NCBI RefSeq assembly: GCF_003584685.1
Contig: NZ_AP018549.1
Location: forward strand, 124,001 to 188,000
DNA length: 64,000 nt
DNA from: Lactobacillus paragasseri
Lineage (GTDB): Bacteria > Bacillota > Bacilli > Lactobacillales > Lactobacillaceae
Direction of reading: 5' to 3'
Each line of letters opens with the position of its first letter. The stretch's first letter is position 1. Both the position numbers and the translations under genes were made by a program. Below, in pieces: positions 1 through 64,000 of this stretch. The notes beneath the pieces are model-generated. The model was not told the origin of the DNA. It made no database searches and saw only the letters and a program-made list of their open reading frames with translations.

Positions 1-1
1 T

Positions 2-289
2 GAAGCTCAAAATAAGAAGTTAATTGATAGCTCACACCAATTAGCTGAGCCAGAATCAAAAGATTCACAAAAAGAAGTTCAAGCTAATAAAGATCAGGAA
101 GCTGCCGATAAGATTACTTAAGAACAAAAGAGTGAGCAAGAGGCTCATGAAGAAATCTTAAGAAAAGCTAGAGAGAACGAAGAAAAGCGTCGTAAGCAAA
201 AAGTAGAAGAGAATATTCATCGTACTTTAGCTCAGATGCAAATTCATCCCAAGAAAAAACACCATTGGTGGGATCGCTTTTTTAATTAA
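2..289 (+). pseudogene. C-terminal end of a charged coiled-coil protein, interrupted by an in-frame TAA
   Basis: The frame enters from the left edge and reads Lys/Glu/Gln-rich sequence, stops at TAA 119-121, then continues open in the same frame to TAA 287-289. The part after the stop is still coding-like: a heptad-like E/K/R/Q helix followed by a basic and aromatic tail ending KKHHWWDRFFN. One C-to-T change (CAA to TAA, Gln to stop) would explain the interruption. Either the protein really ends at 121, or the reading is a nonsense mutation or sequence error. The N-terminus lies outside the window, so the family cannot be named. A terminator follows directly. Confidence 0.5.
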
Positions 290-323
290 AAAATAGGATG
301 CCTGTTTGTAGGCATCCTATTTT
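290..323. terminator. Bidirectional terminator between convergent genes
   Basis: A strong stem (AATAGGATGCC pairing with GGCATCCTATT, 8-nt loop) has A-tracts on the left and T-tracts on the right. It can end both the rightward fragment gene and the leftward antiporter gene, whose stop codon it touches. Confidence 0.85.
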
Positions 324-1894
324 TATTCGTCTTCAGGTTCAATAATTAATGACTCTGCTAACAAAACGTCGTTATATAGATTTAAAATATAGGTTCGATA
401 TTTGCCTTCCTTTTGTCCAATCATTTCTAGATATTCGCGTTCAATCGCAAAAGCCCTAAAAAAAGCAAGACGCTGTAGATACTGTTCTGATTTGCTTAGG
501 TTAGGCTGGTCAATCGTCTTTAGCAGAACTCGCATATACTCACGCGTTTTAACAACTCGTTTTTGATTAAGTAGGGTATAGATAACATGGCGTTTTACTC
601 TTTGCGGTAAATACATTTTATGAACAGCAATTAAGGCGCGTTTAACCATTTCACTTCGTATTTTATCCATTACGATGTGGGCCTCTTCGTCACTGACATT
701 ATGCGGAAGAATAAATTGAAAGACAATTGTTGGAACAAGCATACTTAAAATAATTAAAACAGCCTCAGACATGATGACTAGGTTATAACTTTGACTTCCT
801 AGGAAGTCAACGCTTATCGTTAATGCTAATGCTAAAGTAACTGCACCATGAATCCCTCCAAGTGAAAAGACTATGCTTTCTCTTCGATCATAACGAATAA
901 TTAAGCGACCATATAGGTAACGAACTAGCAAGTTGGCAAGGTAGACTATAATGCCAACAATAATCCATTTAGCTAGATCTCCATTAAAGAGCTTATTACG
1001 TGAAATTCTTACCATCATCAATCCTAAAATAATGAAAACCATACTATTAAAGATATCAGAAATAAGATTTTGTAAGTCTTGGCTCATATGAACCTGTCTT
1101 GAATTAAGCAATAAGCTTTGTTGAGATTCTGCATTATGTAAGAGACCAGCAACCACCACCGCGATAATTCCAGAGACATGGAGATGTTCTGCTAGAGCAT
1201 ACAAGGCTAATGGGGTAAGAATATAAATAAGATTTTGAGCATTTAAGGAATTAAATCTGGATCTGACAAGAGTCTGACGAAAAATAATTATTACCCATGC
1301 TACAGCGAAACCTAGAATTGCACCGCCAATCGAAGAAATACAAAAGTCCTGAATTGTCTGTCCATAATTAATATATCCATTTGCAAACCAAAGAAGGCTC
1401 ATGTTGAGCAAGATAATTCCAGATGCATCATTAAAAAGTGATTCAGCCTTTAATGCTGACGTTACACGGCGAGGCATTCTTAGGCCATTAGTTACTGCTT
1501 CACTTGCTGTGGCGTCTGTTGGCGTACTAATACTGCCAATAATAAATGCAAGCGGTAAGCTAACGTCAGCAAGCAGATGAATGCTAAAGCCGCTTACAAT
1601 TAAAGCTAGTAAAACCATGATAATAGTTAGCCCAATTATCTCTTTAATACGTCTACCAACGTTATGAATCCTAGTCTTTTGCCCTTCAAAAAATAAAAGT
1701 GGCGCAACGATCAACTCCATAAAAATTTCTGAATCAAAACTAGCTATTTGTTGGTTTAAAAAGGGAATAAGACCAATAATAATTCCGATGATCATACTTA
1801 TATAGTTAACTGATACTTTATCAATTGCTTGAGCAATAATAATACTGATAGCAGCTGCAATTGCTAGAGTAAAAGTTGAAATCATAAGTTCCAT
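323..1894 (-). CDS. Na+/H+ antiporter, CPA1/NhaP family
   Basis: This 523-residue integral membrane protein most likely exchanges cytoplasmic Na+ (or K+) for protons and so serves pH and salt homeostasis. About 12 hydrophobic segments fill residues 5-390. The family-typical stretch STPTDATAS followed by ESLFNDASGI (around residues 120-160) contains the acidic residues that carry ions in CPA1 exchangers. A cytoplasmic tail of about 125 charged residues follows the last membrane segment, which is longer than in minimal NhaP proteins and could be regulatory. The ATG start has a GAGGT ribosome site about 10 nt upstream. It diverges from the yibEF genes and is monocistronic. The exact ion specificity is inference. 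Confidence 0.88.
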   Translation of the reverse strand: MELMISTFTLAIAAAISIIIAQAIDKVSVNYISMIIGIIIGLIPFLNQQIASFDSEIFMELIVAPLLFFEGQKTRIHNVGRRIKEIIGLTIIMVLLALIVSGFSIHLLADVSLPLAFIIGSISTPTDATASEAVTNGLRMPRRVTSALKAESLFNDASGIILLNMSLLWFANGYINYGQTIQDFCISSIGGAILGFAVAWVIIIFRQTLVRSRFNSLNAQNLIYILTPLALYALAEHLHVSGIIAVVVAGLLHNAESQQSLLLNSRQVHMSQDLQNLISDIFNSMVFIILGLMMVRISRNKLFNGDLAKWIIVGIIVYLANLLVRYLYGRLIIRYDRRESIVFSLGGIHGAVTLALALTISVDFLGSQSYNLVIMSEAVLIILSMLVPTIVFQFILPHNVSDEEAHIVMDKIRSEMVKRALIAVHKMYLPQRVKRHVIYTLLNQKRVVKTREYMRVLLKTIDQPNLSKSEQYLQRLAFFRAFAIEREYLEMIGQKEGKYRTYILNLYNDVLLAESLIIEPEDE

Positions 1895-2002
1895 ATTTTA
1901 GATTTACCTCAGATAAATTACTATTTTTTAATAATTAGTAAAAACTTTTAATGCTACTATATTAGCATACTCACCATTTAGGTTATTAGGGAAGGTGAAG
2001 AT

Positions 2003-3109
2003 GTGAAAAAGAATCAAAAAGTTTGGCTTAGTTTAACGACTTTAATTGTTGGCATAGTTTTTACGGTGATTACGTATTTTTCTACAACTTTTGCTAGCAA
2101 GCCAATTGCTGTAATTACCGATAATCACATTCAAGACACGCTAATTAATAAAACCAAAGACAATTATGAAAATAAAGATGAAGTTAGGCAACAAATATTG
2201 CATTTAAAAATCATCTCAGGAAAATACCGAGGTAAGAGATTCGTTGTTACCAATACCTACTCTCCTTCACAGGCTGTTTCACAAAAATATCGTCCTCATC
2301 AACGTGTGATTGTATCTTTTATTAAAGAAAAGCCAAAATTAGTTGAACCTAAACGTGATTGGGTAGTTGTCTTGAGCATGTTTTTAACTATTAGTCTGAT
2401 CATTTTAATCACCGGAAAACAAGCTAGTTTATTGTTAATTTCAATGATTTTGAATAGTATTATTTTTTATTTTGTGATTAAGAATGATATTAAAGAAAAT
2501 GGAACCAAAATTTTCTTAGTTTATGGTATTGCAGCTATTTTGTTTACTTTTATTTCCCTGATAATTGTACAAGGATTTAATCAAAAGATGCTTGTTACAC
2601 TAGTTGCTACGCTTCTAGGTGTTTTTGTGTCATTTGGAATTTTTTATTTAGTTATGAGATTGACACATGAACGCGGGATTGACTATGAAGCAGTTGATTA
2701 TGCAACGCAAGATCCACGAGCGCTATTTTTATCTCAGACCATTTTAGGAGTTCTTGGGGCAGTAATGGATGAAGCAACTGATATTGTTTCGAGTCTTTAT
2801 GCGTTAGCTAAACATAAGGTTGACTTAACCTTTAAGGAGTTATTTCTTAGTGGCCGTACATTAGGACAAGAAATTATGGGACCATTAATAAATGTATTAG
2901 TACTGATTTTTATGGCCGAAGCACTGCCAATGACAATTTTGTATCTAAGAGATAATAATACTTTAGTTTATACTTTTAAATATACTCTTTCTTTAGGTGT
3001 AATTCAGAGCTTAAGTTCAGCAATAGGCATAGTTTTAACTGTGATTTTTGCCACTCTTGCTAGTTCTGTCTTTTTAAAAAATAAAAAAATAGAGGAGGCA
3101 GCGAAATGA
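2003..3109 (+). CDS. YibE/F family membrane protein, first subunit (YibE-like)
   Basis: A 368-residue protein starting at GTG 2003; the ATG two bases upstream is immediately closed by TGA. A GGGAAGGTG ribosome site supports the GTG. The protein has one N-terminal membrane segment (residues 8-30), an extracytoplasmic beta-rich domain (about 35-118) and then about seven membrane segments (125-360). This is the architecture of the YibE/F family (PF07907), whose transport function is not established. It overlaps the next gene by 4 bp (ATGA), so the two are translationally coupled and probably form a complex. The conserved acidic stretch with DEATD after the fourth membrane helix is typical of this family. 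Confidence 0.8.
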   Translation: MKKNQKVWLSLTTLIVGIVFTVITYFSTTFASKPIAVITDNHIQDTLINKTKDNYENKDEVRQQILHLKIISGKYRGKRFVVTNTYSPSQAVSQKYRPHQRVIVSFIKEKPKLVEPKRDWVVVLSMFLTISLIILITGKQASLLLISMILNSIIFYFVIKNDIKENGTKIFLVYGIAAILFTFISLIIVQGFNQKMLVTLVATLLGVFVSFGIFYLVMRLTHERGIDYEAVDYATQDPRALFLSQTILGVLGAVMDEATDIVSSLYALAKHKVDLTFKELFLSGRTLGQEIMGPLINVLVLIFMAEALPMTILYLRDNNTLVYTFKYTLSLGVIQSLSSAIGIVLTVIFATLASSVFLKNKKIEEAAK

Positions 3110-3867
3110 CAACTTTAACGGCTCTATTGATAATTCTCTTAATTTTAATGATTATTGTTGGTGGAAAAACGGGCCTTAAAAGTTATCTTAGTGTGGTTAT
3201 TAATGCCTGTTTGATAATTCTTGTTGCTTTGTTAATTTCTTGGGGAGTAAATATAATCTTGGTAGGAATAATTTTTATTCCTTTAAAATTATTAACAATT
3301 ATTTATTTAGGGACACACGATTATACTGTAGCTAAGAACGCGTTTTTAACCGCTTTATGCGTGAGCTTGATCGTAATGCTGATAATTATCCTGCTTGAAA
3401 GCTTAGCTCAAACTCAGGGCTTTGGAGACCAAGCAGGAGAAGAATTAATTGGTTTATCGTTGAATGTAGGAATTAGTTTCGCTCAAATAGCTATTTTAGT
3501 TGCAATTTTTTCAATGCTAGGGGCAATTGCAGAAGCAAGTGTAGCGATGAGTGCAGGCTTACTTGAATTAAAAAGGCACGATCCGAATATTACGCAGAAG
3601 CAATTGATCAAGAGCGGAAATGAAGTTGGTTCTGATGTGTTAGGAACAGCCATGAACACAATTTTATTTGGTTTATTTGGTAGCTTTTTGCCAATATTTA
3701 TTTGGTATATGAGGTTAAATTATTCATTATTTGAGATTTTAAATGATAAACTTTTTGTAGATGAATTCTTAATTATTGTGTATTCATTTATCGGCGTACT
3801 TTTAACAGTCCCATTGACAACAATATTTTTAGCACATACGTTGACGCATAATGAACTTAAGAAATAA
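3106..3867 (+). CDS. YibE/F family membrane protein, second subunit (YibF-like)
   Basis: This 253-residue protein is nearly all membrane: six to seven hydrophobic helices and almost no soluble domain. It begins inside the stop of the preceding YibE-like gene (ATGA overlap) with an AGAGGAGG ribosome site. It resembles the membrane half of the same family, including a conserved GAIAEASVAM stretch near residue 140 and a GNEVGSDVLGT motif near 170. The pair is probably one transporter or channel split over two genes. The substrate is unknown. The downstream hydrolase gene starts only 21 bp later and may be co-transcribed. Confidence 0.78.
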   Translation: MTTLTALLIILLILMIIVGGKTGLKSYLSVVINACLIILVALLISWGVNIILVGIIFIPLKLLTIIYLGTHDYTVAKNAFLTALCVSLIVMLIIILLESLAQTQGFGDQAGEELIGLSLNVGISFAQIAILVAIFSMLGAIAEASVAMSAGLLELKRHDPNITQKQLIKSGNEVGSDVLGTAMNTILFGLFGSFLPIFIWYMRLNYSLFEILNDKLFVDEFLIIVYSFIGVLLTVPLTTIFLAHTLTHNELKK

Positions 3868-3888
3868 ATAGCATAGAGGCTTAGCAAG

Positions 3889-4707
3889 ATGAAAGTAGAG
3901 TATTTAACACAAAAAAATTTTAATAATCGCGAATTTAAAATCACGTATTATGGATTACAAGATAATCCGCAGCTTTTGCAAAAAAAGAGACCATTGATAC
4001 TCGTTTTCCCTGGAGGAAGCTTTGACCATTTATCTTTAAGAGAAGGAGAACCAGTAGCATTGGCATATGCAGCTCATGGTTTTAATGCTGCCGTTGTTTC
4101 ATATAATCTAACTACCGATCCAGGTAAAATATATCCTGATGCAGCCTTATCAGGATTAAAAGCTGTTTCTTATTTTAGAGAAAATAGTGAAAAGTTAGGA
4201 ATTGATCAAGAGCGAATTACTACAATTGGATTTTCTGCTGGCGGTCATGTTGTTAGTTCAATGAACGTGATGGCAGAAAGTGAAAAATGGCAGGCAAAAT
4301 ATGATTTTAACCATGATCAAGTAGCGCCTAATGCCACAATCTTGGGCTATCCTTTAATTAATATTAAAGATATTGGTTTTCCGTTGCCAGCTGATGCTAA
4401 TCAAAAAATGCCTACTGCTAAAGAGTTATTAGATACAGCTTTAGGAGTGACGCCTGATACGCCCCCGACTTTTATTTTTCAAGCTGTTGATGATCCAGTT
4501 GTCTTGATTGATAATACAATCGAATATATTACAGCTTTAAGAAAGAAAAAAGTTCATTTTGAAGCACATTTGTTTAATAAAGGCGGCCATGGCTTTTCAC
4601 TTGCTACTCCTGAAGTGGCTGTGGCTGGACGTGAGCCCGATTCGCATCTTGCACATTGGTTTAAACTAAGCCTTAAATGGTTAAAAGATAGAAAAATTTA
4701 TATTTAG
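3889..4707 (+). CDS. Alpha/beta-hydrolase (acetyl-esterase / BD-FAE-like)
   Basis: A 272-residue cytoplasmic esterase of the hormone-sensitive-lipase or acetyl-xylan-esterase type. The nucleophile elbow is GFSAGGH (near residue 108), the acid is probably the Asp in AVDDPVV (near 203), and the base is the His in GGHGFSLA (near 231). The usual HGGG oxyanion loop is replaced by FPGGSFDH near residue 43. No signal peptide is visible, so it acts inside the cell, perhaps removing acetyl groups from imported sugars. Natural substrate unknown. It follows yibEF closely. Its stop codon overlaps the parS element, and a terminator follows. Confidence 0.82.
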   Translation: MKVEYLTQKNFNNREFKITYYGLQDNPQLLQKKRPLILVFPGGSFDHLSLREGEPVALAYAAHGFNAAVVSYNLTTDPGKIYPDAALSGLKAVSYFRENSEKLGIDQERITTIGFSAGGHVVSSMNVMAESEKWQAKYDFNHDQVAPNATILGYPLINIKDIGFPLPADANQKMPTAKELLDTALGVTPDTPPTFIFQAVDDPVVLIDNTIEYITALRKKKVHFEAHLFNKGGHGFSLATPEVAVAGREPDSHLAHWFKLSLKWLKDRKIYI

Positions 4708-4721
4708 TTTCACGTGAAACA
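4706..4721. promoter_or_regulatory. parS: parS centromere site (ParB/Spo0J binding)
   Basis: The 16-mer AGTTTCACGTGAAACA matches the widely conserved bacterial parS palindrome TGTTTCACGTGAAACA at 15 of 16 positions. The core GTTTCACGTGAAAC is a perfect inverted repeat. It lies over the stop codon of the hydrolase gene and upstream of the terminator. In Firmicutes such sites cluster around the replication origin and load ParB and SMC. I saw no second copy in this window. Confidence 0.85.
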
Positions 4722-4737
4722 AGACCTGATTTTATAT

Positions 4738-4790
4738 AAAAAAGTCCGAAAAGAAAATGAAGTTAATCATTTTGCTTTTCGGACTTTTTG
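4738..4790. terminator. Bidirectional terminator (hydrolase / GH31)
   Basis: Perfect 14-15 bp arms (AAAAGTCCGAAAAG and its complement) are separated by about 21 nt, with A-tract and T-tract flanks. It lies between convergent genes. Confidence 0.85.
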
Positions 4791-4807
4791 TTTAATATTA
4801 GATATTT

Positions 4808-7800
4808 TTATTCTTTAGCCATAAAGAATAAAACTTCTTTCCCAGAAGCTAGATTATCAGAGGTAGCTAAAATTCTAAGTTTAATTGCTTTTGCTACTAC
4901 GTCTCTTAAACCGATTACTTTGTTTTTAGCATCATTTGGCCAATTAATTTCTTTACTGAAATCGCTGAAGTTTTCACCGTCTTTTGAAATGGCAACTTGA
5001 ACTCGCAAAATATGACCTATCCGGTCTCGTGAACGAGGTACGTAAACCATCCGGCTCAGCTTATAAATGTGATTGAAATTAAAAGTCAAGTCTAGTGGAC
5101 TATCTTTACTAATTTGGTCTTTTGAGAGCCATTCACTAGCTAGCTTAAGATCAGTTAAGTTTTCGACTGGAGAATCTTTTTCACTTTCTGCTGTGCTAGT
5201 AACTTTTACATTAGAAATTGCATAATCCATTTGATCGCGCTTGGTATGAGTTCCAAAGTATTCAGACCAATCTGATACCTTGTTACCGAATTTATTTCTA
5301 ATTCTAAACCGATAGCGTGTGTTAGGTTCAAGCTCGTGGAAAGTGAAGGTATCTCCATCAATATTAGTATGAACAATTCCATTAACTTCGATATCAGCCA
5401 TTATATTTTTACCGACGAAGTTAGTTGGATTAGTCCAAGTAATGGTGATGCTCTTTGAAGTTAAACGGTCCGTCAAAATTGCGGCACTTCTTGGTGAAGC
5501 CATAGCTGAATCGATAATAGCATGTTGTTCGACTTCACTACCATAACTAAAGTTTTCAATCGTAAGTTCAAATTTATTGTCATGGATGTCAACAACTGGC
5601 ATTTTTACCTTAAGAGCAGGCTGCAGTTGACCTGTAAATTGACCAAATTCTTTGCATGGCACGTAATCTTGCTGGTAGAAAATACCTTCTTCTGATTTGT
5701 TAAAACTATCTAAATCATTATATTCAGGTAGTGGAATAATTTGATCATTTAATTTAAGTGAAACTTTACCAGGATAGCGATCGGCCATGATTGTTAAGAT
5801 AGTAGCTTGTTTTTCTTCAAGTCCTTCATAGCTTCCCTCGGTTGGATAAACCGTAATATGAAGTTTAGATCCATTAACCGAACTGGTAATTTGTGTTGTA
5901 GCTGCATTTCCCTTTTCATAATCATTAGTTTGATTATCATCTTCATATAAGATGGCAGAACTCTTATTTTGTGGGTAAACAAGGGCACTTCTAAGTGATT
6001 CCTGTAAGATTGCCCCTCCGCGAACGTAAACAGGAAGATGCCACAATGGATAGTGTAACTTATCGTAAATTCTGCCACCGATTAATTTTTTACCAGTAAA
6101 GAGATCGATCCACATAGTTCGATGATCAGGCAGGTAAAGATTGTCTTTTAATGAAGCTCCACTTGGATCTTCTCGACCATTAGTAATTGGGGCTATTAAT
6201 AAGTTGTTTCCTAGCATAAACTCATGTTTTACCTGATTTGTGTAGTTAACTTTTTCGTGCGGGAAGGACAAAAACAGAGGTCTAACAATCGGCATGCCAT
6301 CTTGAGCAGCTCGGGTAAGAGTATAGAGATAAGGCGTAATTTCTTCCCTAAGTTTTAGGTAAGCGCGAGTAATTCGCGTCATTTTTGCATTAAATGCAAA
6401 CGGTGTTTTTTGGATATTGCCGTAATTATCAATTGAGTAAAGCAGAGGCGTGAAGACTTTCCACTGTAGGTCACGGATGTTTACTTGAGCATTACCGCCG
6501 CCTTCTTTTCCATCAATAGCACTTCCGATATTTGGTTGACCAGAAAGAGACATACTTAAGAAACTAGCAATCTCTGTTGCAATTTGTTCCCACTCGCCTC
6601 CTACACCTTCATTTGCGGTGGTAGCTAAGGTTTGAACAGCGCTCCAGCCATTACTTGCCATTGCCCAAGGACGATTAGTTTGGTTTTTATCAACTAAAGG
6701 CTCACTAGCAATTGCAAAATCTTGCATAATTTTGTCATTAGCTAAATTAGGAGCTTCTGTCTTAAATTTTAAGAAATTAGCTGGTGCATTTGCAGGTAAA
6801 GCTCCGTAGAAACCAAGTTTTATATTTTGCTCCTTGGCAAAATCAACTAAGTTAGCTAATTCGGTTTCATTTAAAGTTTGCTTACTCTTGTAGTTAGGAA
6901 CAAACCAGCTAAGTGGAAAATGATGTGAGCGGTAACGTTCAATCATTGCACGAGCAGAAAATTGATACTGCTCTTCACCATTAAGAGAAGACTTAGCAAC
7001 AATTTCATTATCAGCATGGGCAATTTTATAAGTATTACCATCTTCAAATTTAATGGCATTATTTTCTTGAGGCTTCGCAACACTCCAGCAAGTATCAAGA
7101 TAGTTACCTAAGTATCCTAGACCAAGAGCATATTTAGGCAAGAAGAGGGGAGAGCCGGTAATTTTGTAGTACTGACGTAAGATTTCAGCTGGAGAATCTC
7201 CTAAAAGATAAAAATTATCAAAAATGGGAGTTTGATGGGTAAGAATAGCAGTATTGCCATTTTCACCTTTAAAGTCATAAATTCCGTTTTTCCAAGTATT
7301 GCGCAATTCTGCAAAGCCAGCATTGGACCAGAAAAAGCCTTCTGGACAAGCAACTGCACCAGGACCGGTTAAATTTGTATTTTTGATTTCAATTATTTTT
7401 CCTTTATGACTAAAGCTTCCATTTTGCATTCCGCCGCCATAATAGAATTCATTTTTATTTTGACGTAAGAATTCACTAGAATAATCTGCTCCTAGTTCAA
7501 TCGGACTACTTTGCATCATACGATAGCGATGAAGTTGATCATCAAAAATGCTAAAGATTGCAGGATTTTTTTGTAAACGAAGTGAAAATTGACCACTTTT
7601 AATCGTGAAAGTTTCATCAGTGACTAAAAGTTGTGATTCTTCAAAAGGACGCAAACTAAAGTTACCTGCGGTAATCGTTAAAGACGGCGACAAAGGTTTA
7701 AATTCTGCTGCCGGATCGATAATTAAGCGAAAGATTCCTTTAGCAATAATGTATAGACGTGCTCTTTTTCCATCTGCAAATTGCAGATCGTAGTAGCGAG

Positions 7801-7867
7801 TACCTTTCGCTACTTGCACTAAACGACTTAATTGTTGTGGTTGTTGGTTGTTAGTAATTTCAGACAT
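4808..7867 (-). CDS. Glycoside hydrolase family 31 protein with FN3 and F5/8-type C-terminal domains
   Basis: A 1,019-residue glycosidase-like protein with no signal peptide, so cytoplasmic. In order: an N-terminal mutarotase-like beta domain (about 15-230), a (beta/alpha)8 barrel (about 235-600), a DUF5110-type beta domain (about 610-720), an FN3 domain (about 790-880) and an F5/8 (CBM32-like) sugar-binding domain (about 890-1019). The stretch SLSGQPNIGSAIDG with RDLQWKVFTPLL recalls the GH31 branch that includes alpha-N-acetylgalactosaminidases. The usual W-x-D-x-N/GE nucleophile motif is not obvious, so the active site may be diverged. It is transcribed away from the aga genes and shares their 158-bp control region, implying a GalNAc- or galactose-containing substrate. 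Substrate assignment is inference. Confidence 0.75.
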   Translation of the reverse strand: MSEITNNQQPQQLSRLVQVAKGTRYYDLQFADGKRARLYIIAKGIFRLIIDPAAEFKPLSPSLTITAGNFSLRPFEESQLLVTDETFTIKSGQFSLRLQKNPAIFSIFDDQLHRYRMMQSSPIELGADYSSEFLRQNKNEFYYGGGMQNGSFSHKGKIIEIKNTNLTGPGAVACPEGFFWSNAGFAELRNTWKNGIYDFKGENGNTAILTHQTPIFDNFYLLGDSPAEILRQYYKITGSPLFLPKYALGLGYLGNYLDTCWSVAKPQENNAIKFEDGNTYKIAHADNEIVAKSSLNGEEQYQFSARAMIERYRSHHFPLSWFVPNYKSKQTLNETELANLVDFAKEQNIKLGFYGALPANAPANFLKFKTEAPNLANDKIMQDFAIASEPLVDKNQTNRPWAMASNGWSAVQTLATTANEGVGGEWEQIATEIASFLSMSLSGQPNIGSAIDGKEGGGNAQVNIRDLQWKVFTPLLYSIDNYGNIQKTPFAFNAKMTRITRAYLKLREEITPYLYTLTRAAQDGMPIVRPLFLSFPHEKVNYTNQVKHEFMLGNNLLIAPITNGREDPSGASLKDNLYLPDHRTMWIDLFTGKKLIGGRIYDKLHYPLWHLPVYVRGGAILQESLRSALVYPQNKSSAILYEDDNQTNDYEKGNAATTQITSSVNGSKLHITVYPTEGSYEGLEEKQATILTIMADRYPGKVSLKLNDQIIPLPEYNDLDSFNKSEEGIFYQQDYVPCKEFGQFTGQLQPALKVKMPVVDIHDNKFELTIENFSYGSEVEQHAIIDSAMASPRSAAILTDRLTSKSITITWTNPTNFVGKNIMADIEVNGIVHTNIDGDTFTFHELEPNTRYRFRIRNKFGNKVSDWSEYFGTHTKRDQMDYAISNVKVTSTAESEKDSPVENLTDLKLASEWLSKDQISKDSPLDLTFNFNHIYKLSRMVYVPRSRDRIGHILRVQVAISKDGENFSDFSKEINWPNDAKNKVIGLRDVVAKAIKLRILATSDNLASGKEVLFFMAKE

Positions 7868-7951
7868 ATTACATTTCTTCTTTAAATTAAATTTTTCATT
7901 TACGTATAGTTCATATTATAACGAAAAAATGCATTTCGTGTTTTTTTAGAT

Positions 7952-7980
7952 TTGACATAAAGCGCTTTCTAGAATATTCT
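7952..7980 (+). promoter_or_regulatory. Promoter of the gntR-agaS-nagA operon
   Basis: TTGACA (7952-7957), a 17-bp spacer and TATTCT (7975-7980) make a near-consensus sigma-A promoter, 45 bp before the gntR start. Confidence 0.75.
7957..7970. promoter_or_regulatory. cre site (CcpA)
   Basis: ATAAAGCGCTTTCT with its palindromic core AAAGCGCTTT fits the catabolite-responsive element. It sits in the spacer between the -35 and -10 of the gntR promoter, so CcpA binding should block transcription. It may also affect the divergent GH31 gene. Confidence 0.75.
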
Positions 7981-7987
7981 GTAGAAG

Positions 7988-8005
7988 GTGGTACTAACCA
8001 GTTGA
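7988..8005. promoter_or_regulatory. Operator 1 of the local GntR regulator
   Basis: GTGGTACTAACCAGTTGA holds the inverted half-sites TGGT and ACCA (7989-8000), directly downstream of the -10. An almost identical element occurs before the PTS genes at 11194-11211. The shared spacing and flanks suggest both bind the GntR/HutC-type repressor encoded between them. Confidence 0.65.
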
Positions 8006-8025
8006 AGATTGGATGGGGTTAGAAG

Positions 8026-8745
8026 ATGAAAAAGCCACTTTATCAGCAAGTAATTTTAGATCTTGAAAAGAAAATTAAGACTGAAATGAAGCCAAATAAT
8101 CGACTGCCTAGTGAAAGGCAACTTTTAAAAGAATATGGTGTGAGTCGAAATACGATTCGATTAGCATTAAATAATTTAGAAGAGCGAGGCATTATTTATC
8201 GATTGCATGGAAAAGGTACATTTGTTTCCACAATTTATCTAGATCAGACCAACTTAGGAAGTATGTATTCATTTAGTGAACAGATGTCAGAAGCAGGACA
8301 CAAGCCAACAACACAAAACCGCACATTAGAGCTTGTTGTTCCCGACGCAGCTGTCGCAAATCAGCTTAATTTGAAAGCTCAAGAAAAAGCGTACAAGTTA
8401 GTTAGGTTACGTCTAGCTGATGGAGTACCACTAATGTATGGAGAAACATATTTACCAGAAAGTATTTTTCCGGATCTAAAAATGTCGGATTTAAATGAAA
8501 ATCATTTGTACACTGTTATGAAGCAAAAATACAATGAACAAAGTGTTCTTGCCTTTGAAGATGTACAAGCGGTTAATTTAGATGAAAGAGACAGTAAGAT
8601 TTTAGGCGTAAAGCCCGGGGATGCTAGTTTAAAAATTTTTAGACGGGCAATCAATGATAAAAACGTGCCGATTGAATTTACCATTTCTCTAGCTAGAGGG
8701 GATAGATTCATTTATCGATCACGGCAATACAATCATTTAGTTTAG
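8026..8745 (+). CDS. GntR/HutC-family transcriptional regulator (AgaR/NagR-like)
   Basis: A 239-residue repressor. The N-terminal winged helix (about 5-70) includes LPSERQLLKEYGVSRNTIR, and the C-terminal UTRA effector domain spans about 85-235. It is the first gene of an operon with agaS and nagA, so it most likely senses a phosphorylated amino sugar such as GalN-6-P, GlcN-6-P or an N-acetylated form. Two copies of the motif TGGT-N4-ACCA flank its regulon, one in its own promoter and one before the PTS genes. That implies autoregulation plus control of uptake. The next gene starts 20 bp downstream. The effector is inferred from context. Confidence 0.82.
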   Translation: MKKPLYQQVILDLEKKIKTEMKPNNRLPSERQLLKEYGVSRNTIRLALNNLEERGIIYRLHGKGTFVSTIYLDQTNLGSMYSFSEQMSEAGHKPTTQNRTLELVVPDAAVANQLNLKAQEKAYKLVRLRLADGVPLMYGETYLPESIFPDLKMSDLNENHLYTVMKQKYNEQSVLAFEDVQAVNLDERDSKILGVKPGDASLKIFRRAINDKNVPIEFTISLARGDRFIYRSRQYNHLV

Positions 8746-8765
8746 TTATCGAAAGGAATAGGCCA

Positions 8766-9932
8766 ATGTTTACAAAAAGTGATGCAGAACTAAAAAAGAT
8801 GGGCGCAGATATTACTACTAGAGAAATTCAGCAACAACCTTCTTTATGGAAAGAGACTTTTAAGATTTATCAAGAAAAGAAACAAGAAATTGATGAATTT
8901 TTAGCTAAAATCAATCAAAAATTTAATAAAGTAAAAGTCATTTTTACAGGTGCAGGAACAAGTGCTTATGTTGGCAACACTGTGATGCCATATTTGAGAA
9001 AGCATGCCGATCGTACTAAGTATGATTTTGAAGCAATTGATACTACTAAGATTGTTTCAACACCAGAAGATTATCTTGAAGCGGAAACACCAACAATTCT
9101 AGTTTCTTTTGCTCGGAGTGGTAATTCTCCTGAATCAGTTGCAACCGTTGAACTTGCTAAGCAATTAGTTACGAATTTATACCAAATTGCTATTACATGT
9201 GCTCCAGAAGGACACTTGGCTCAAGACTTAAAAGATGATCCAAATGGACTTGTTCTTTTAATGCCTGCTAAGTCATTAGATCAAGGTTTTGCGATGACAG
9301 GTTCATTTTCATGTATGAGCTTAGCTACTTTATTGGTATTTGATACCAGAAGTGATGCAGAAAAAGAAACAATTGTTAATGAAATTGCTGAGATGGGCGA
9401 AAGCGTAGTTGATCGTGAAGCTGAAATTCAAAAATTAGTTGATACTGACTTTGACAGAATTACTTATATCGGTAGTGGTGCTTTAGGCGGCTTAGCTGAA
9501 GAAGCTCGACTTAAAATTTTGGAATTAACAGCTGGAAAAGTTGCGGCTTTATTTGATACTTCAATGGGATTAAGACATGGTCCTAAGTCATTTTTAGATA
9601 AGAAGACGATTGTTTTTGACTTTGTTTCAAATAATTCTTACACCAGAAAGTACGATTTAGATATTTTAGATGAGATTAAAGCTGATGAAATAGTTCCATT
9701 GGTAATGGGGGTAGGACAACTTAAGAAGGGACAAGACTTTGATGGTAAATTCTTCGCCTTTTCTGGAAAAGAGTTACCAGATGCATATTTAGCATTGCCG
9801 GATATTATGTTTGGTCAAACAATTGCCTTGCTTACTTCGGTTAAGGTTGGAAATACTCCAGATATTCCTTCACCAACCGGTACAGTTAACCGTGTTGTTA
9901 AGGGAGTAACAATTCACAAATTCATCAAATAA
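8766..9932 (+). CDS. agaS: SIS-domain sugar isomerase/deaminase AgaS (galactosamine-6-phosphate)
   Basis: A 388-residue cytoplasmic enzyme with two SIS domains (about 45-200 and 220-370), the length expected for AgaS, which converts galactosamine-6-phosphate to tagatose-6-phosphate and ammonia. The phosphosugar loop TGAGTSAY (near residue 60) and the Ser/Thr-rich FARSGNSPES (near 115) are characteristic. The second domain has DTSMGLRHGPKSF. The alternative is a GlmS-like glucosamine isomerase, but there is no glutaminase domain, and the nagA plus mannose-class PTS context is that of aga clusters. It lies in the same operon as gntR and nagA. Confidence 0.8.
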   Translation: MFTKSDAELKKMGADITTREIQQQPSLWKETFKIYQEKKQEIDEFLAKINQKFNKVKVIFTGAGTSAYVGNTVMPYLRKHADRTKYDFEAIDTTKIVSTPEDYLEAETPTILVSFARSGNSPESVATVELAKQLVTNLYQIAITCAPEGHLAQDLKDDPNGLVLLMPAKSLDQGFAMTGSFSCMSLATLLVFDTRSDAEKETIVNEIAEMGESVVDREAEIQKLVDTDFDRITYIGSGALGGLAEEARLKILELTAGKVAALFDTSMGLRHGPKSFLDKKTIVFDFVSNNSYTRKYDLDILDEIKADEIVPLVMGVGQLKKGQDFDGKFFAFSGKELPDAYLALPDIMFGQTIALLTSVKVGNTPDIPSPTGTVNRVVKGVTIHKFIK

Positions 9933-9944
9933 AATTCAAATTTA

Positions 9945-9958
9945 GAAAACACTTTCAA
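9945..9958. promoter_or_regulatory. Weak cre-like element before nagA
   Basis: GAAAACACTTTCAA resembles a cre site but has CA in place of the central CG, in the 61-bp gap between agaS and nagA. It could act as a roadblock for CcpA. The match is imperfect. Confidence 0.35.
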
Positions 9959-9993
9959 TTTAGAATAGAAGTTAATTTAAGGAGTTAAATACT

Positions 9994-11151
9994 ATGTCAT
10001 ATTATATTCATGCCGGAAAGTTCTTTTTAGAAAATAAAACTGAAAATGGTGGTTATCTTGAAGTTCAAGATGATGGAAACTTTGGTTTATATTATCGAGA
10101 AGATGAAAAGCCCAGTCATGGTCTAATTAAGGAATATGGCGATCAATGGATTGCACCTGGTTATGTTGACACGCATATTCATGGCTTGCTTGATGAAGAT
10201 ACGATGAAGAGCGACTGGGAAGGCGTTAATAAGATTTCTGAAGGTTTGCTTCAAGCTGGTGTAACTAGTTGGCTACCAACTACAATTACTGCAAGCGATA
10301 AAGAATTAACTGAAACTTGTGAAAAGTTTGCGGCACATAAGGGTGAAGAAACTGGTGCTAAAATTCAAGGATTACACTTTGAAGGTCCATTCTTTACTCC
10401 TAAGCATGGTGGGGCAGAAAATCCTAAGTATATGACTGATCCTTCGATTATGCTTTTAAAGAAGTGGCGTAAAGCTTCAGATAACATGTTGATTAAGATC
10501 TCAATGGCACCTGAAAGAAAGAATGCCCGTCAATTTGTACGTGAAGCTGTAAAGATGGGCTTAGTAGTTGCTTTGGGACATTCAGATTCTGATTTTGAAG
10601 ATGCTATTGCTTGTGTTGAAGCTGGAGCTAGCGTCTTTACACATACTTTCAATGGGATGAATGGATTGTCACAACACTCACCTAACATTATTGGTGCCGC
10701 ATTTTCTTCTCGTTTAACAACGGATGAATTAATTTGTGACGGTCACCACGTTGAAGAGCCAGCTGTTCGCGCCTTAGTAAATGCACGTGGGCCAGAGCAT
10801 ATTGCCTTGATTACTGATTGTATGCAGGCTGGATTAATGCCTGATGGTGATTATGTTTTAGGTGAATTGCCAGTTTATGTTAAGGACGGTATGGCTCGTT
10901 TGAAAGATACTAATAACTTAGCCGGCAGTATTTTGCTCTTAAAGGATGCAGTTAAGAATGTAGTGGACTGGAATGTTGCAACACCTGAAGATGCAGTTAT
11001 GATGGCTAGTTATGTACCAGCTAAGAGTTGTAACTTACTCGATAAGTGTGGTGTGATTAAACCTGATCACCCAGCTGACTTTGTTGTTTTGAATCATGAT
11101 ATGACTGTCAGTGAAACTTATCTAAATGGTGAGTCACGTTACAAGGCTTAA
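9994..11151 (+). CDS. nagA: N-acetylglucosamine/N-acetylgalactosamine-6-phosphate deacetylase
   Basis: A 385-residue amidohydrolase that removes the acetyl group from GlcNAc-6-P or GalNAc-6-P in the cytoplasm. Seen in the sequence: the metal-binding THIHG after the first strand (near residue 60), HFEGPFF (near 130), GHSDS (near 197), HTFNGM (near 216) and the catalytic Asp in ITDCMQAG (near 276). The start has an AAGGAG ribosome site. Its place between agaS and a mannose-class PTS suggests it works as AgaA on GalNAc-6-P, though dual use for GlcNAc-6-P is common. Specificity cannot be decided from the sequence. Confidence 0.88.
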   Translation: MSYYIHAGKFFLENKTENGGYLEVQDDGNFGLYYREDEKPSHGLIKEYGDQWIAPGYVDTHIHGLLDEDTMKSDWEGVNKISEGLLQAGVTSWLPTTITASDKELTETCEKFAAHKGEETGAKIQGLHFEGPFFTPKHGGAENPKYMTDPSIMLLKKWRKASDNMLIKISMAPERKNARQFVREAVKMGLVVALGHSDSDFEDAIACVEAGASVFTHTFNGMNGLSQHSPNIIGAAFSSRLTTDELICDGHHVEEPAVRALVNARGPEHIALITDCMQAGLMPDGDYVLGELPVYVKDGMARLKDTNNLAGSILLLKDAVKNVVDWNVATPEDAVMMASYVPAKSCNLLDKCGVIKPDHPADFVVLNHDMTVSETYLNGESRYKA

Positions 11152-11193
11152 AAGAGTATACTTTTAGTAGGGACTTTAGAAATTCTTAAAAAA

Positions 11194-11211
11194 GTGGTCA
11201 CAACCAGTTGA
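11194..11211. promoter_or_regulatory. Operator 2 of the local GntR regulator
   Basis: GTGGTCACAACCAGTTGA matches operator 1 at 15 of 18 positions, including the TGGT-N4-ACCA inverted repeat and the AGTTGA tail. It overlaps the -35 of the PTS promoter, a simple repression layout. Confidence 0.68.
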
Positions 11212-11236
11212 CTAGTAAAAGTTAATATACTAAGAT
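11208..11236 (+). promoter_or_regulatory. Promoter of the mannose-class PTS operon
   Basis: TTGACT (11208-11213), a 17-bp spacer and TAAGAT (11231-11236), with a TATACT alternative next to it. The -35 is built into the operator, and a cre site lies 10 bp downstream. Confidence 0.6.
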
Positions 11237-11245
11237 TGAAACTGT

Positions 11246-11259
11246 AGAAAGCGTTTACA
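11246..11259. promoter_or_regulatory. cre site (CcpA) before the PTS genes
   Basis: AGAAAGCGTTTACA fits the cre consensus (AAAGCGTTTACA core). It lies just downstream of the -10, where CcpA would repress the PTS operon when better sugars are present. Confidence 0.72.
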
Positions 11260-11290
11260 GAAATATTTTACGGAATATGGAGGAATCTAT

Positions 11291-11779
11291 ATGAATATTG
11301 TGGGAGCTAGAATTGATGGACGGCTGGTCCATGGTCAAGTAGCTAATCTTTGGACCCCGAAGCTTCAGGCGGATCGCATTATGGTTGTTGATGAAGATGC
11401 AGCAAAAAGCGATATCCAAAAAAGTGGTTTGAGAATGGCTACGCCTCTTACGACTCGTCTTAGCGTTTTGCCAGCACAGGTTGCAGCAGATCATTTGATT
11501 CATGAGCGTTATGGTAATCAGCGAATATTTATTGTCGCTAAAAAGCCAGCAGCCTTCTTAGATTTACTTAACTTAGGTCTTAAGCTTGATACTTTAAATG
11601 TAGGTACAATGTCTCAAACAGATACTACTAAGCAAGTAACTAAGCAGATTAATGTTGAAGAAAAAGATGTCGAAGATTTTAAAAAGATAGCAGATAAGGG
11701 CGTGAAAATCACAGCTCAGTTAACTCCAAGTGATGATTCTCATGACTTTATGAAATTAATGAATGAAAAGATTAAATAG
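11291..11779 (+). CDS. PTS mannose/GalNAc-class EIIB subunit
   Basis: A 162-residue cytoplasmic phosphocarrier. The family signature IDGRLVHGQV contains the phosphorylated His14, which takes phosphate from EIIA and passes it to the sugar entering through IIC/IID. Length and fold match the PTSIIB_sorb family (AgaV/ManX type). It is the first gene of a IIB-IIC-IID-IIA operon under the second GntR operator and a cre site. The start has GGAGG 7 nt upstream. GalNAc or galactosamine is the best guess for the sugar from the adjacent agaS and nagA; another amino or oligosaccharide is possible. Confidence 0.87.
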   Translation: MNIVGARIDGRLVHGQVANLWTPKLQADRIMVVDEDAAKSDIQKSGLRMATPLTTRLSVLPAQVAADHLIHERYGNQRIFIVAKKPAAFLDLLNLGLKLDTLNVGTMSQTDTTKQVTKQINVEEKDVEDFKKIADKGVKITAQLTPSDDSHDFMKLMNEKIK

Positions 11780-11790
11780 GAGGTCTAACG

Positions 11791-12708
11791 ATGGCTTGGT
11801 GGCAAATATTACTACTTACCCTCTATGCTGGTTATGAAATTCTTGATGAATTGCAAATTTATTCATCTTTGAATACACCAGTTGGTGCCGGCTTAATTGC
11901 TGGTTTAGTTATGGGCGATTTAAAGACTGGTTTAATTATTGGTGGTGCCATGCAACTTACTGTGCTAGGTGTTGGTACTTTCGGTGGTGCTTCTAAGATT
12001 GATGCAACTACCGGTACAGTTTTAGCAACAGCATTCTCTGTAAGTATTAAAGGAATGAGCCCACAAGTAGCTATTTCTTCAATTGCGGTTCCAGTAGCTG
12101 CAATTATGGTTCAATTGGATGTTTTAGCAAGATTTGCTAACACTTACTTTGCACACAGAATTGACCACTTAATTGAAGAGAACAACTACAAGGGTATTGA
12201 AAGAAACTTCCTCTATGGTGCAATTCCTTGGGCTTTATCTCGTGCAATCCCTGTATTTATTGCTTTAGCATTTGGACGTGGTTTAGTTCAAACTATTGCT
12301 AACTCATTAAACGGAAACTTGAAGTGGTTAGGTACTGGTTTAACAGTAGCTGGTGCGGTACTTCCTGCAGTTGGTTTTGCTATTTTGCTTCGCTACTTAC
12401 CAGTTAAGAAACACATTGCTTACCTAATTATGGGATTCACATTTACTACTTTATTCTCAGTATTATTCACAAGTATTCAAACTTTAGGTACAGGTCTTCA
12501 AGCAGCAAACAAGTCATTTACTGCAACTTTCAACGGCTTGCCAATGCTTGCAATGGCTTTAATTGGATTAGCATTTGCAATCTTGCACTACAAGGATGAA
12601 ATTAGTGGTAAAGGTGGCAGCGGTAAAGGTGGAACCAAAGAAGCCGCAGCTACTACAGAATCAACTAATGTAGCTTCAGAGGGGGAAATCACCGATGATG
12701 AACTCTAA
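11791..12708 (+). CDS. PTS mannose/GalNAc-class EIIC subunit
   Basis: A 305-residue integral membrane protein (EII-Sor family), one half of the sugar channel. About eight hydrophobic segments run over residues 1-265, with the conserved GAMQLTVLGVGTFGGAS stretch near 50-67. The last 35 residues are a Gly/Lys/Thr/Glu-rich tail not usually part of the domain, probably a flexible cytoplasmic linker. The gene follows IIB by 11 bp with an AGGAGG ribosome site and overlaps IID by 14 bp, which points to coupled translation and a IIC-IID complex. Confidence 0.87.
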   Translation: MAWWQILLLTLYAGYEILDELQIYSSLNTPVGAGLIAGLVMGDLKTGLIIGGAMQLTVLGVGTFGGASKIDATTGTVLATAFSVSIKGMSPQVAISSIAVPVAAIMVQLDVLARFANTYFAHRIDHLIEENNYKGIERNFLYGAIPWALSRAIPVFIALAFGRGLVQTIANSLNGNLKWLGTGLTVAGAVLPAVGFAILLRYLPVKKHIAYLIMGFTFTTLFSVLFTSIQTLGTGLQAANKSFTATFNGLPMLAMALIGLAFAILHYKDEISGKGGSGKGGTKEAAATTESTNVASEGEITDDEL

Positions 12709-13513
12709 ACCAAAATATAAATTAACTGACAAAGACTTTAATCAAATTAACAGACGTTCTTTATTTGGTTTCCAACTAGGTTGGAACTATGAAAGAATGC
12801 AAAACACTGGATATTTATTCTTGATCTTGCCACAACTTCGTAAGATTTATGGTGATAATACTCCAGAATTACAAGAAATGATGAAGACACACGTACAGTT
12901 CTTTAACACTTCTAACTTCTTTAACACAATTATCACTGGTATTGATTTAGCCATTGAGGAAAATGAAGGTGTTGAAGGTAAGGATACTGTTACTGGTTTG
13001 AAGGTTGGTTTAATGGGACCATTTGCCGCAATTGGTGACTCAATCTTTGCTGCTTTGATTCCAACCATCTTCGGTGCCTTGGCTGCTTCTATGGCTTCAC
13101 AAGGAAACCCAGTAGGTGTATTTATTTGGATTGCCGCTCAAATTGCGATCTGTTTCTTCAGATGGAAGCAACTACGTTTTGCTTATGATAAGGGTGTAAC
13201 TCTTGTTACTGAAATGAGAGACCGCTTGAATGCTTTAACTGATGCTGCTACAGTACTTGGTGTGTTCATGGTAGGTGCTTTAGTTGCTACGATGGTTAAT
13301 GTTAAGTTTGCTTGGGTACCACAAATCGGTAAAGTTACGATGGATATCCAAAACAACTTAGATATGATCATTCCTAAGTTATTACCTGCCTTGATCGTCG
13401 GCTTTGTTTACTGGTTACTTGGAAAGAAGAAGATGACTTCAACTAAGGCTATTTTAATTGTTTTAGTTCTATCAGTTGTTCTTGGCGGTATTGGTGTTCT
13501 TGCTAAGATTTAG
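12695..13513 (+). CDS. PTS mannose/GalNAc-class EIID subunit
   Basis: A 272-residue membrane protein (EIID-AGA family) that pairs with IIC to bind and translocate sugar. The N-terminal soluble part (residues 1-95) contains RRSLFGFQLGWNYERMQNTG, a hallmark of the family. GLMGPFAAIGDSIF follows near residue 107, then four to five membrane segments. It starts within the IIC gene behind an AGAGGGGG ribosome site, and two in-frame ATGs (12695, 12698) are adjacent. The start was chosen for ribosome-site spacing, and either could be used. Confidence 0.88.
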   Translation: MMNSKPKYKLTDKDFNQINRRSLFGFQLGWNYERMQNTGYLFLILPQLRKIYGDNTPELQEMMKTHVQFFNTSNFFNTIITGIDLAIEENEGVEGKDTVTGLKVGLMGPFAAIGDSIFAALIPTIFGALAASMASQGNPVGVFIWIAAQIAICFFRWKQLRFAYDKGVTLVTEMRDRLNALTDAATVLGVFMVGALVATMVNVKFAWVPQIGKVTMDIQNNLDMIIPKLLPALIVGFVYWLLGKKKMTSTKAILIVLVLSVVLGGIGVLAKI

Positions 13514-13536
13514 CAGTCAATTAAAGGAAAAATATT

Positions 13537-13935
13537 ATGGCAAAAGAATTAGTATTGATCAGTCACGGTAAGATGGCTGAAGAAGTTAAAAAGAGTGCAG
13601 AATTAATTATGGGTCCCCAAGAGCATATTCATGCTGTATGCTTGCTTCCTGAAGAAGGACCTGAAGATTTTGAAAAGAAGTTTCAAGATACTATTAATGG
13701 CATTCCTGAAGAAGATTTAACAGTATTTGCTGATTTAATGGGAGGTACTCCTGCTAATACAGTTAGTCGTTTGATTATGGGTGGTCAAAATATTCATTTA
13801 GTTGCAGGGATGAACCTAGCAATGGTGATTGATTGGCTCAATAGTCAAATGATTGGCAATGATTCAGATGCTGTTAATGCTGGTAAAGCTGGAATTGTGG
13901 ATATCAATCAAATGCTTGCTAGCATGAAGAAATAG
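13537..13935 (+). CDS. PTS mannose/GalNAc-class EIIA subunit
   Basis: A 132-residue soluble EIIA of the mannose class (EIIA-man fold). VLISHGKMAE presents the phosphorylated His10, and DLMGGTPANT near residue 68 is the second family motif. It takes phosphate from HPr and gives it to the IIB encoded 1.7 kb upstream. It is the last gene of the operon, 23 bp after IID, and is followed by a strong terminator. It completes a four-gene PTS, so no other subunit is needed. Confidence 0.88.
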   Translation: MAKELVLISHGKMAEEVKKSAELIMGPQEHIHAVCLLPEEGPEDFEKKFQDTINGIPEEDLTVFADLMGGTPANTVSRLIMGGQNIHLVAGMNLAMVIDWLNSQMIGNDSDAVNAGKAGIVDINQMLASMKK

Positions 13936-13954
13936 ATTATTTAGATAGATGTTG

Positions 13955-13997
13955 AAAACGACTCACGGTGGTAAAACCACACGTGGGTCGTTTTTTA
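13955..13997 (+). terminator. Terminator of the PTS operon
   Basis: A long stem (AAACGACTCACG-GTGGT against ACCAC-CGTGGGTCGTTT, small bulge) ends in a T-run. Confidence 0.88.
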
Positions 13998-14058
13998 TAA
14001 TAAAAAAATTTATAGATTTATGCGTAATAAACATATGGGATAACCCCTCAAATATTTT

Positions 14059-14529
14059 TAGAGAGGATTCTATGAGTCGTACCATACTTATTCTGATCAA
14101 GATAGATCAAAACAATTGCAGGATGGCGTGACAAAGATTATTATTATTAATTCACAAGTTTCAGCTGAGGGGCAGAGTGAAGACTTAAAGGCTCTAGCTA
14201 AACTGATGAATAATGAACCTGTGAATTTAAATAAATATTTTGATTACGCGCAAAGAAGAATTAAGGAAATCAACGAAGATCCAGAAATGAGGGAAAAGAT
14301 TATGCTTTACGAAACAAGAATGCTAGAACGTGAACAAGCTGCTGGGAAAATCGCATATGCAGAGGGTAGAAAAGACGGTGTTGAACAAGGAAAAGTAGAT
14401 TCCGCCAAAGTTATTCTTGAGAATCAAATGGATAATGGTAGCACCTTAGAACAAGCTACAGAATTTGTTAGAAATTTGAAATTGATTTCTGATGAAGAAT
14501 TGAACAAGCTAATTGCCTTGTATAAATAG
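14059..14529 (+). pseudogene. 5'-truncated Rpn-family nuclease (PD-(D/E)XK transposase-like) remnant
   Basis: The open frame contains a C-terminal part of the recombination-promoting nuclease (Rpn) family: YHTYSDQDRSKQLQDGVTK, then a spacer, DPEMREKIMLYETRMLEREQAAG, and a coiled-coil tail with EGRKDGVEQGKVDSAK. Codons upstream of the ATG at 14116 still encode family sequence back to about 14059, where two stops (14041, 14056) close the frame. The N-terminal nuclease core is therefore missing and the ATG is not an original start. The remnant is probably non-functional. It has its own terminator. Confidence 0.65.
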
Positions 14530-14551
14530 TTTGTAATTACACAAAGGCTAT

Positions 14552-14588
14552 AAAAAGCTGATAGATTTCATTTCTATCAGCTTTTTTT
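14552..14588 (+). terminator. Terminator after the Rpn remnant
   Basis: AAAAGCTGATAGA pairs with TCTATCAGCTTTT and is followed by T residues. Confidence 0.85.
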
Positions 14589-14660
14589 GTCGAGTAATTT
14601 GTTACAATATAAATAATTTGATGATAGCGCTATAATTTACCCTTTTAGAAAGGTCAAGAT

Positions 14661-15842
14661 ATGAATAAATTTTGTCCCCATTGTGGGAAACCAATTAAGC
14701 CTACGGATCGATTCTGTTCACATTGTGGAAAGACAGTTATATCTTCCAAATCTGGAAAACAATCGATGCCTAAAAGAAGTGAAATTCACAGCAATAAATT
14801 AAAATCACAAAAACGAAATATCATTATTGGAGCAATTATCGCTGTATTTGTCCTTATTCTTGGTGGTTGGGGATTATATCAACATGGTCGAAATTCAGCG
14901 GAAAGCACAGTAATTGGTGGCAACGGAAGGCTAACTAATGCTGAGATTAAAAAGATCCCGCGTAAGCAATTAGCAGCTTGGGCAATTCTTTATGCTGATA
15001 AAAAATATGGCAAAAAATGGGGCGAAGCAGCCGATGATCTAAGAAGTGGTCACTTGACAATCAAAAGTTATTCAAAATATCGTTTTGGAGATTATGAAAT
15101 CAGTGCTACTGACGGAAGTACTTTATATGTTATAAATGATCAGGTTGGCTATTTGGTTTCTAAAGATAACAAAGAGATAACTTATGTTGGAAATAAGTCT
15201 AGCTATAGTAACAGAAGTGTTTTAAGTCAGATTTATCCAGAAATTAAATCTGAAAATACGGAGAAAAATGTAAATATTTGGAATGATAATCTATCGATTG
15301 TTGCTGGTAAGTCGGATGAAAATGTTAACGATCAGAGTTCTAAAACTAGCACAAAATCTAAGAAGACTACGTCTGAAAATAAATTATGGTCAAGCAATCA
15401 AAATGATGAACTAATTAGTTACATGGATGAATTTGGGGAGAAAATGCATCAATCGTATGAGCATTATATTGATGGCAAAGATGATCTAGTAACGTTAGCT
15501 GGAGAACATTTTCCAAGTGATATTAATGAAAATACTTATCCATTTAAATTGAGTTCTGGAGATCATGATAGTAGGGATCCTAAAGATATGGACAGCATTA
15601 AATTGAAATGGAATCCGCAAGTAACTAGTAAAGATAATGACAGTGATACATATAATGTGGTTGCTATTTTTAATCATAATGGTAAAAGTGCAGAAGATCA
15701 TATAACGTATCTGTTCTGTTTTTACCATGGGGAACCTGTTGCCTTGGTTGATCAGACGACAAATGGTGGTTATGTAGTAGTTCACCCAACGGCTAACCAA
15801 GACTTAACTTCTCACTTTGAAGAAATTGCGAATAATGATTAA
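14661..15842 (+). CDS. Zinc-ribbon membrane protein with C-terminal DUF4767 domain
   Basis: A 393-residue protein with an N-terminal double-CxxC zinc ribbon (CPHCGKPIKPTDRFCSHCG, residues 5-23), a basic linker, one membrane helix (about 53-73) and a large extracytoplasmic part. That part holds a first conserved region (about 95-195), a Ser/Lys/Thr-rich linker (about 225-245) and a C-terminal domain (about 246-390) resembling DUF4767 of lactobacilli. No enzymatic motif is visible. The topology (zinc ribbon inside, DUF4767 outside) suggests an anchored sensor or scaffold. A ribosome site AGAAAGG precedes the ATG. The lipoprotein gene begins 20 bp after its stop and is probably in the same operon. 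Confidence 0.75.
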   Translation: MNKFCPHCGKPIKPTDRFCSHCGKTVISSKSGKQSMPKRSEIHSNKLKSQKRNIIIGAIIAVFVLILGGWGLYQHGRNSAESTVIGGNGRLTNAEIKKIPRKQLAAWAILYADKKYGKKWGEAADDLRSGHLTIKSYSKYRFGDYEISATDGSTLYVINDQVGYLVSKDNKEITYVGNKSSYSNRSVLSQIYPEIKSENTEKNVNIWNDNLSIVAGKSDENVNDQSSKTSTKSKKTTSENKLWSSNQNDELISYMDEFGEKMHQSYEHYIDGKDDLVTLAGEHFPSDINENTYPFKLSSGDHDSRDPKDMDSIKLKWNPQVTSKDNDSDTYNVVAIFNHNGKSAEDHITYLFCFYHGEPVALVDQTTNGGYVVVHPTANQDLTSHFEEIANND

Positions 15843-15862
15843 AAAACTACTTGGAGATAAAA

Positions 15863-16876
15863 ATGAAAAATAGAGTATTTATTTTTTTACTAGTAGGATC
15901 TGCTGTTTTAGCTATGGCTGGATGTCAAAGCCGTTATAAGCAAGAAAAAGGCAGTAATGAACAAGCTAAAATTATTAAACAAAGTATAACAAATAAAAAT
16001 GTAAGTATCGTAGGAAGTTATCGTGATGATACTGATGGAGCAGCAATTGCTTTTAATTCTGATCATACTGGAAGATATGTATATGCTGATCCTAAGAATT
16101 CAGATACTGATGATCGGTTAACCTGGAAGAAAACTGGTAAAAATACTTATATAATTAGACTTAATGACAATGATGTGAATAGTGCCTTAACTGCTAAGCT
16201 TACTGGTAGCACTTTGGTTATATCAGGGGATGACGACTGGAATACAGAAACGTTTAATAAAACAAAGAATAAACTTAATTTGGATGACTTTCTTTCAAGC
16301 AAGAAAGTAGAAAGTTCAACATCAAGTAAGGCTAAAAATAATGTGAAAAATTCTAAGTCTACAAATAGTGTTCCAGGTGATGAAGGACTATTTGATATGC
16401 CAAATGAATTACGTGGTACATGGTATTTAGCAAATGAAAGCGACGGAAGCGTAAGTAAATTGATAATTGATAAAAATACCATTACTGGTGAGGGATTTAT
16501 AGAAAAATTGCATAAAATGAATAAGAACTTTGATTTTACCAGTTATGCTCAAAATCATCCGTCTTATCAAGATATGACGAAGGATTGGGCAAGAGTAGTT
16601 GTTTTATCTGAAAATGGCGAAAGTAAAGTTAACGTTCGTGGTTGGTTGCAAAGTGCTGGAGCTGGAGAATATTATAATTTAGCTACAGAACATGGACAAA
16701 AAGTTTTAGTAATAGGTGGCGGTGCTGAGGCTTGGGTAGATGGCATTGGCTGGAGAAATAAAACCGATGCCGAAAAATATGGAAAAGAAAAATTTAGTGA
16801 TCTTCATTATCGAGAAGACATTAGTTTAGAAAATAATGATGATTCTGATAGCGCTGCCACAAATGACGAAGATTAA
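15863..16876 (+). CDS. Lipoprotein of unknown function
   Basis: Best start is the ATG at 15863, 6 nt after TTGGAG; an in-frame TTG at 15851 overlaps the ribosome site and is unlikely. This gives 337 residues. The signal peptide (residues 1-19) ends in the lipobox LAMAGC, so the Cys is lipidated and the protein sits on the outer face of the membrane. Two beta-rich regions follow (about 45-130 and 165-300), separated by a Ser/Lys/Asn linker, and an acidic Asp/Ser tail ends the protein. The first region resembles small lipocalin-like lipoprotein domains only in general character. It is probably co-expressed with the zinc-ribbon protein upstream. Confidence 0.72.
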   Translation: MKNRVFIFLLVGSAVLAMAGCQSRYKQEKGSNEQAKIIKQSITNKNVSIVGSYRDDTDGAAIAFNSDHTGRYVYADPKNSDTDDRLTWKKTGKNTYIIRLNDNDVNSALTAKLTGSTLVISGDDDWNTETFNKTKNKLNLDDFLSSKKVESSTSSKAKNNVKNSKSTNSVPGDEGLFDMPNELRGTWYLANESDGSVSKLIIDKNTITGEGFIEKLHKMNKNFDFTSYAQNHPSYQDMTKDWARVVVLSENGESKVNVRGWLQSAGAGEYYNLATEHGQKVLVIGGGAEAWVDGIGWRNKTDAEKYGKEKFSDLHYREDISLENNDDSDSAATNDED

Positions 16877-16923
16877 CCAATGAATAATTGGAGAAGTTCT
16901 TTGGTTAATAATTTATGTACAAA

Positions 16924-16963
16924 AATAAGCTGATAGAGTAAAAGAACTCTACCAGCTTATTTT
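16924..16963. terminator. Bidirectional terminator
   Basis: AATAAGCTGATAGAGT pairs with ACTCTACCAGCTTATT (one mismatch), with A and T flanks, between convergent genes. Confidence 0.85.
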
Positions 16964-16969
16964 ATCTAA

Positions 16970-17446
16970 TTAATATACAGCACCATCGTAGAAGTTGTAT
17001 CTTGGACGGTTGAAATCAAATGTAGCTAATTCGCTCATCTTGATTACGTTGTCTGCAACACCCCAGCTCATCAAGTTGATTGATTCGCCGTATAATTCAT
17101 CAGGAATTACAAGTAAAACGTATTTACCTTGAGACATTGCATAACCTAATTCCATACCTAAACCAACATCTTCTTCTTTAGGAACGTAAACGCCAAGCAT
17201 GATGTCGCTAGTTTTAATTCCGACTAAATCTCCATTGTAGGTAGCTTGAGCCCATTCTTTGTCGTGTAAATATTCAGGGTGTTCATCAACACGAATGTCT
17301 TTGTATTGATTTTGAAGTGGAACATAGCTGTTTTCTAGATCGATAGTTGGGTTAGCATTTAAAGCACTCATTGCATCTTTGTATGCCTTGTTTTGAGTTT
17401 CAGTGAACCAACCAGCACCAAAGTAAACTGTCTTTTGTTTTGTCAT
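16970..17446 (-). CDS. ntd: Nucleoside 2-deoxyribosyltransferase (type II)
   Basis: A 158-residue cytoplasmic enzyme that moves the 2-deoxyribose between purine and pyrimidine bases, used by lactobacilli for nucleoside salvage. It matches the length and most residues I recall of the L. leichmannii/L. helveticus enzyme. Seen here: YFGAGWFT at the N-terminus (substrate loop), RVDEHPEYLHD (near 52-62), the nucleophile Glu99 in GLGMELGYA, and the C-terminal YNFYDGAVY that completes the neighbouring subunit's site. It diverges from the PTS IIA gene and has an AAAGGTTT ribosome site. Monocistronic. Confidence 0.93.
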   Translation of the reverse strand: MTKQKTVYFGAGWFTETQNKAYKDAMSALNANPTIDLENSYVPLQNQYKDIRVDEHPEYLHDKEWAQATYNGDLVGIKTSDIMLGVYVPKEEDVGLGMELGYAMSQGKYVLLVIPDELYGESINLMSWGVADNVIKMSELATFDFNRPRYNFYDGAVY

Positions 17447-17528
17447 GGAAAAACCTTTCTTTCTTATCGGTGGAACATTTTTACATTAACTAACTTTAAC
17501 AAAATTTGAACAAAAGGAACACCCACTT

Positions 17529-17557
17529 TTGTGTTTTTGAAATCGGTTTTATATAAT
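17529..17557 (+). promoter_or_regulatory. Promoter of the orphan PTS IIA gene
   Basis: TTGTGT (17529-17534), 17 bp and TATAAT (17552-17557). Transcription would begin near 17564, so a coding start further upstream is unlikely. Confidence 0.6.
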
Positions 17558-17596
17558 GAAACTAGAAATTTTTGCTTAGGAAAGGCGGAACCTACT

Positions 17597-18091
17597 ACGA
17601 ATACTAAAAAAAGTCTTTTCGATCCAGAAGCTGTCTTTGTAACAGATTTAACTGATCGAAATGAAATCTTTAAGACCGTTTCTCAAAAATTATATGACTT
17701 AGGCTATGTTAAAGAAGATTTTTTAGGCGATATTATTGAACGCGAAGATAAATATCCAACTGGAATTTCTATGAGACCCTTATCTCGAGAATTGCCTGAT
17801 GTTGCCGTACCTCATACTGAGGGTAATTATGTTAGCACGCAATTAATTGTACCTATTGCTCTTAGAAACTCTGCAACCTTTAATAACATGGTTAATCCAA
17901 CTGAAAAGTTAAAGGTAAAATTCCTGTTTTTAATTTTGAACAATGACCCAGATATGCATTCAACTATTTTGGCTAAGATTATGGACTTTTTAGCTGGAAC
18001 TTCAGTTGATGATCTAAATGAATTATTTAATTCGGATTCAAATGAAGAAATTTATGATTTCTTAGAAACTAATTTTGAAACTGAGAAATAA
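17597..18091 (+). CDS. Orphan PTS EIIA (fructose/galactitol GatA type), apparent ACG start
   Basis: About 164 residues of the PTS_EIIA_2 fold: a phosphocarrier passing phosphate from HPr to an EIIB. The active-site His lies in VAVPHTEGNYV and is preceded by KYPTGISM, as in GatA-like proteins. The frame stays open up to a GTG at 17531, but that lies in the -35 box. No ATG, GTG or TTG occurs in frame between the predicted transcript start and the first conserved residues. An AGGAAAGGCGG ribosome site ends 8 nt before ACG 17597, so ACG looks like an altered ATG. No partner IIB or IIC is adjacent, so it may serve a distant system or regulate. Confidence 0.7.
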   Translation, partial: TNTKKSLFDPEAVFVTDLTDRNEIFKTVSQKLYDLGYVKEDFLGDIIEREDKYPTGISMRPLSRELPDVAVPHTEGNYVSTQLIVPIALRNSATFNNMVNPTEKLKVKFLFLILNNDPDMHSTILAKIMDFLAGTSVDDLNELFNSDSNEEIYDFLETNFETEK

Positions 18092-18122
18092 AAAAAGAAG
18101 CTGCTTAGCAGCTTCTTTTTGT
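18091..18122. terminator. Terminator after the PTS IIA gene
   Basis: AAAGAAGCTGC-TTA-GCAGCTTCTTT with a T-run; lies between convergent genes. Confidence 0.88.
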
Positions 18123-18137
18123 CTCCAGATTAAATTA

Positions 18138-18863
18138 TTAAACTCCCGGATAGTCAGTACTTGAGAATGAAAGTGAAAAGTAATCGCAACGCTTATAGCC
18201 AACGACTAATTCAACTACTTCTCCTGTAGAAGATAAAATAGTTTTCTTGACTTGGCGTACAACGGGATAATCTTTAGCAATTTTGAGTTGCTGGCTAATT
18301 TCACTATCAGCTTTTACAATTGTATCCGTTTCTGTAAAGGGCTCATCGAATAAGTATAATTGCTTATCTTTTTGAAGCGTTTCATAAATACTATGATAGT
18401 TATTAGGATCTTTAGCTAAATTTTTATTAATGAATTTAGCTGGAATAAAAGAACGGTGCACCATAAAAGGTGTGTCGTCAATTAAACGCAAGCGTTCAAT
18501 ATAGTAATAACTCTCATATTTTGGTAAACCAAGTTTCTTTAACATTTTAGCTTGGTTATCTTCTTGTAGCTTTACAACTTTAACTCTGTCTTCTTCTTGT
18601 TTATCAGAGAAAACTTCATTATCACTTAAACGGACTAATTTATCCTTTCTTGAGCGTGAAATGAATGTGCCTTTACCTTGATGACGAACTAAGTATCCTG
18701 CCTTAACTAGATCTTTAACAGATCTAATAACAGTAATAGATGAAACATTAAACTTTTCTTTTAATTGAGCTTCACTATAGAATTTATCTCCGTATTTAAA
18801 TTTGCCAGAGATAATTTCTTTCTTTAGCTCGTTTTCAATTTGTAAATATTTTGGAATATCCAT
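18138..18863 (-). CDS. GntR/HutC-family transcriptional regulator
   Basis: A 241-residue regulator. The winged helix (about 5-70) includes KFNVSSITVIRSVKDLVKAG and the wing RHQGKGTFIS. The UTRA ligand domain follows (about 90-235). It is downstream of, and 6 bp from, the tyrosine-phosphatase gene, so both are on one transcript. It could control that transcript or the convergent PTS IIA. The ligand is unknown. It is clearly different from the aga regulator at 8 kb (other linker, RQVKKTI region), so not a recent duplicate. Confidence 0.8.
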   Translation of the reverse strand: MDIPKYLQIENELKKEIISGKFKYGDKFYSEAQLKEKFNVSSITVIRSVKDLVKAGYLVRHQGKGTFISRSRKDKLVRLSDNEVFSDKQEEDRVKVVKLQEDNQAKMLKKLGLPKYESYYYIERLRLIDDTPFMVHRSFIPAKFINKNLAKDPNNYHSIYETLQKDKQLYLFDEPFTETDTIVKADSEISQQLKIAKDYPVVRQVKKTILSSTGEVVELVVGYKRCDYFSLSFSSTDYPGV

Positions 18864-18869
18864 AATATA

Positions 18870-19673
18870 TCAATCCTTAAGATAGATTCTCCTAAGATCC
18901 ATGATATCACGGCTTGAGAGCTTCATGGTAGAACGAAGGTATTCATTGATTCCACCATATTGCTGGTTTAGAACGTGTATGGCATGATCTAAGTATTCTG
19001 GATAGACTGACTGAATATCCTTAATAGATTGCAAGACGCGCTTGCTAGAGCCGTCAGCGGCAGCTTGCTTAAGCATTCCATCAACGAAATCTTTCGTGGT
19101 AACATTTGTTAAAGTGTAGTCATATTTGATAGTAGTAAAAGGTACACCTAATGCTGATAAAACTAGCAATGCACCGAATCCAGTTCTGTCTTTTCCTGCG
19201 GTACAGTGGAAGAGCAGGGCATTTTTCTCTTGATCGTTAGCAAGTAAAAGATCGAAAAACTTACGATAGGCTTTTTGAGCTGTTTGTCCATTAATCATAT
19301 CTTCATATGCAAAGAACATATGCTTAAAGCCGAATTCGGGATCCTTTTCCGCATTTTCTTCTAAAGCAAAAATCCCTTTAGAAGCGTTAGTTAAGTCATC
19401 GCTGAAAACTGGATCAAAAATATATTTTGCACCTTCAGGTACACGATCAGGATGCTCAGTTTTTTCTTTTTCGGTTCTAAAGTCAACGTCATATTTTACG
19501 CCGTGTCTTTGCAATAAATCTAAGTCTGATGAAGAAAGATCAGCTAAATTTCCGGTTCTAAGCAATTTATTGTATTTGATAGTTTGACCAGATACGGTTT
19601 TATAGCCCCCAAGTTCGCGGAAATTGCGACCATTTTGGATGCCAATTAATTTTGTCTCATAATTTTCGCTCAT
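18870..19673 (-). CDS. Tyrosine-protein phosphatase (Y_phosphatase3 / IphP-like)
   Basis: A 267-residue phosphatase. The P-loop HCTAGKDRTG places the nucleophile Cys157 and Arg163 in the CX5R motif. The N-terminal GRNFRELGGY (near residues 15-24) is characteristic of the PF13350 family, members of which dephosphorylate tyrosine residues and, in some bacteria, phosphoinositides. No signal peptide, hence cytoplasmic. It is the first gene of a two-gene operon with a GntR regulator. The target is unknown; regulation of cell-surface polysaccharide enzymes is common for bacterial tyrosine phosphatases, but nothing here proves it. Confidence 0.85.
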   Translation of the reverse strand: MSENYETKLIGIQNGRNFRELGGYKTVSGQTIKYNKLLRTGNLADLSSSDLDLLQRHGVKYDVDFRTEKEKTEHPDRVPEGAKYIFDPVFSDDLTNASKGIFALEENAEKDPEFGFKHMFFAYEDMINGQTAQKAYRKFFDLLLANDQEKNALLFHCTAGKDRTGFGALLVLSALGVPFTTIKYDYTLTNVTTKDFVDGMLKQAAADGSSKRVLQSIKDIQSVYPEYLDHAIHVLNQQYGGINEYLRSTMKLSSRDIMDLRRIYLKD

Positions 19674-19846
19674 TAATATTTTTCCTCACTAAAGTTATTT
19701 AAATACAGTATTATTACTTTAACATATTTTTTCATAAATATTTTAGATTTATTAGATCTATAAAAAGAAAACAAATTTATTAATTGTTATAATTAATGGT
19801 AAAATTACAATGTAAAGATGCAAATTCCATTTGGAGATGATTACTT

Positions 19847-20341
19847 ATGGTAAAAGATTATAACAATATTTTAGTTCCTGTTGATGGATCTGAAACAGCA
19901 GAGCGTGCATTTGATAAGGCAGTAAAGATTGCTCTTGATAATAACGCTCACTTGGATGTATTAAACGTTATCGATACTCGTCAATTCATGGGGGAAATGC
20001 AAGATACTTTGATTTCTGGAGACACCATTTATCAAATGACCCAAGATTCTGAGGAGTATCTTAAGAGCTTAAAAGAATGGGCTAAGGAACATTTTAACTT
20101 TACTGATGTTTCTTATCACATTCGTTACGGTTCGCCTAAGAGAATCATTGCGGTTGATTTTATTAAGGACCACCACAATGACTTAATTATTATGGGTGCA
20201 ACTGGTATGAATGCAGTGGAAAGAATGCTAATGGGAAGCGTTACTGCTTACGTTAACCAACATGCTTTATCTGATGTTTTAATTATTAAGACTGATATTG
20301 ATAACAAAAAAGTCGCAAAACCTAAGAAAAAATATTTCTAA
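19847..20341 (+). CDS. Universal stress protein (UspA family)
   Basis: A 164-residue single-domain UspA-fold protein. NILVPVDGSETAERAF opens the domain and the ATP-binding type loop GATGMNAVERMLMGSVTAYV closes it (G-2x-G-9x-G-S/T pattern). ATP-binding Usp proteins help survive stress by unknown contacts. A lysine-rich tail (KKVAKPKKKYF) is appended. The TTGGAGATG ribosome site lies about 10 nt before the ATG. Monocistronic, ending in a strong hairpin. Confidence 0.88.
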   Translation: MVKDYNNILVPVDGSETAERAFDKAVKIALDNNAHLDVLNVIDTRQFMGEMQDTLISGDTIYQMTQDSEEYLKSLKEWAKEHFNFTDVSYHIRYGSPKRIIAVDFIKDHHNDLIIMGATGMNAVERMLMGSVTAYVNQHALSDVLIIKTDIDNKKVAKPKKKYF

Positions 20342-20352
20342 AAAGCGAACAT

Positions 20353-20394
20353 TAAAAAATCACTCTATTATTTACTAATGGAGTGATTTTTTTA
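20353..20394 (+). terminator. Terminator of the usp gene
   Basis: AAAAAATCACTC pairs with GAGTGATTTTTT, followed by T residues. Confidence 0.87.
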
Positions 20395-20475
20395 TAAAGT
20401 GGATCGATCCAATTCAATCAATTAAAAATTACGAGCGCTTTCATTAAAATAATAGTATCCAAGTACGAATATTTT

Positions 20476-20484
20476 TGGTATGAT
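20476..20484 (+). promoter_or_regulatory. Extended -10 promoter of the 48-residue peptide gene
   Basis: TGG-TATGAT forms an extended -10 element about 40 nt upstream of the small open frame. A half cre-like sequence (GCGCTTTCATT) lies at about 20435-20445. Confidence 0.45.
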
Positions 20485-20522
20485 ACATAAGAACGAACGT
20501 TAGTACTAGGGAAGGAAGAGCG

Positions 20523-20669
20523 ATGATGGTGAATTTCGATTACAACATTATAAAACGTAACCAAGATTCAGTGGCTCGTTCTTGGGCTGGTTCTTTCTGG
20601 GAATCAGTCTTCATTGGTGTTGGCGCTTTCGTTGGTTTTTTAGCGACTTTTAAGACTCAATGTGATTAG
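20523..20669 (+). CDS. Small membrane peptide, 48 residues, unknown function
   Basis: A short frame with a very good ribosome site (AGGGAAGGAAG) 4-7 nt before tandem ATGs (20523 and 20526). The peptide has a polar N-terminus (MMVNFDYNIIKRNQDS), then a hydrophobic, Trp- and Gly-rich segment (about 21-43, including FIGVGAFVGFLATF) and a short KTQCD tail. It is probably a single-span membrane peptide. It has its own promoter-like element and terminator-like hairpin, so it is a complete unit in the otherwise empty 400 bp before phnD. I do not recognise it. It might be a regulatory small protein, a toxin-like or bacteriocin-like peptide, or a leader for the phn genes. Confidence 0.6.
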   Translation: MMVNFDYNIIKRNQDSVARSWAGSFWESVFIGVGAFVGFLATFKTQCD

Positions 20670-20707
20670 CTATTTTTGTCAGCTTATCATATTGAGTCTT
20701 TTTTTTG
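20652..20707 (+). terminator. Long terminator/attenuator hairpin after the small peptide gene
   Basis: AAGACTCAAT (20652-20661) pairs with ATTGAGTCTT (20691-20700), and the inside is partly paired too (TTAGCT with AGCTTA region). A run of T follows. The left arm lies inside the last codons of the small gene, so its translation could influence folding upstream of phnD. Confidence 0.75.
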
Positions 20708-20743
20708 TATTTGTCATTTAATGTGTTTCATTAGGAGGAAACG

Positions 20744-21673
20744 ATGAAAAAGTTCAAAAAAGTCTTGGTTGGCCTTTTTGCAATTTTACTTGCTGTTGTT
20801 GCAACTGCTTGTTCTAACAAGTCAAATAGTTCAAAAGATGGTTATACACCTAAGTCATTAACTATCCAATTTGTACCTAGTCAAGCTGCTAATAAACTTG
20901 AAGCTCGTGCTAAGCCTTTAGAAAAGATGCTTTCAAAGAAACTTGGTATCCCAGTTCATGTTTCAATGTCAACTGACTACAACACTGTTGTTGAAGCAAT
21001 GAAATCTAAAAAGGTTGATGTTGGTTTCTTGCCACCAGATGGTTACGTATTAGCTCACAAGCAAGGAGCAGCTAATGTTTTACTTCAAGCACAACGCTAC
21101 GGTGTAAAACAACCAGGTGGTCAAGCTACTAAGAACTTGGTTAACTCTTATAGAGCCGAAATTCTTGTTAAGAAGGGTTCTAAGATTAAGTCTTGGAAAG
21201 ATTTAAAGGGTAAGAGTATTTCAGTTCAAAACCCAACTTCTTCAGCAGGATATGTTTTCCCAGTTGCTGAACTTGAAGAAAAAGGATTAAACGTTCCAAA
21301 AGATTGTAAGTTAGTTACTGTTACTGGACACGACCAAGCAGTGCTTAACGTATTAAATGGCGATACTGACGCAGCATTTGTTTTTGAAGATGCTCGTAAC
21401 ATCGTTAAAAAAGATAACCCTAAGATTATGGACCAAGTTGTTCCAATTTACTTCACTAAGCCAATTCCTAACGATACTATTTCTATTAGAAGCGATATGT
21501 CTAAGTCATTCCAAAAGAAACTTGCAAAGGCATTTATTGAAGTTGGTCAATCTAAAGAAGGTAAGAAGATTATCGAATCTGTTTACAGTCACGAAGGCTA
21601 CACTAAGTCTAAAGACAGCAACTTCGATATTGTTCGTAAATATGACAAGATTATTGCCAAGGACAAGAAATAG
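20744..21673 (+). CDS. phnD: Phosphonate/phosphate-type ABC transporter substrate-binding lipoprotein
   Basis: A 309-residue extracytoplasmic lipoprotein of the PhnD family. The signal peptide (1-22) ends at the Cys of VVATACSN. The mature protein is a two-lobed periplasmic-binding fold with the typical KKVDVGFLPPDGYVLAH near residue 87 and QNPTSSAGYVFP near 162, the latter forming the anion pocket. It captures phosphonate, phosphite or phosphate-like anions for the PhnC/PhnE system downstream. The AGGAGG ribosome site is ideal. No C-P lyase genes are nearby, so the ligand may be something other than a phosphonate. Confidence 0.88.
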   Translation: MKKFKKVLVGLFAILLAVVATACSNKSNSSKDGYTPKSLTIQFVPSQAANKLEARAKPLEKMLSKKLGIPVHVSMSTDYNTVVEAMKSKKVDVGFLPPDGYVLAHKQGAANVLLQAQRYGVKQPGGQATKNLVNSYRAEILVKKGSKIKSWKDLKGKSISVQNPTSSAGYVFPVAELEEKGLNVPKDCKLVTVTGHDQAVLNVLNGDTDAAFVFEDARNIVKKDNPKIMDQVVPIYFTKPIPNDTISIRSDMSKSFQKKLAKAFIEVGQSKEGKKIIESVYSHEGYTKSKDSNFDIVRKYDKIIAKDKK

Positions 21674-21697
21674 TCAATTAAATATAGCTTAGTTAGT

Positions 21698-21735
21698 AAA
21701 AAGATAATTGTCTCTAAAAGATGATTATCTTTTTA
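21698..21735 (+). terminator. Internal hairpin between phnD and phnC
   Basis: AAAAGATAAT pairs with ATTATCTTTT and is followed by a short T-run. It probably causes partial termination, so the binding protein is made in excess over the ATPase and permeases, a common layout in ABC operons. Confidence 0.7.
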
Positions 21736-21780
21736 TGCACTGTAAACAATATAAATATGTTAAGGAGAAATTTAGATTAA

Positions 21781-22566
21781 ATGGCAGCTACTAATCAGCC
21801 AATGATTCAACTTAAAGACGTTAGCAAAATTTATGATAACGGAACAGTTGGTTTAAAGGATATTAACTTAAATATTGATAAGGGAGAATTTGTAGTAGTG
21901 GTAGGTTTATCTGGTGCAGGTAAATCAACATTACTTCGCTCTATTAATCGTCTACAAGATGTTTCTAAGGGAGATATCTTAATTGATAGTAAATCAATTA
22001 CGTCTGCTAAAGGAAAAGACTTGCGTGAAATCCGTCGTGATATCGGTATGATTTTCCAAAGTTTTAACTTGGTTAAACGTTCAAGCGTTTTGCGAAATGT
22101 TTTAACTGGTCGAGTTGCATATTATCCAACTTGGAAGACAACTTTTAACTTATTTACTAAAGAAGATAAGCAAAAAGCGTATGAAGCATTGCAACGTGTT
22201 GATTTGGCAGATAAGGTTTATACTCGCGCAGACCAACTTTCTGGTGGACAACAACAACGTGTTGCTATTGCTCGTGTACTTACTCAAAATCCTAAAATTA
22301 TTTTAGCCGATGAACCAACAGCTTCTCTAGATCCTCAAACTTCACGTCGAGTTATGCATGACTTAAAGATGCTTAATGAAGAATACGGTATTACAGTTGT
22401 TGCTAACCTTCACAGCGTTGAACTTGCTAAAGAGTTTGGAGATCGAGTAATCGGTGTCCGTGCCGGTCAAATTGTTTATGATGGCAAGATGAGTGAAACT
22501 TCTCAAGCTGTCTTTGACGATATTTACAATGGCGGAAACGGCAAGAAAGGGGAAGAAGATGCCTAA
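21781..22566 (+). CDS. phnC: Phosphonate-type ABC transporter ATP-binding protein
   Basis: A 261-residue cytoplasmic ATPase energising the PhnD/PhnE importer. Walker [10 protein letters not shown] (near residue 42), signature [15 protein letters not shown] (near 148), Walker [13 protein letters not shown] (near 172) and the H-loop His in NLHSVEL (near 205) are all present. The ATG is preceded by AAGGAG at an unusually long spacing of about 13 nt, and the codon before it is a stop, so no closer start exists. It overlaps the first permease gene. Confidence 0.9.
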
Positions 22567-23362
22567 ATCTAAGGAACAGCATTTAGCTGAATTGCCTAAA
22601 AAGAAATTTAAAATTATGAACCTTGTTTGGGTCGTAATTATGGTTTTAGGTCTCTTTCTTTCGGTAAATGTAACCAATACGCACATTAGCGTTTTGTTTA
22701 ATAACTTTAGCCAATTTACCGATATTTTTGTGCAAATGTGTCACCCAGACTGGGGATATGCTGCTACAGCAGTTCCGCTTTTAATTGAAACAATTAAAAT
22801 GGCTATCTTAGGAACTGTGATTGGTTCAGCTATTGCATTTGTATATTCGCTTTTAATTGCAAGAAATATTGTTAAAAATAAGGCAGTTACTGGCATTTTG
22901 AGAGTGATCATGAATATTGTTAGAACTATTCCAGATTTACTTTTGGGTGCAATTTTTGTTGCAATTGTTGGTATTGGCCCAGTTGCCGGTGTTTTAGCCT
23001 TATCAGTATTTACTTTTGGTGTAGTTGTTAAATTGTTTTATGAAGCAATTGAAACCATTGATCCAGGTCCAATTGAAGCTTTAACTGCTGTTGGGGCAAA
23101 CAAGCTTCAAATTATCCATTTTGCTGTGATGCCACAAATTATTACTTACTTTATTTCTTATGTTTTATATGCATTTGAAATTAACGTCAGAGCTTCAACA
23201 GTTCTTGGATATATCGGTGCTGGTGGTATCGGTCTTTACTTGCAACAAACTCTACAAGTCTTTGACTATGCTAAAACTGGTCTAATTATTTTGATTATTA
23301 TCGTCGTCGTAGTTCTTATCGACTATGTTTCTACTAAATCTCGGGAGGCGTTGATGAAATAA
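22559..23362 (+). CDS. phnE: Phosphonate-type ABC transporter permease 1
   Basis: A 267-residue inner-membrane permease. The start was chosen at ATG 22559 because GGGGAAGAAG lies just upstream and it overlaps the phnC stop by 8 bp; the longer upstream frame is inside phnC. Five to six membrane helices follow a basic N-terminus. The EAA loop, which docks on the ATPase, reads [20 protein letters not shown] (near residues 175-195). It forms a heterodimer with the second PhnE encoded immediately downstream. Confidence 0.88.
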
Positions 23363-24174
23363 TGGATACTACAATGAAAAAACTACCTCCTAAACCAATT
23401 GACACTAAGAAAAAAATTAAGCATTGGGTAATTGCAATTGTTACTGTAGCTTTAATTATTTGGTCATTTGTAGGAATGAACTTTGGTGGAATAAAAGCGA
23501 CTGCTGGTCAAATTGCCGGTGCTATTTTGGCTGGTATTTTCCATCCAGATTGGTCTTATGTATATAACGGAAGCGGCGAAGATCTAATTTCTCAATTATG
23601 GGAAACAATCTGTATTGCTTTCTTAGGTACTTTTATTTCTGCAGTTATCTCATTACCTTTTGCTTTTTGGGCAGCTAACACGCGCCACAAAAAATGGTAT
23701 ACTTCCCGCTCGGGAAAAATTGTTTTAGCTGTTATTCGTTCTTTCCCAGAAATTGTTTTGGCTTTGATGTTTATTAAAGCTGTTGGACCTGGTTCAGCAG
23801 CCGGTGTTTTAGCTTTAGGTTTTCACTCCGTGGGGATGCTTGCTAAATTGTTCTCGGAAGCAATTGAGAACCTTGAAGAAGGAGCTAATGAAGCTGTTAC
23901 AGCAGCTGGTGGATCTAAGTTTAACATTATTATGTTTGCAACAATGCCAAACTTAATACCAGCTTTAATTTCTAATACTTTGTACCGTTTTGACGTTTCA
24001 ATTCGTTCAGCATCCATTCTAGGTTTAGTTGGTGCTGGTGGTATTGGTTATCCATTAATTATTGCCTTGCAATATCGTCAATGGAACCGTGTAGGTGTTA
24101 TCTTAGTTGGTATTATTGTCATGGTTGTCATTATTGACTGGATTTCTGGCTGGATTCGAAAGAAATTAGTCTAA
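23362..24174 (+). CDS. phnE: Phosphonate-type ABC transporter permease 2
   Basis: A 270-residue paralogue of the preceding permease, with the same topology and an EAA loop EAVTAAGGSKFNIIMFATMP near residue 178. The ATG at 23362 overlaps the previous stop (TAATG), so the genes are coupled; a second ATG at 23374 is also possible. Gram-positive phn operons often carry two phnE genes. A terminator follows, closing a phnD-C-E-E operon with no catabolic genes. Confidence 0.87.
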   Translation: MDTTMKKLPPKPIDTKKKIKHWVIAIVTVALIIWSFVGMNFGGIKATAGQIAGAILAGIFHPDWSYVYNGSGEDLISQLWETICIAFLGTFISAVISLPFAFWAANTRHKKWYTSRSGKIVLAVIRSFPEIVLALMFIKAVGPGSAAGVLALGFHSVGMLAKLFSEAIENLEEGANEAVTAAGGSKFNIIMFATMPNLIPALISNTLYRFDVSIRSASILGLVGAGGIGYPLIIALQYRQWNRVGVILVGIIVMVVIIDWISGWIRKKLV

Positions 24175-24184
24175 TTTATTATTT

Positions 24185-24216
24185 AAACGAGTAGAATTTT
24201 TAGCTACTCGTTTTTA
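24185..24216 (+). terminator. Terminator of the phn operon
   Basis: AAACGAGTAG pairs with CTACTCGTTT, with T residues after it. Confidence 0.85.
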
Positions 24217-24326
24217 TTTTTGTCAAATTCTAAATTTTTTTGTAATATCTACCTATAATAATGATAAGTAAAGGAAAAAAAGAACTTTTTTGTTATAATG
24301 GAAGTTGTATTTCAAGGAGGACAATG

Positions 24327-24809
24327 ATGGATAATTTAACTACCATGACATTGGCTGATGATATTGCTTTATCACAAGAAAAAATTATCAACGGTCAACA
24401 AGACCTGAATACCAAAAGAATTTATAATGAAATTAATAGTCTAGGCATTCTTGATAAGCCAATCGAAGAATACTTTGATATGACTCAAGATGAATACTAC
24501 AACAGTGAATCTGATGGTAAATTAACTCTACTTCATTTAGATCAACCACTAAGTGAATTAAGCGATCGCATTTTGACTAATCATGTAGATGGCTATGTTG
24601 ATAAGGATGAAATTAATTTAACCTATAATCATGAAGATCCATTGCAAGATGGTAGCTATGATCGTGCTACTGACTTACATGTACTTTTATATAGTTTGAA
24701 AGTTATTGGTGCTGTCAGAGCAATTGCTCCAGATGACTTAAAAAAGGTTTTGTCTAAAGATGCGGTTTTATCATTGGGTCTTGCCGCAGCTGCTTTGGCA
24801 AAAAATTAA
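24327..24809 (+). CDS. Conserved hypothetical protein
   Basis: The AAGGAGG at 24314-24320 is 6 nt from ATG 24327 and only 3 nt from ATG 24324, so 24327 is the likelier start (160 residues); a longer upstream frame would begin in the promoter (TATAAT near 24294). The protein is soluble, acidic, without signal peptide or membrane segment. Motifs such as YFDMTQDEYYN and YDRATDLHVLLYSLKVIGAVRAI are not ones I can assign to a family. It has its own promoter and terminator. Function unknown. Confidence 0.7.
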   Translation: MDNLTTMTLADDIALSQEKIINGQQDLNTKRIYNEINSLGILDKPIEEYFDMTQDEYYNSESDGKLTLLHLDQPLSELSDRILTNHVDGYVDKDEINLTYNHEDPLQDGSYDRATDLHVLLYSLKVIGAVRAIAPDDLKKVLSKDAVLSLGLAAAALAKN

Positions 24810-24812
24810 CCC

Positions 24813-24838
24813 CAAGGCCAATTAAAGGCCTTTTTTTG
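24813..24838 (+). terminator. Terminator after the hypothetical gene
   Basis: AAGGCC-N8-GGCCTT followed by T residues. Confidence 0.8.
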
Positions 24839-24861
24839 TGTGATGAGTGGGGAAGAGTATC

Positions 24862-26256
24862 ATGAAAATTATCAACAAAACCAAAGGTATGATTGATAAG
24901 TTTTCCGGGATGACTCGGAAGATGATGCGAAAGAAAAATAATGTTCCATTTGACGGAATGCAAAAATACATGACTGTCGGTGAGTATAACGTTGGAGCAC
25001 CAGAAGGCACGCCACATGGCGAAGAATATAAGCTTATTGTTTACAAAGATACTGATAATGTTTTGCACCAAGCTTTGCGTTCAGTGGACGCTTCTGATTT
25101 AGCACCAGCTTATGTCAGAAAGTTTGATAAAAGGTTAAATCGGTATACTGCCTTTGTTAATAAGCGGACCGGACGTCGTTATATCGTTGAAGATCAGTTA
25201 GATCAATTAGTCGACTATGTAAAAAAGCATAGCAGAAAAGGCTATAATTCGATTAATATTGGCGTTTTAACTGATACTCATTATAAAGATACTGATAGTA
25301 TTGATTTTTATGGCCATAACGGTTTAAGACATGTTAAGGAATTTAATTATCTTGAAGACAAAGACATTTTAGACTTAAAAGCTCATTTAGGCGATTGGAT
25401 GGATGGGTCTGATCCAGGCTTAGTAGGTGAAGCCGAATTAATTTCCTTATCACGAACATTTCGCTCTAAAAAGACTAATTTTGCTGTGATTAAGGGGAAT
25501 CATGATGAAAATGACAAATTTGATGAACATCATGATTTAAGGGCTAGTTTTCCTGAAAATGAATTCGAAGATATTATGTGGCCAAGCATGTATGCACAAG
25601 ATGGCATTCATTACATCACGCGTAAACATGGTGTCGCATACTTCGATAAAGATGATGTCAGAATTATTACCGTTAATACTTCTGACTTACCCTATGAATT
25701 AGACGATCAAGGAAAGAAAAAGTATGACACGAAGCTTTCTTTAGCTATTCGTGAAGACCAGATGCAAGAAATTATCGAAATTCTTGAAAATTCAAATGGT
25801 AAAACGATTATTTTCATGAGTCATGCTAACCCTATTACTCGCAAGGGAACAAATGCCCTAAAATTCAATGGGCGTTCGCTACATGAATTGATGGTTGCTT
25901 TTAATCAACATGAAAAAGGATACCTTAATTCTAGAGACGTTCCTCCTGAATTTACCTTAGCTAATAGCTTTGATTTTACGAAAATTAAGAATGCAAAAAT
26001 AGTTGCATATTTCTGTGGACACCGTCATACTGAGGACCAATATCGGATTAATGGTATCCAATATATATTTTTTAATTGTTCGGCCCTTATGGGACCAAAC
26101 CATGCGCTTACTACGCAATATAATAAGCGCTGGAATAGACAAATGGATCATGCTAATGAAGCAGCAGGCTACATTGTAAATGTTGATATTAAAAGACATT
26201 TACTACAGGTATTTGGTTATGGTGCGGCTTCTAAGAGAAGATTCTATCGAATTTAG
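24862..26256 (+). CDS. Calcineurin-like metallophosphoesterase
   Basis: A 464-residue phosphoesterase. All five metal-site motifs are visible: DTHY (near residue 138), GDWMDG (near 179), GNHDEN (near 214), SHAN (near 322) and GHRH (near 386). The ATG at 24862 has GGGGAAG upstream; an in-frame GTG at 24847 is inside the ribosome site. The N-terminal 110 residues are extra to the catalytic domain and contain a basic start plus a YNVGAPEGTPHGEEYKL region, perhaps a substrate-selecting module. No signal peptide. It precedes the cross-bridge genes without a clear terminator, but co-function is not shown. Confidence 0.82.
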   Translation: MKIINKTKGMIDKFSGMTRKMMRKKNNVPFDGMQKYMTVGEYNVGAPEGTPHGEEYKLIVYKDTDNVLHQALRSVDASDLAPAYVRKFDKRLNRYTAFVNKRTGRRYIVEDQLDQLVDYVKKHSRKGYNSINIGVLTDTHYKDTDSIDFYGHNGLRHVKEFNYLEDKDILDLKAHLGDWMDGSDPGLVGEAELISLSRTFRSKKTNFAVIKGNHDENDKFDEHHDLRASFPENEFEDIMWPSMYAQDGIHYITRKHGVAYFDKDDVRIITVNTSDLPYELDDQGKKKYDTKLSLAIREDQMQEIIEILENSNGKTIIFMSHANPITRKGTNALKFNGRSLHELMVAFNQHEKGYLNSRDVPPEFTLANSFDFTKIKNAKIVAYFCGHRHTEDQYRINGIQYIFFNCSALMGPNHALTTQYNKRWNRQMDHANEAAGYIVNVDIKRHLLQVFGYGAASKRRFYRI

Positions 26257-26316
26257 TTTTTGAAATGTAAATAGCTTATAATAAGACTACTGTTTATTTT
26301 GAGGTGAAAGTTACTT

Positions 26317-28266
26317 ATGTGTGGAATTTGTGCGTTTTTCGATCCTGAATTGAAGGATAAAGACTGTGCTATTCAAGGAATGATGGACACGATCAAGCAC
26401 CGTGGACCATCTTCAGATGGAAAGTATACCAATGATCAGGTGGCTTTAGGTTTTAGACGTTTATCAATTATTGATTTGCGTGGCGGAAGTCAACCTATTT
26501 TTAATGAAGATAAAAGTAGAGCAATTATTTTTAATGGTGAAATTTATAACTTTAAACCATTAAGAAAAGAATTAATTGATGCTGGTCACACCTTCACTAC
26601 TAAAGCTGATACTGAAGTTTTACTTCACGGCTATGAAGAATGGGGAATGGACGGCTTATTGAAGCGCGTTCGTGGTATGTTTGCCTTTGTAATTTGGGAT
26701 GATAATACTAAGACTTTATATGGTGCACGTGATTTCTTTGGAATTAAGCCAATGTATTATTCAGACCAAAATGGTAAGTTGATCGTTGGTAGTGAATTGA
26801 AGAGTTTCTTAGCTTATCCTGGCTTTAAGAAGGAATTAAATACTGAAGCAGTTAAGCCATATTTAATGAATCAATACAATGACTTAAAGGAAACTTTCTT
26901 TAAGGGCGTTTACCGTTTTCCAGCAGGTCACTGGTTTGAATATAAAGATGGTAAAATGAAGACTCATCAATACTGGGATGCTAAGTATGTTGAGAATAGC
27001 TTAAGCTTTGAAGAAACTTTAGATAAGATCAACGAAGATTTAAAGGAAACTGTTGACTTATATAGAAACGCTGACGTACCAGTTGGTGCGTTCTTATCTG
27101 AAGGTATTGATTCTTCTTACTTAACTAGCTTACTTGATCCTGAAGATGTCTTTTCAGTTTCTTTTGATGATTCAACTTATAACGAAGCATCGAAGGCTAA
27201 GGCACTTTCTGATTTACATGGCTGGAAGTTCTTCGCTGATAAGGTTGATGCAGATGAAGCCATGCGCGACTTTCCAGAAATGCAATATCACATGGATGAA
27301 CCAGATGCTAACCCATCAATTATTCCATTATGGTACTTGTGTAAATTGGCTAGAAAGCATGTTACTGTTGCTCTTTCTGGTGAAGGTGCTGATGAATTAT
27401 TTGCTGGTTATGTAAACTATGGAATGCATACGCATAACGACGTAATCAAGGTCTTTACTGCCGGTTTGAAGAAATTACCTAAGAAGAGCCGTGTTCGCTT
27501 AGCTCATAAGATTAAGAAGATGCCTAACTTCCCAGGTAAGGTACATATGTACACTAACTTAGCAGAACCAAGCGAGTTTTACGTTGGTCAATCCGTAATT
27601 TATGATATGGATTATCCAACTATCTTTACTTCTAAAGATGCTAATAATATCTTACGTGATAAGTACAAGAATGATTTGACAGTTAATGGCATTTATCAAG
27701 AAGACTTCAAGAAAGTTAAGAATATTGATGAAGTTAAGCAAATGCAATATATTGATCTTCACCACTTTATGCTTAATGATATTGAGCAAAAAGCAGATAA
27801 GATCTCAATGGCTCACTCATTAGAGTTACGTGTGCCATATCTTGATAAGAAGATTGCAGAGCTTGCTAACTCAATTCCAACTAAGTATTTAGTTAACCGT
27901 CATGATACTAAATATGCTCTTCGTAAGGCCTCTGAAAAAGTCTTGCCAGAAGAATGGGCACAAAGACCAAAGCTTGGCTTCCCAACTCCAATCAAGCAAT
28001 GGCTTAAGGAACCTAGATTCTATAAGCAAGTTAGAGAATTGTTTACTGAAGACTTTGTAAATGATATTTTTGACCAAAAGAAGATTGTTAAATTACTTGA
28101 TGATAACTACAAAGGCGATGGCTCAGCTCGTCGTCAAATCTGGGCAATTTACACTTTCTTAGTATGGTACAAGTTGTTCTTTGTTGACTATGATGAAACT
28201 GTTAAAAAGTATCAGCATGTTCAACCAGAGGTTGCAGAGTTAATTGAAAGTGGCAGACTTGTTTAA
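26317..28266 (+). CDS. asnB: Glutamine-dependent asparagine synthase (likely AsnH-type peptidoglycan D-Asp amidase)
   Basis: A 649-residue two-domain enzyme. The N-terminal Ntn glutaminase begins MCGICAFF with nucleophile Cys2, and IFNGEIYN and DTEVLLHGYEEWG follow. The C-terminal synthetase domain has the PP-loop as FLSEGIDSSY (usually SGGxDSS) and VALSGEGADELFAGY. It amidates an aspartyl carboxylate with glutamine and ATP. The next gene encodes a D-aspartate ligase 29 bp away. By analogy with Lactococcus AsnH/AslA it probably amidates the D-Asp of the peptidoglycan cross-bridge to D-Asn rather than making free asparagine. That role is inference from the neighbour. Confidence 0.88.
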   Translation: MCGICAFFDPELKDKDCAIQGMMDTIKHRGPSSDGKYTNDQVALGFRRLSIIDLRGGSQPIFNEDKSRAIIFNGEIYNFKPLRKELIDAGHTFTTKADTEVLLHGYEEWGMDGLLKRVRGMFAFVIWDDNTKTLYGARDFFGIKPMYYSDQNGKLIVGSELKSFLAYPGFKKELNTEAVKPYLMNQYNDLKETFFKGVYRFPAGHWFEYKDGKMKTHQYWDAKYVENSLSFEETLDKINEDLKETVDLYRNADVPVGAFLSEGIDSSYLTSLLDPEDVFSVSFDDSTYNEASKAKALSDLHGWKFFADKVDADEAMRDFPEMQYHMDEPDANPSIIPLWYLCKLARKHVTVALSGEGADELFAGYVNYGMHTHNDVIKVFTAGLKKLPKKSRVRLAHKIKKMPNFPGKVHMYTNLAEPSEFYVGQSVIYDMDYPTIFTSKDANNILRDKYKNDLTVNGIYQEDFKKVKNIDEVKQMQYIDLHHFMLNDIEQKADKISMAHSLELRVPYLDKKIAELANSIPTKYLVNRHDTKYALRKASEKVLPEEWAQRPKLGFPTPIKQWLKEPRFYKQVRELFTEDFVNDIFDQKKIVKLLDDNYKGDGSARRQIWAIYTFLVWYKLFFVDYDETVKKYQHVQPEVAELIESGRLV

Positions 28267-28295
28267 TTAAAGTTAGAGAGAAGTACGGATACGAA

Positions 28296-29627
28296 ATGGT
28301 ACAAGCAAAATTTACTCCTATTTTATTAGGTAGCGACATCAATGTTTATGGAATGGCACGTTCATTCAATGAAGCCTATGGAATTAAGGTTCAAGCATGG
28401 GCAGCTAGCCAATTAGCAGCAACGCGTTACTCTAAAATTGTTGATGTGGAAGTTCATGAAGGCTTTGAAGAAGATCCAGGCTTTATGAACGTAATGAAGC
28501 AGAAAATTGAAGAATACAAGAATCACCCAGAACCAGTTATTTTAATCGCTTGTGGGGATGGATATGCAGAATTACTTGCTAAGCACAAAGATGAATTAAA
28601 GGATACTTTCGTTGTTCCTTATATTGATTATGACTTGCTAGAGAAGTTAATTTCTAAAGAGGGATTCTACGAAATTGCTGAAAAATATGGTCTTCCATAT
28701 CCACATACTAAGATTGTGACCATGGATGACTACAAGGCTGAAAATTACTTAAATTTACCATTTGATTATCCAATTGAATTAAAGCCAGAAGATCCTGTTT
28801 CTTGGTTAAATTGTCAATTTGAAGGCCGTAAAAAGGCATTTACTATTCACGATGAAACTGAATTAGTCGATATTGTGGGCAAGATTTATACTAACGGTTA
28901 TACTGAAGACTTGATTTTGCAAGACTTTATCCCAGGTGATGATTCTAATATGCGTGTTCTTAATGCCTACGTTGATAAAGACCACAAGGTTAAGATGATG
29001 TGTCTAGGCCATCCACTTCTTGAAGACCCTACTCCACAGTCAATCGGTAACTACATGGCAATTTTGCCAGCATTTAGTCAAAAACTTTATGATACAGTTC
29101 AATCATTCCTTGAAAAGTTGAATTACACAGGAATGGCCAATTTTGACATTAAATATGATCCAAGAGATGGAGAATACAAGTTCTTTGAAATTAACTTGCG
29201 TCAAGGTCGTTCAAGTTTCTATGTAACTTTAAATGGCTATAACTTGGCTAAGTGGTATGTAGATGATTATGTAGAAGATAATTTAAAAGATAAGCCAACT
29301 GTATACGGCAACAAAGATGGTGCTAACTACATGCTTTGGCTTGGTGTTCCTAAAAAAATCTTTAAGGAATATGCTTATGATAACGGCTCAAAGCGTTTAG
29401 CTGAAAAATTAATTGATGAAGGTCATTATGGTACTACTGTCTTTTACGATAAAGATCGGAGTTTCAAACGTTGGCTATTAATGCGTTACATGTTCCACAA
29501 CTACTATGCTAGATACAAGAAGTACTATGAGGTAAATAAGGGACAATATTTTGAAGAAGAAGCTAAGAAGTTAAAAAAACAAGCACTTCGTGATGGTCAA
29601 CAAGAAAACCATGAAAGTGAAATTTAG
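28296..29627 (+). CDS. aslA: D-aspartate ligase (ATP-grasp), peptidoglycan cross-bridge
   Basis: A 443-residue ATP-grasp enzyme that couples D-Asp to the side-chain amine of L-Lys in the peptidoglycan precursor. It matches, as far as I recall, the Enterococcus faecium Aslfm / Lactococcus AslA family over its full length: PILLGSDINVYGMARSFNEA at the N-terminus, GDGYAELLAKH (near 89-99), LQDFIPGDDSNMRVLNAYVD (near 208-227) and FEINLRQGRSSFYVTLNGYN (near 298-317). Cytoplasmic. It is paired with the asparagine-synthase gene upstream and ends in a terminator. D-Asp/D-Asn cross-bridges are known for these lactobacilli. Confidence 0.88.
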   Translation: MVQAKFTPILLGSDINVYGMARSFNEAYGIKVQAWAASQLAATRYSKIVDVEVHEGFEEDPGFMNVMKQKIEEYKNHPEPVILIACGDGYAELLAKHKDELKDTFVVPYIDYDLLEKLISKEGFYEIAEKYGLPYPHTKIVTMDDYKAENYLNLPFDYPIELKPEDPVSWLNCQFEGRKKAFTIHDETELVDIVGKIYTNGYTEDLILQDFIPGDDSNMRVLNAYVDKDHKVKMMCLGHPLLEDPTPQSIGNYMAILPAFSQKLYDTVQSFLEKLNYTGMANFDIKYDPRDGEYKFFEINLRQGRSSFYVTLNGYNLAKWYVDDYVEDNLKDKPTVYGNKDGANYMLWLGVPKKIFKEYAYDNGSKRLAEKLIDEGHYGTTVFYDKDRSFKRWLLMRYMFHNYYARYKKYYEVNKGQYFEEEAKKLKKQALRDGQQENHESEI

Positions 29628-29632
29628 TTAAG

Positions 29633-29676
29633 GAATACCCTCTAAGTAGAATGAGATTGCTTAGAGGGTATTTTTG
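29633..29676 (+). terminator. Terminator of the asnB-aslA operon
   Basis: ATACCCTCTAAG pairs with CTTAGAGGGTAT, followed by T residues. Confidence 0.87.
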
Positions 29677-29736
29677 TATCTAAAAGTATTAAAATAAAGA
29701 TGATAGGAAAGCTACTTGAGAAAGTAGGAAAATAGA

Positions 29737-30126
29737 ATGATTGACTGGGGATTAATGGCTCTATGCATAGTAACGATGTTACTAGGATTTTTTGAGCTGT
29801 ACCGTACTTTTAGATTTTATAAATGGGATAAAAAAACTAAAGAAATGCCAACTGCACCTTATGTGATTTATTTTGGAACGTTTTTTAGTGGGGTATTAAT
29901 TGTCGTGTCAGCTATGTTTATGATGGGGAATACTTCATTGACACTTCCTAAAATTTTTTACATAATTTTGGGAATTATTCTAGTGGTCGTGGCAGTTTTA
30001 ATGTATCGTCGTGGGCACCAAATGGCGAAGAAATTAGGTAAGGATGATAGTAACATTGCTGTTTGGCAAACCTATTTGATTAGCACAGTAATTTTAATTA
30101 CTGGCTTAATTAATTTTCTTAGATGA
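29737..30126 (+). CDS. Small membrane protein, unknown function
   Basis: A 129-residue protein with four hydrophobic helices (about 3-22, 43-65, 71-90 and 107-126), a basic patch RRGHQMAKKLGKD between the third and fourth, and no enzymatic motif. The start has a GTAGGA ribosome site. It has its own short upstream region and a terminator, so it is monocistronic. I do not recognise the family. Confidence 0.7.
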   Translation: MIDWGLMALCIVTMLLGFFELYRTFRFYKWDKKTKEMPTAPYVIYFGTFFSGVLIVVSAMFMMGNTSLTLPKIFYIILGIILVVVAVLMYRRGHQMAKKLGKDDSNIAVWQTYLISTVILITGLINFLR

Positions 30127-30128
30127 TA

Positions 30129-30158
30129 AAAGAGAGCTGAAATTCAGCTCTTTTTTTG
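30129..30158 (+). terminator. Terminator of the small membrane protein gene
   Basis: AGAGCTGAA pairs with TTCAGCTCT, with T residues after it. Confidence 0.85.
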
Positions 30159-30261
30159 TCCAATAAATTGTGGCTTATTATTTGCTAATAATTTTCTACT
30201 TTACTGATTATAGAAAAAGTTTAAAATTCTCTTCTTTCTTGTCTGACGTGAATTTTGCTAA

Positions 30262-30277
30262 ATACAATATATATGTT
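30262..30277. promoter_or_regulatory. NrdR box 1
   Basis: ATACAATATATATGTT contains the palindrome ACAATATATATGT, close to the NrdR box (acaCwAtATaTwGtgt). It lies 88 bp before nrdD. Confidence 0.65.
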
Positions 30278-30292
30278 CTGAAAAGTCAATAC

Positions 30293-30308
30293 CTACAATA
30301 TCATGTAG
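30293..30308. promoter_or_regulatory. NrdR box 2
   Basis: CTACAATATCATGTAG is a near-palindromic second box. It starts exactly 31 bp after box 1, the spacing (three helix turns) known for paired NrdR boxes. An extended -10 (TGG-TAGAAT, 30313-30321) follows. Confidence 0.65.
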
Positions 30309-30349
30309 TTTTTGGTAGAATATAACCATACATATTGTGAAAGAAGAGA

Positions 30350-32566
30350 ATGACCATGTTACAACAAGATGCTCAAATTAAATCAATTACTCAAATGACC
30401 CTTCCAGAAACAGCCATTAAAAGAGATGGTAGCATCTATCCTTTTGCTCTTTACAAAATTGAAATGGTCTTAGACAACTTGCATCTTACAGAACATGAAG
30501 CAGATATTTTACCTTCTATTTTGAAAAAATTAAATGGTGTAAAACAAACTTCTACGAAAGATATTGCAGATGCCTTTGTCCAAACTTTAACAGAACTAGG
30601 ATTTGATGATGAGGCCAATGCTTACGTAGACTACCGCAGGGAAGACGAAGCTAATTTTGAAAAGCAAACGGAAACTACCAACCGTCTGGATCGTTTAGTC
30701 CACCATGATCCAACGATTGTTAATGAAAACGCCAATAAAGACTCACGTGTTTTTTCAACTCAGCGTGATTTAACTGCTGGTGTTGTTGGTAAGACGATTG
30801 GATTGACAATGATGCCTGAACATATTGCTAAGGCGCACCTACGTGGCGATATTCACTGGCATGATTTAGACTATACTCCACTTAGCCCGTTAACTAATTG
30901 CTGTTTGATTGATTTTAAAGAAATGCTTAGTCATGGCTTTACGATTGGAAATGCCAATATTGAGTCTCCTCATTCAATTGAAACTGCTACGGCGCAAATG
31001 TCGCAAATTATTGCTAATGTAGCTTCCAGTCAATATGGTGGCTGCTCAGCTGATAGAGTTGATGAAGTTTTAGCTCCTTATGCTGAAAAGAATTACCATA
31101 AGAATATTAATGAAGCGCGCGAATTTTTTGATGATGAAGAAAAAATCAAGGCTTTTGCAATCAAGAGAACTAAGAAAGACATCTACGATGCTATGCAAGC
31201 TCTTGAATACGAAATTAATACCTTATTTTCAAGTCAGGGACAAACTCCATTTACTACTTTAGGATTTGGTTTAGGAACTTCATGGATTGAGCGCGAAATT
31301 CAAAAGGCTATCTTGAAGATTAGAATTGAAGGTTTAGGTAAAGATAAAAGAACTGCTATCTTTCCTAAATTAGTTTTTACCTTAAAGAAGGGGCTTAACT
31401 TACATCCTGGCGATCCAAACTACGATATTAAGGAATTAGCCTTAGAATGTTCAACTAAGCGGATGTACCCAGATATTGTTAGCTATGACATGATTAAGAA
31501 AATCACAGGTTCATTTAAGGCTCCAATGGGTTGTCGTTCATTTTTACAGGGCTGGAAAGATCCAGAAACTGGTAAGGAAGTAAATTCTGGTCGAATGAAC
31601 TTAGGTGTTGTTACTTTGAATTTACCTAGAATTGCAATGGAATCAAAAGGTGACAAAGATTTATTCTGGCAAATCTTTAGAGAAAAAGTTCAAACAGCAC
31701 ATGAAGCTTTACAAATTAAGGCTAAGCGTTGTACTGAAGCCGTTCCTGATAATGCCCCAATTCTTTACGAATATGGTGCTTTTGGAAAGCGTCTGAATGC
31801 AGAAGATAATGTAAATGACTTGTTTAAAAATGGTCGTTGTACTGTTTCTTTAGGCTATATCGGCTTATATGAAGTCGGTACCGTTTTTTACGGGCCAAAC
31901 TGGGAACACAATGAAGAAGCCCATCAATTTACAATTAATATTGTTAAAGAGCTTCATGACTACTGCGCTAAGTGGGAAAAAGAAGATCCAAATCACTACC
32001 ATTACAGTGTTTACTCAACTCCAAGTGAAAGTTTAACTGATAGATTTTGCCGTTTAGATACTAAGAAATTCGGTAAAGTGAAAGATATTACTGACAAGGA
32101 GTACTACACTAATTCTTTCCACTATGATGTTAGAAAACACCCAACTCCATTTGAAAAATTAGCCTTTGAAGCACCATATCCATTTTATGCGGCTGGTGGC
32201 TTTATTCACTATTGTGAGTACCCAAACCTTAAACAAAATCCTAAGGCTTTAGAAGCTGTTTGGGATTGGGCTTATGACAAGGTAGGATACTTAGGAACTA
32301 ACACTCCAATTGATCAATGCTATAAGTGTGGTTTTAAGGGTGAATTTAAGGCAACTGCTAAAGGATTTGAATGTCCTCAATGCGGCAACCACGACCCAGA
32401 AACTTGTGATTGTGTAAAACGTACTTGTGGCTATCTTGGTAATCCTTTGAAGCGTCCGATGGTTCATGGTCGTCACGAAGAAATTGTTCACCGTGTAAAG
32501 CACTTGAACTTAGGAATGGAAGAAAAAATGGCTAAGGATGAAGTTAGAAAGAATGACGAATATTAA
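30350..32566 (+). CDS. nrdD: Anaerobic ribonucleoside-triphosphate reductase, large subunit
   Basis: A 738-residue glycyl-radical enzyme that reduces NTPs to dNTPs without oxygen. The ATP-cone allosteric domain (about 15-105) begins IKRDGSIYPFALYKIE. The catalytic core follows, including LTNCCLIDFKEML. Near the C-terminus is a four-Cys zinc site (CYKCG...CPQCG), then the glycyl-radical motif RTCGYLGNP with the radical Gly near residue 694. An AAGAAGAG ribosome site precedes ATG 30350, and ATG 30356 is an alternative. Two NrdR boxes control it, and it overlaps nrdG by one base. Confidence 0.95.
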   Translation: MTMLQQDAQIKSITQMTLPETAIKRDGSIYPFALYKIEMVLDNLHLTEHEADILPSILKKLNGVKQTSTKDIADAFVQTLTELGFDDEANAYVDYRREDEANFEKQTETTNRLDRLVHHDPTIVNENANKDSRVFSTQRDLTAGVVGKTIGLTMMPEHIAKAHLRGDIHWHDLDYTPLSPLTNCCLIDFKEMLSHGFTIGNANIESPHSIETATAQMSQIIANVASSQYGGCSADRVDEVLAPYAEKNYHKNINEAREFFDDEEKIKAFAIKRTKKDIYDAMQALEYEINTLFSSQGQTPFTTLGFGLGTSWIEREIQKAILKIRIEGLGKDKRTAIFPKLVFTLKKGLNLHPGDPNYDIKELALECSTKRMYPDIVSYDMIKKITGSFKAPMGCRSFLQGWKDPETGKEVNSGRMNLGVVTLNLPRIAMESKGDKDLFWQIFREKVQTAHEALQIKAKRCTEAVPDNAPILYEYGAFGKRLNAEDNVNDLFKNGRCTVSLGYIGLYEVGTVFYGPNWEHNEEAHQFTINIVKELHDYCAKWEKEDPNHYHYSVYSTPSESLTDRFCRLDTKKFGKVKDITDKEYYTNSFHYDVRKHPTPFEKLAFEAPYPFYAAGGFIHYCEYPNLKQNPKALEAVWDWAYDKVGYLGTNTPIDQCYKCGFKGEFKATAKGFECPQCGNHDPETCDCVKRTCGYLGNPLKRPMVHGRHEEIVHRVKHLNLGMEEKMAKDEVRKNDEY

Positions 32567-33279
32567 TGCCAGAAAAAGATAAAAACAGTCAAGAAGGTCC
32601 TGATGTTCGAGGTAACTTAATTAAAGTTAATGTTGGTGGCGATACAATTTTTGTGGATTCTAACCAATATAAGCCGCAAGTTGAACATGCTAAAAAATTA
32701 AAGCAGCAACATAGGAAACCTAAAAATCCTAAACCACAAGAATGGATATCGGAAGAATATTCTAAGCATAAAATTGCGGACTATAAACCATTTAACTTTG
32801 TTGATGGGGAAGGCGTTAGATGCAGTTTATATGTAAGCGGATGTTTATTTGATTGCCCTGGCTGCTATAATTTGGCAGCGCAGAACTTTAATTATGGACG
32901 TCCTTATACACAAGAGTTAGAAGATAAAATTATTGAAGATATGTCTCAATCTTATGTGCAAGGATTGACTTTATTAGGCGGAGAACCATTTTTGAATACT
33001 TGGGTTTGCTTAAAATTAATTAACCGAGTGCGCAAAGAATTCGGACATACTAAAGATATTTGGTCTTGGTCAGGTTATACTTGGGATGAACTCCAAAAAG
33101 AAACGCCAGATAAGAAAGAAATGCTTTCAAAAATTGATATTCTGGTTGATGGACGTTTTATGGATGACTTAAAGGATCTTACTTTACAGTTTCGTGGTTC
33201 AAGTAACCAAAGAATTATCGATGTTCAAAAGTCTCTTAAAGCTAAGAAAGTCATTATTTGGGACAAGCTAGTTAGATAA
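32566..33279 (+). CDS. nrdG: Anaerobic ribonucleotide-reductase activating protein (radical SAM)
   Basis: A 237-residue radical-SAM activase that puts the glycyl radical on NrdD. The iron-sulphur motif CLFDCPGC gives the required CX3CX2C spacing, and LLGGEPF is the SAM-binding glycine motif. The N-terminal 60-70 residues, charged and lysine-rich, extend beyond the usual core of about 160 residues. It starts inside the nrdD stop (TAATG), so translation is coupled. A hairpin follows just before the next gene. Confidence 0.93.
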   Translation: MPEKDKNSQEGPDVRGNLIKVNVGGDTIFVDSNQYKPQVEHAKKLKQQHRKPKNPKPQEWISEEYSKHKIADYKPFNFVDGEGVRCSLYVSGCLFDCPGCYNLAAQNFNYGRPYTQELEDKIIEDMSQSYVQGLTLLGGEPFLNTWVCLKLINRVRKEFGHTKDIWSWSGYTWDELQKETPDKKEMLSKIDILVDGRFMDDLKDLTLQFRGSSNQRIIDVQKSLKAKKVIIWDKLVR

Positions 33280-33288
33280 GTTTGATAG

Positions 33289-33323
33289 AATAAGGGAAAC
33301 GATAAAGTTTCTCTTATTTTTTT
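33289..33323 (+). terminator. Hairpin after nrdG
   Basis: AATAAGGGAAAC pairs with GTTTCTCTTATT (one mismatch) and ends in T residues, one base before the ribosome site of the next gene. It acts either as a leaky terminator or as an attenuator. Confidence 0.7.
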
Positions 33324-33334
33324 AGGTGAAAAAG

Positions 33335-33928
33335 ATGCAAGAAAAGAATTTGAAATTAGTCGATAAAATTATGACAGCTCTTCAAAAAGTAGAAGATCCT
33401 GAACTACTAGTTGATGTGGTTAATCTAGGCTTGATTTATGGAATTGATATTGAAGGAGATCATGCCACGATTAAGATGACTTTAACTATTGTTGGCTGTC
33501 CCTTGTCGACATATCTACAAAATGCAATTGAAAAGGCAGTTTTGACGGTTCCTGAGATTAAGACTTGTGATGTGAAATTAGTTTGGTACCCGGTTTGGAG
33601 TCCAGAAAGAATGACGACAGCTGCTAAGCAGCAATTAGGGATGCTTGATGATGAACAAGCTCTTGATCAAGAAGAAGAAATTGAAGACACCGAGGAAAAG
33701 CAAAGGATCATTGACTTTTCAGTGCCGATTAAGAAACTAGCTGAAGAATATCCGGATTTCGTTCAAATTATGTATGATTGTGGTTTTACTAGAATTAAAA
33801 TTCCGGGCTTATTATCAACAGTCGGACGTGTGATGACCATTCCGCTTGGAGCACAGGCAATGAAAATTGATTTGAATAAGATAAAGCAGGCTTTTGAAAA
33901 TAAAGGCTACAAGGTGATTGATAAATGA
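33335..33928 (+). CDS. DUF59 (MIP18/SufT-like) protein fused to a DUF1858 domain
   Basis: A 197-residue protein. The ATG at 33335 is 6 nt after AGGTG; an in-frame GTG at 33326 overlaps that site. Residues 10-90 form a DUF59 domain (EDPELLVDVVNLGLIYGI, then a conserved Cys in IVGCPLS), a family linked to iron-sulphur cluster assembly. Residues 125-195 form a DUF1858 domain (PIKKLAEEYPDFVQIMYDCGF). It overlaps the DUF438/hemerythrin gene by 4 bp (ATGA), suggesting joint work. A role in repair or sensing of Fe-S or nitrosative damage is inference. Confidence 0.8.
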   Translation: MQEKNLKLVDKIMTALQKVEDPELLVDVVNLGLIYGIDIEGDHATIKMTLTIVGCPLSTYLQNAIEKAVLTVPEIKTCDVKLVWYPVWSPERMTTAAKQQLGMLDDEQALDQEEEIEDTEEKQRIIDFSVPIKKLAEEYPDFVQIMYDCGFTRIKIPGLLSTVGRVMTIPLGAQAMKIDLNKIKQAFENKGYKVIDK

Positions 33929-35121
33929 AAGAATTAGCTAAACAACGCCAAGAGGCAATTTTGAAAATTTTAAATTTTATTCAAAATGGTGGAGAATTAG
34001 AAGAAGCAAAAAAAATGTTTCAAGCTGCTTTTGATCAGGTTGATGTAGCTGAAATTACAGCAGCTGAAAGAGAATTAATTGCGCAAGGACTTGATCCAAG
34101 AAAGATTCAATACCTGTGTAATGTTCATGCGGATGTTTTTAAAGGCAATATTAAAGAAAATAAAGAAAGTCCAGAATTCGAAACTCCTGGTCATCCTGTT
34201 CATACTTTTAAGTTAGAAAATATTGTAATTAAATCTTTAATTAATGATGCCTTGCTTCCTGATTTGGCTAAGTGGGAAGCTGGAGCTTCTAATGCTCTAC
34301 CTAAGTTGAAGCAAGAGTTAAAAGATCTGGCAAAAATTCACTATCACTATGCCCGTAAAGAAACTTCTATGTTTCCACTTATGACTAAGTATGGTATTAC
34401 TGCTCCACCTAAAGTTATGTGGGGTGTTGATGATAAAATTAGAAAATTAATTGGTCAAGCTAATATGCTTGTTAATCAAAAAAATGTGGACCAAAGTGAA
34501 GTTGCTAGTGTAATAAAAAGTGCTGCTCATGAAGTTCTTGAGATGATTTTCAAAGAAGAAAAAATTATGCTTCCAATGCTTGATGAAGTTGCTAGTGAAG
34601 AAGACTGGGGCAATGTTAAGAATGAAGAAGAGCAGATTGGCTATACTTTAATTCAAAAGCCGATGAACTGGAAGCCAAAGATAAAGCCAAAAGTTGCAGG
34701 GCCGATCTCTTTAGATAAGTTAAGCAGTTTAGCCTTGAACTTTGCAGAAGGTAGCTTAAATTTAGAACAGCTGTCAGCAATCTTAGACTTATTGCCATTT
34801 GCGATAACGTTTGTCGATGAAAATGACAAGGTTGCATATTTTGGTGGGGGAGCAAGTATTTTTCCGCATTCTAAAAATGCGATTGGCAATAGTGTATATT
34901 CTTGTCATCTTCCTGAGAGCGTTCCACGAGTTAAGAAAATTTTTGATGATTTCCATCAAGGAAAGAAAGATAAGTATGAATTTTGGTTTGAGCCGCGGCA
35001 TATAGGGCGATATTTATATTTGCAATATTTAGCCGTTCGAAAAGATGGAAAGTATCTGGGATGCTTAGAGGTTGCACAGGATGTAACAGAAATTAGAAGC
35101 TGGAAAGAAGAAAAAAGATAA
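33925..35121 (+). CDS. DUF438 - hemerythrin-like - PAS domain protein
   Basis: A 398-residue cytoplasmic protein. In order: DUF438 (about 1-75, AAERELIAQGLDPRKIQYLCNVHADVF), a hemerythrin-type four-helix bundle (about 80-215) with candidate iron ligands in HPVH, HYHYARKETSMFP and AAHEVLEM...EEKIMLPML, and a C-terminal PAS domain (about 285-395). The iron-binding bundle plus PAS points to an oxygen, nitric-oxide or redox sensor without an output domain. It is coupled to the DUF59 gene and follows nrdDG. Ligand and output unknown. Confidence 0.8.
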   Translation: MKELAKQRQEAILKILNFIQNGGELEEAKKMFQAAFDQVDVAEITAAERELIAQGLDPRKIQYLCNVHADVFKGNIKENKESPEFETPGHPVHTFKLENIVIKSLINDALLPDLAKWEAGASNALPKLKQELKDLAKIHYHYARKETSMFPLMTKYGITAPPKVMWGVDDKIRKLIGQANMLVNQKNVDQSEVASVIKSAAHEVLEMIFKEEKIMLPMLDEVASEEDWGNVKNEEEQIGYTLIQKPMNWKPKIKPKVAGPISLDKLSSLALNFAEGSLNLEQLSAILDLLPFAITFVDENDKVAYFGGGASIFPHSKNAIGNSVYSCHLPESVPRVKKIFDDFHQGKKDKYEFWFEPRHIGRYLYLQYLAVRKDGKYLGCLEVAQDVTEIRSWKEEKR

Positions 35122-35153
35122 AAAATAGCTCGTATTTTGCGAGCTTTTTTTGT
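35120..35153 (+). terminator. Terminator after the hemerythrin/PAS gene
   Basis: AGCTCG-N7-CGAGCT with a T-run. Confidence 0.82.
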
Positions 35154-35452
35154 TTGGGATCTATTGTGTGTTATGTTAAAAATGTAATCTATAAAACTTA
35201 ATTTTGTTTTCCATTAGTTTACGTGAATGTCAATCATAACTTTTATTTAACCTGTAAAGTATATGTATTGGAAATTCGTAATAATGTAATAATTGATAAA
35301 ATTCTAGTATAATAAGAATAGCAATCTCTAGAGTTAATACTGATAAAGTAGTAAATTGAGTTGTTATAATAAATTAATCAAAAATCCTATAAGAATTATT
35401 TTTAACGCGTTAAAATAACTATAGAAATCTTATAACTATTACCAATTTAAAA
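35154..35452 (+). other. AT-rich control region of the giant adhesin
   Basis: No gene is visible in these 300 bp. TATAAT hexamers occur at 35308 and 35365 without strong -35 partners. A perfect 16-bp palindrome lies at 35400-35415. The region is long for this genome, so it probably holds the promoter and a long 5' untranslated leader. Confidence 0.5.
35400..35415. promoter_or_regulatory. Perfect 16-bp palindrome upstream of the adhesin
   Basis: TTTTAACGCGTTAAAA reads the same on both strands and lies 55 bp before the adhesin start. It could be a regulator site or, in RNA, a small hairpin. It is unlike cre. Confidence 0.45.
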
Positions 35453-35470
35453 TTGAAGGGACAGGCTAAA

Positions 35471-38400
35471 ATGTTATTCAATAAAAAAGACTTTGATTCT
35501 AAACAACGTTTTAGTATTAGAAAATTGAGCGTTGGTGTTTGTTCTGTTTTACTTTCAACTTTATTTCTAACTTTTAATGAAGGTCAGACAGTTCACGCAA
35601 GTACGAATGTTAATGCGGCGGACACTACAACGACTAGTGTATCATCTAATACTACTAATAATAGTTCTGATAATAATACTGATAAAAAAGATGACTCCAA
35701 AGTAGAGGCATCTTCTTTGGCAACCGCTGAAAAGCATGCTCCAATTCCAATTGCTGCTGAAATTAAGAGTAACAAGTCAGAAGATCAGACAAATAGTGCA
35801 TCTGCTGAAACTGATACTCAAGTAAGTAAATCTAAGCAAGCGCAAAATCAAACAACTACTAATATTGTTAAAGCTACTGATACTCAAGCGGCAACTTCTT
35901 CAAAAGATAGCTCTGACACAACAAGCTCTAAGGATAATTCTGCCCAAAATACTGTTGAAAAAAATAGATCAACCTCAACTTCAAAATATACACCTGTCTT
36001 AACTAGCGAAACTTCCGTTTCTACTAAAACTAATCAAAGTAATAGTAATTCTGCTACTCAAGAAAAATCGAATATTAAACCTGTAACCCCTCATGCTGAT
36101 TCAACCGAACATATTGCACCAGAGACTTATACTATGGATAGCGACACACCTGCTTATGTGATTGCTGGGAGTGATTTGACAAATTTAGCCTCAAAATTTA
36201 TTTCCAATGCGGCTGCTTTAACTCAAAGCGGGGCTACTTTTTCTTGGGTTGGCAATGCCCCAACTGCAACTCAACAAGATGCCATTGATGGTAATACGAT
36301 ATCTGGGATCATTAAAGTAACGTATAAAGATGGTACAAGTACAACTGCTGATATTGAATCTTACGTTGAAGCACGATCACAGCTTCAACCAGATACTTTC
36401 TACTATGTGAATAGGGTAAACGATACCCCAGACTTTAACACCGCCGATGCTAACGGCAATAACTTTTCTACGATGATTGGCAATCAATATGCATATGATT
36501 CTACTGCCTTTTCTTACAAGATATTAGGGACACTTGATACAAGTAGTTTAGGCATCCACTGGGCCAATGTTCAAGTTACGGATAACAATACTTTTGCTGG
36601 TGATTCCGATGCTCCTAAAGTTATCGGTGATCCTTATGTTGTTAAGGTTCCTTATGTAGTTCAAGGGCTTAAATTGCGGGATGATATTCCAACTGATTCT
36701 AATGGTAATCCTGTAATTAATGCTCAGCTGGCAACAATGCCGAAATCAACATCTGCAACACCGACAACACCAGAACTTGCTTTTGATCCTGTCAAAGGTG
36801 AGCCTTCGACTAATAATGTACCAGCGGGCTTATGGGGACAATATTTCTACCAAGATTATGCTTTGGCTTACGCATTAGGTATCAAAGTGCAAGTAGCTGC
36901 AGATGACCTAGATAATAATAGAAAGTGGAAAAACAAACCAACTGATTTAGTCAATACTAAGACCAACCACTTCGCAATAACTTTTAACAAGTTGTCTAAT
37001 GCTACCCAGCAGAAAGTAGACATAAATTACGTATCTGCTCCACATGCTGAGGATATGTATATCTATAATGCCGCAAACAAAACTTATATGACTGGTCGAC
37101 CAGAAAATGTGCAAGCAATTAAGGATTTGCTTGCTGCCGGCTACATGAATGATAAAGTTTGGGTAACGTTAGCTGATGGCACTAAGGTCTATGCTTCTAA
37201 GCTTGAGTATATTGAAAATCGTAATAACTTTGTTGTTGGTGGTGCAAGAAGCGGCAAATACAACATTAACTTCAATGCTAGTTTTAACCAAACAAATAGC
37301 GCTGGCCAACCGTTGATTTTTTCAAATAACATTTTTAGTACAGCAAGTGCTGACTTTAATGCTGAGCTAAATAAGTGGTATCAGAAGACCAACAATACGA
37401 CGGTTGCTAATTATGCTGCACCTACTGCCGCAACTTGGGATAAGGTTTCAACTAATGGGATTTCCTTAGCACCAACGATCAAAGCCAGTGATGATCCCCA
37501 CGTTCAAACTTTAACCAACGGTCCAGTTACTTTTGATAGTGAGGCACTCGAAAAATTAGTAAAAAACCCAAGTACGGGTGTAGAAGTGCGTAAAGTTCAA
37601 CATACTTGGCTGGCTAATATAGTCCCTAACCCAATTCTGGACAATAACACGAAATGGCCAGAAGGTACTAAACTCACTTGGGCCGGTAATGATGGCAGTA
37701 CCAAATTAACCTTCGATAAAGCCGGTGAAAGCAAGACCGGGAACGTAACAATTACTCTTCCCAGTGGTTCGTCATACACGGTTAAAGACATTACAGTTAT
37801 CTCTAAAGCTAATGTGATCGCAAAGAGTGAAACTGTTGACTATGGGACTACTTTGACAGCAGCTGACTTAGTAACTAATAAGAATGTCTTCCCAGAAGGA
37901 ACTACTTATCAATTCGTTGATAATTCAGAACCAACCTGGGGGACAGCTGGTTCATATAATAATGTTAAAATTACAGCTACTTACAAGGATGCTAGCGGAG
38001 CAAGTGTTACTACACCAGTTGCAAACTGTGCGGTTGCTATTAACGATAGCCGCAGCATCAAGGTATTAGTTGGCAGTGATGTTCCTTCAGTTGATAGTGT
38101 CTTGAACTTGCCAAGCACTTGGGAAGAACATACTGCATCTTGGACTACTTCACCTAACACCAACTCGACTAATGAGGGTGTAATTACGATCCATTATCCA
38201 GCTAGCAATTTGGATCAACAAATTAAGGTTTATGTAACGGTTATTCCGAAGACCACCGCAGTTGATGGACAAAACTTCTTCACCAATGGCGAGAAGTATG
38301 ATGGAACTACTGGTAGTATTGCTAACGGCAATAACCAGGGAGCAATTTTAACCCAAGCTAATGGTCAAGCAATTGACTATACCACTTATAGTGGTCAAAA

Positions 38401-39028
38401 GACGCCGGGTGAACAAACAGTTTATGATACGAAGACGACCAGTTACACACCAACTTACAGTTTGTCTGGTCTTGAAACCAATAGTGATGGTAGTTTAGTT
38501 AGTGGCGTTCAAACCGCAACAGTTCGCGTATCTGTACCTAAAGGCACGATTGGTGCCAAAGTAGACGCTGATGGCACTTACTACTATGAAGTAAATGCGA
38601 AGGTAAATATTGCTCAAAAAGTTAATTTTGAGTTTGTGGATGAATATAATGATAACAATGTTGTTGGTGAAACTTACTCACAAGAATTTGTTCCTGGAGT
38701 TGAAACAAATCTTAAATTCCATATGGCAATGCCAGACGGCTATGAACTAGGAAACGGTGCGTCAATTCCAAGTCAATATACTTTGGCTGCTTTTAGTCAA
38801 ACGACGCCTGTTGTTCAAGTTCCAATTCACCAAAAGATGCACTTCTACATTACTTTCCATGATGAAGATTCAAATACTAATCTTGGGACGGTAGAAGTGT
38901 CAGGCAGTGCTGCAGCAGGAACTGGTGGCTATTATCCAAGCATTAACACGAAATTAACATTTCCAGCAGGTGCTGATGCTGGTGACTATTATTCTGTTTC
39001 AACTTCTGGCGTGCCGGATGGGGTGTAG
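35471..39028 (+). CDS. Adhesin fragment 1: signal peptide and N-terminal domains
   Basis: Encodes 1,185 residues. ATG 35471 is chosen over the TTG at 35453 because the latter precedes the ribosome site. FSIRKLSVGVCSVLLSTLF (about residues 18-36) is a YSIRK-type signal peptide, and HAST marks the likely cleavage. Residues 40-220 are Ser/Thr/Asn-rich and low in complexity. Domains rich in aromatic and Asp residues follow, with Rib-like stretches (VIAGSDLTNLASKFI; SETVDYGTTLTAADLV). MucBP-like sequence (FEFVDEYNDNNVVGETYSQE) comes just before the TAG. Without the rest it would be secreted and not wall-linked. Confidence 0.75.
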   Translation: MLFNKKDFDSKQRFSIRKLSVGVCSVLLSTLFLTFNEGQTVHASTNVNAADTTTTSVSSNTTNNSSDNNTDKKDDSKVEASSLATAEKHAPIPIAAEIKSNKSEDQTNSASAETDTQVSKSKQAQNQTTTNIVKATDTQAATSSKDSSDTTSSKDNSAQNTVEKNRSTSTSKYTPVLTSETSVSTKTNQSNSNSATQEKSNIKPVTPHADSTEHIAPETYTMDSDTPAYVIAGSDLTNLASKFISNAAALTQSGATFSWVGNAPTATQQDAIDGNTISGIIKVTYKDGTSTTADIESYVEARSQLQPDTFYYVNRVNDTPDFNTADANGNNFSTMIGNQYAYDSTAFSYKILGTLDTSSLGIHWANVQVTDNNTFAGDSDAPKVIGDPYVVKVPYVVQGLKLRDDIPTDSNGNPVINAQLATMPKSTSATPTTPELAFDPVKGEPSTNNVPAGLWGQYFYQDYALAYALGIKVQVAADDLDNNRKWKNKPTDLVNTKTNHFAITFNKLSNATQQKVDINYVSAPHAEDMYIYNAANKTYMTGRPENVQAIKDLLAAGYMNDKVWVTLADGTKVYASKLEYIENRNNFVVGGARSGKYNINFNASFNQTNSAGQPLIFSNNIFSTASADFNAELNKWYQKTNNTTVANYAAPTAATWDKVSTNGISLAPTIKASDDPHVQTLTNGPVTFDSEALEKLVKNPSTGVEVRKVQHTWLANIVPNPILDNNTKWPEGTKLTWAGNDGSTKLTFDKAGESKTGNVTITLPSGSSYTVKDITVISKANVIAKSETVDYGTTLTAADLVTNKNVFPEGTTYQFVDNSEPTWGTAGSYNNVKITATYKDASGASVTTPVANCAVAINDSRSIKVLVGSDVPSVDSVLNLPSTWEEHTASWTTSPNTNSTNEGVITIHYPASNLDQQIKVYVTVIPKTTAVDGQNFFTNGEKYDGTTGSIANGNNQGAILTQANGQAIDYTTYSGQKTPGEQTVYDTKTTSYTPTYSLSGLETNSDGSLVSGVQTATVRVSVPKGTIGAKVDADGTYYYEVNAKVNIAQKVNFEFVDEYNDNNVVGETYSQEFVPGVETNLKFHMAMPDGYELGNGASIPSQYTLAAFSQTTPVVQVPIHQKMHFYITFHDEDSNTNLGTVEVSGSAAAGTGGYYPSINTKLTFPAGADAGDYYSVSTSGVPDGV

Positions 39029-42000
39029 TTAGTTGGGAGTTACGGGGTATCGCTTACCAATCCAACCGCCGATTGGACAACTCCAAACTATCAGTGGGAG
39101 AATACTTTCTCCGTTCTTAAGGCTTTAACCGGTGCAACGATGACCATTAATCTTAAGCACAAGATCCAGGAAACACAAGAACAACAAACTCGTAAGCCGA
39201 CTGTGAACTATATTAAGGCTAAAGTTAATGCCGATGGTACTTATACGCCAGACGGGTCTGCATTTACTTCTGCTGTCCTTGATGTGTACTACTCAAGAAC
39301 TAAGTCAAAGGATCTGGTTACTAAGAAAGTTACCTACACTCCATGGCTTTGGGATACCAAGCAAGGGCAGAATGGTTACCATGTTGAATCAGGTACATGG
39401 ACTAGTCTGCCACAGCAGTGGGCAGCTGTTGTTGCAGATGTGCCGACATTAGATGGTTACACTGCCGCTAAAGTTACCGATACATCAGGTAAACTAGCAA
39501 ATCAATTTGTCTTCCCAACTTGGAATAATTCAGATCAAGGGACATCTGATATTAATAAGGAATCTTTAGCATATACTGAGAACGCCCCAATCTATGAAGC
39601 ACGTCCAGTTCATACTGTTTTGTATATTCCTAATGAAACTACTTCAAGTACAGTAACTGCGAAATTTGTAATTGCTGGCGGTGACAAGAATGGTCAACAA
39701 TTTGCGCCTGACTCACAGATACAAGTGTTTTATGACCGAACTGGTAGTTTAAACGTCGCCAATAATAAGATTACTTATGGTAATTGGCAGTTTGATCAAA
39801 ACGCAGGGGATAAAACTACTCCAGGCTTCCATGTGATTTCTGGTAACTGGTCAGATGGAATTAAGACAGGAGCTACGGCTGGCTTTACAGTGATTCCGCC
39901 TGATGGTAATAATGAGTACGTTGCTGTAACAAAATCTATTCACCCTTATGTTGCGGGATTTTATTACTCTACGATTCAGTTTGCTAATCCGACAGGAACC
40001 ACCTTCCCAAATGCTACTGATAACACTTGGTTTAACCGTAATGTACTAACTACTTACTATGTGCCAACTTCAATGGTAAATAAGACCGTAACGCGGACAA
40101 TTACAATTACTGAACCTGGTCAAGATAGTAAGACGATCACGCAAACAGCTAAATTAACTAGACAGGTAAGAGTTAACAATGATGATACCGGTGTTGTTTA
40201 TGATGGCTTTGCAGGTAGCGGCTGGAGTACTGGTAACTGGGCAGCTCAAGATGTACCAACTTATGCTGGTTACACGATGTCTGTAAATCAAACAGTTAAC
40301 GGGATTACTACTCCAATTCAACTTGTTAATGGTCAAATTCCAGCTGAAACGGTTAATGGTACTACCCAAGATACTGCAATCACCATTAGTTGGGGTGCTG
40401 TTACTACAGCTGCATTAACTGGTAATGGCAATAGTACTTACAATGGTCAAGCAATTACTAATGACGAGCTTAACAATGCATTGAAAGTAACTGTTACAGG
40501 ACCTACTGCTAGTGCTGGTGCTTATACTCTTCAAGCGGGGGATGTTGCATTCTCTACTGATGGCACTAATTGGACTACTGCTTTGCCAACTAATGCTGCT
40601 AAGTACCAAGTTCGTTTAACTGAACAAGGCAAAACGAATATTGTTAACAAATATGGCAATAACAGTATTATTTGGACTCAAGATGGTAAGTCAACAATCA
40701 CCAGTGATGCAACTTACACAATTAATAAGCTTGCTAGTGATGCAGTAATGGCTAATGCCCAGACTGGCAATTATGAGATGACCTACAATGGTGCTGCGCC
40801 AAGTTCAATTGATCCAAGCAAATTCGTCTTTACAACGACTGTTAATAGGCAAACTGTTACCCTTGATGCCACTGGCTTAGATAGCGGTGACTTTACTTGG
40901 GCTGATGGCACTGCGCCGGTTAACGTGGGTACTTACAAGGTTGTCTTGACTGCTGCTGGGTTAGCTAAGCTGAATGCTAATAATCCAAACTTTAAGTTAA
41001 CTAATTCTGGCAACGGGACTTTCACGATTAACCAGGCAAATGCTTCAGCTATTCTTTCCGGTAGTGCAAGTCGTGAATACAATGGTCAAGCAGTCAGCGT
41101 TGATGATATCAACTCAACTAGCACTGGCGACAACATTACTTTGACCTTGCACTATCCAAAGGATGGTAATGCTAACTACTCGACGACTGTTAAGTTGAAC
41201 AGTGGTGACTTCACGTGGAATACACCAAATGGTCAGGCACCAGTTAACGCAAGCGATCAGCCTTACACGATTAGTTTGAATAGTGATGCCATTGCAGAGA
41301 TCATCAAGCAAGCTGTTGGTAGCGGTCAAAATGATGTAAGTAACGTTAAGTTTGCTAGTGATGCAATTAGTGGTAGTGCAAATTACACAATCACACCATT
41401 AGAAAGTTTAGCAGAACTTTCTAATATTACTAATGGTAATTACACGAAAGTTTATAACGCTGAAACTACTAACCAGATTGATGCTTCGAAGTTGCACATT
41501 ACTGCAAATCTTGGCGGTCAAAATGTGGACTTAGATACTACAGGAATCACTGGTAGTGACTATCAATGGGTTGATGCAAGTGGTGCAGAATTGACTTCTA
41601 ATCCAAAGAACGTTGGTACTTACTACATCAAGTTAAGCGATACTGCTTTTGCTAGATTGCAAGCACAAAACCCTAACTTCAAATTGACAAGTAACGACGG
41701 ATTAGGTGTTTATACGATTACACCAGCTACTGCTAATATTACTTTTGGCGGTACTAACTCTCGTGTTTATAACGGTCAAGGTACCACTACTACAGAAATT
41801 AACAGTAACGGTCAAATTAAAGTTCACTTTACTTTCCCGGGCTCAGTTTTAGATGCCTCTTATACGCTTAAAGATCGTGATTATTACTTGGTTGATCAGG
41901 ATGGGGCTGGTTATGATGGTGCTCAAATAATTAATGTTGGCACTTATACGATTAAGCTGACCCAACAGGGGATGCAAAATGTCATTGATACGATTCATCA

Positions 42001-45000
42001 ACTATCAGGTAGTGGCGATAGCGGCTATAACATTAATGTTGACCCCGCAACTCAATTGGGTAACTTAACTTCAACATTTAATATTGTTCCTTCGCAAAAT
42101 ACGATTAGCGTTTCTGGTACACAAACTGAAACCTACAATGGTTCACCAATTAATGTTGTCTACAATGCTGATGGCACTAACAGTGTGAAGGTTTCAATCG
42201 CTCAAACTAGTGGTAATACCACTGGCGCTGTCGCAAGTTTAGCCGATGTAGCCCTTGATTCAGGTGACTTTGCAATCGTTAACGATCCAGCCGAAAATGC
42301 AGGTAGCTATCAAGTTAAGTTGACTGATGCTGGCTTAGCTAAGATTCAAAATGTAGTTGGCGATAATTATCATATTAGTATTGATCCAAATGCTTTTGGT
42401 ACTTTAGTAATTAAAAAATACAAGGCTAGTGCAGTCTTCAGTGGTGATCCTTCATACACTTATACCGGAACGCCTGTTAGTGCTGATGATTACTTGGGTA
42501 AATACTCAATTACGTTAAATGAGCCTAACAATCCAACTTATAACTTGGTTGCTGGCGATATTGAATTTAAAGTTGACGGTAATTGGACCCCCCAAGCTCC
42601 TGTTAAAGTTGGTAAGTATGATGTTCGCTTATCACAGTCAGGCTGGAAGCACATTAAGGCAATTAATAGCGATAATGTTGAATGGTCTGCTACTGCCTCT
42701 GCAGGAACCGGCACTTACACTATTAATCAGGCTAAAGTTACCGCTGAGCTTAGTGGTAATAACTCAATGATTTACAATGGCTCACATGTAACTACTGCTG
42801 ACTTGTATACTGAGGGTTCAACAATTAAGGTAGCTATTAACGGTACTGGAATTGCCAACTTGCCAAAGAGCTTCACTTTAGAAGATGGTGACTATACTTG
42901 GTCAACGAGTGATAACCAATCGCCAGTAAACGTTGGTAATTACACGATTAAGTTGACACAGGCTGGTATCAATAAGATCCAAAGTCAGATTGATCAGGTT
43001 GTGGGTGCTGGTAACGTGGGCCTTACGACAACTACTGACGACGGAGGCTCTGCAAGCTTTGAGATTAAGCAGGCAGTTGCTGCTAACGTTCAACTATATG
43101 GTGGAGAAAATACTATCTATAATGGCAATCCAGTCAGCTTTGATCCAACTAAGACTGAAACAGCTAACAACTTTGGCTTCCATAACGTTGAAAACTTAAC
43201 AGTTCCTACTTTCACAGCTAGTGACTTTACTTGGTATGATGGTCAAGGCAATAAACTTTCATCTGCACCAACTAATGCTGGTACTTATTACTTGAAGCTG
43301 AATACTCAAGGTGAAAAGGCCTTTGCGGATGCTAACCCTAATTACACTTTTGAAGAAAATGGTAAGAGCACAATTTCTGGAGAAATCCCATATGTAGTAA
43401 CTCCAGCTGAATTAACAATTGGTGTTTCAGGTAGTGCTTCTAAAGTCTTTAATGACAAGAATGCTGAAATTACGCAAGAGCAAATCAACAATGGCGATAT
43501 TAAATTAGTTTGGGGCAATTCAACTACTGAGCCAACTGATTTAGGTAAATTTACTTTAACTCCATCTGATCTTGAAGTAGTTGATGCCAACGGCAAACAT
43601 GCTATCCATGCTAATGCCGGGATTGGTGCCGATGGTCAACCTGTAAAAGGTAATCCTTACAAGGTTCAATTGACTGCTGACGCTATTAAAAGAATTAAGC
43701 AATTATCAGGTGCTGCTAATTATAAGATTAGTCAGTCAGCTAAGAGCGGTGAGTACTTCATTTATGAACATAAAGCTGAATTAACCTTAACTGGTAATCA
43801 AACGACTGTTTATGGAACAGCAATGCCATTTAGTCCAAGTAAGTATCAATTAGCCTTTACTAATTGGCTTTCTACTGATTTACCAGTTCCAAACTTAACT
43901 TGGAAAGACAACAAGCTTTTAAATAATGATAATGATACTGGACTTACCTGGACAGTTGGTGACTTATATGTTGAAGGCTATCCGGATGGTGGTGTTCCAA
44001 CTAATGTCGGCACTTACCGCGTAAAAATTTCTAAGCAGCTAACTGATAAGTTACGCCAATTATTCCCAGACTATGACTTCTCGGGTAACATTGGGGAAAA
44101 CGGTGTTGATGAACAGGATAATGAAGAGATTGTTGAACCAAGTCATACACCAGCTTCATATGTTATTACGCCAGCTAATACAACGGTAAAAATTACTGGG
44201 GCTCAACATGTGAAATATGGTGAATCGACTAACATTAATGTTGGTGATTACAGTATTTCTATCACCGCACCTGTTCACAATGAAACTGTTGATAATAATG
44301 CAGAACGAATTTATACAAACGTAACTTTAGCTGCTGGTGATCTTGAGTTTGTTACTGTACCTACTAATGTGGGTACTTATCAAGTTAAGTTATCAGCACA
44401 AGGTTTGCAAAAGCTTAAAGATTTAACGGGTTCAAGCAACTATGATTGGACGCAAGCTGCGGATGCTAAGGCTAACTTCTTTGTTGAACAAATGCCAGTA
44501 ACTATTGCTGTTTCAGGTCAATCAAGTGTAACTTATGGTACGCAAGATTGGCTCAATGCAATTAAAGTAAACCCATCTGGCTATGTATTAACAATTACCA
44601 CTGAAAATGGGGCTGCTCTAAGTTATCACACAGTTGATGGTGATCTAGTATTTAACCAAACCCCAGGTAATGTTGGTGAATACCAAGTAGAATTGTCTGC
44701 ACAAGGTTTGGCTAACATTGAAGAAAAGCTCGGCACTAATTACTCATACCCACAAACCGCTGCTGATGTAACTGCGAAGGGAACATTCACGGTTAAACAA
44801 GGTGAAGTTACTGTTACTCTTAATGGTAGTGACGGCAAAACTTATAATGCCGTACCAACCTTATCAAGTGGTCTTAACTTAGATAAGTACAACGTAACTT
44901 ACTCTGCTACGGTTTACTCCGCTGATGGTAAAGCACAGACTCTAACTTTGACAGCTAATGATTTACAAATTATTGGTGATGCAACTAATGTCGGTACTTA

Positions 45001-45349
45001 TCAAGTAAAACTATCAGAAATTGGCCAAGAAAAGCTAAAAGCATTAACTGGTAATCAGGGTGCTAACTACAAGTGGGCATTTAATACTAATGCTGATTAT
45101 GTAGTAAAAGCAGCCACAGCTAGTGCAGAACTTAGTGGCTCTAACCAAAAGACTTTTGATGGAACTGCTGTAACAACTGCTGAAGTTAATAGCAATGGGC
45201 AGATTTTAGTTCACCTTACTTACCCAGGCTCTAATGTTCAAAGTACTTACACTTTGCAAGACGGTGACTACATTTGGGAGACTGAGGATGGTCAAATAAT
45301 TTCTGCACCGACAAATACTGGTACTTACACTATTAAGTTGAACAAGTAG
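39029..45349 (+). CDS. Adhesin fragment 2: MBG repeat array, no start of its own
   Basis: This in-frame middle part (about 2,106 residues) begins right after the first TAG. The first ATG (39140) has no ribosome site, so independent translation is unlikely. It opens with two adhesin modules containing long beta stretches (YYSRTKSKDL...GTWTSLPQQW; FYDRTGSLNV...GNWSDG). From about 40,400 it continues as tandem MBG-type domains of about 90-110 residues, each ending in a NVGTYxVKLTxxG-like signature. Related copies differ in sequence and so are not recent duplicates. It ends at TAG 45347 in the middle of one such repeat (GTYTIKLNK-stop-AILVHLQAAL). Confidence 0.65.
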   Translation, partial: LVGSYGVSLTNPTADWTTPNYQWENTFSVLKALTGATMTINLKHKIQETQEQQTRKPTVNYIKAKVNADGTYTPDGSAFTSAVLDVYYSRTKSKDLVTKKVTYTPWLWDTKQGQNGYHVESGTWTSLPQQWAAVVADVPTLDGYTAAKVTDTSGKLANQFVFPTWNNSDQGTSDINKESLAYTENAPIYEARPVHTVLYIPNETTSSTVTAKFVIAGGDKNGQQFAPDSQIQVFYDRTGSLNVANNKITYGNWQFDQNAGDKTTPGFHVISGNWSDGIKTGATAGFTVIPPDGNNEYVAVTKSIHPYVAGFYYSTIQFANPTGTTFPNATDNTWFNRNVLTTYYVPTSMVNKTVTRTITITEPGQDSKTITQTAKLTRQVRVNNDDTGVVYDGFAGSGWSTGNWAAQDVPTYAGYTMSVNQTVNGITTPIQLVNGQIPAETVNGTTQDTAITISWGAVTTAALTGNGNSTYNGQAITNDELNNALKVTVTGPTASAGAYTLQAGDVAFSTDGTNWTTALPTNAAKYQVRLTEQGKTNIVNKYGNNSIIWTQDGKSTITSDATYTINKLASDAVMANAQTGNYEMTYNGAAPSSIDPSKFVFTTTVNRQTVTLDATGLDSGDFTWADGTAPVNVGTYKVVLTAAGLAKLNANNPNFKLTNSGNGTFTINQANASAILSGSASREYNGQAVSVDDINSTSTGDNITLTLHYPKDGNANYSTTVKLNSGDFTWNTPNGQAPVNASDQPYTISLNSDAIAEIIKQAVGSGQNDVSNVKFASDAISGSANYTITPLESLAELSNITNGNYTKVYNAETTNQIDASKLHITANLGGQNVDLDTTGITGSDYQWVDASGAELTSNPKNVGTYYIKLSDTAFARLQAQNPNFKLTSNDGLGVYTITPATANITFGGTNSRVYNGQGTTTTEINSNGQIKVHFTFPGSVLDASYTLKDRDYYLVDQDGAGYDGAQIINVGTYTIKLTQQGMQNVIDTIHQLSGSGDSGYNINVDPATQLGNLTSTFNIVPSQNTISVSGTQTETYNGSPINVVYNADGTNSVKVSIAQTSGNTTGAVASLADVALDSGDFAIVNDPAENAGSYQVKLTDAGLAKIQNVVGDNYHISIDPNAFGTLVIKKYKASAVFSGDPSYTYTGTPVSADDYLGKYSITLNEPNNPTYNLVAGDIEFKVDGNWTPQAPVKVGKYDVRLSQSGWKHIKAINSDNVEWSATASAGTGTYTINQAKVTAELSGNNSMIYNGSHVTTADLYTEGSTIKVAINGTGIANLPKSFTLEDGDYTWSTSDNQSPVNVGNYTIKLTQAGINKIQSQIDQVVGAGNVGLTTTTDDGGSASFEIKQAVAANVQLYGGENTIYNGNPVSFDPTKTETANNFGFHNVENLTVPTFTASDFTWYDGQGNKLSSAPTNAGTYYLKLNTQGEKAFADANPNYTFEENGKSTISGEIPYVVTPAELTIGVSGSASKVFNDKNAEITQEQINNGDIKLVWGNSTTEPTDLGKFTLTPSDLEVVDANGKHAIHANAGIGADGQPVKGNPYKVQLTADAIKRIKQLSGAANYKISQSAKSGEYFIYEHKAELTLTGNQTTVYGTAMPFSPSKYQLAFTNWLSTDLPVPNLTWKDNKLLNNDNDTGLTWTVGDLYVEGYPDGGVPTNVGTYRVKISKQLTDKLRQLFPDYDFSGNIGENGVDEQDNEEIVEPSHTPASYVITPANTTVKITGAQHVKYGESTNINVGDYSISITAPVHNETVDNNAERIYTNVTLAAGDLEFVTVPTNVGTYQVKLSAQGLQKLKDLTGSSNYDWTQAADAKANFFVEQMPVTIAVSGQSSVTYGTQDWLNAIKVNPSGYVLTITTENGAALSYHTVDGDLVFNQTPGNVGEYQVELSAQGLANIEEKLGTNYSYPQTAADVTAKGTFTVKQGEVTVTLNGSDGKTYNAVPTLSSGLNLDKYNVTYSATVYSADGKAQTLTLTANDLQIIGDATNVGTYQVKLSEIGQEKLKALTGNQGANYKWAFNTNADYVVKAATASAELSGSNQKTFDGTAVTTAEVNSNGQILVHLTYPGSNVQSTYTLQDGDYIWETEDGQIISAPTNTGTYTIKLNK

Positions 45350-47050
45350 GCTATCTTAGTTCACTTACAAGCTGCTCTGAACCAGCAAGCTGGTTTAGGT
45401 GACAATGATCAGTCTAATGTGACTGTTTCAGCAGATAAACTAAGTGGTCAAGCAAGCTTTAAAATTAATCCACAAACACTCACTGACGTAACAATTTCTG
45501 CACCTGATCAAAGTAAGACTTATGATGCTCAAGCAGCGGATCTTGATGTTAATGGAATAACTATTACTGCAAATGGAATCGTTGCTAATAATCCATTAGT
45601 AAATCCGGGTATTAGCGCTAGCGACTTCACTTGGTATGATGAAACTGGTAATAAGCTTGAAAGTGCACCGGTTGATGTTGGAACTTACCAGGCACGCTTA
45701 AATGCAAGTACGCTTGCTGAATTGCAAAATACAAATCCAAACTATCAATTTAGCTCTGTAGCTGGTTTGATTAACTACACAATTAATCCAGCTCCTGCCA
45801 CTGCAAAAATTAGTGGTTCAGCTGATCGTGACTACAATGCTCAAACTACTTCTGTTTCGGATGTAATGAACAATATCAAGTGGAAGGCAACAGGTTTAGT
45901 TACTGACCAAGAGCTTAATCTTAATGGTTTAACTGCTAATAGTTATGCTTGGTACAGTAAAGATGCTGACGGTAACTACGTTGCAATGACTGGTAATCCA
46001 GTAAACGCTGGCACTTACTACTTACGCTTGACTAAGGATGCAATTGCACAAGTAAAAGCTGATAATTCAAATTACAACTTTACTTCAGTTGATGGCGAAT
46101 TTACTTACACGATCAACGTTGTAAACGGTACTGCAACTCTTAGGGGCTCATCTTCTAAGACTTATGATGGTCAAGCTGCAACTACTGCTGAAGTGAATAG
46201 TACAAACGGTGATATTATTGTTAACTTTGCTTTCCCAGGATCAAGTGCTCAAAGTACTTATGCTTTGCAAGCTGGAGATTACATTTGGGAGAACAAGGAT
46301 GGTCAAGAAATATCAGCACCAACTAATGCTGGTACTTACACTATTAAGTTAAGTGCAGATGGTATTACAAACTTGCAAAACGCAATCAACCAATATGCTG
46401 GCCAAGGAAATGTAACTTTAGACACACAAGATCTTTTAGGTGCTGCTGTTTACACAATTAAGCAAAAAGCTCTTAATGTAATCCTTGGTAATAATAGTAC
46501 TGGTACAGATGGCAAGACTTACGATGGTCAGCCAGCAGTAATCAATACTCAAGCTGAAAACTTTGGCGTGTTCACCACTAGTGGCCTAGTAAATGGCGAA
46601 GACTTGAATGCCGCTAACTTAACTAATGACGACTACGAATGGGTAGACGCAAATGGTAAGGCAATATCAGCACCAACTAATGCTGGTACTTACTACATTT
46701 CTTTGACCGCAAATGGATTGAAGAAATTACAAGCTGACAATCCTAACTACGCAATTTCTGAAAGTGGACAATTTACTTACGTAATTAGTCCAGCTGAAGA
46801 AAATGTAACAATTTCTGGTAGTCAGGAAAGCACATCAACCTCAATTGATAATGCAAACTTCACGGTTCACGCTCCAGCAGGTATTACAGTTCCAACAGGG
46901 ATGACTTATGAGTTTGCAACTGGAGTTCCATCTGAATCTGGCGTTTATGTAATTAAATTAACTCCAGAAAGTATCGCTGCTCTTGAAAAAACAAATCCAA
47001 ACTACAAGCTGAATATTTCTTCAGACGCTAGATTTACCTTGGATGCAACT
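40430..47050 (+). repeat. Array of about 20 MBG-type protein repeats
   Basis: Repeated at protein level: a strand pattern beginning SG-x-YNG-x and closing with variants of P-x-N-V/A-G-T-Y-x-x-K/R-L-T-x-x-G, roughly every 270-330 bp. Examples: APVNVGTYKVVLTAAGL, PTNAGTYYLKLNTQGE, ATNVGTYQVKLSEIGQ. The DNA is only moderately similar between copies, indicating an old expansion. Confidence 0.75.
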
Positions 47051-50000
47051 TTAAGTATTGAGTTTGAAGATACACAAGATGGTAATAAGCAAGTCGGTAA
47101 GACAATTACTAAGACAGGTGTTGCTAATTCAACTATCAATGATCTTAAATTAGTTGTTCCTGACAATTACGAATTAGCTCCAGATCAAGAATTACCAACT
47201 AGTTATACTTTTGGTAAGACATTGAATCAAAACTTGTATATCAAGTTAGTTCATAAGTTGAATGAGCTTAATCCAACTGATCCAAGTACTAATCCACATC
47301 CAACTAATAAGAATTGGTTCAGAGAAAATGGCTTAGTTAAGGACGTTACTCGGACAATCAACTACGAAGGATTAAGTACAGCCCAATTAGCTCAAATTCC
47401 AGAAACTCAAAAAGCTCAAACTGTTGAGTTTACTAGAACTGCTAAGTATGACTTAGTTACTGGTAAGATTGTTGTAAATAGTGAAGGTTCATGGACTGCA
47501 GTAGATGGTAAAGATATCTTCGCTGGCTTTACTCCATTTGCCTTTGCTGGATACACAGCAGCTCCTGCTAAGGTTGAGCAAGTGAAAGTAACTGGTAATG
47601 ATAAGAATAGTCAAATTACTGTTACTTACACTGCAAACAATCAAACAGGTAAGATATCTTACGTTGATAGTGATGGTAAAGAAGTTGGCCAAACCACAAT
47701 CAGTGGTAAGACTGGTGAAACTGTCAAGGTAACGCCAGAAGCACCAACAGGCTGGCAAATTGTTTCAGGCCAAGATATTCCTAAGAGTGTTACAGCAACA
47801 GCTACTGGTATTCCAACAGTAACTGTGAAAGTAGAGCACAGTACAATAATCGTTACTCCGGAAACCCCTGAAAAGGATATTCCAACAGGTCCAGTACCTG
47901 GTGATCCAAGCAAGAATTACGAGAAGATGGAAAGTTTAACAGCTTCACCAACTCGAACAATTGTTGTAACTGACCCAAGCGGTAAGACTACTAAGGTCAC
48001 TCAAACTGTAAACTTCACTAGAACAGCAACGTTTGATGAAGTAACAGGCGAGATAACTTACAGTAACTGGGCAAGTTCTGAACCAACAGAATGGTCAGAA
48101 TACACAGCACCGGAAGTGGCAGGCTACACCGCAACTTCAAGTGTCAGTGCAAAAACGGTGACTGCTGAAACTGCAGATGAAACGGTAAACATTTCTTACA
48201 CTGCAAACAATCAAACAGGTAAGATTTCTTACGTTGATAGTCAAGGCAATGAAGTTGGTCAAACTGCATTAACAGGCGAGACCGATCAAAGCGTTGCAGT
48301 AACTCCAGAAGCACCATCAGGCTGGAGAATAGTTTCAGGCCAAGATATTCCTAAGAGTGTTACAGCAACAGCTACTGGCATTCCAACAGTAACTGTAAAA
48401 GTAGAGCATGGAACAGTTATCGTAACTCCAGACACACCAGAAAAGGATATCCCAACAGGCCCAGTACCTGGTGATCCAAGCAAGAATTACGAGAAGATGG
48501 AAAGTTTAACAGCTTCACCAACTCGTACGATTGTGGTAACTGATCCAAGTGGTAAGACTACTGAGGTAACTCAAACTGTAAACTTCACTAGAATGGCAAC
48601 ATTCGATGAAGTAACAGGCGAGATAACTTACAGTAACTGGGCAAGTTCTGAACCAGCAGAATGGTCAGAATACACGGCACCAGAAGTAGCAGGTTACACT
48701 GCAACTTCAAGTGTTAGTGCAAAACCAGTGACTGCCAAAACTGCAGATGAAACAGTAAGCATTTCTTACACTGCAAACAACCAAACAGGTAAGATCTCTT
48801 ATGTTGATGGCGATGGTAAGGAAGTCGGTCAAACCACAATATCTGGCAAGACTGGCGAAACAGTCAACGTAACTCCACAAGTTCCATCGGGTTGGAAGAT
48901 TGTACCAGGTCAAGATATTCCTAAGACAATAACAATTAGCGAAAATGGTATTCCAACAGTAACTGTGAAAGTAGAGCGCAGTACAATAATCGTTACTCCG
49001 GAAACCCCTGAAAAGGATATCCCAACAGGCCCAGTTCCAGGAGATCCAAGCAAGAACTACGAGAAGATGGAAAGTTTAACAGCTACACCAACTCGTACGA
49101 TTGTGGTAACTGATCCAAGCGGTAAGACTGCTAAGGCAACTCAAACTGTAAACTTCACTAGAACAGCAACGTTCGATGAAGTAACAGGTGAAGTTACTTA
49201 CAGTGACTGGCAACTTGAAAAATCAACGTCTGCTAACCATACAGCTCAATGGGATAGCTACACTCCTCAGTTCATTACACACTATGTTCCAAGCATAGCT
49301 GAAGTACCTGCTGAAGAAGTGAACGCTAATACTGCTGACCGCCAAGTAACAATTACTTACACTCCTGCTTCAGAAAGCCAAGTAATTCGCTATGTTGATC
49401 AGAATGGTAAAGAAATTAGTACCCAAATTGTTTCAGGTAAGTACGGCTTAGATACAACATTTACACCAAAATTACCTAACAACTGGCAAGCTGCTAATAC
49501 TATTCCAACTTCAATCAAGATTGGTGAAAATGGTGGTTTGACTACAATTGTCGTTGAAGCTAAGACTGAAAAAGTACAACAAGCTAAGACTGTTACTGAA
49601 ACTATCCATTATCACACTGCTAATGGCAAACAATTATTTGCTGATAAAGAAATGGAAGTTAACTTCTTTAGAACTGGTGTAAAGAATCTTGTAACTGGTG
49701 AGATTACTTGGAATAACTGGAATAAAGATAAAGAAAGCTTTAATGAAGTTCTTTCTCCAAAAGTTTCTGGATACACGGCTTCTCCAGCTAAAGTTGCAGC
49801 TCAAACTGTAACTCCTAACTCAGAAGACCTAGTATTCAACGTAATTTACACTAAGAATTCACAAACTTATCCAACAATTCCAGAAAATAAACCAAATAAG
49901 CCACAAGAAGAAAATGTTTCTAAGCAAGAAACTAAGACTCAAGATAAACTCATTCACGAATATGGATATAAGAAACGTGCAGATGGTCGTTTAGTAGACC

Positions 50001-50221
50001 ATACTGGTCATGTATATCCAGCAAGTAGCAAAGTTAAAGAAAATGGAGCTATCTACAGTGAAAATGGTGAACTATTATCAGTTGGTTCAAGAAGAAAACA
50101 TGAATTGCCGCAAACTGGTCTTCATGACAATAGTTTAATTGCTGCAATTGGATCACTTCTTGCTGGTATTAGTATCTTTGGTTTACTTGGTGGACGGAAG
50201 AAAAAGGATGATGATAAATAA
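45350..50221 (+). CDS. Adhesin fragment 3: last MBG repeats, MucBP/Mub repeats and LPQTG anchor
   Basis: This in-frame C-terminal part (about 1,623 residues) carries the last MBG repeats to about 47,040 and a MucBP-like domain. Near-identical units follow, pairing a MucBP module (TGKISYVDSDGKEVGQT) with a Mub-type module (TRTIVVTDPSGKTTKVTQTV). A lysine/proline segment and the sortase signal LPQTG (50105-50119), hydrophobic tail and GGRKKKDDDK complete it. The first ATG after the stop (45419) has no convincing ribosome site. MucBP and Mub domains bind mucin glycoproteins in other lactobacilli, which is the basis for the adhesin call. Confidence 0.72.
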   Translation, partial: AILVHLQAALNQQAGLGDNDQSNVTVSADKLSGQASFKINPQTLTDVTISAPDQSKTYDAQAADLDVNGITITANGIVANNPLVNPGISASDFTWYDETGNKLESAPVDVGTYQARLNASTLAELQNTNPNYQFSSVAGLINYTINPAPATAKISGSADRDYNAQTTSVSDVMNNIKWKATGLVTDQELNLNGLTANSYAWYSKDADGNYVAMTGNPVNAGTYYLRLTKDAIAQVKADNSNYNFTSVDGEFTYTINVVNGTATLRGSSSKTYDGQAATTAEVNSTNGDIIVNFAFPGSSAQSTYALQAGDYIWENKDGQEISAPTNAGTYTIKLSADGITNLQNAINQYAGQGNVTLDTQDLLGAAVYTIKQKALNVILGNNSTGTDGKTYDGQPAVINTQAENFGVFTTSGLVNGEDLNAANLTNDDYEWVDANGKAISAPTNAGTYYISLTANGLKKLQADNPNYAISESGQFTYVISPAEENVTISGSQESTSTSIDNANFTVHAPAGITVPTGMTYEFATGVPSESGVYVIKLTPESIAALEKTNPNYKLNISSDARFTLDATLSIEFEDTQDGNKQVGKTITKTGVANSTINDLKLVVPDNYELAPDQELPTSYTFGKTLNQNLYIKLVHKLNELNPTDPSTNPHPTNKNWFRENGLVKDVTRTINYEGLSTAQLAQIPETQKAQTVEFTRTAKYDLVTGKIVVNSEGSWTAVDGKDIFAGFTPFAFAGYTAAPAKVEQVKVTGNDKNSQITVTYTANNQTGKISYVDSDGKEVGQTTISGKTGETVKVTPEAPTGWQIVSGQDIPKSVTATATGIPTVTVKVEHSTIIVTPETPEKDIPTGPVPGDPSKNYEKMESLTASPTRTIVVTDPSGKTTKVTQTVNFTRTATFDEVTGEITYSNWASSEPTEWSEYTAPEVAGYTATSSVSAKTVTAETADETVNISYTANNQTGKISYVDSQGNEVGQTALTGETDQSVAVTPEAPSGWRIVSGQDIPKSVTATATGIPTVTVKVEHGTVIVTPDTPEKDIPTGPVPGDPSKNYEKMESLTASPTRTIVVTDPSGKTTEVTQTVNFTRMATFDEVTGEITYSNWASSEPAEWSEYTAPEVAGYTATSSVSAKPVTAKTADETVSISYTANNQTGKISYVDGDGKEVGQTTISGKTGETVNVTPQVPSGWKIVPGQDIPKTITISENGIPTVTVKVERSTIIVTPETPEKDIPTGPVPGDPSKNYEKMESLTATPTRTIVVTDPSGKTAKATQTVNFTRTATFDEVTGEVTYSDWQLEKSTSANHTAQWDSYTPQFITHYVPSIAEVPAEEVNANTADRQVTITYTPASESQVIRYVDQNGKEISTQIVSGKYGLDTTFTPKLPNNWQAANTIPTSIKIGENGGLTTIVVEAKTEKVQQAKTVTETIHYHTANGKQLFADKEMEVNFFRTGVKNLVTGEITWNNWNKDKESFNEVLSPKVSGYTASPAKVAAQTVTPNSEDLVFNVIYTKNSQTYPTIPENKPNKPQEENVSKQETKTQDKLIHEYGYKKRADGRLVDHTGHVYPASSKVKENGAIYSENGELLSVGSRRKHELPQTGLHDNSLIAAIGSLLAGISIFGLLGGRKKKDDDK
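47641..49350 (+). repeat. Three tandem 570-bp MucBP-Mub repeat units
   Basis: Landmarks recur at exact 570-bp steps: AAACAGGTAAGAT at 47643, 48213 and 48783; GGTGATCCAAG or GGAGATCCAAG ending at 47910, 48480 and 49050. Units are about 47641-48210, 48211-48780 and 48781-49350, each 190 codons, highly similar in DNA. The third diverges after about 49,200. Such repeats are prone to recombination and copy-number change. Confidence 0.85.
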
Positions 50222-50235
50222 AACTGAATAGGTTT

Positions 50236-50264
50236 TGAAAGAGGCAATTTGCCTCTTTTTTTTA
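50236..50264 (+). terminator. Terminator of the adhesin gene
   Basis: AAAGAGGCAA pairs with TTGCCTCTTT, followed by T residues. Confidence 0.87.
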
Positions 50265-50332
50265 ACTCTCGTGCAAAATAGTTCATTAATTGCTAGACTG
50301 AATGTAAGAGTTTTAGAGAAAAGGGTGAAAAA

Positions 50333-51550
50333 ATGCACGGCAAACAGAATATTCAACCAGATGATGAGATTAAGCTTCATTGGCTTCTATTAGGTGAGTT
50401 ATTTACCTGGATTGGAGCTAGTTTTATCTGGCCATTGACTTCGGTTTATTTAAATAAGAGATTACACGTATCTTTGGCGATGATTGGAATTGTACTGCTC
50501 TTTAACTGTTTAGCTAATATGCTTGGCTCCTTTGTTGCAGGTTGGGCGTATGATCATTTCAATCCCTATTATTTAATTATTGCAGGAGCAGGTTTAGATG
50601 CCTTAGTTTTGTTTGGAATGGCTGCTAATCATACTTGGCCGATTTATTGGGTTTGGATGACTTTGACTGGGCTACTTGGTGGCTGGAATGGGGCTTTAAT
50701 TAATTCAATTGCAACTAGCATTAAGTCTAAGCCCGGCAGGTATGTTTTCAATACGATCTATTTTGCACAAAATCTAGGTGTGGTACTTGGTACTTTAATC
50801 GTAGGTTATATTTATGATTACTCTGTTACGATTTTATTCATTATTGCGGCTAGTCTTTTCGTAATTGTATGTATAAACTCAATTATTAATTATCGTCCAA
50901 TTATTAAGTTTCATTTGGAAAGAAAAGCTCAGCAAAATACTAATAGTAAAAATAAGATAACCCCAATGCCTAGTGCTAATCTAAAATTAACTATTGGCTT
51001 TTTTACTACTTTGGCTGTGATCTGGCTAATGTACATGAACTGGGAGTCTAATCTTTCAGTTTATATGGTTTCTTTGGGCATTCCATTTCACTTATATAGT
51101 TTACTTTGGACAATTAATGCCAGCATTATTGTGATTGTACAGGCTTTTTTAAGTCGTTTTCCTAATACTTTTAAGAATTTATTCCATCAAGTTGTGTTCG
51201 GAGTTACAATGTTTGCTATCTCTTTTGTAACTTTAATTTTCGCAAAAGATTATGCACATTTTGTATTCTCAATGGTTACTTTGACTTTAGGTGAATCCAC
51301 TGCGATGCCCGCAATGCCAGCCTATGTAAATGATTTATCTCCAGTTGAAAGTAAAGGAAAATACCAAGGATTAACAATTTCAACGTCTGCGATTGGTAGA
51401 GCCTTTGGTCCTTTATTTGGAGGACTAGTGATTGATAAGTTCGGCTATATCAATTTCTTTATTGTAGCTGCAGCTGGAATCTTTATGATGTTGGCAATTA
51501 TTGTGCCGCTCCACGCACAATTGAAAGATAAGTTGAAAATATTTAGGTAA
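50333..51550 (+). CDS. Major facilitator superfamily transporter (multidrug-efflux-like)
   Basis: A 405-residue membrane protein with about 12 hydrophobic helices in two halves, joined by a basic loop (YRPIIKFHLERKAQQN, near 190-205). Family features: WPLTSVYLNKRLHVSLAMIG in helix 1-2, GWAYDHFNPYY (the loop 2-3 motif) and GRAFGPLFGGLVIDKFG in the second half. MFS proteins of this type export drugs or small metabolites; no substrate can be assigned. Start ATG 50333 with AAAGGGTG upstream. It stands alone between the adhesin and lacD. Confidence 0.83.
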   Translation: MHGKQNIQPDDEIKLHWLLLGELFTWIGASFIWPLTSVYLNKRLHVSLAMIGIVLLFNCLANMLGSFVAGWAYDHFNPYYLIIAGAGLDALVLFGMAANHTWPIYWVWMTLTGLLGGWNGALINSIATSIKSKPGRYVFNTIYFAQNLGVVLGTLIVGYIYDYSVTILFIIAASLFVIVCINSIINYRPIIKFHLERKAQQNTNSKNKITPMPSANLKLTIGFFTTLAVIWLMYMNWESNLSVYMVSLGIPFHLYSLLWTINASIIVIVQAFLSRFPNTFKNLFHQVVFGVTMFAISFVTLIFAKDYAHFVFSMVTLTLGESTAMPAMPAYVNDLSPVESKGKYQGLTISTSAIGRAFGPLFGGLVIDKFGYINFFIVAAAGIFMMLAIIVPLHAQLKDKLKIFR

Positions 51551-51615
51551 ACTTTTACATGATTTTTCTCTTTAGATGAAAACCTTTACAGAATGTAAGC
51601 GATCTCTTCTATTTG

Positions 51616-51629
51616 TGAAAGCGCCATCT
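51616..51629. promoter_or_regulatory. Possible cre site in the lacD promoter
   Basis: TGAAAGCGCCATCT shares the TGAAAGCG half of cre. It lies between TTGTGA (51613) and TATAGA (51635), a plausible but weak promoter. TATAAT at 51630 is an alternative -10. Confidence 0.45.
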
Positions 51630-51668
51630 TATAATATAGATGTGCGGTTAAGTAAAAGGAGATACACA

Positions 51669-52664
51669 ATGAGAAAAATTTCACCTGAAGTTGCAAAACA
51701 TATGGACAATTTGTCTAATGAAGCTGGAGTAATCAGCGCATTAGCAATTGACCAAAGAGGATCATTAAAGAGAATGTTAGCTGAAGCAGCAAATAAACCT
51801 GCCGATGAAACAACAATCGTAGATTTTAAAGAAGCTGTTTCTAAAGAATTAACACCATATGCTTCCGCAATTTTAACGGATCCAGAATATGGTCTTCCTG
51901 CAACTAAGGTAAGGGATAAGAATTGTGGTTTATTACTATCTTATGAAAAGACAGGTTATGACACCACTGAACCAGGTAGAATGTGTGATTTAATTGCCGA
52001 CCAATCAGCTTTAAGAATTAAAAATGATGGTGCCGATGCAGTTAAATTCTTGCTTTACTACGATCCAGACGAAAGTGATGAAATTAATGATAAGAAGAAG
52101 GCTTTCGTTGAAAGAGTAGGAGCTGAAACTAAAGCAAACGGTCTTCCATTTTTCCTTGAATTATTAACTTATGATGGCAAGATGGATGACGTTAAGAGCG
52201 AGGAATATGCTAAAGTAAAGCCTGAAAAAGTATTTAAGACAATTGAAGAATTTTCAAAACCTCAATATGACGTTACTGTTCTTAAGGTTGAAATTCCATT
52301 CAATATTAAGTACGTAGAAGGTTTCAATGGCGACAACAATGTTGTTTATACTCAAGAAGAAGCAAAGAAGTTGTTGAAGAAACAATCAGACTTAACTGAT
52401 TTACCATACATCTTCTTATCAGCTGGTGTAACAAGTGAAGAATTCATTGCCGAAATTAAGATGGCTGAAGAAGCTGATGCAGACTTCAATGGTGTTCTTT
52501 GTGGACGTGCAACTTGGAAGCCAGCAATTAAGCCATTTGCTGCCGAAGGTGAAAAGCAAGGTAGAGAATGGTTATCAACTGAAGGTAAGAAGAATATCGA
52601 GAACTTGAACGATGCACTTAAGGGTGCTAAGTCATGGAAAGATAAGCTCGAAGTTGAAGATTAA
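51669..52664 (+). CDS. lacD: Tagatose-1,6-bisphosphate aldolase
   Basis: A 331-residue class I aldolase that cleaves tagatose-1,6-bisphosphate to dihydroxyacetone phosphate and glyceraldehyde-3-phosphate. The ATG at 51669 has AAAGGAG 9 nt upstream. The frame also extends to an ATG at 51576, but that would add 31 unlikely residues across the promoter. Landmarks: ALAIDQRGSLKRML (near 22-35), AVKFLLYYDP (near 120) and TVLKVEIPFN with the probable Schiff-base Lys (near 206). It stands alone, yet it would complete the pathway from AgaS (tagatose-6-P) once a kinase acts. LacD also cleaves related sugars. Confidence 0.88.
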   Translation: MRKISPEVAKHMDNLSNEAGVISALAIDQRGSLKRMLAEAANKPADETTIVDFKEAVSKELTPYASAILTDPEYGLPATKVRDKNCGLLLSYEKTGYDTTEPGRMCDLIADQSALRIKNDGADAVKFLLYYDPDESDEINDKKKAFVERVGAETKANGLPFFLELLTYDGKMDDVKSEEYAKVKPEKVFKTIEEFSKPQYDVTVLKVEIPFNIKYVEGFNGDNNVVYTQEEAKKLLKKQSDLTDLPYIFLSAGVTSEEFIAEIKMAEEADADFNGVLCGRATWKPAIKPFAAEGEKQGREWLSTEGKKNIENLNDALKGAKSWKDKLEVED

Positions 52665-52687
52665 TAGATTAGTTTAATAACTAATGA

Positions 52688-52721
52688 AAAACAAGGCTAG
52701 AAATTTAGCCTTGTTTTTTTG
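52688..52721 (+). terminator. Terminator of lacD
   Basis: AACAAGGCTA pairs with TAGCCTTGTT, followed by T residues. Confidence 0.87.
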
Positions 52722-52828
52722 TGGAAAATTTAGCTTGATTTTATATGTAAAATGCCAATGTTTATGCACTTGAAAAGCCATTTATAAGTTATTAGAATAA
52801 AAGAGTAATGTTAATTGGAGGAGAAAAA

Positions 52829-55732
52829 ATGAAAGGATTAAAATACACAAGTTTAGCTGTGGCAGCATTAACTGCTACTATTTTGGCAAGCACCAATAAT
52901 GGTAAAGTTCAAGCTGCATCAACTAATGAAAACGATACTGTTACTGTAGCAAAATCAGATCAAGAAAATGCTCAAGCAGCTGTTAATGAAGCACAGAATT
53001 CAGTTAATAATGCTCAAGCAGCTGTTGATAGCAAGAAGAGTGCATTAACTGATGCTCAAGCAAAAGCTAAAGCACCGGATAATGCTTACTCTGCTCAACA
53101 AGCTAAAGTAAATGACAGTCAAAAGAATCTTTCTGCTAAGCAAGCTATCGCAAAACAAGCACAAGATAAATTAAATAGTGTCACTGAAATTTCAAAGAAA
53201 GCTACTCCAGAAAATATTCAAAAAGCACAAAAGAGTATTGCCGCTCAACAAGATGCAATTAAAAATGCTAAGCAAAATGTTAGTGATGCAAATGTAGATT
53301 TGAATAAAGCACAAGCTCAATTAGCAACTGCTAAGCAAAAACAAGCTGATGCTCAAAATGTAGTTAATGCTAAAGAATCTGCTAAACAAACAGCCGATAA
53401 GAATGTTGCTAAGGCAGAAGCTGATGTTAAGAACAGCGGTTTAGATGAAGCAAAGCAAGACGTTGAAAAGGTTCAAACGACATTAAACGACATTAAAAAG
53501 ACCAATGCTAACAATGAATCTATTTTAACTACAAATAAGTCTGCTTTAACTGAAAACAATCAAAAGATTGCAACTGTTAATAATAAGATTGCAACTGCAA
53601 ATCAAGCTGTAGTAGATGCCCAAAACAATGTTAATACTAAACAACAAGCATTGGCTGATGCTAAAAAGGCTTTAAAAGATTTACAAGATCAAGTTGCTAA
53701 AGATCAAGCAAGTGGTGCGGCTGGTTTCTTTAAGTCAATTGCCGATAATAAAGATAATTCTGAAAGTTTAAGAGAAGATGCACGTACTGCATATGATATT
53801 GTTACTGGTAAGCCAAATGCTTACCAAGATATTACTGTAAGATGGGTTAAACAAGCTGTTGAGTTGGGTCAAGAAAAAGACTCTACTTCATTCAGTAATA
53901 TGGAAAAAGCTCTAGGATATTATGAACATTGGATGACATACCGTGATAAGTATGGCTTGAGTCATCCATCAATTTCTTTAACTGCTGTTGCCATTGCAAT
54001 GCTTAGTTCTGATTTTCAACATTATTCTGATGAATTTAATCACCCTATTTTATTAACTGCTAAATATGGTCCATTTTATGAAGATGAAGAAGATATTTCA
54101 GCTGGAGACGTTAATCCAATTGATAACTGGATGAGTGAAAAAGAAGATATCGATAACTATATTAAGGATCATCCAGATGCAGCTGCTTATAGTTTTGAAA
54201 GTAGTCATCCATTAACTGAAGATGATTGGGCAAGAGATGTTGATTTCTGGAGTAATAAACCAGTAGATATTGGTCACTATACTTCTATGATAAAACCAGA
54301 TGCCAACTATGTTGGATTAGCTGGAAATGAATATGAGATTGAACCATTCATGGATAATGCAGATAGCATGGATGAAATTGAATTTGATCCAATTAACGGT
54401 ATGGACTTCAATAGTTACCAAAATCTAGTTCACTCATATTTGCAAAACATTAAACAAGAAGATCAAATTAACACTCTTAAAGCTAACGTAGAAACCGCAA
54501 GCCAAAACTTAACTGCTGCACAAAATGCCGTTCAAGCAGCCCAAAACAATGTTAAGAGTTTACAAGCTAACTTAGCAGAATTAAACAATGGTTCTACTAA
54601 GATTAACAAGGCAATTGCTGATACTCAAGATGCTCTTGCAAAGGGCAGAGAAAATCTCGAATTTGAACAAAAGCAACTAGATCAAGCAAACAAGAATTTA
54701 GCAGCTGTACAAGCTAAAGTTGGTGCAAAGGCAAAAGCATTAGATGACGCAAAAGCTGCTCAAGCTAAGGCTGCCGATGCTTTAGCTCAAGCTCAAAATG
54801 TTTTAGCTGGAGCTACTGCTGCAGTGAAGTCAGCTCAAACAACTGTTGATAATGCACAAGGTAATGTTAATGCCAAGAACAAGGATCTTAAGGCTGCACA
54901 AGCAAGTCTAGAATCATTGAAGCAAACATTAAGTAGCTTAGAAAATGCTAAGGCTAACTTAGCAGCAGCTCAAGCAGCTTTAACTACCGCAAACAATGAT
55001 GTATTAACAGCTGATAAAGATGTAAAAGCACAAGAATTAATTTTATCTTCTTTAGGAGAAGCCAAGGGTAAGTCAGATGCTCAAGTTGCAAGTGCAGAAA
55101 AAGATTTGGAGAAGGCTGAGTCAGATTTAGCTAATGAACAAAGTAAATTGGCTGCCGCAAAAGCTAAATTAGCTGAATTGAATAAAAAAGCCAACAACAA
55201 TACTGGTAAGTCAGATTCTAAACCTGAAATTAATAATCAAAAACCTGCTAAACCAGCAACTAAGCCAGGTTCAGAAAGTGTAAATACTGAAAAGCCAGAA
55301 CCTGATTTTTCAGGTAATAACAAATCAGATTCAAAGAAAGAACAAAATTCTACAGATAATGTAAAATCAGATGTTAAATCTGAAAACAAGTCAAATAAGA
55401 CTAAGGAAGAATCAAAATCATCATCTTCTGTAAAGATTGTTGATAATGGTGACGACTCAGCTGCATCTGTTGTTTTAACTGGCTCTGATACCGCAGTTAA
55501 AGTTTTTGGTGAAAAGACTGTAAACGGCACGACTTACTACAAGATCGGAGCAAATCACTGGGTAAAAGCTGATAAAGCACATGTTGTTTCTATTGGTGGT
55601 CAAGCAACTACTAAACACTTGCCACAAACTGGTGCTAAGAATGAAATTATTGCAGCAATCTCAGGCTTAACAGTTGCTTCAGTTGGTATTGCTAGTGCAA
55701 TGGGCATGAGCCGTAAGAAAAAGAATAACTAA
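52829..55732 (+). CDS. LPXTG-anchored SEC10/PgrA-like coiled-coil surface protein with SLAP domain
   Basis: ATG 52829 follows GGAGGAG and gives 967 residues; the in-frame ATG at 52808 is before that site. Order: signal peptide (1-29, ending VQAAS), coiled coil rich in Ala/Gln/Lys (about 45-300), a globular region (about 305-545, with KALGYYEHWMTYRDKYG and NKPVDIGHYTSMI) resembling SEC10/PgrA surface-exclusion proteins, a second long coiled coil (about 550-790), a Pro/Lys/Ser wall region, one SLAP-like domain (about 875-925, VNGTTYYKIGANHWVKA) and the sortase signal LPQTG near 930. It is a wall-linked rod that may promote aggregation or contact between cells. Role inferred. Confidence 0.8.
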   Translation: MKGLKYTSLAVAALTATILASTNNGKVQAASTNENDTVTVAKSDQENAQAAVNEAQNSVNNAQAAVDSKKSALTDAQAKAKAPDNAYSAQQAKVNDSQKNLSAKQAIAKQAQDKLNSVTEISKKATPENIQKAQKSIAAQQDAIKNAKQNVSDANVDLNKAQAQLATAKQKQADAQNVVNAKESAKQTADKNVAKAEADVKNSGLDEAKQDVEKVQTTLNDIKKTNANNESILTTNKSALTENNQKIATVNNKIATANQAVVDAQNNVNTKQQALADAKKALKDLQDQVAKDQASGAAGFFKSIADNKDNSESLREDARTAYDIVTGKPNAYQDITVRWVKQAVELGQEKDSTSFSNMEKALGYYEHWMTYRDKYGLSHPSISLTAVAIAMLSSDFQHYSDEFNHPILLTAKYGPFYEDEEDISAGDVNPIDNWMSEKEDIDNYIKDHPDAAAYSFESSHPLTEDDWARDVDFWSNKPVDIGHYTSMIKPDANYVGLAGNEYEIEPFMDNADSMDEIEFDPINGMDFNSYQNLVHSYLQNIKQEDQINTLKANVETASQNLTAAQNAVQAAQNNVKSLQANLAELNNGSTKINKAIADTQDALAKGRENLEFEQKQLDQANKNLAAVQAKVGAKAKALDDAKAAQAKAADALAQAQNVLAGATAAVKSAQTTVDNAQGNVNAKNKDLKAAQASLESLKQTLSSLENAKANLAAAQAALTTANNDVLTADKDVKAQELILSSLGEAKGKSDAQVASAEKDLEKAESDLANEQSKLAAAKAKLAELNKKANNNTGKSDSKPEINNQKPAKPATKPGSESVNTEKPEPDFSGNNKSDSKKEQNSTDNVKSDVKSENKSNKTKEESKSSSSVKIVDNGDDSAASVVLTGSDTAVKVFGEKTVNGTTYYKIGANHWVKADKAHVVSIGGQATTKHLPQTGAKNEIIAAISGLTVASVGIASAMGMSRKKKNN

Positions 55733-55757
55733 TTTATAAAATTTAAACATTTATACA

Positions 55758-55797
55758 GAAAGAGTTGATAAACAAATGGTTTATCAACTCTTTTTTC
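55758..55797. terminator. Terminator of the surface-protein gene
   Basis: AAAGAGTTGATAAAC-N5-GTTTATCAACTCTTT, a perfect 15-bp stem with a T-run, lies between convergent genes. Confidence 0.9.
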
Positions 55798-55825
55798 TAT
55801 CTTTAAAATCAAGTATTAACAATAA

Positions 55826-56584
55826 TTATTGCCTAGCAAAACCTGTTCTAACTGAATAAGCATCTGAAAAGATCCGAGTCATAATCTGTAAAGGTAGTCT
55901 AGAACGTACTTCATAGTCGGGGAAGTAGTTGGTTTTAGACATGTATCCCATAAAAGTTAATGTCGAAAGCGAAGCGAGTTGGCCGTTGGGATTAGTAGTA
56001 AAGGTAATAATAGGAACATCGTGGTGAGATAAGCTTTTAGCTGCATCAACTAATTCGGGCGTATTGCCGTTTAGGCTAATAAAAATAACCAGAGCGTCTT
56101 GTTTAATTCGCTTAGAGGCGGTTTTAATAATGTTAGGATCAGCATGGAACTCGACATATTTACCAGTTAGTTGAAGTTTAACCATAATTTCTTGACCAAT
56201 CGATTCAGATAAGCCACGCGCAAAGATATAGACTACCTTTGCTTGTTTGGTCATAGAAATACTATCTTCAATATTGCTATAGCTAAGATTATGGAGAGTA
56301 TTATTCATTTCAATCTCATTTTTGGTGATTACGCTCTTAATTTTATCGTCAGCGTCATTTAAAACGTCAAAGTTGCTATTAGAACGATCTTGCAACTTTA
56401 AAGATTCTCGATAAGAAGTATAGCCACTATAGCCCATCTTTTGCATTGTTCTAACAATAGTAGCTGTTGAAACATGAGCAAACTGGCTCAATTTTACAAT
56501 TGACATTTTTGCAATTTTTTGCGGATTGTTTTGAACTATTTCCCATAAATGTAATTCCGCATTACTAAGATCATTATTTTGCAT
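55826..56584 (-). CDS. RpiR/MurR-family regulator with SIS domain
   Basis: Start chosen at 56584 (ATG after AAAGGGAAG, 7 nt spacing), giving 252 residues; the longer in-frame start at 56617 precedes that ribosome site. An N-terminal HTH_6 domain (about 1-80, with LSQFAHVSTATIVRTMQKMG) is followed by a SIS sugar-phosphate domain (about 105-240, FARGLSESIG and FISLNGNTPE). It is divergent from fruK/fruA and shares their 124-bp control region, so it most likely responds to a fructose phosphate and controls that operon. Many fru operons use a DeoR-type FruR instead. Confidence 0.83.
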   Translation of the reverse strand: MQNNDLSNAELHLWEIVQNNPQKIAKMSIVKLSQFAHVSTATIVRTMQKMGYSGYTSYRESLKLQDRSNSNFDVLNDADDKIKSVITKNEIEMNNTLHNLSYSNIEDSISMTKQAKVVYIFARGLSESIGQEIMVKLQLTGKYVEFHADPNIIKTASKRIKQDALVIFISLNGNTPELVDAAKSLSHHDVPIITFTTNPNGQLASLSTLTFMGYMSKTNYFPDYEVRSRLPLQIMTRIFSDAYSVRTGFARQ

Positions 56585-56624
56585 ATTAGTACTTCCCTTT
56601 CTGTAAAACTTTACCACTTATTTT

Positions 56625-56640
56625 ATAAAACGCTTTCAAT
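56625..56640. promoter_or_regulatory. cre site in the divergent rpiR/fruK region
   Basis: ATAAAACGCTTTCAAT matches the cre consensus well (AAAACGCTTTCA). It lies between both start codons and could repress both directions through CcpA. A TATACT -10 for fruK lies near 56670. Confidence 0.72.
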
Positions 56641-56708
56641 TCGGAAAATCCTTACGTTCATATCTAAGTATACTAATAATGTAAGCGGTAAGAAAAGGGA
56701 GAAAACTC

Positions 56709-57635
56709 ATGATTTATACAATAACACTTAATCCAGCGATCGATTTGGTAATTATTACTAAAAAATTAGAATCAAATACTGTTAATCGAACTGAAAATTT
56801 TGAGCTTCAACCTAATGGTAAGGGTGTAAATGTATCGTTTATTTTAAAAAAAATGGGTATAAAAAACATGGCGACCGGAATTGGAGGAGGCTTTACTCTT
56901 GATTACATTACAGCAGGTTTAGAGGAAAAAGGCATCAAGACTAAGTTTCTTAAGGTAAAAGAACCAACTAGGATTAATGTCTTTACACGAGTTTTAGATC
57001 AAAATGTGGAATACAAAGAAGTAAATCCTGGTCCAGAAGTTGGACAAGAGGTTCAAGATAAGTTCTTGAAATACTTAAAAGACACCTTAAAAGCAGACGA
57101 TACTTTAATTATTTCAGGTAGTTTTTCAAGAGGAATTAAAGCAGAATATTTGGTTGAAATTGCGAAGATTACAGCAGAAAAGAAGGTCAAACTAGTAATT
57201 GATTCTAGTTCTAAAGTTGTGTTAGATACGCTGGAGTATCAGCCGTATTTATTAAAACCAAACGATCAAGAGCTAGCTAGTTTCTTTGATCTGAATGAAA
57301 AATTAGATCAGAAAAAGATTATTGAATTAGCTCGTAAGTTAATTAGTGCTGGCTGTCAAAATGTCTTGGTTTCACTTGGAGAGAATGGAGCAGCCTTAAT
57401 TAATAAAGATCATGCCTACTTTGGCAATGCACCGAAAATTCAAGCACTTAATACGGCTGGTGCTGGTGATACAATGCTTGGAACCTTTATTGGAGAAAAA
57501 GAAAAAGATAAAAGTGATACTGCAGCTTTAAAATCTGCAATAGCAGCGGGTAGCGATACAGCTAGCCGATCGGGGTTAACAGATTTTAAATTAGAAAAAT
57601 ATTTAAACGAAATTCAAGTAAGTGAAATTAAGTAG
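56709..57635 (+). CDS. fruK: 1-phosphofructokinase (PfkB/LacC family)
   Basis: A 308-residue kinase of the PfkB superfamily. It begins MIYTITLNPAIDLV, has QPNGKGVNVSFILKKMG (substrate loop, near residues 36-52) and the ATP/catalytic motif NTAGAGDTMLGTF with the base Asp near 255. Located directly before a fructose-type PTS, so it most likely phosphorylates fructose-1-P to fructose-1,6-bisphosphate. The same family includes LacC, tagatose-6-P kinase. As no other tagatose-6-P kinase is visible here, a secondary role in the GalNAc route is conceivable but unproven. The AAAAGGGAG ribosome site supports the start. Confidence 0.88.
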   Translation: MIYTITLNPAIDLVIITKKLESNTVNRTENFELQPNGKGVNVSFILKKMGIKNMATGIGGGFTLDYITAGLEEKGIKTKFLKVKEPTRINVFTRVLDQNVEYKEVNPGPEVGQEVQDKFLKYLKDTLKADDTLIISGSFSRGIKAEYLVEIAKITAEKKVKLVIDSSSKVVLDTLEYQPYLLKPNDQELASFFDLNEKLDQKKIIELARKLISAGCQNVLVSLGENGAALINKDHAYFGNAPKIQALNTAGAGDTMLGTFIGEKEKDKSDTAALKSAIAAGSDTASRSGLTDFKLEKYLNEIQVSEIK

Positions 57636-57653
57636 TAGGAAGGATGAAATAAG

Positions 57654-59585
57654 ATGGCTCAATATGATTTAGTTGGGGCAACGGGATGTGCTACTGGAGT
57701 TGCCCATACCTTTATGGCTGAAGAAGCTTTAGAAAAAGCTGCCCAAAAATTAGGCTATAAGATCAAAATTGAAACACACGGGCAAACTGGTGTTGAACAC
57801 GAACTTACACCAGAAGAAATAAAAGAGGCAAAAGGTGTTGTTATTGCTTCTGATGTTGACGTTGATCCAGATCGGTTCGCTGGAAAAAGAGTGGTAATTG
57901 TTCCAGTTGCCAAAGGTATTAAAGAACCTGAAACTTTAATTAGAGAGGCATTAAGTTCGGACACGCCAATTTATAAGCCAGGGCAAACGGCTAAAAGTTC
58001 TACTGGAAAAAGTAGTGCTGGTGCTGAGAAATTAGGTACTAAAATTTATACTTCATTAATGAATGGTGTTTCCCACATGTTGCCATTTGTTGTGGCTGGT
58101 GGTGTTTTAATTGCTGTTTCATTCTTCTGGGGTATTTATTCAGCTGACCCTAAGAGTAGCCAGTATAATCAATTTGCCTACATGCTAAATACAATTGGTA
58201 GCACAACAATGGGATTGATGGTTCCAATTTTAGGTGCTTTTATTGCAGAAGCTTTAGCTAAAAGATCAGGGCTAGTTGTTGGTTTTGCAGCCGGGATGAT
58301 TACCAGCGTTGGTGGTGGTGGCTTCTTAGGTGCGATCATTGGTGGTTATTTAGCTGCTGTTGTAGTACTTTTATTGCAAAAATTAATGAAACCATTGCCA
58401 GACAAAGAATTTAGAGGATTAAAATCAATTTTCTTATTGCCTGTATTAGGGGTATTCATCACTGGTGCAATTATGTTCTGGTTGAATGGACCAATTAAGG
58501 CAATTAATACAGGAATGATGTCTTGGCTAAAAGGTTTTGAAAATTCAAGTCCAATTCTTTTAGGTATTATCATTGGTGTAATGTGTGCCTCTGACTTTGG
58601 TGGACCAATTAACAAGGCTGCTTATGTAACTGGTACTGCACTTCTTGCTCAAGGTAATTACTACTTCATGGCAGGTGTATCTGCTGCATGTATTGCACCG
58701 CCTCTAGCAACTGGTTTTGCAGTTTTGTTAAACAAGAAAGCATATTCTAAGAACGAGCGTACTGCTGGATATGTTAACTTCTTATTAGGATCAACGCACA
58801 TTACAGAAGGTGCAATTCCATTTGCTGCTAAACACCCATTATGGAATATTCCAGCATTTATGGTCGGTTCCGCAATTGCAGCAGCTTTGACTTATGTTTC
58901 TAGAATTCAAGTTCCAGCTCCTCATGGTGGTTTTATTATTTTGCCACTCGTTAATAAGCCATTTCTATGGGTATTATGGATCGTAGTCGGTGCACTAGTT
59001 TCCGGAATTTTACTAGCTTTAATTGCCGGTAGATTTGCTAAGACAGAACCACAATTTGAAGATGGTCCAGATATTGATGTCTTTGGTGAAGAAGAAAATG
59101 TTAACAAACCAGTAGCTGAAAAAGAAACTACTGACTATAACCCTAAAGATATTTTGGATACTCAAAATATTAAAATTAATGTTGATGTTCCAGATAAAGA
59201 TTCAGCACTAAAGTATTTAGCTAACTTAGCTGTAAAGAATGGCTTAGCTTCTGATAGCGAGGAAGTTTATGATAAATATTTAGCTAGAGAAAAGGAAAGC
59301 CCTACAGGGATGACTGATGGTTTTGCAATTCCACATGCACAATCTACTGCTATTAAGCAATCTGCCATGCTTGTTTTGAAGTTGAAAAATCCGATTGATT
59401 GGAATTCCTTAGATGGGCAAAAGATTGATACGGTGATTTCTTTCTTAATTCCAGCAAAGGACAGTAAGACTCACTTACAGTACTTATCTAATACAGCTAA
59501 GTTGCTTACGCATAAAGACTTTATTGAAAAATTGAAGCAAGCTAACACGCCAGAAGGGATTAAGAAGTTATGTGATAAGGAATAG
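57654..59585 (+). CDS. fruA: PTS fructose-specific EIIBCA fusion protein
   Basis: A 643-residue membrane permease in the order B-C-A. EIIB (about 1-105) has GATGCATGVAHTFMAEEAL with the phospho-Cys. EIIC (about 125-465) has some nine helices with GGGGFLGAIIGGYLA and ITEGAIPFAA. EIIA (about 500-640) carries the phospho-His in GFAIPHAQS. It imports and phosphorylates fructose (or a related ketose), and the product goes to the FruK encoded 18 bp upstream. A typical FruA is A-B-C, so this order with the A domain last is a variant. Controlled with fruK by RpiR and CcpA as judged by context. Confidence 0.9.
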   Translation: MAQYDLVGATGCATGVAHTFMAEEALEKAAQKLGYKIKIETHGQTGVEHELTPEEIKEAKGVVIASDVDVDPDRFAGKRVVIVPVAKGIKEPETLIREALSSDTPIYKPGQTAKSSTGKSSAGAEKLGTKIYTSLMNGVSHMLPFVVAGGVLIAVSFFWGIYSADPKSSQYNQFAYMLNTIGSTTMGLMVPILGAFIAEALAKRSGLVVGFAAGMITSVGGGGFLGAIIGGYLAAVVVLLLQKLMKPLPDKEFRGLKSIFLLPVLGVFITGAIMFWLNGPIKAINTGMMSWLKGFENSSPILLGIIIGVMCASDFGGPINKAAYVTGTALLAQGNYYFMAGVSAACIAPPLATGFAVLLNKKAYSKNERTAGYVNFLLGSTHITEGAIPFAAKHPLWNIPAFMVGSAIAAALTYVSRIQVPAPHGGFIILPLVNKPFLWVLWIVVGALVSGILLALIAGRFAKTEPQFEDGPDIDVFGEEENVNKPVAEKETTDYNPKDILDTQNIKINVDVPDKDSALKYLANLAVKNGLASDSEEVYDKYLAREKESPTGMTDGFAIPHAQSTAIKQSAMLVLKLKNPIDWNSLDGQKIDTVISFLIPAKDSKTHLQYLSNTAKLLTHKDFIEKLKQANTPEGIKKLCDKE

Positions 59586-59671
59586 AAAGTTGGATTTTAA
59601 TAATAGACTAAAAATTTTAATAATGATATCATCTATATAACCACTTATGAATTACAAGGAGGAATTAATTA

Positions 59672-61621
59672 ATGGCATTATTCAATGTACGTGGCGGTGC
59701 TGGTGATATCACTAAGCCAGATCTTAACGCAAGACCACAAGATAATCTTTACTTAGCAGTGAACTCTGAATGGATTGAAAAAGCAAAGATTCCTTCAGAC
59801 CGTTCAAGAATTAGCTCATTTGATGGCATTGACTTGAATATTGAGAAGAGCTTAATGCAAGACTTTGCTGATTTTGCAGATGGTAAAAAAAAATTGCCAG
59901 AAGTTCCTAATTTTGAAAAGGCAGTTGAACTTTATAAGATCGCTAATAATTTCGATAAAAGAAACGAAGATGGTGCGAAGCCAATTAAGGCTGACCTTGA
60001 AGAAATTACTAGTTTGCGCAACTTAGCTGATTTGAACTTAAGAGCAGCTGATTTCTATAAGAATGCCTTTGACTTGCCAATTAGCGTTTCTGTTGATGCC
60101 GACATGAAGGATACAAAAGTTCACGTTGTTTACTTTGGCGGACCTGGTTTGTTCTTGCCTGATACAACTACTTATGACAATCCTGCAGCTGCTGATTTAT
60201 TAAAGGTATTGCAAGACCAATCTGAAAACTTGTTGAAGATGGCTGGTGTAAGTGAAGCGGATGCTAAGAAGTATGTCGAAGATGCATTGAAGTTTGATAA
60301 GAAACTTTCTAAAGTTCTTAAGTCAACTGAAGAATGGGCAGATTATCCAGCAATGTACAACCCAATGTCTTTAGCTGAATTTGAAGCAAAATTTGATAGC
60401 TTTAAGATTGATAACTTCTTAACTAGTTTATTTGCTCAAAAACCTGAAAAGGTTATCGTAACTGAACCAAGATTCTTAGATCATGTTGAAGAATTGATCA
60501 ACGAAGATAATTTTGACGAAATTAAGGGATGGATGGTTGTTAAGTTCATTAACGGCGTAGCTGCATATCTTTCTCAAGACTTCCGTGAAGCTGCCTTTCC
60601 ATTTAGTCAAGCTTTATCAGGTCAACCTGAATTATCTTCTGGAACTAAGCAAGCTTACCGTTTAGCTAATGGTATGTTCAGTGAAGTAGTTGGTGTTTAC
60701 TATGGTCAAACTTACTTTGGTGCAGAAGCTAAGGCTGATGTTGAAGATATGATTCATAAGATGATCGATGTTTATGAAAAGCGTATCTCTGAAAATGACT
60801 GGCTATCTGAAGACACTAAGAAGAAGGCAATCGTTAAGTTACGTGCTTTAATTTTGAAGATTGGTTATCCAGAAAAAATTGAAAAAATTTATGATCGTCT
60901 TCAAGTAACTCCTGAATCTGAAGGTGGCAGTCTTTACTCAAATGAAAGTGTCGCTGCTGTTGAATCAGTTAAGTACAACCTTGAAAAATTAAACGAACCA
61001 GTTGATAGAACTGTTTGGTTAATGCCTGGTAACTTAGTCAATGCATGTTACGATCCACAAAGAAACGATATTACTTTCCCAGCTGCAATTTTGCAAAAGC
61101 CATTCTATGACTTAAAGCAATCACGTAGCTTGAATTACGGTGGTATTGGTGTGGTTATCGCCCATGAAATTTCTCACGCTTTTGACAACAATGGTGCTAA
61201 GTTTGATGAATTCGGTAACTTAAAGAACTGGTGGACTGATGAAGACTTTGCTGAATTTAAGAAGCGTACACAAGATGAAATTGACTTGTTTAACGGCATT
61301 GAATATGGTCCAGTTACCTTAAACGGTAAGCAAATTGTTTCAGAAAATATTGCAGACCAAGGTGGTTTAACTGCTGCTGTTGAAGCTAATAAGGGCGAAA
61401 ATGGCAATATGAAGGAAGTCTTTGAAAACTTTGCTCGTGTTTGGGCAAACAAGCAACTTCCAGAGTCAATTAAGACGCAAGTTTCAGTTGACGTTCACGC
61501 TCCTGGTCCTGAAAGAGCTAATGTTCAATCACAATGCCAAGAAGAATTCTACAAGGCATTTGATGTGAAGCCAGAAGATGGTATGTGGCTTGATCCAGAA
61601 AAACGTGTTGTAATTTGGTAG
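59672..61621 (+). CDS. pepO: Endopeptidase PepO (M13, neprilysin-like)
   Basis: A 649-residue zinc metallopeptidase cutting oligopeptides inside the cell; no signal peptide. The zinc site is His498-Glu-Ile-Ser-His502 (AHEISHAFD), with the third ligand Glu558 in the ENIADQGG motif. Near the C-terminus, HAPGPERANV holds the conserved His of M13 enzymes. N-terminal residues 1-440 form the large substrate-capping domain (PDLNARPQDNLYLAVNSEW). The length is typical of lactobacillal PepO. It has a good ribosome site (AAGGAGG) and is probably monocistronic. Confidence 0.92.
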   Translation: MALFNVRGGAGDITKPDLNARPQDNLYLAVNSEWIEKAKIPSDRSRISSFDGIDLNIEKSLMQDFADFADGKKKLPEVPNFEKAVELYKIANNFDKRNEDGAKPIKADLEEITSLRNLADLNLRAADFYKNAFDLPISVSVDADMKDTKVHVVYFGGPGLFLPDTTTYDNPAAADLLKVLQDQSENLLKMAGVSEADAKKYVEDALKFDKKLSKVLKSTEEWADYPAMYNPMSLAEFEAKFDSFKIDNFLTSLFAQKPEKVIVTEPRFLDHVEELINEDNFDEIKGWMVVKFINGVAAYLSQDFREAAFPFSQALSGQPELSSGTKQAYRLANGMFSEVVGVYYGQTYFGAEAKADVEDMIHKMIDVYEKRISENDWLSEDTKKKAIVKLRALILKIGYPEKIEKIYDRLQVTPESEGGSLYSNESVAAVESVKYNLEKLNEPVDRTVWLMPGNLVNACYDPQRNDITFPAAILQKPFYDLKQSRSLNYGGIGVVIAHEISHAFDNNGAKFDEFGNLKNWWTDEDFAEFKKRTQDEIDLFNGIEYGPVTLNGKQIVSENIADQGGLTAAVEANKGENGNMKEVFENFARVWANKQLPESIKTQVSVDVHAPGPERANVQSQCQEEFYKAFDVKPEDGMWLDPEKRVVIW

Positions 61622-61640
61622 GAATTAAATAAGAATTATT

Positions 61641-61677
61641 AAGAATCAAATGGTAAAAAGCTGTTTGATTCTTTTTT
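61641..61677 (+). terminator. Terminator of pepO
   Basis: AAGAATCAAA pairs with TTTGATTCTT, with T residues after it. Confidence 0.83.
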
Positions 61678-61765
61678 CATAGTTTGCAAAAAAAATTCGT
61701 TAATAATATTATGAATTGGTATTCTTATTACCTAAGACAATCTTCTTAATTAGAAAAGGTTAAAA

Positions 61766-63487
61766 ATGTTAGAAAAAATAAAAACTAATAAGTTCTGCCA
61801 ATTTATTTGGCCATATCTATTAATTGCTTTGGCCACTACAATCGTTATCTCGCCACAATTAATTTCGCATACTATTCTAGCTAGCGATGATACAGCAGAT
61901 ACTTTGTTTCACTATAGTCGTTTTTATGATGCAGGAATGCAGTTAAAAACTGGAATTTTTAGTATCTTTCAAACTAATTTTACTTTCCAGCAAAGCGGCA
62001 GAATTATTAATGCGATTTACGGGCCATTATTTGCCTACTTTAATGGAATTTTAGTTCTTATTGCTGGTAATTGGTTTAACTACCAAGTCATTTTAGCCTA
62101 TGTCATTTCGCTATTAGGCGCTGGTAGTATGTATTACTTACTTCAAAAAGTAGGTATTAATAAGCTACTAGCCACAGTAATGGGAATTATTTATATTAAT
62201 ATCGGGATGATTCCAGCCTTTATTAACCGTAGTTCATTTAACGGTTGGGGACAAGCATTAATGCCGTTAGTTGTGTTATGCGGCGTACGCATGATTCAAG
62301 ATAGAGAAAAGCCAATTAACTGGATTCAGTTAATGTTAGTAATGAGTTTGTTAGTGCAGGTTCATGTTTTAAGTACCTTAATGGCAGCTCTTTTATTACT
62401 TCCTTTCTTTCTCTATTCCTTAATTATTAATCAAAATTCTAAAAAGATATGGATACCTTTTATTAAGGCTGTTGTCGGAACAATTGTACTATCAGCTAAT
62501 GTCATTGGGGCCTTTTTAGTTTTAATGCCGAATAATCACCTAGCTGCAAATACTGAATTTGATCTATCTCGTGGTGGCTTACGTCCACATGTGCTATGGC
62601 ATAATGAATATGGCACAGCCTTTGCCTATATTTTGCCAATTTTTGTTTTATTAATTATTGCGCAATTTGTCTATGTTGTAATGCACTACAAAAAAGATAA
62701 ATTAAATACTTTCGTGACTATTTGGGGTACGGTCTTACTAGGATTATCTTCATTTGTTTTTCCTTGGGGATTGGTTCAAAGTATTTTTCCAAGTTTAAAG
62801 TCATACTTCCAATTTCCGTTTAGATTAACTGTTGTTGCCTATCCACTAATTCTGCTAGGGATGGCGCTAACTGTTAATCAATTACTAAAGCAAGGAGTTA
62901 AGCCAAGGGCAGTTGGAATTAGTTTAGTAGTAGTTCTTCTTTTAGAAGCTGCTTTGCCGAATATCATTACTAATCACATCTTTACTGTTGCTTGTGGAAA
63001 AGATGCGCAAGTTCAAACAGTAGCTAAAGCATCAAACAGTGATCAGATGCTTAAGATATTGAAATGGCACTACTTGCCTGATTATTTACCAACTAAAGAC
63101 AAGTCTATTGACCAAAACGCAGCTTATCTTTACAAAATAAATGTAGTTGATCAATATCAAAAATTTAATCATAAAGTTGCTAAAAATGGTGATTTGATTC
63201 TTTCTTGGAAAGGAAAAAAGGATAAAGATATTGTTTTGCCCGTTGTTTTATACAAGCAAAGTGAATTAACTGTGAACAGTAAAAAATTCACTGGTGCAAA
63301 AAACGTAATTGGAAATCCAATTATTTCTCAAAAATCAGGTCTAAATCGTGCTGTTTTACACTTTATTGCTCCGGCTTGGTTCTATGTAGTCAGCGCAATT
63401 TCGTTAATAGCATGGCTTAGCGTACTCGTATTTTACTTGTGGAAGAAATTTATTAATAATAAAAACAATAAAATAAAAGTTGCTTAA
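61766..63487 (+). CDS. Multi-spanning membrane protein, GT-C/YfhO-like
   Basis: A 573-residue protein with about 11-12 hydrophobic helices (about 15-400), an extracytoplasmic part of about 140 residues (about 405-540) and a last membrane helix with a basic tail. After helix 1 the loop has ASDDTADTLFHYSR. An acidic pair in this place is typical of GT-C membrane glycosyltransferases that use lipid-linked sugars, and related lactobacillal proteins are annotated as YfhO- or PTPS-related membrane proteins. It may glycosylate a wall polymer or surface protein. Substrate unknown. The start uses AAAAGG; a separate promoter seems likely. Confidence 0.72.
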   Translation: MLEKIKTNKFCQFIWPYLLIALATTIVISPQLISHTILASDDTADTLFHYSRFYDAGMQLKTGIFSIFQTNFTFQQSGRIINAIYGPLFAYFNGILVLIAGNWFNYQVILAYVISLLGAGSMYYLLQKVGINKLLATVMGIIYINIGMIPAFINRSSFNGWGQALMPLVVLCGVRMIQDREKPINWIQLMLVMSLLVQVHVLSTLMAALLLLPFFLYSLIINQNSKKIWIPFIKAVVGTIVLSANVIGAFLVLMPNNHLAANTEFDLSRGGLRPHVLWHNEYGTAFAYILPIFVLLIIAQFVYVVMHYKKDKLNTFVTIWGTVLLGLSSFVFPWGLVQSIFPSLKSYFQFPFRLTVVAYPLILLGMALTVNQLLKQGVKPRAVGISLVVVLLLEAALPNIITNHIFTVACGKDAQVQTVAKASNSDQMLKILKWHYLPDYLPTKDKSIDQNAAYLYKINVVDQYQKFNHKVAKNGDLILSWKGKKDKDIVLPVVLYKQSELTVNSKKFTGAKNVIGNPIISQKSGLNRAVLHFIAPAWFYVVSAISLIAWLSVLVFYLWKKFINNKNNKIKVA

Positions 63488-63495
63488 TCATATAC

Positions 63496-63545
63496 AAAAG
63501 TAGTCTTTTAATAAGATAGTCTTATTAAGAGGCTGCTTTTTCTTT
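63496..63545 (+). terminator. Terminator of the membrane protein gene
   Basis: AAAAGTAGTCTTTTAATAAG pairs with CTTATTAAGAGGCTGCTTTT (a few mismatches), with T residues after it. Confidence 0.8.
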
Positions 63546-63636
63546 GTATGGTTTTACTTACTATTAATATCAATTTATTTTTTGATTATTACATGGCTAT
63601 AGCTGTCTTGTTATGTTATGATTTAATTGTAATCAT

Positions 63637-63650
63637 TGAAACCGCTTTCT
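63637..63650. promoter_or_regulatory. cre site before the last gene
   Basis: TGAAACCGCTTTCT fits the cre consensus. Its first seven bases also pair with GGTTTCA at 63653-63659, forming a hairpin that ends at the AGAGGAGG ribosome site. Confidence 0.65.
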
Positions 63651-63675
63651 ATGGTTTCAGAGGAGGAAAAATAAG

Positions 63676-64000
63676 TTGAGTACACAAGAACGTTATTCTC
63701 ATGATGAGTTAAGAAAAGCTAACAAAAAATTTAGTCGGGTTCGTTCTACTATTGAATCTGCCTTTTATGGCAACAATGTACACGAAGTAACTAGTGTTGC
63801 TGAAGCTTATAATTTAGCTAAGAAACAATCTGGTGTTATCGAAACTGACCTACCAATTTTACATACTAAGGAACTAGGTTTGCCACAAGGAGCAAAGCAG
63901 TTAGTTTATAACCACGGTAAAATTTTGGGTAGAACAGCAAGTGCACGTCACTTTGTTGATGATCCAAAAGAAGATCCAGAGGCATTAGCAGGTAACTTAC
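63676..64000 (+). CDS. Protein of unknown function, N-terminal part (runs off the window)
   Basis: Begins at TTG 63676, 9 nt after a strong AGAGGAGG ribosome site, and is open to the end of the window (108 residues seen). The N-terminus is basic and helical (MSTQERYSHDELRKANKKFS); further on TDLPILHTKELGLPQG and KILGRTASARHFVDD. No signal peptide. I do not recognise the family from this portion. A cre site and an inverted repeat directly in front suggest control by carbon catabolite repression and perhaps at the ribosome site. Confidence 0.6.
   Translation, partial: MSTQERYSHDELRKANKKFSRVRSTIESAFYGNNVHEVTSVAEAYNLAKKQSGVIETDLPILHTKELGLPQGAKQLVYNHGKILGRTASARHFVDDPKEDPEALAGNL

What the first reader, a model, noticed from the sequence alone, without database searches (positions are those of the whole stretch)
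35471..50221. A 4,916-codon mucus-adhesin frame broken only by two TAG codons
Both interruptions are TAG, in the same frame, with no frameshift, and the sequence after each stop is intact domain sequence lacking any ribosome site. The second stop lies inside an MBG repeat where Gln (CAG) would fit. As drawn, anchor and mucin-binding parts would not be made. Recent phase loss, strain-specific silencing, sequencing error or amber readthrough are all possible. Readthrough of two stops in one gene would be an unusual way to make rare full-length adhesin.
Basis: partly seen in the sequence, partly recalled or inferred. Interest (0 to 1): 0.75.

Follow-up and report, generated by a model that had tools for sequence, protein, structure and literature searches.

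The report
Giant gut-bacterium adhesin gene, twice interrupted
A very long mucus-adhesin gene in a gut Lactobacillus is cut into three pieces by two recent stop mutations that its close relatives lack, an ordinary strain-specific loss in a gene family that is often broken.

Summary
In detail: window 35471-50221 is one frame of 4,916 codons before a final TAA, broken only by TAG at 39026-39028 (codon 1186) and 45347-45349 (codon 3293). It is a YSIRK/Rib/MBG/Muc_B2/LPXTG adhesin. The nearest relative held, G011 (frame sizes match L. gasseri ATCC 33323), has a glutamine codon at both places. Its own copy is broken elsewhere, by a TAG at a 54-base in-frame deletion. Many anchored, uninterrupted alleles occur in L. 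gasseri/paragasseri records. Two alleles almost identical to the window's keep Gln at one or other site. No CUA anticodon was found among 74 tRNA genes, and prfA is open. Three of nine YSIRK genes are broken in the window's genome, the other two by frameshifts. So this is most likely a recent strain-specific nonsense loss in a family already noted for many pseudogenes (PMC3017865), not amber readthrough. The rest of the frame is intact, which fits young mutations: dN/dS is 0.24-0.32 before and after the stops.

The parts
35471..39028 (+). Piece 1: YSIRK signal peptide, Rib domain, non-repeat N-terminal region; ends at the first TAG; 1,185 aa, no anchor
39026..39028 (+). First in-frame TAG (codon 1186); glutamine codon in the sister species
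39029..45349 (+). Piece 2: rest of the N-terminal region and MBG repeats (15 stretches), up to the second TAG; no signal-peptide family match, first ATG at 39140
45347..45349 (+). Second in-frame TAG (codon 3293), inside an MBG repeat; glutamine codon in the sister species
45350..50221 (+). Piece 3: last MBG repeats, MucBP_2/MucBP, Muc_B2 repeats and LPXTG anchor, final TAA; no signal-peptide family match, first listed start GTG at 45419

Best explanation
This is a giant mucus-adhesin gene of the L. gasseri/paragasseri group that two recent, independent single-base nonsense mutations have silenced in this strain. Translation stops at codon 1186, so at most a secreted, unanchored 1,185-aa N-terminal piece is made. 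The later pieces have no signal peptide and no evident ribosome site, so they are probably not made or exported. Once one stop was in place the other cost little. The rest of the frame is clean because the event is young. Shown: the stops, the sense codons in relatives, the independent break in the sister species, the other broken adhesins in the genome. Inferred: independence and order of the two mutations, absence of downstream protein, and the reason for the loss (drift, or selection against a costly or immune-exposed surface protein).
For: Sister species G011 has a glutamine codon at both positions and its own TAG at a 54-base in-frame deletion. Among protein-cluster representatives at least 80% identical and over 150 bits around the site, Gln stands at site 1 in 119 of 122 (Lys in 3) and at site 2 in 108 of 108. 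P0121 matches the window at 99-100% up to residue 1642 with Gln at codon 1186, then goes out of frame; P0232 matches at 98-100% (MAFFT) from residue 3008 to the end, apart from a gap, with Gln at codon 3293. Of 265 representatives, 85 carry both signal and anchor motifs, 38 the signal only. 3 of 9 YSIRK genes are broken in the window's genome, two by frameshift. dN/dS against the sister is 0.24, 0.24, 0.25 and 0.32 in the aligned pieces. A 2010 survey calls it striking that many large mucus-binding genes are pseudogenes (PMC3017865, section 19).
Against: Both stops are TAG and the sister's is too. TAG takes 594 of 1,806 single-base routes to a stop in this gene and 106 of 353 transition routes, so two TAGs have a chance of about 0.1. 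Both hit the rarer glutamine codon (43 of 222 glutamine codons), about 0.04 for two given glutamine. No frameshift occurs in 14.7 kb. Protein databases show sense alleles by nature and hide stops, so the frequency of these two stops in the population is unknown. At site 1 the wider family also has Thr (54 of 182). No reads were available to exclude sequencing error.
Confidence: 0.87

Rival explanations
1. Sequencing or assembly error: one or both TAGs are not in the living strain.
For: Near-identical alleles have Gln at one or other site, and no reads could be examined.
Against: The genome is a single contig, 99.96% complete. Two substitution errors, both making a stop in one gene, are unlikely (inference). 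Other adhesins in the same genome and in the sister genome are broken too.
Confidence: 0.06
2. Amber readthrough: a fraction of ribosomes decode UAG, probably as Gln, and rare full-length anchored adhesin is made.
For: All three in-frame stops seen at this locus in two species are TAG; indels between the two species keep the frame, one nearby 19/1 pair counted as net 18; downstream sequence is constrained. RNA folding after the second stop gives z = -2.06, 2 of 200 shuffles at least as stable.
Against: No CUA anticodon among 74 tRNAs; prfA over its cut-off and open; stop positions not shared with the sister; the first stop gives only z = -1.16, 25 of 200 shuffles; TAG ends 11 of 40 other ORFs counted in the window; the stretch with tRNA-Gln(CTG) is identical in the sister (the other Gln tRNAs were not compared). 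Two other adhesins of the genome are broken by frameshifts, which readthrough would not rescue, and a relative, G027, has a TGA inside its match.
Confidence: 0.03
3. Reversible phase variation or allele switching: broken and intact alleles interchange by recombination between strains or among MBG repeats.
For: The locus is mosaic: identity to the sister runs from 65.5% to 99.6% in 500-base steps; allele lengths vary widely.
Against: The genome has no second copy of the region around the first site: the only other match to residues 1187-1609 is a partial 36% one. Single-base changes at unrelated sites are not a switch. No repeat tract at either stop was noticed by eye; no dedicated repeat search was run.
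Confidence: 0.04

Closest known systems
LGAS_0143 of L. gasseri ATCC 33323 (listed as a mucus-binding protein, 2,823 aa; PMC3257693, one passage seen)
   Same: Same locus in the sister genome: the C-terminal part of the broken orthologue is a 2,866-codon frame. G011 is taken as ATCC 33323 because five more frames (2457, 2833, 2450, 2553, 3695 codons) agree with listed proteins of 2457, 2833, 2449, 2552 and 3692 aa; its genome length also agrees from recall.
   Different: Broken at another place, by a TAG at a 54-base in-frame deletion.
YSIRK/MBG-domain proteins of L. gasseri and L. paragasseri, e.g. P0003-P0023 (4,448-4,460 aa), P0051 (4,411 aa), P0082 and P0083 (4,215 aa)
   Same: Matching signal peptide, MBG repeats and anchor; Gln at the aligned positions.
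   Different: Uninterrupted from signal peptide to anchor; about 76-82% identical over residues 1000-1600.
Lar_0958-family LPXTG mucus adhesin (NF040719)
   Same: Shares the MBG-containing region (227.7 and 174.6 bits).
   Different: Far below the family cut-off of 1,200 bits; not a member by that test.

Membership tests
YSIRK/LPXTG giant MBG mucus adhesins | YSIRK signal peptide | tested here: met
   PF04650, E 6.8e-11, 42.2 bits
YSIRK/LPXTG giant MBG mucus adhesins | MBG repeats plus Muc_B2/MucBP domains | tested here: met
   PF17883 15 and 5 stretches; PF17966 5 stretches; PF17965 and PF06458 just over cut-off
YSIRK/LPXTG giant MBG mucus adhesins | LPXTG anchor in the same uninterrupted frame | tested here: not met
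   Anchor present, but separated from the signal peptide by two TAGs
Lar_0958 family (NF040719) | Score over the curated cut-off | tested here: not met
   227.7 and 174.6 bits against 1,200; pieces scored apart
Programmed stop-codon readthrough | Stop at a conserved position in relatives | tested here: not met
   Sense codon at both sites in the sister; other relatives judged from proteins only
Programmed stop-codon readthrough | Suppressor tRNA or altered RF1 | tested here: not met
   No CUA anticodon in 74 tRNAs (150 of 201 first-look candidates were scored); prfA 531 bits, open
Programmed stop-codon readthrough | Stimulating structure downstream | tested here: inconclusive
   z -1.16 and -2.06
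Nonsense pseudogene / strain-specific null allele | Uninterrupted orthologues with sense codons at the stop positions | tested here: met
Nonsense pseudogene / strain-specific null allele | No full-length product | not testable with these tools
   needs proteomics

The most novel reading that the evidence does not exclude
The L. gasseri group tolerates TAG, but not TAA or TGA, inside giant adhesin genes because near-cognate Gln-tRNA decodes UAG at a low rate, giving rare anchored adhesin as a bet-hedging dose. This would explain three TAGs out of three in-frame stops at this locus in two species and the kept frame.
Probability: 0.03. Interest if true: 0.7.

Novelty: new member of a known kind. 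Interest (0 to 1): 0.18.

Why it matters
It is a clear example of how gut lactobacilli lose giant adhesins strain by strain: intact alleles persist in the group while individual strains carry breaks of their own. It warns that adhesion repertoires should be read from single strains, and that annotations such as LGAS_0143 can be parts of broken genes. It does not show a new decoding mechanism.

Tried and rejected
Amber suppression: looked for a CUA tRNA, a lost RF1, a shared stop and a downstream structure; none supports it beyond a weak fold score. Reinitiation at the second and third pieces: no ribosome site seen by eye and no signal-peptide family match, so a three-protein arrangement was set aside. 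Plasmid carriage of a similar gene: no match in the plasmid collection by megablast. Relaxed constraint after the stops: not seen, which fits recent mutation but cannot tell it from low-level use. Papers: five searches. Of their listings I saw passages and section 19 of PMC3017865 and one passage of PMC3257693; the rest as listings with abstract openings only. No listed title or abstract opening described readthrough in Lactobacillus adhesins; the search for 'stop codon readthrough' + Lactobacillus + UAG found 3 papers, 2 listed, neither read.

An earlier count gave the sister's deletion as 57 bases; one search shows 54 bases at the TAG plus a separate 3-base gap. One search was a script that found no files; one search repeated it correctly. 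The stop-usage count used 43 of the 49 ORFs, chosen by hand (six short or overlapping ones dropped).

Limits: the tRNA search scored 150 of 201 first-look candidates. Searches listed the best 120 of 245 and of 160 hits, and all 54; 265 distinct cluster representatives were examined. Clusters are at 90% identity, so the window's own fragments may lie inside clusters and the spread of the two stops among strains is unknown. Signal-only proteins can also come from contig ends or assembly errors. The BLAST table gives 77% for P0232, which is shorter than the window's stretch; the MAFFT alignment gives 98-100% outside the gap. Of nine loci fetched only L087 was analysed.

Full report
Observation. 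The frame at 35471-50221 holds 4,916 codons before the final TAA and exactly two internal stops, both TAG, at codons 1186 and 3293. The three pieces together make one giant adhesin: YSIRK signal and Rib domain; 15 then 5 MBG stretches; MucBP_2, MucBP and five Muc_B2 stretches; LPXTG anchor. The NCBIfam model for the Lar_0958 mucus adhesin matches two pieces well below its cut-off.

Genome. The window is 124001-188000 of a single 1,937,632-base contig, 99.96% complete. Hits at 76-82% identity that bear names are mostly L. gasseri and L. paragasseri. The nearest relative by this gene, G011, is 1,894,360 bases. Its orthologue ends in a 2,866-codon frame, in line with the 2,823-aa LGAS_0143 listed for L. 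gasseri ATCC 33323. Five more of its adhesin frames (2457, 2833, 2450, 2553, 3695 codons) agree with listed proteins of 2457, 2833, 2449, 2552 and 3692 aa. That the genome length is also that of ATCC 33323 is recalled. The window's strain is therefore probably L. paragasseri or another near relative; this was not tested directly.

The two stops. In G011 both positions carry a glutamine codon one base away from TAG. G011 has its own in-frame TAG at the junction of a 54-base deletion. The indels between the two orthologues keep the frame, counting one nearby 19/1 pair as net 18. Over protein-cluster representatives, site 1 aligned in 182: Gln 121, Thr 54, Lys 3, Ile 2, Val 1, Tyr 1. Site 2 aligned in 224: Gln 139, Asp 41, gap 23, Ala 6, Thr 6, and 9 others. 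Among those at least 80% identical and over 150 bits around the site, Gln is 119 of 122 (Lys 3) and 108 of 108. So neither site is invariant across the wider family. Proteins cannot show stops, so these counts describe sense alleles only.

Recency. P0121 matches the window at 99-100% up to residue 1642 with Gln at codon 1186, and then goes out of frame. P0232 matches at 98-100% (MAFFT, outside a gap) from residue 3008 to the end with Gln at codon 3293; the BLAST table gives it 77%. P0001, 99-100% identical from residue 1651 to its end, stops at its residue 2988. Near-identical alleles thus end or shift at different places, though contig ends and assembly errors are not excluded for database proteins. 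Substitution patterns against G011 show constraint in every piece: dN/dS 0.24 (piece 1), 0.24 and 0.25 (two parts of piece 2), 0.32 (piece 3). This fits mutations too young to leave a trace.

Recurrent loss. Of 265 representatives from three searches, 85 have both the signal and anchor motifs, 38 the signal only, 95 the anchor only, 47 neither. In the window's genome 9 YSIRK genes were found. Three are broken: this one; one at 426.5 kb, where a 978-codon frame passes into a 1,299-codon frame in another register; and one at 1,677 kb in three registers. G011 also has 9, with three seen to be broken: this one, one at 427 kb and one at 1,654 kb; one of its others, at 1,616 kb, was not examined. 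The G011 gene that begins like the window genome's 1,677-kb gene is open over 2,450 codons. Of the 59 relatives searched with residues 1187-1609, 14 had a match (its tally of 15 of 60 includes the window's own genome). The four best after G011 (G007, G013, G008, G016) lie in frames of 3,588-4,331 codons without stops, and G027 has one TGA inside its match.

Readthrough. ARAGORN on the stretches covering the 73 Rfam matches gives 74 tRNAs and no CUA anticodon. prfA scores 531 bits in an open frame. The stretch with tRNA-Gln(CTG) and tRNA-Glu(CTC) is identical in G011; the other Gln tRNAs were not compared. TAG ends 11 of the 40 other ORFs counted in the window, and the frame closes again within 36 codons in all 11. 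Downstream folding is unremarkable at the first stop and slightly stable at the second. The chance of two TAGs among stops is about 0.1, and both hit the rarer glutamine codon, 43 of 222; this is mildly unusual and carries little weight alone.

Literature. [quoted passage not shown] The finding is one more case of that kind.

Verdict. A real, correctly described, ordinary strain-specific loss: two young nonsense mutations in a giant adhesin of which many uninterrupted alleles exist in the group.

Noticed in passing
L087:9098-9100 (G011): The sister species' orthologue is itself split, by a TAG at a 54-base in-frame deletion; the annotated LGAS_0143 is probably only its C-terminal part.
   Followed up: yes
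L116 (G000:C1:425500-435000): A second YSIRK/MBG adhesin of the window's genome is broken by a frameshift; the counterpart in G011 (L117) is also broken, near its start.
   Followed up: partly
L118 (G000:C1:1666000-1678500): A third YSIRK adhesin runs through three registers (221, 811, 2,012 codons), while a gene with the same start in G011 (L122) is open over 2,450 codons.
   Followed up: partly
window 35471-50221 against L087: Identity to the sister changes abruptly along the gene (65.5% to 99.6% in 500-base steps), a sign of recombination between alleles.
   Followed up: partly
window 52808-55732: A further LPXTG-anchored protein (974 aa, with a SlpA match just under the cut-off) lies a little downstream.
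   Followed up: no
   Followed up: no
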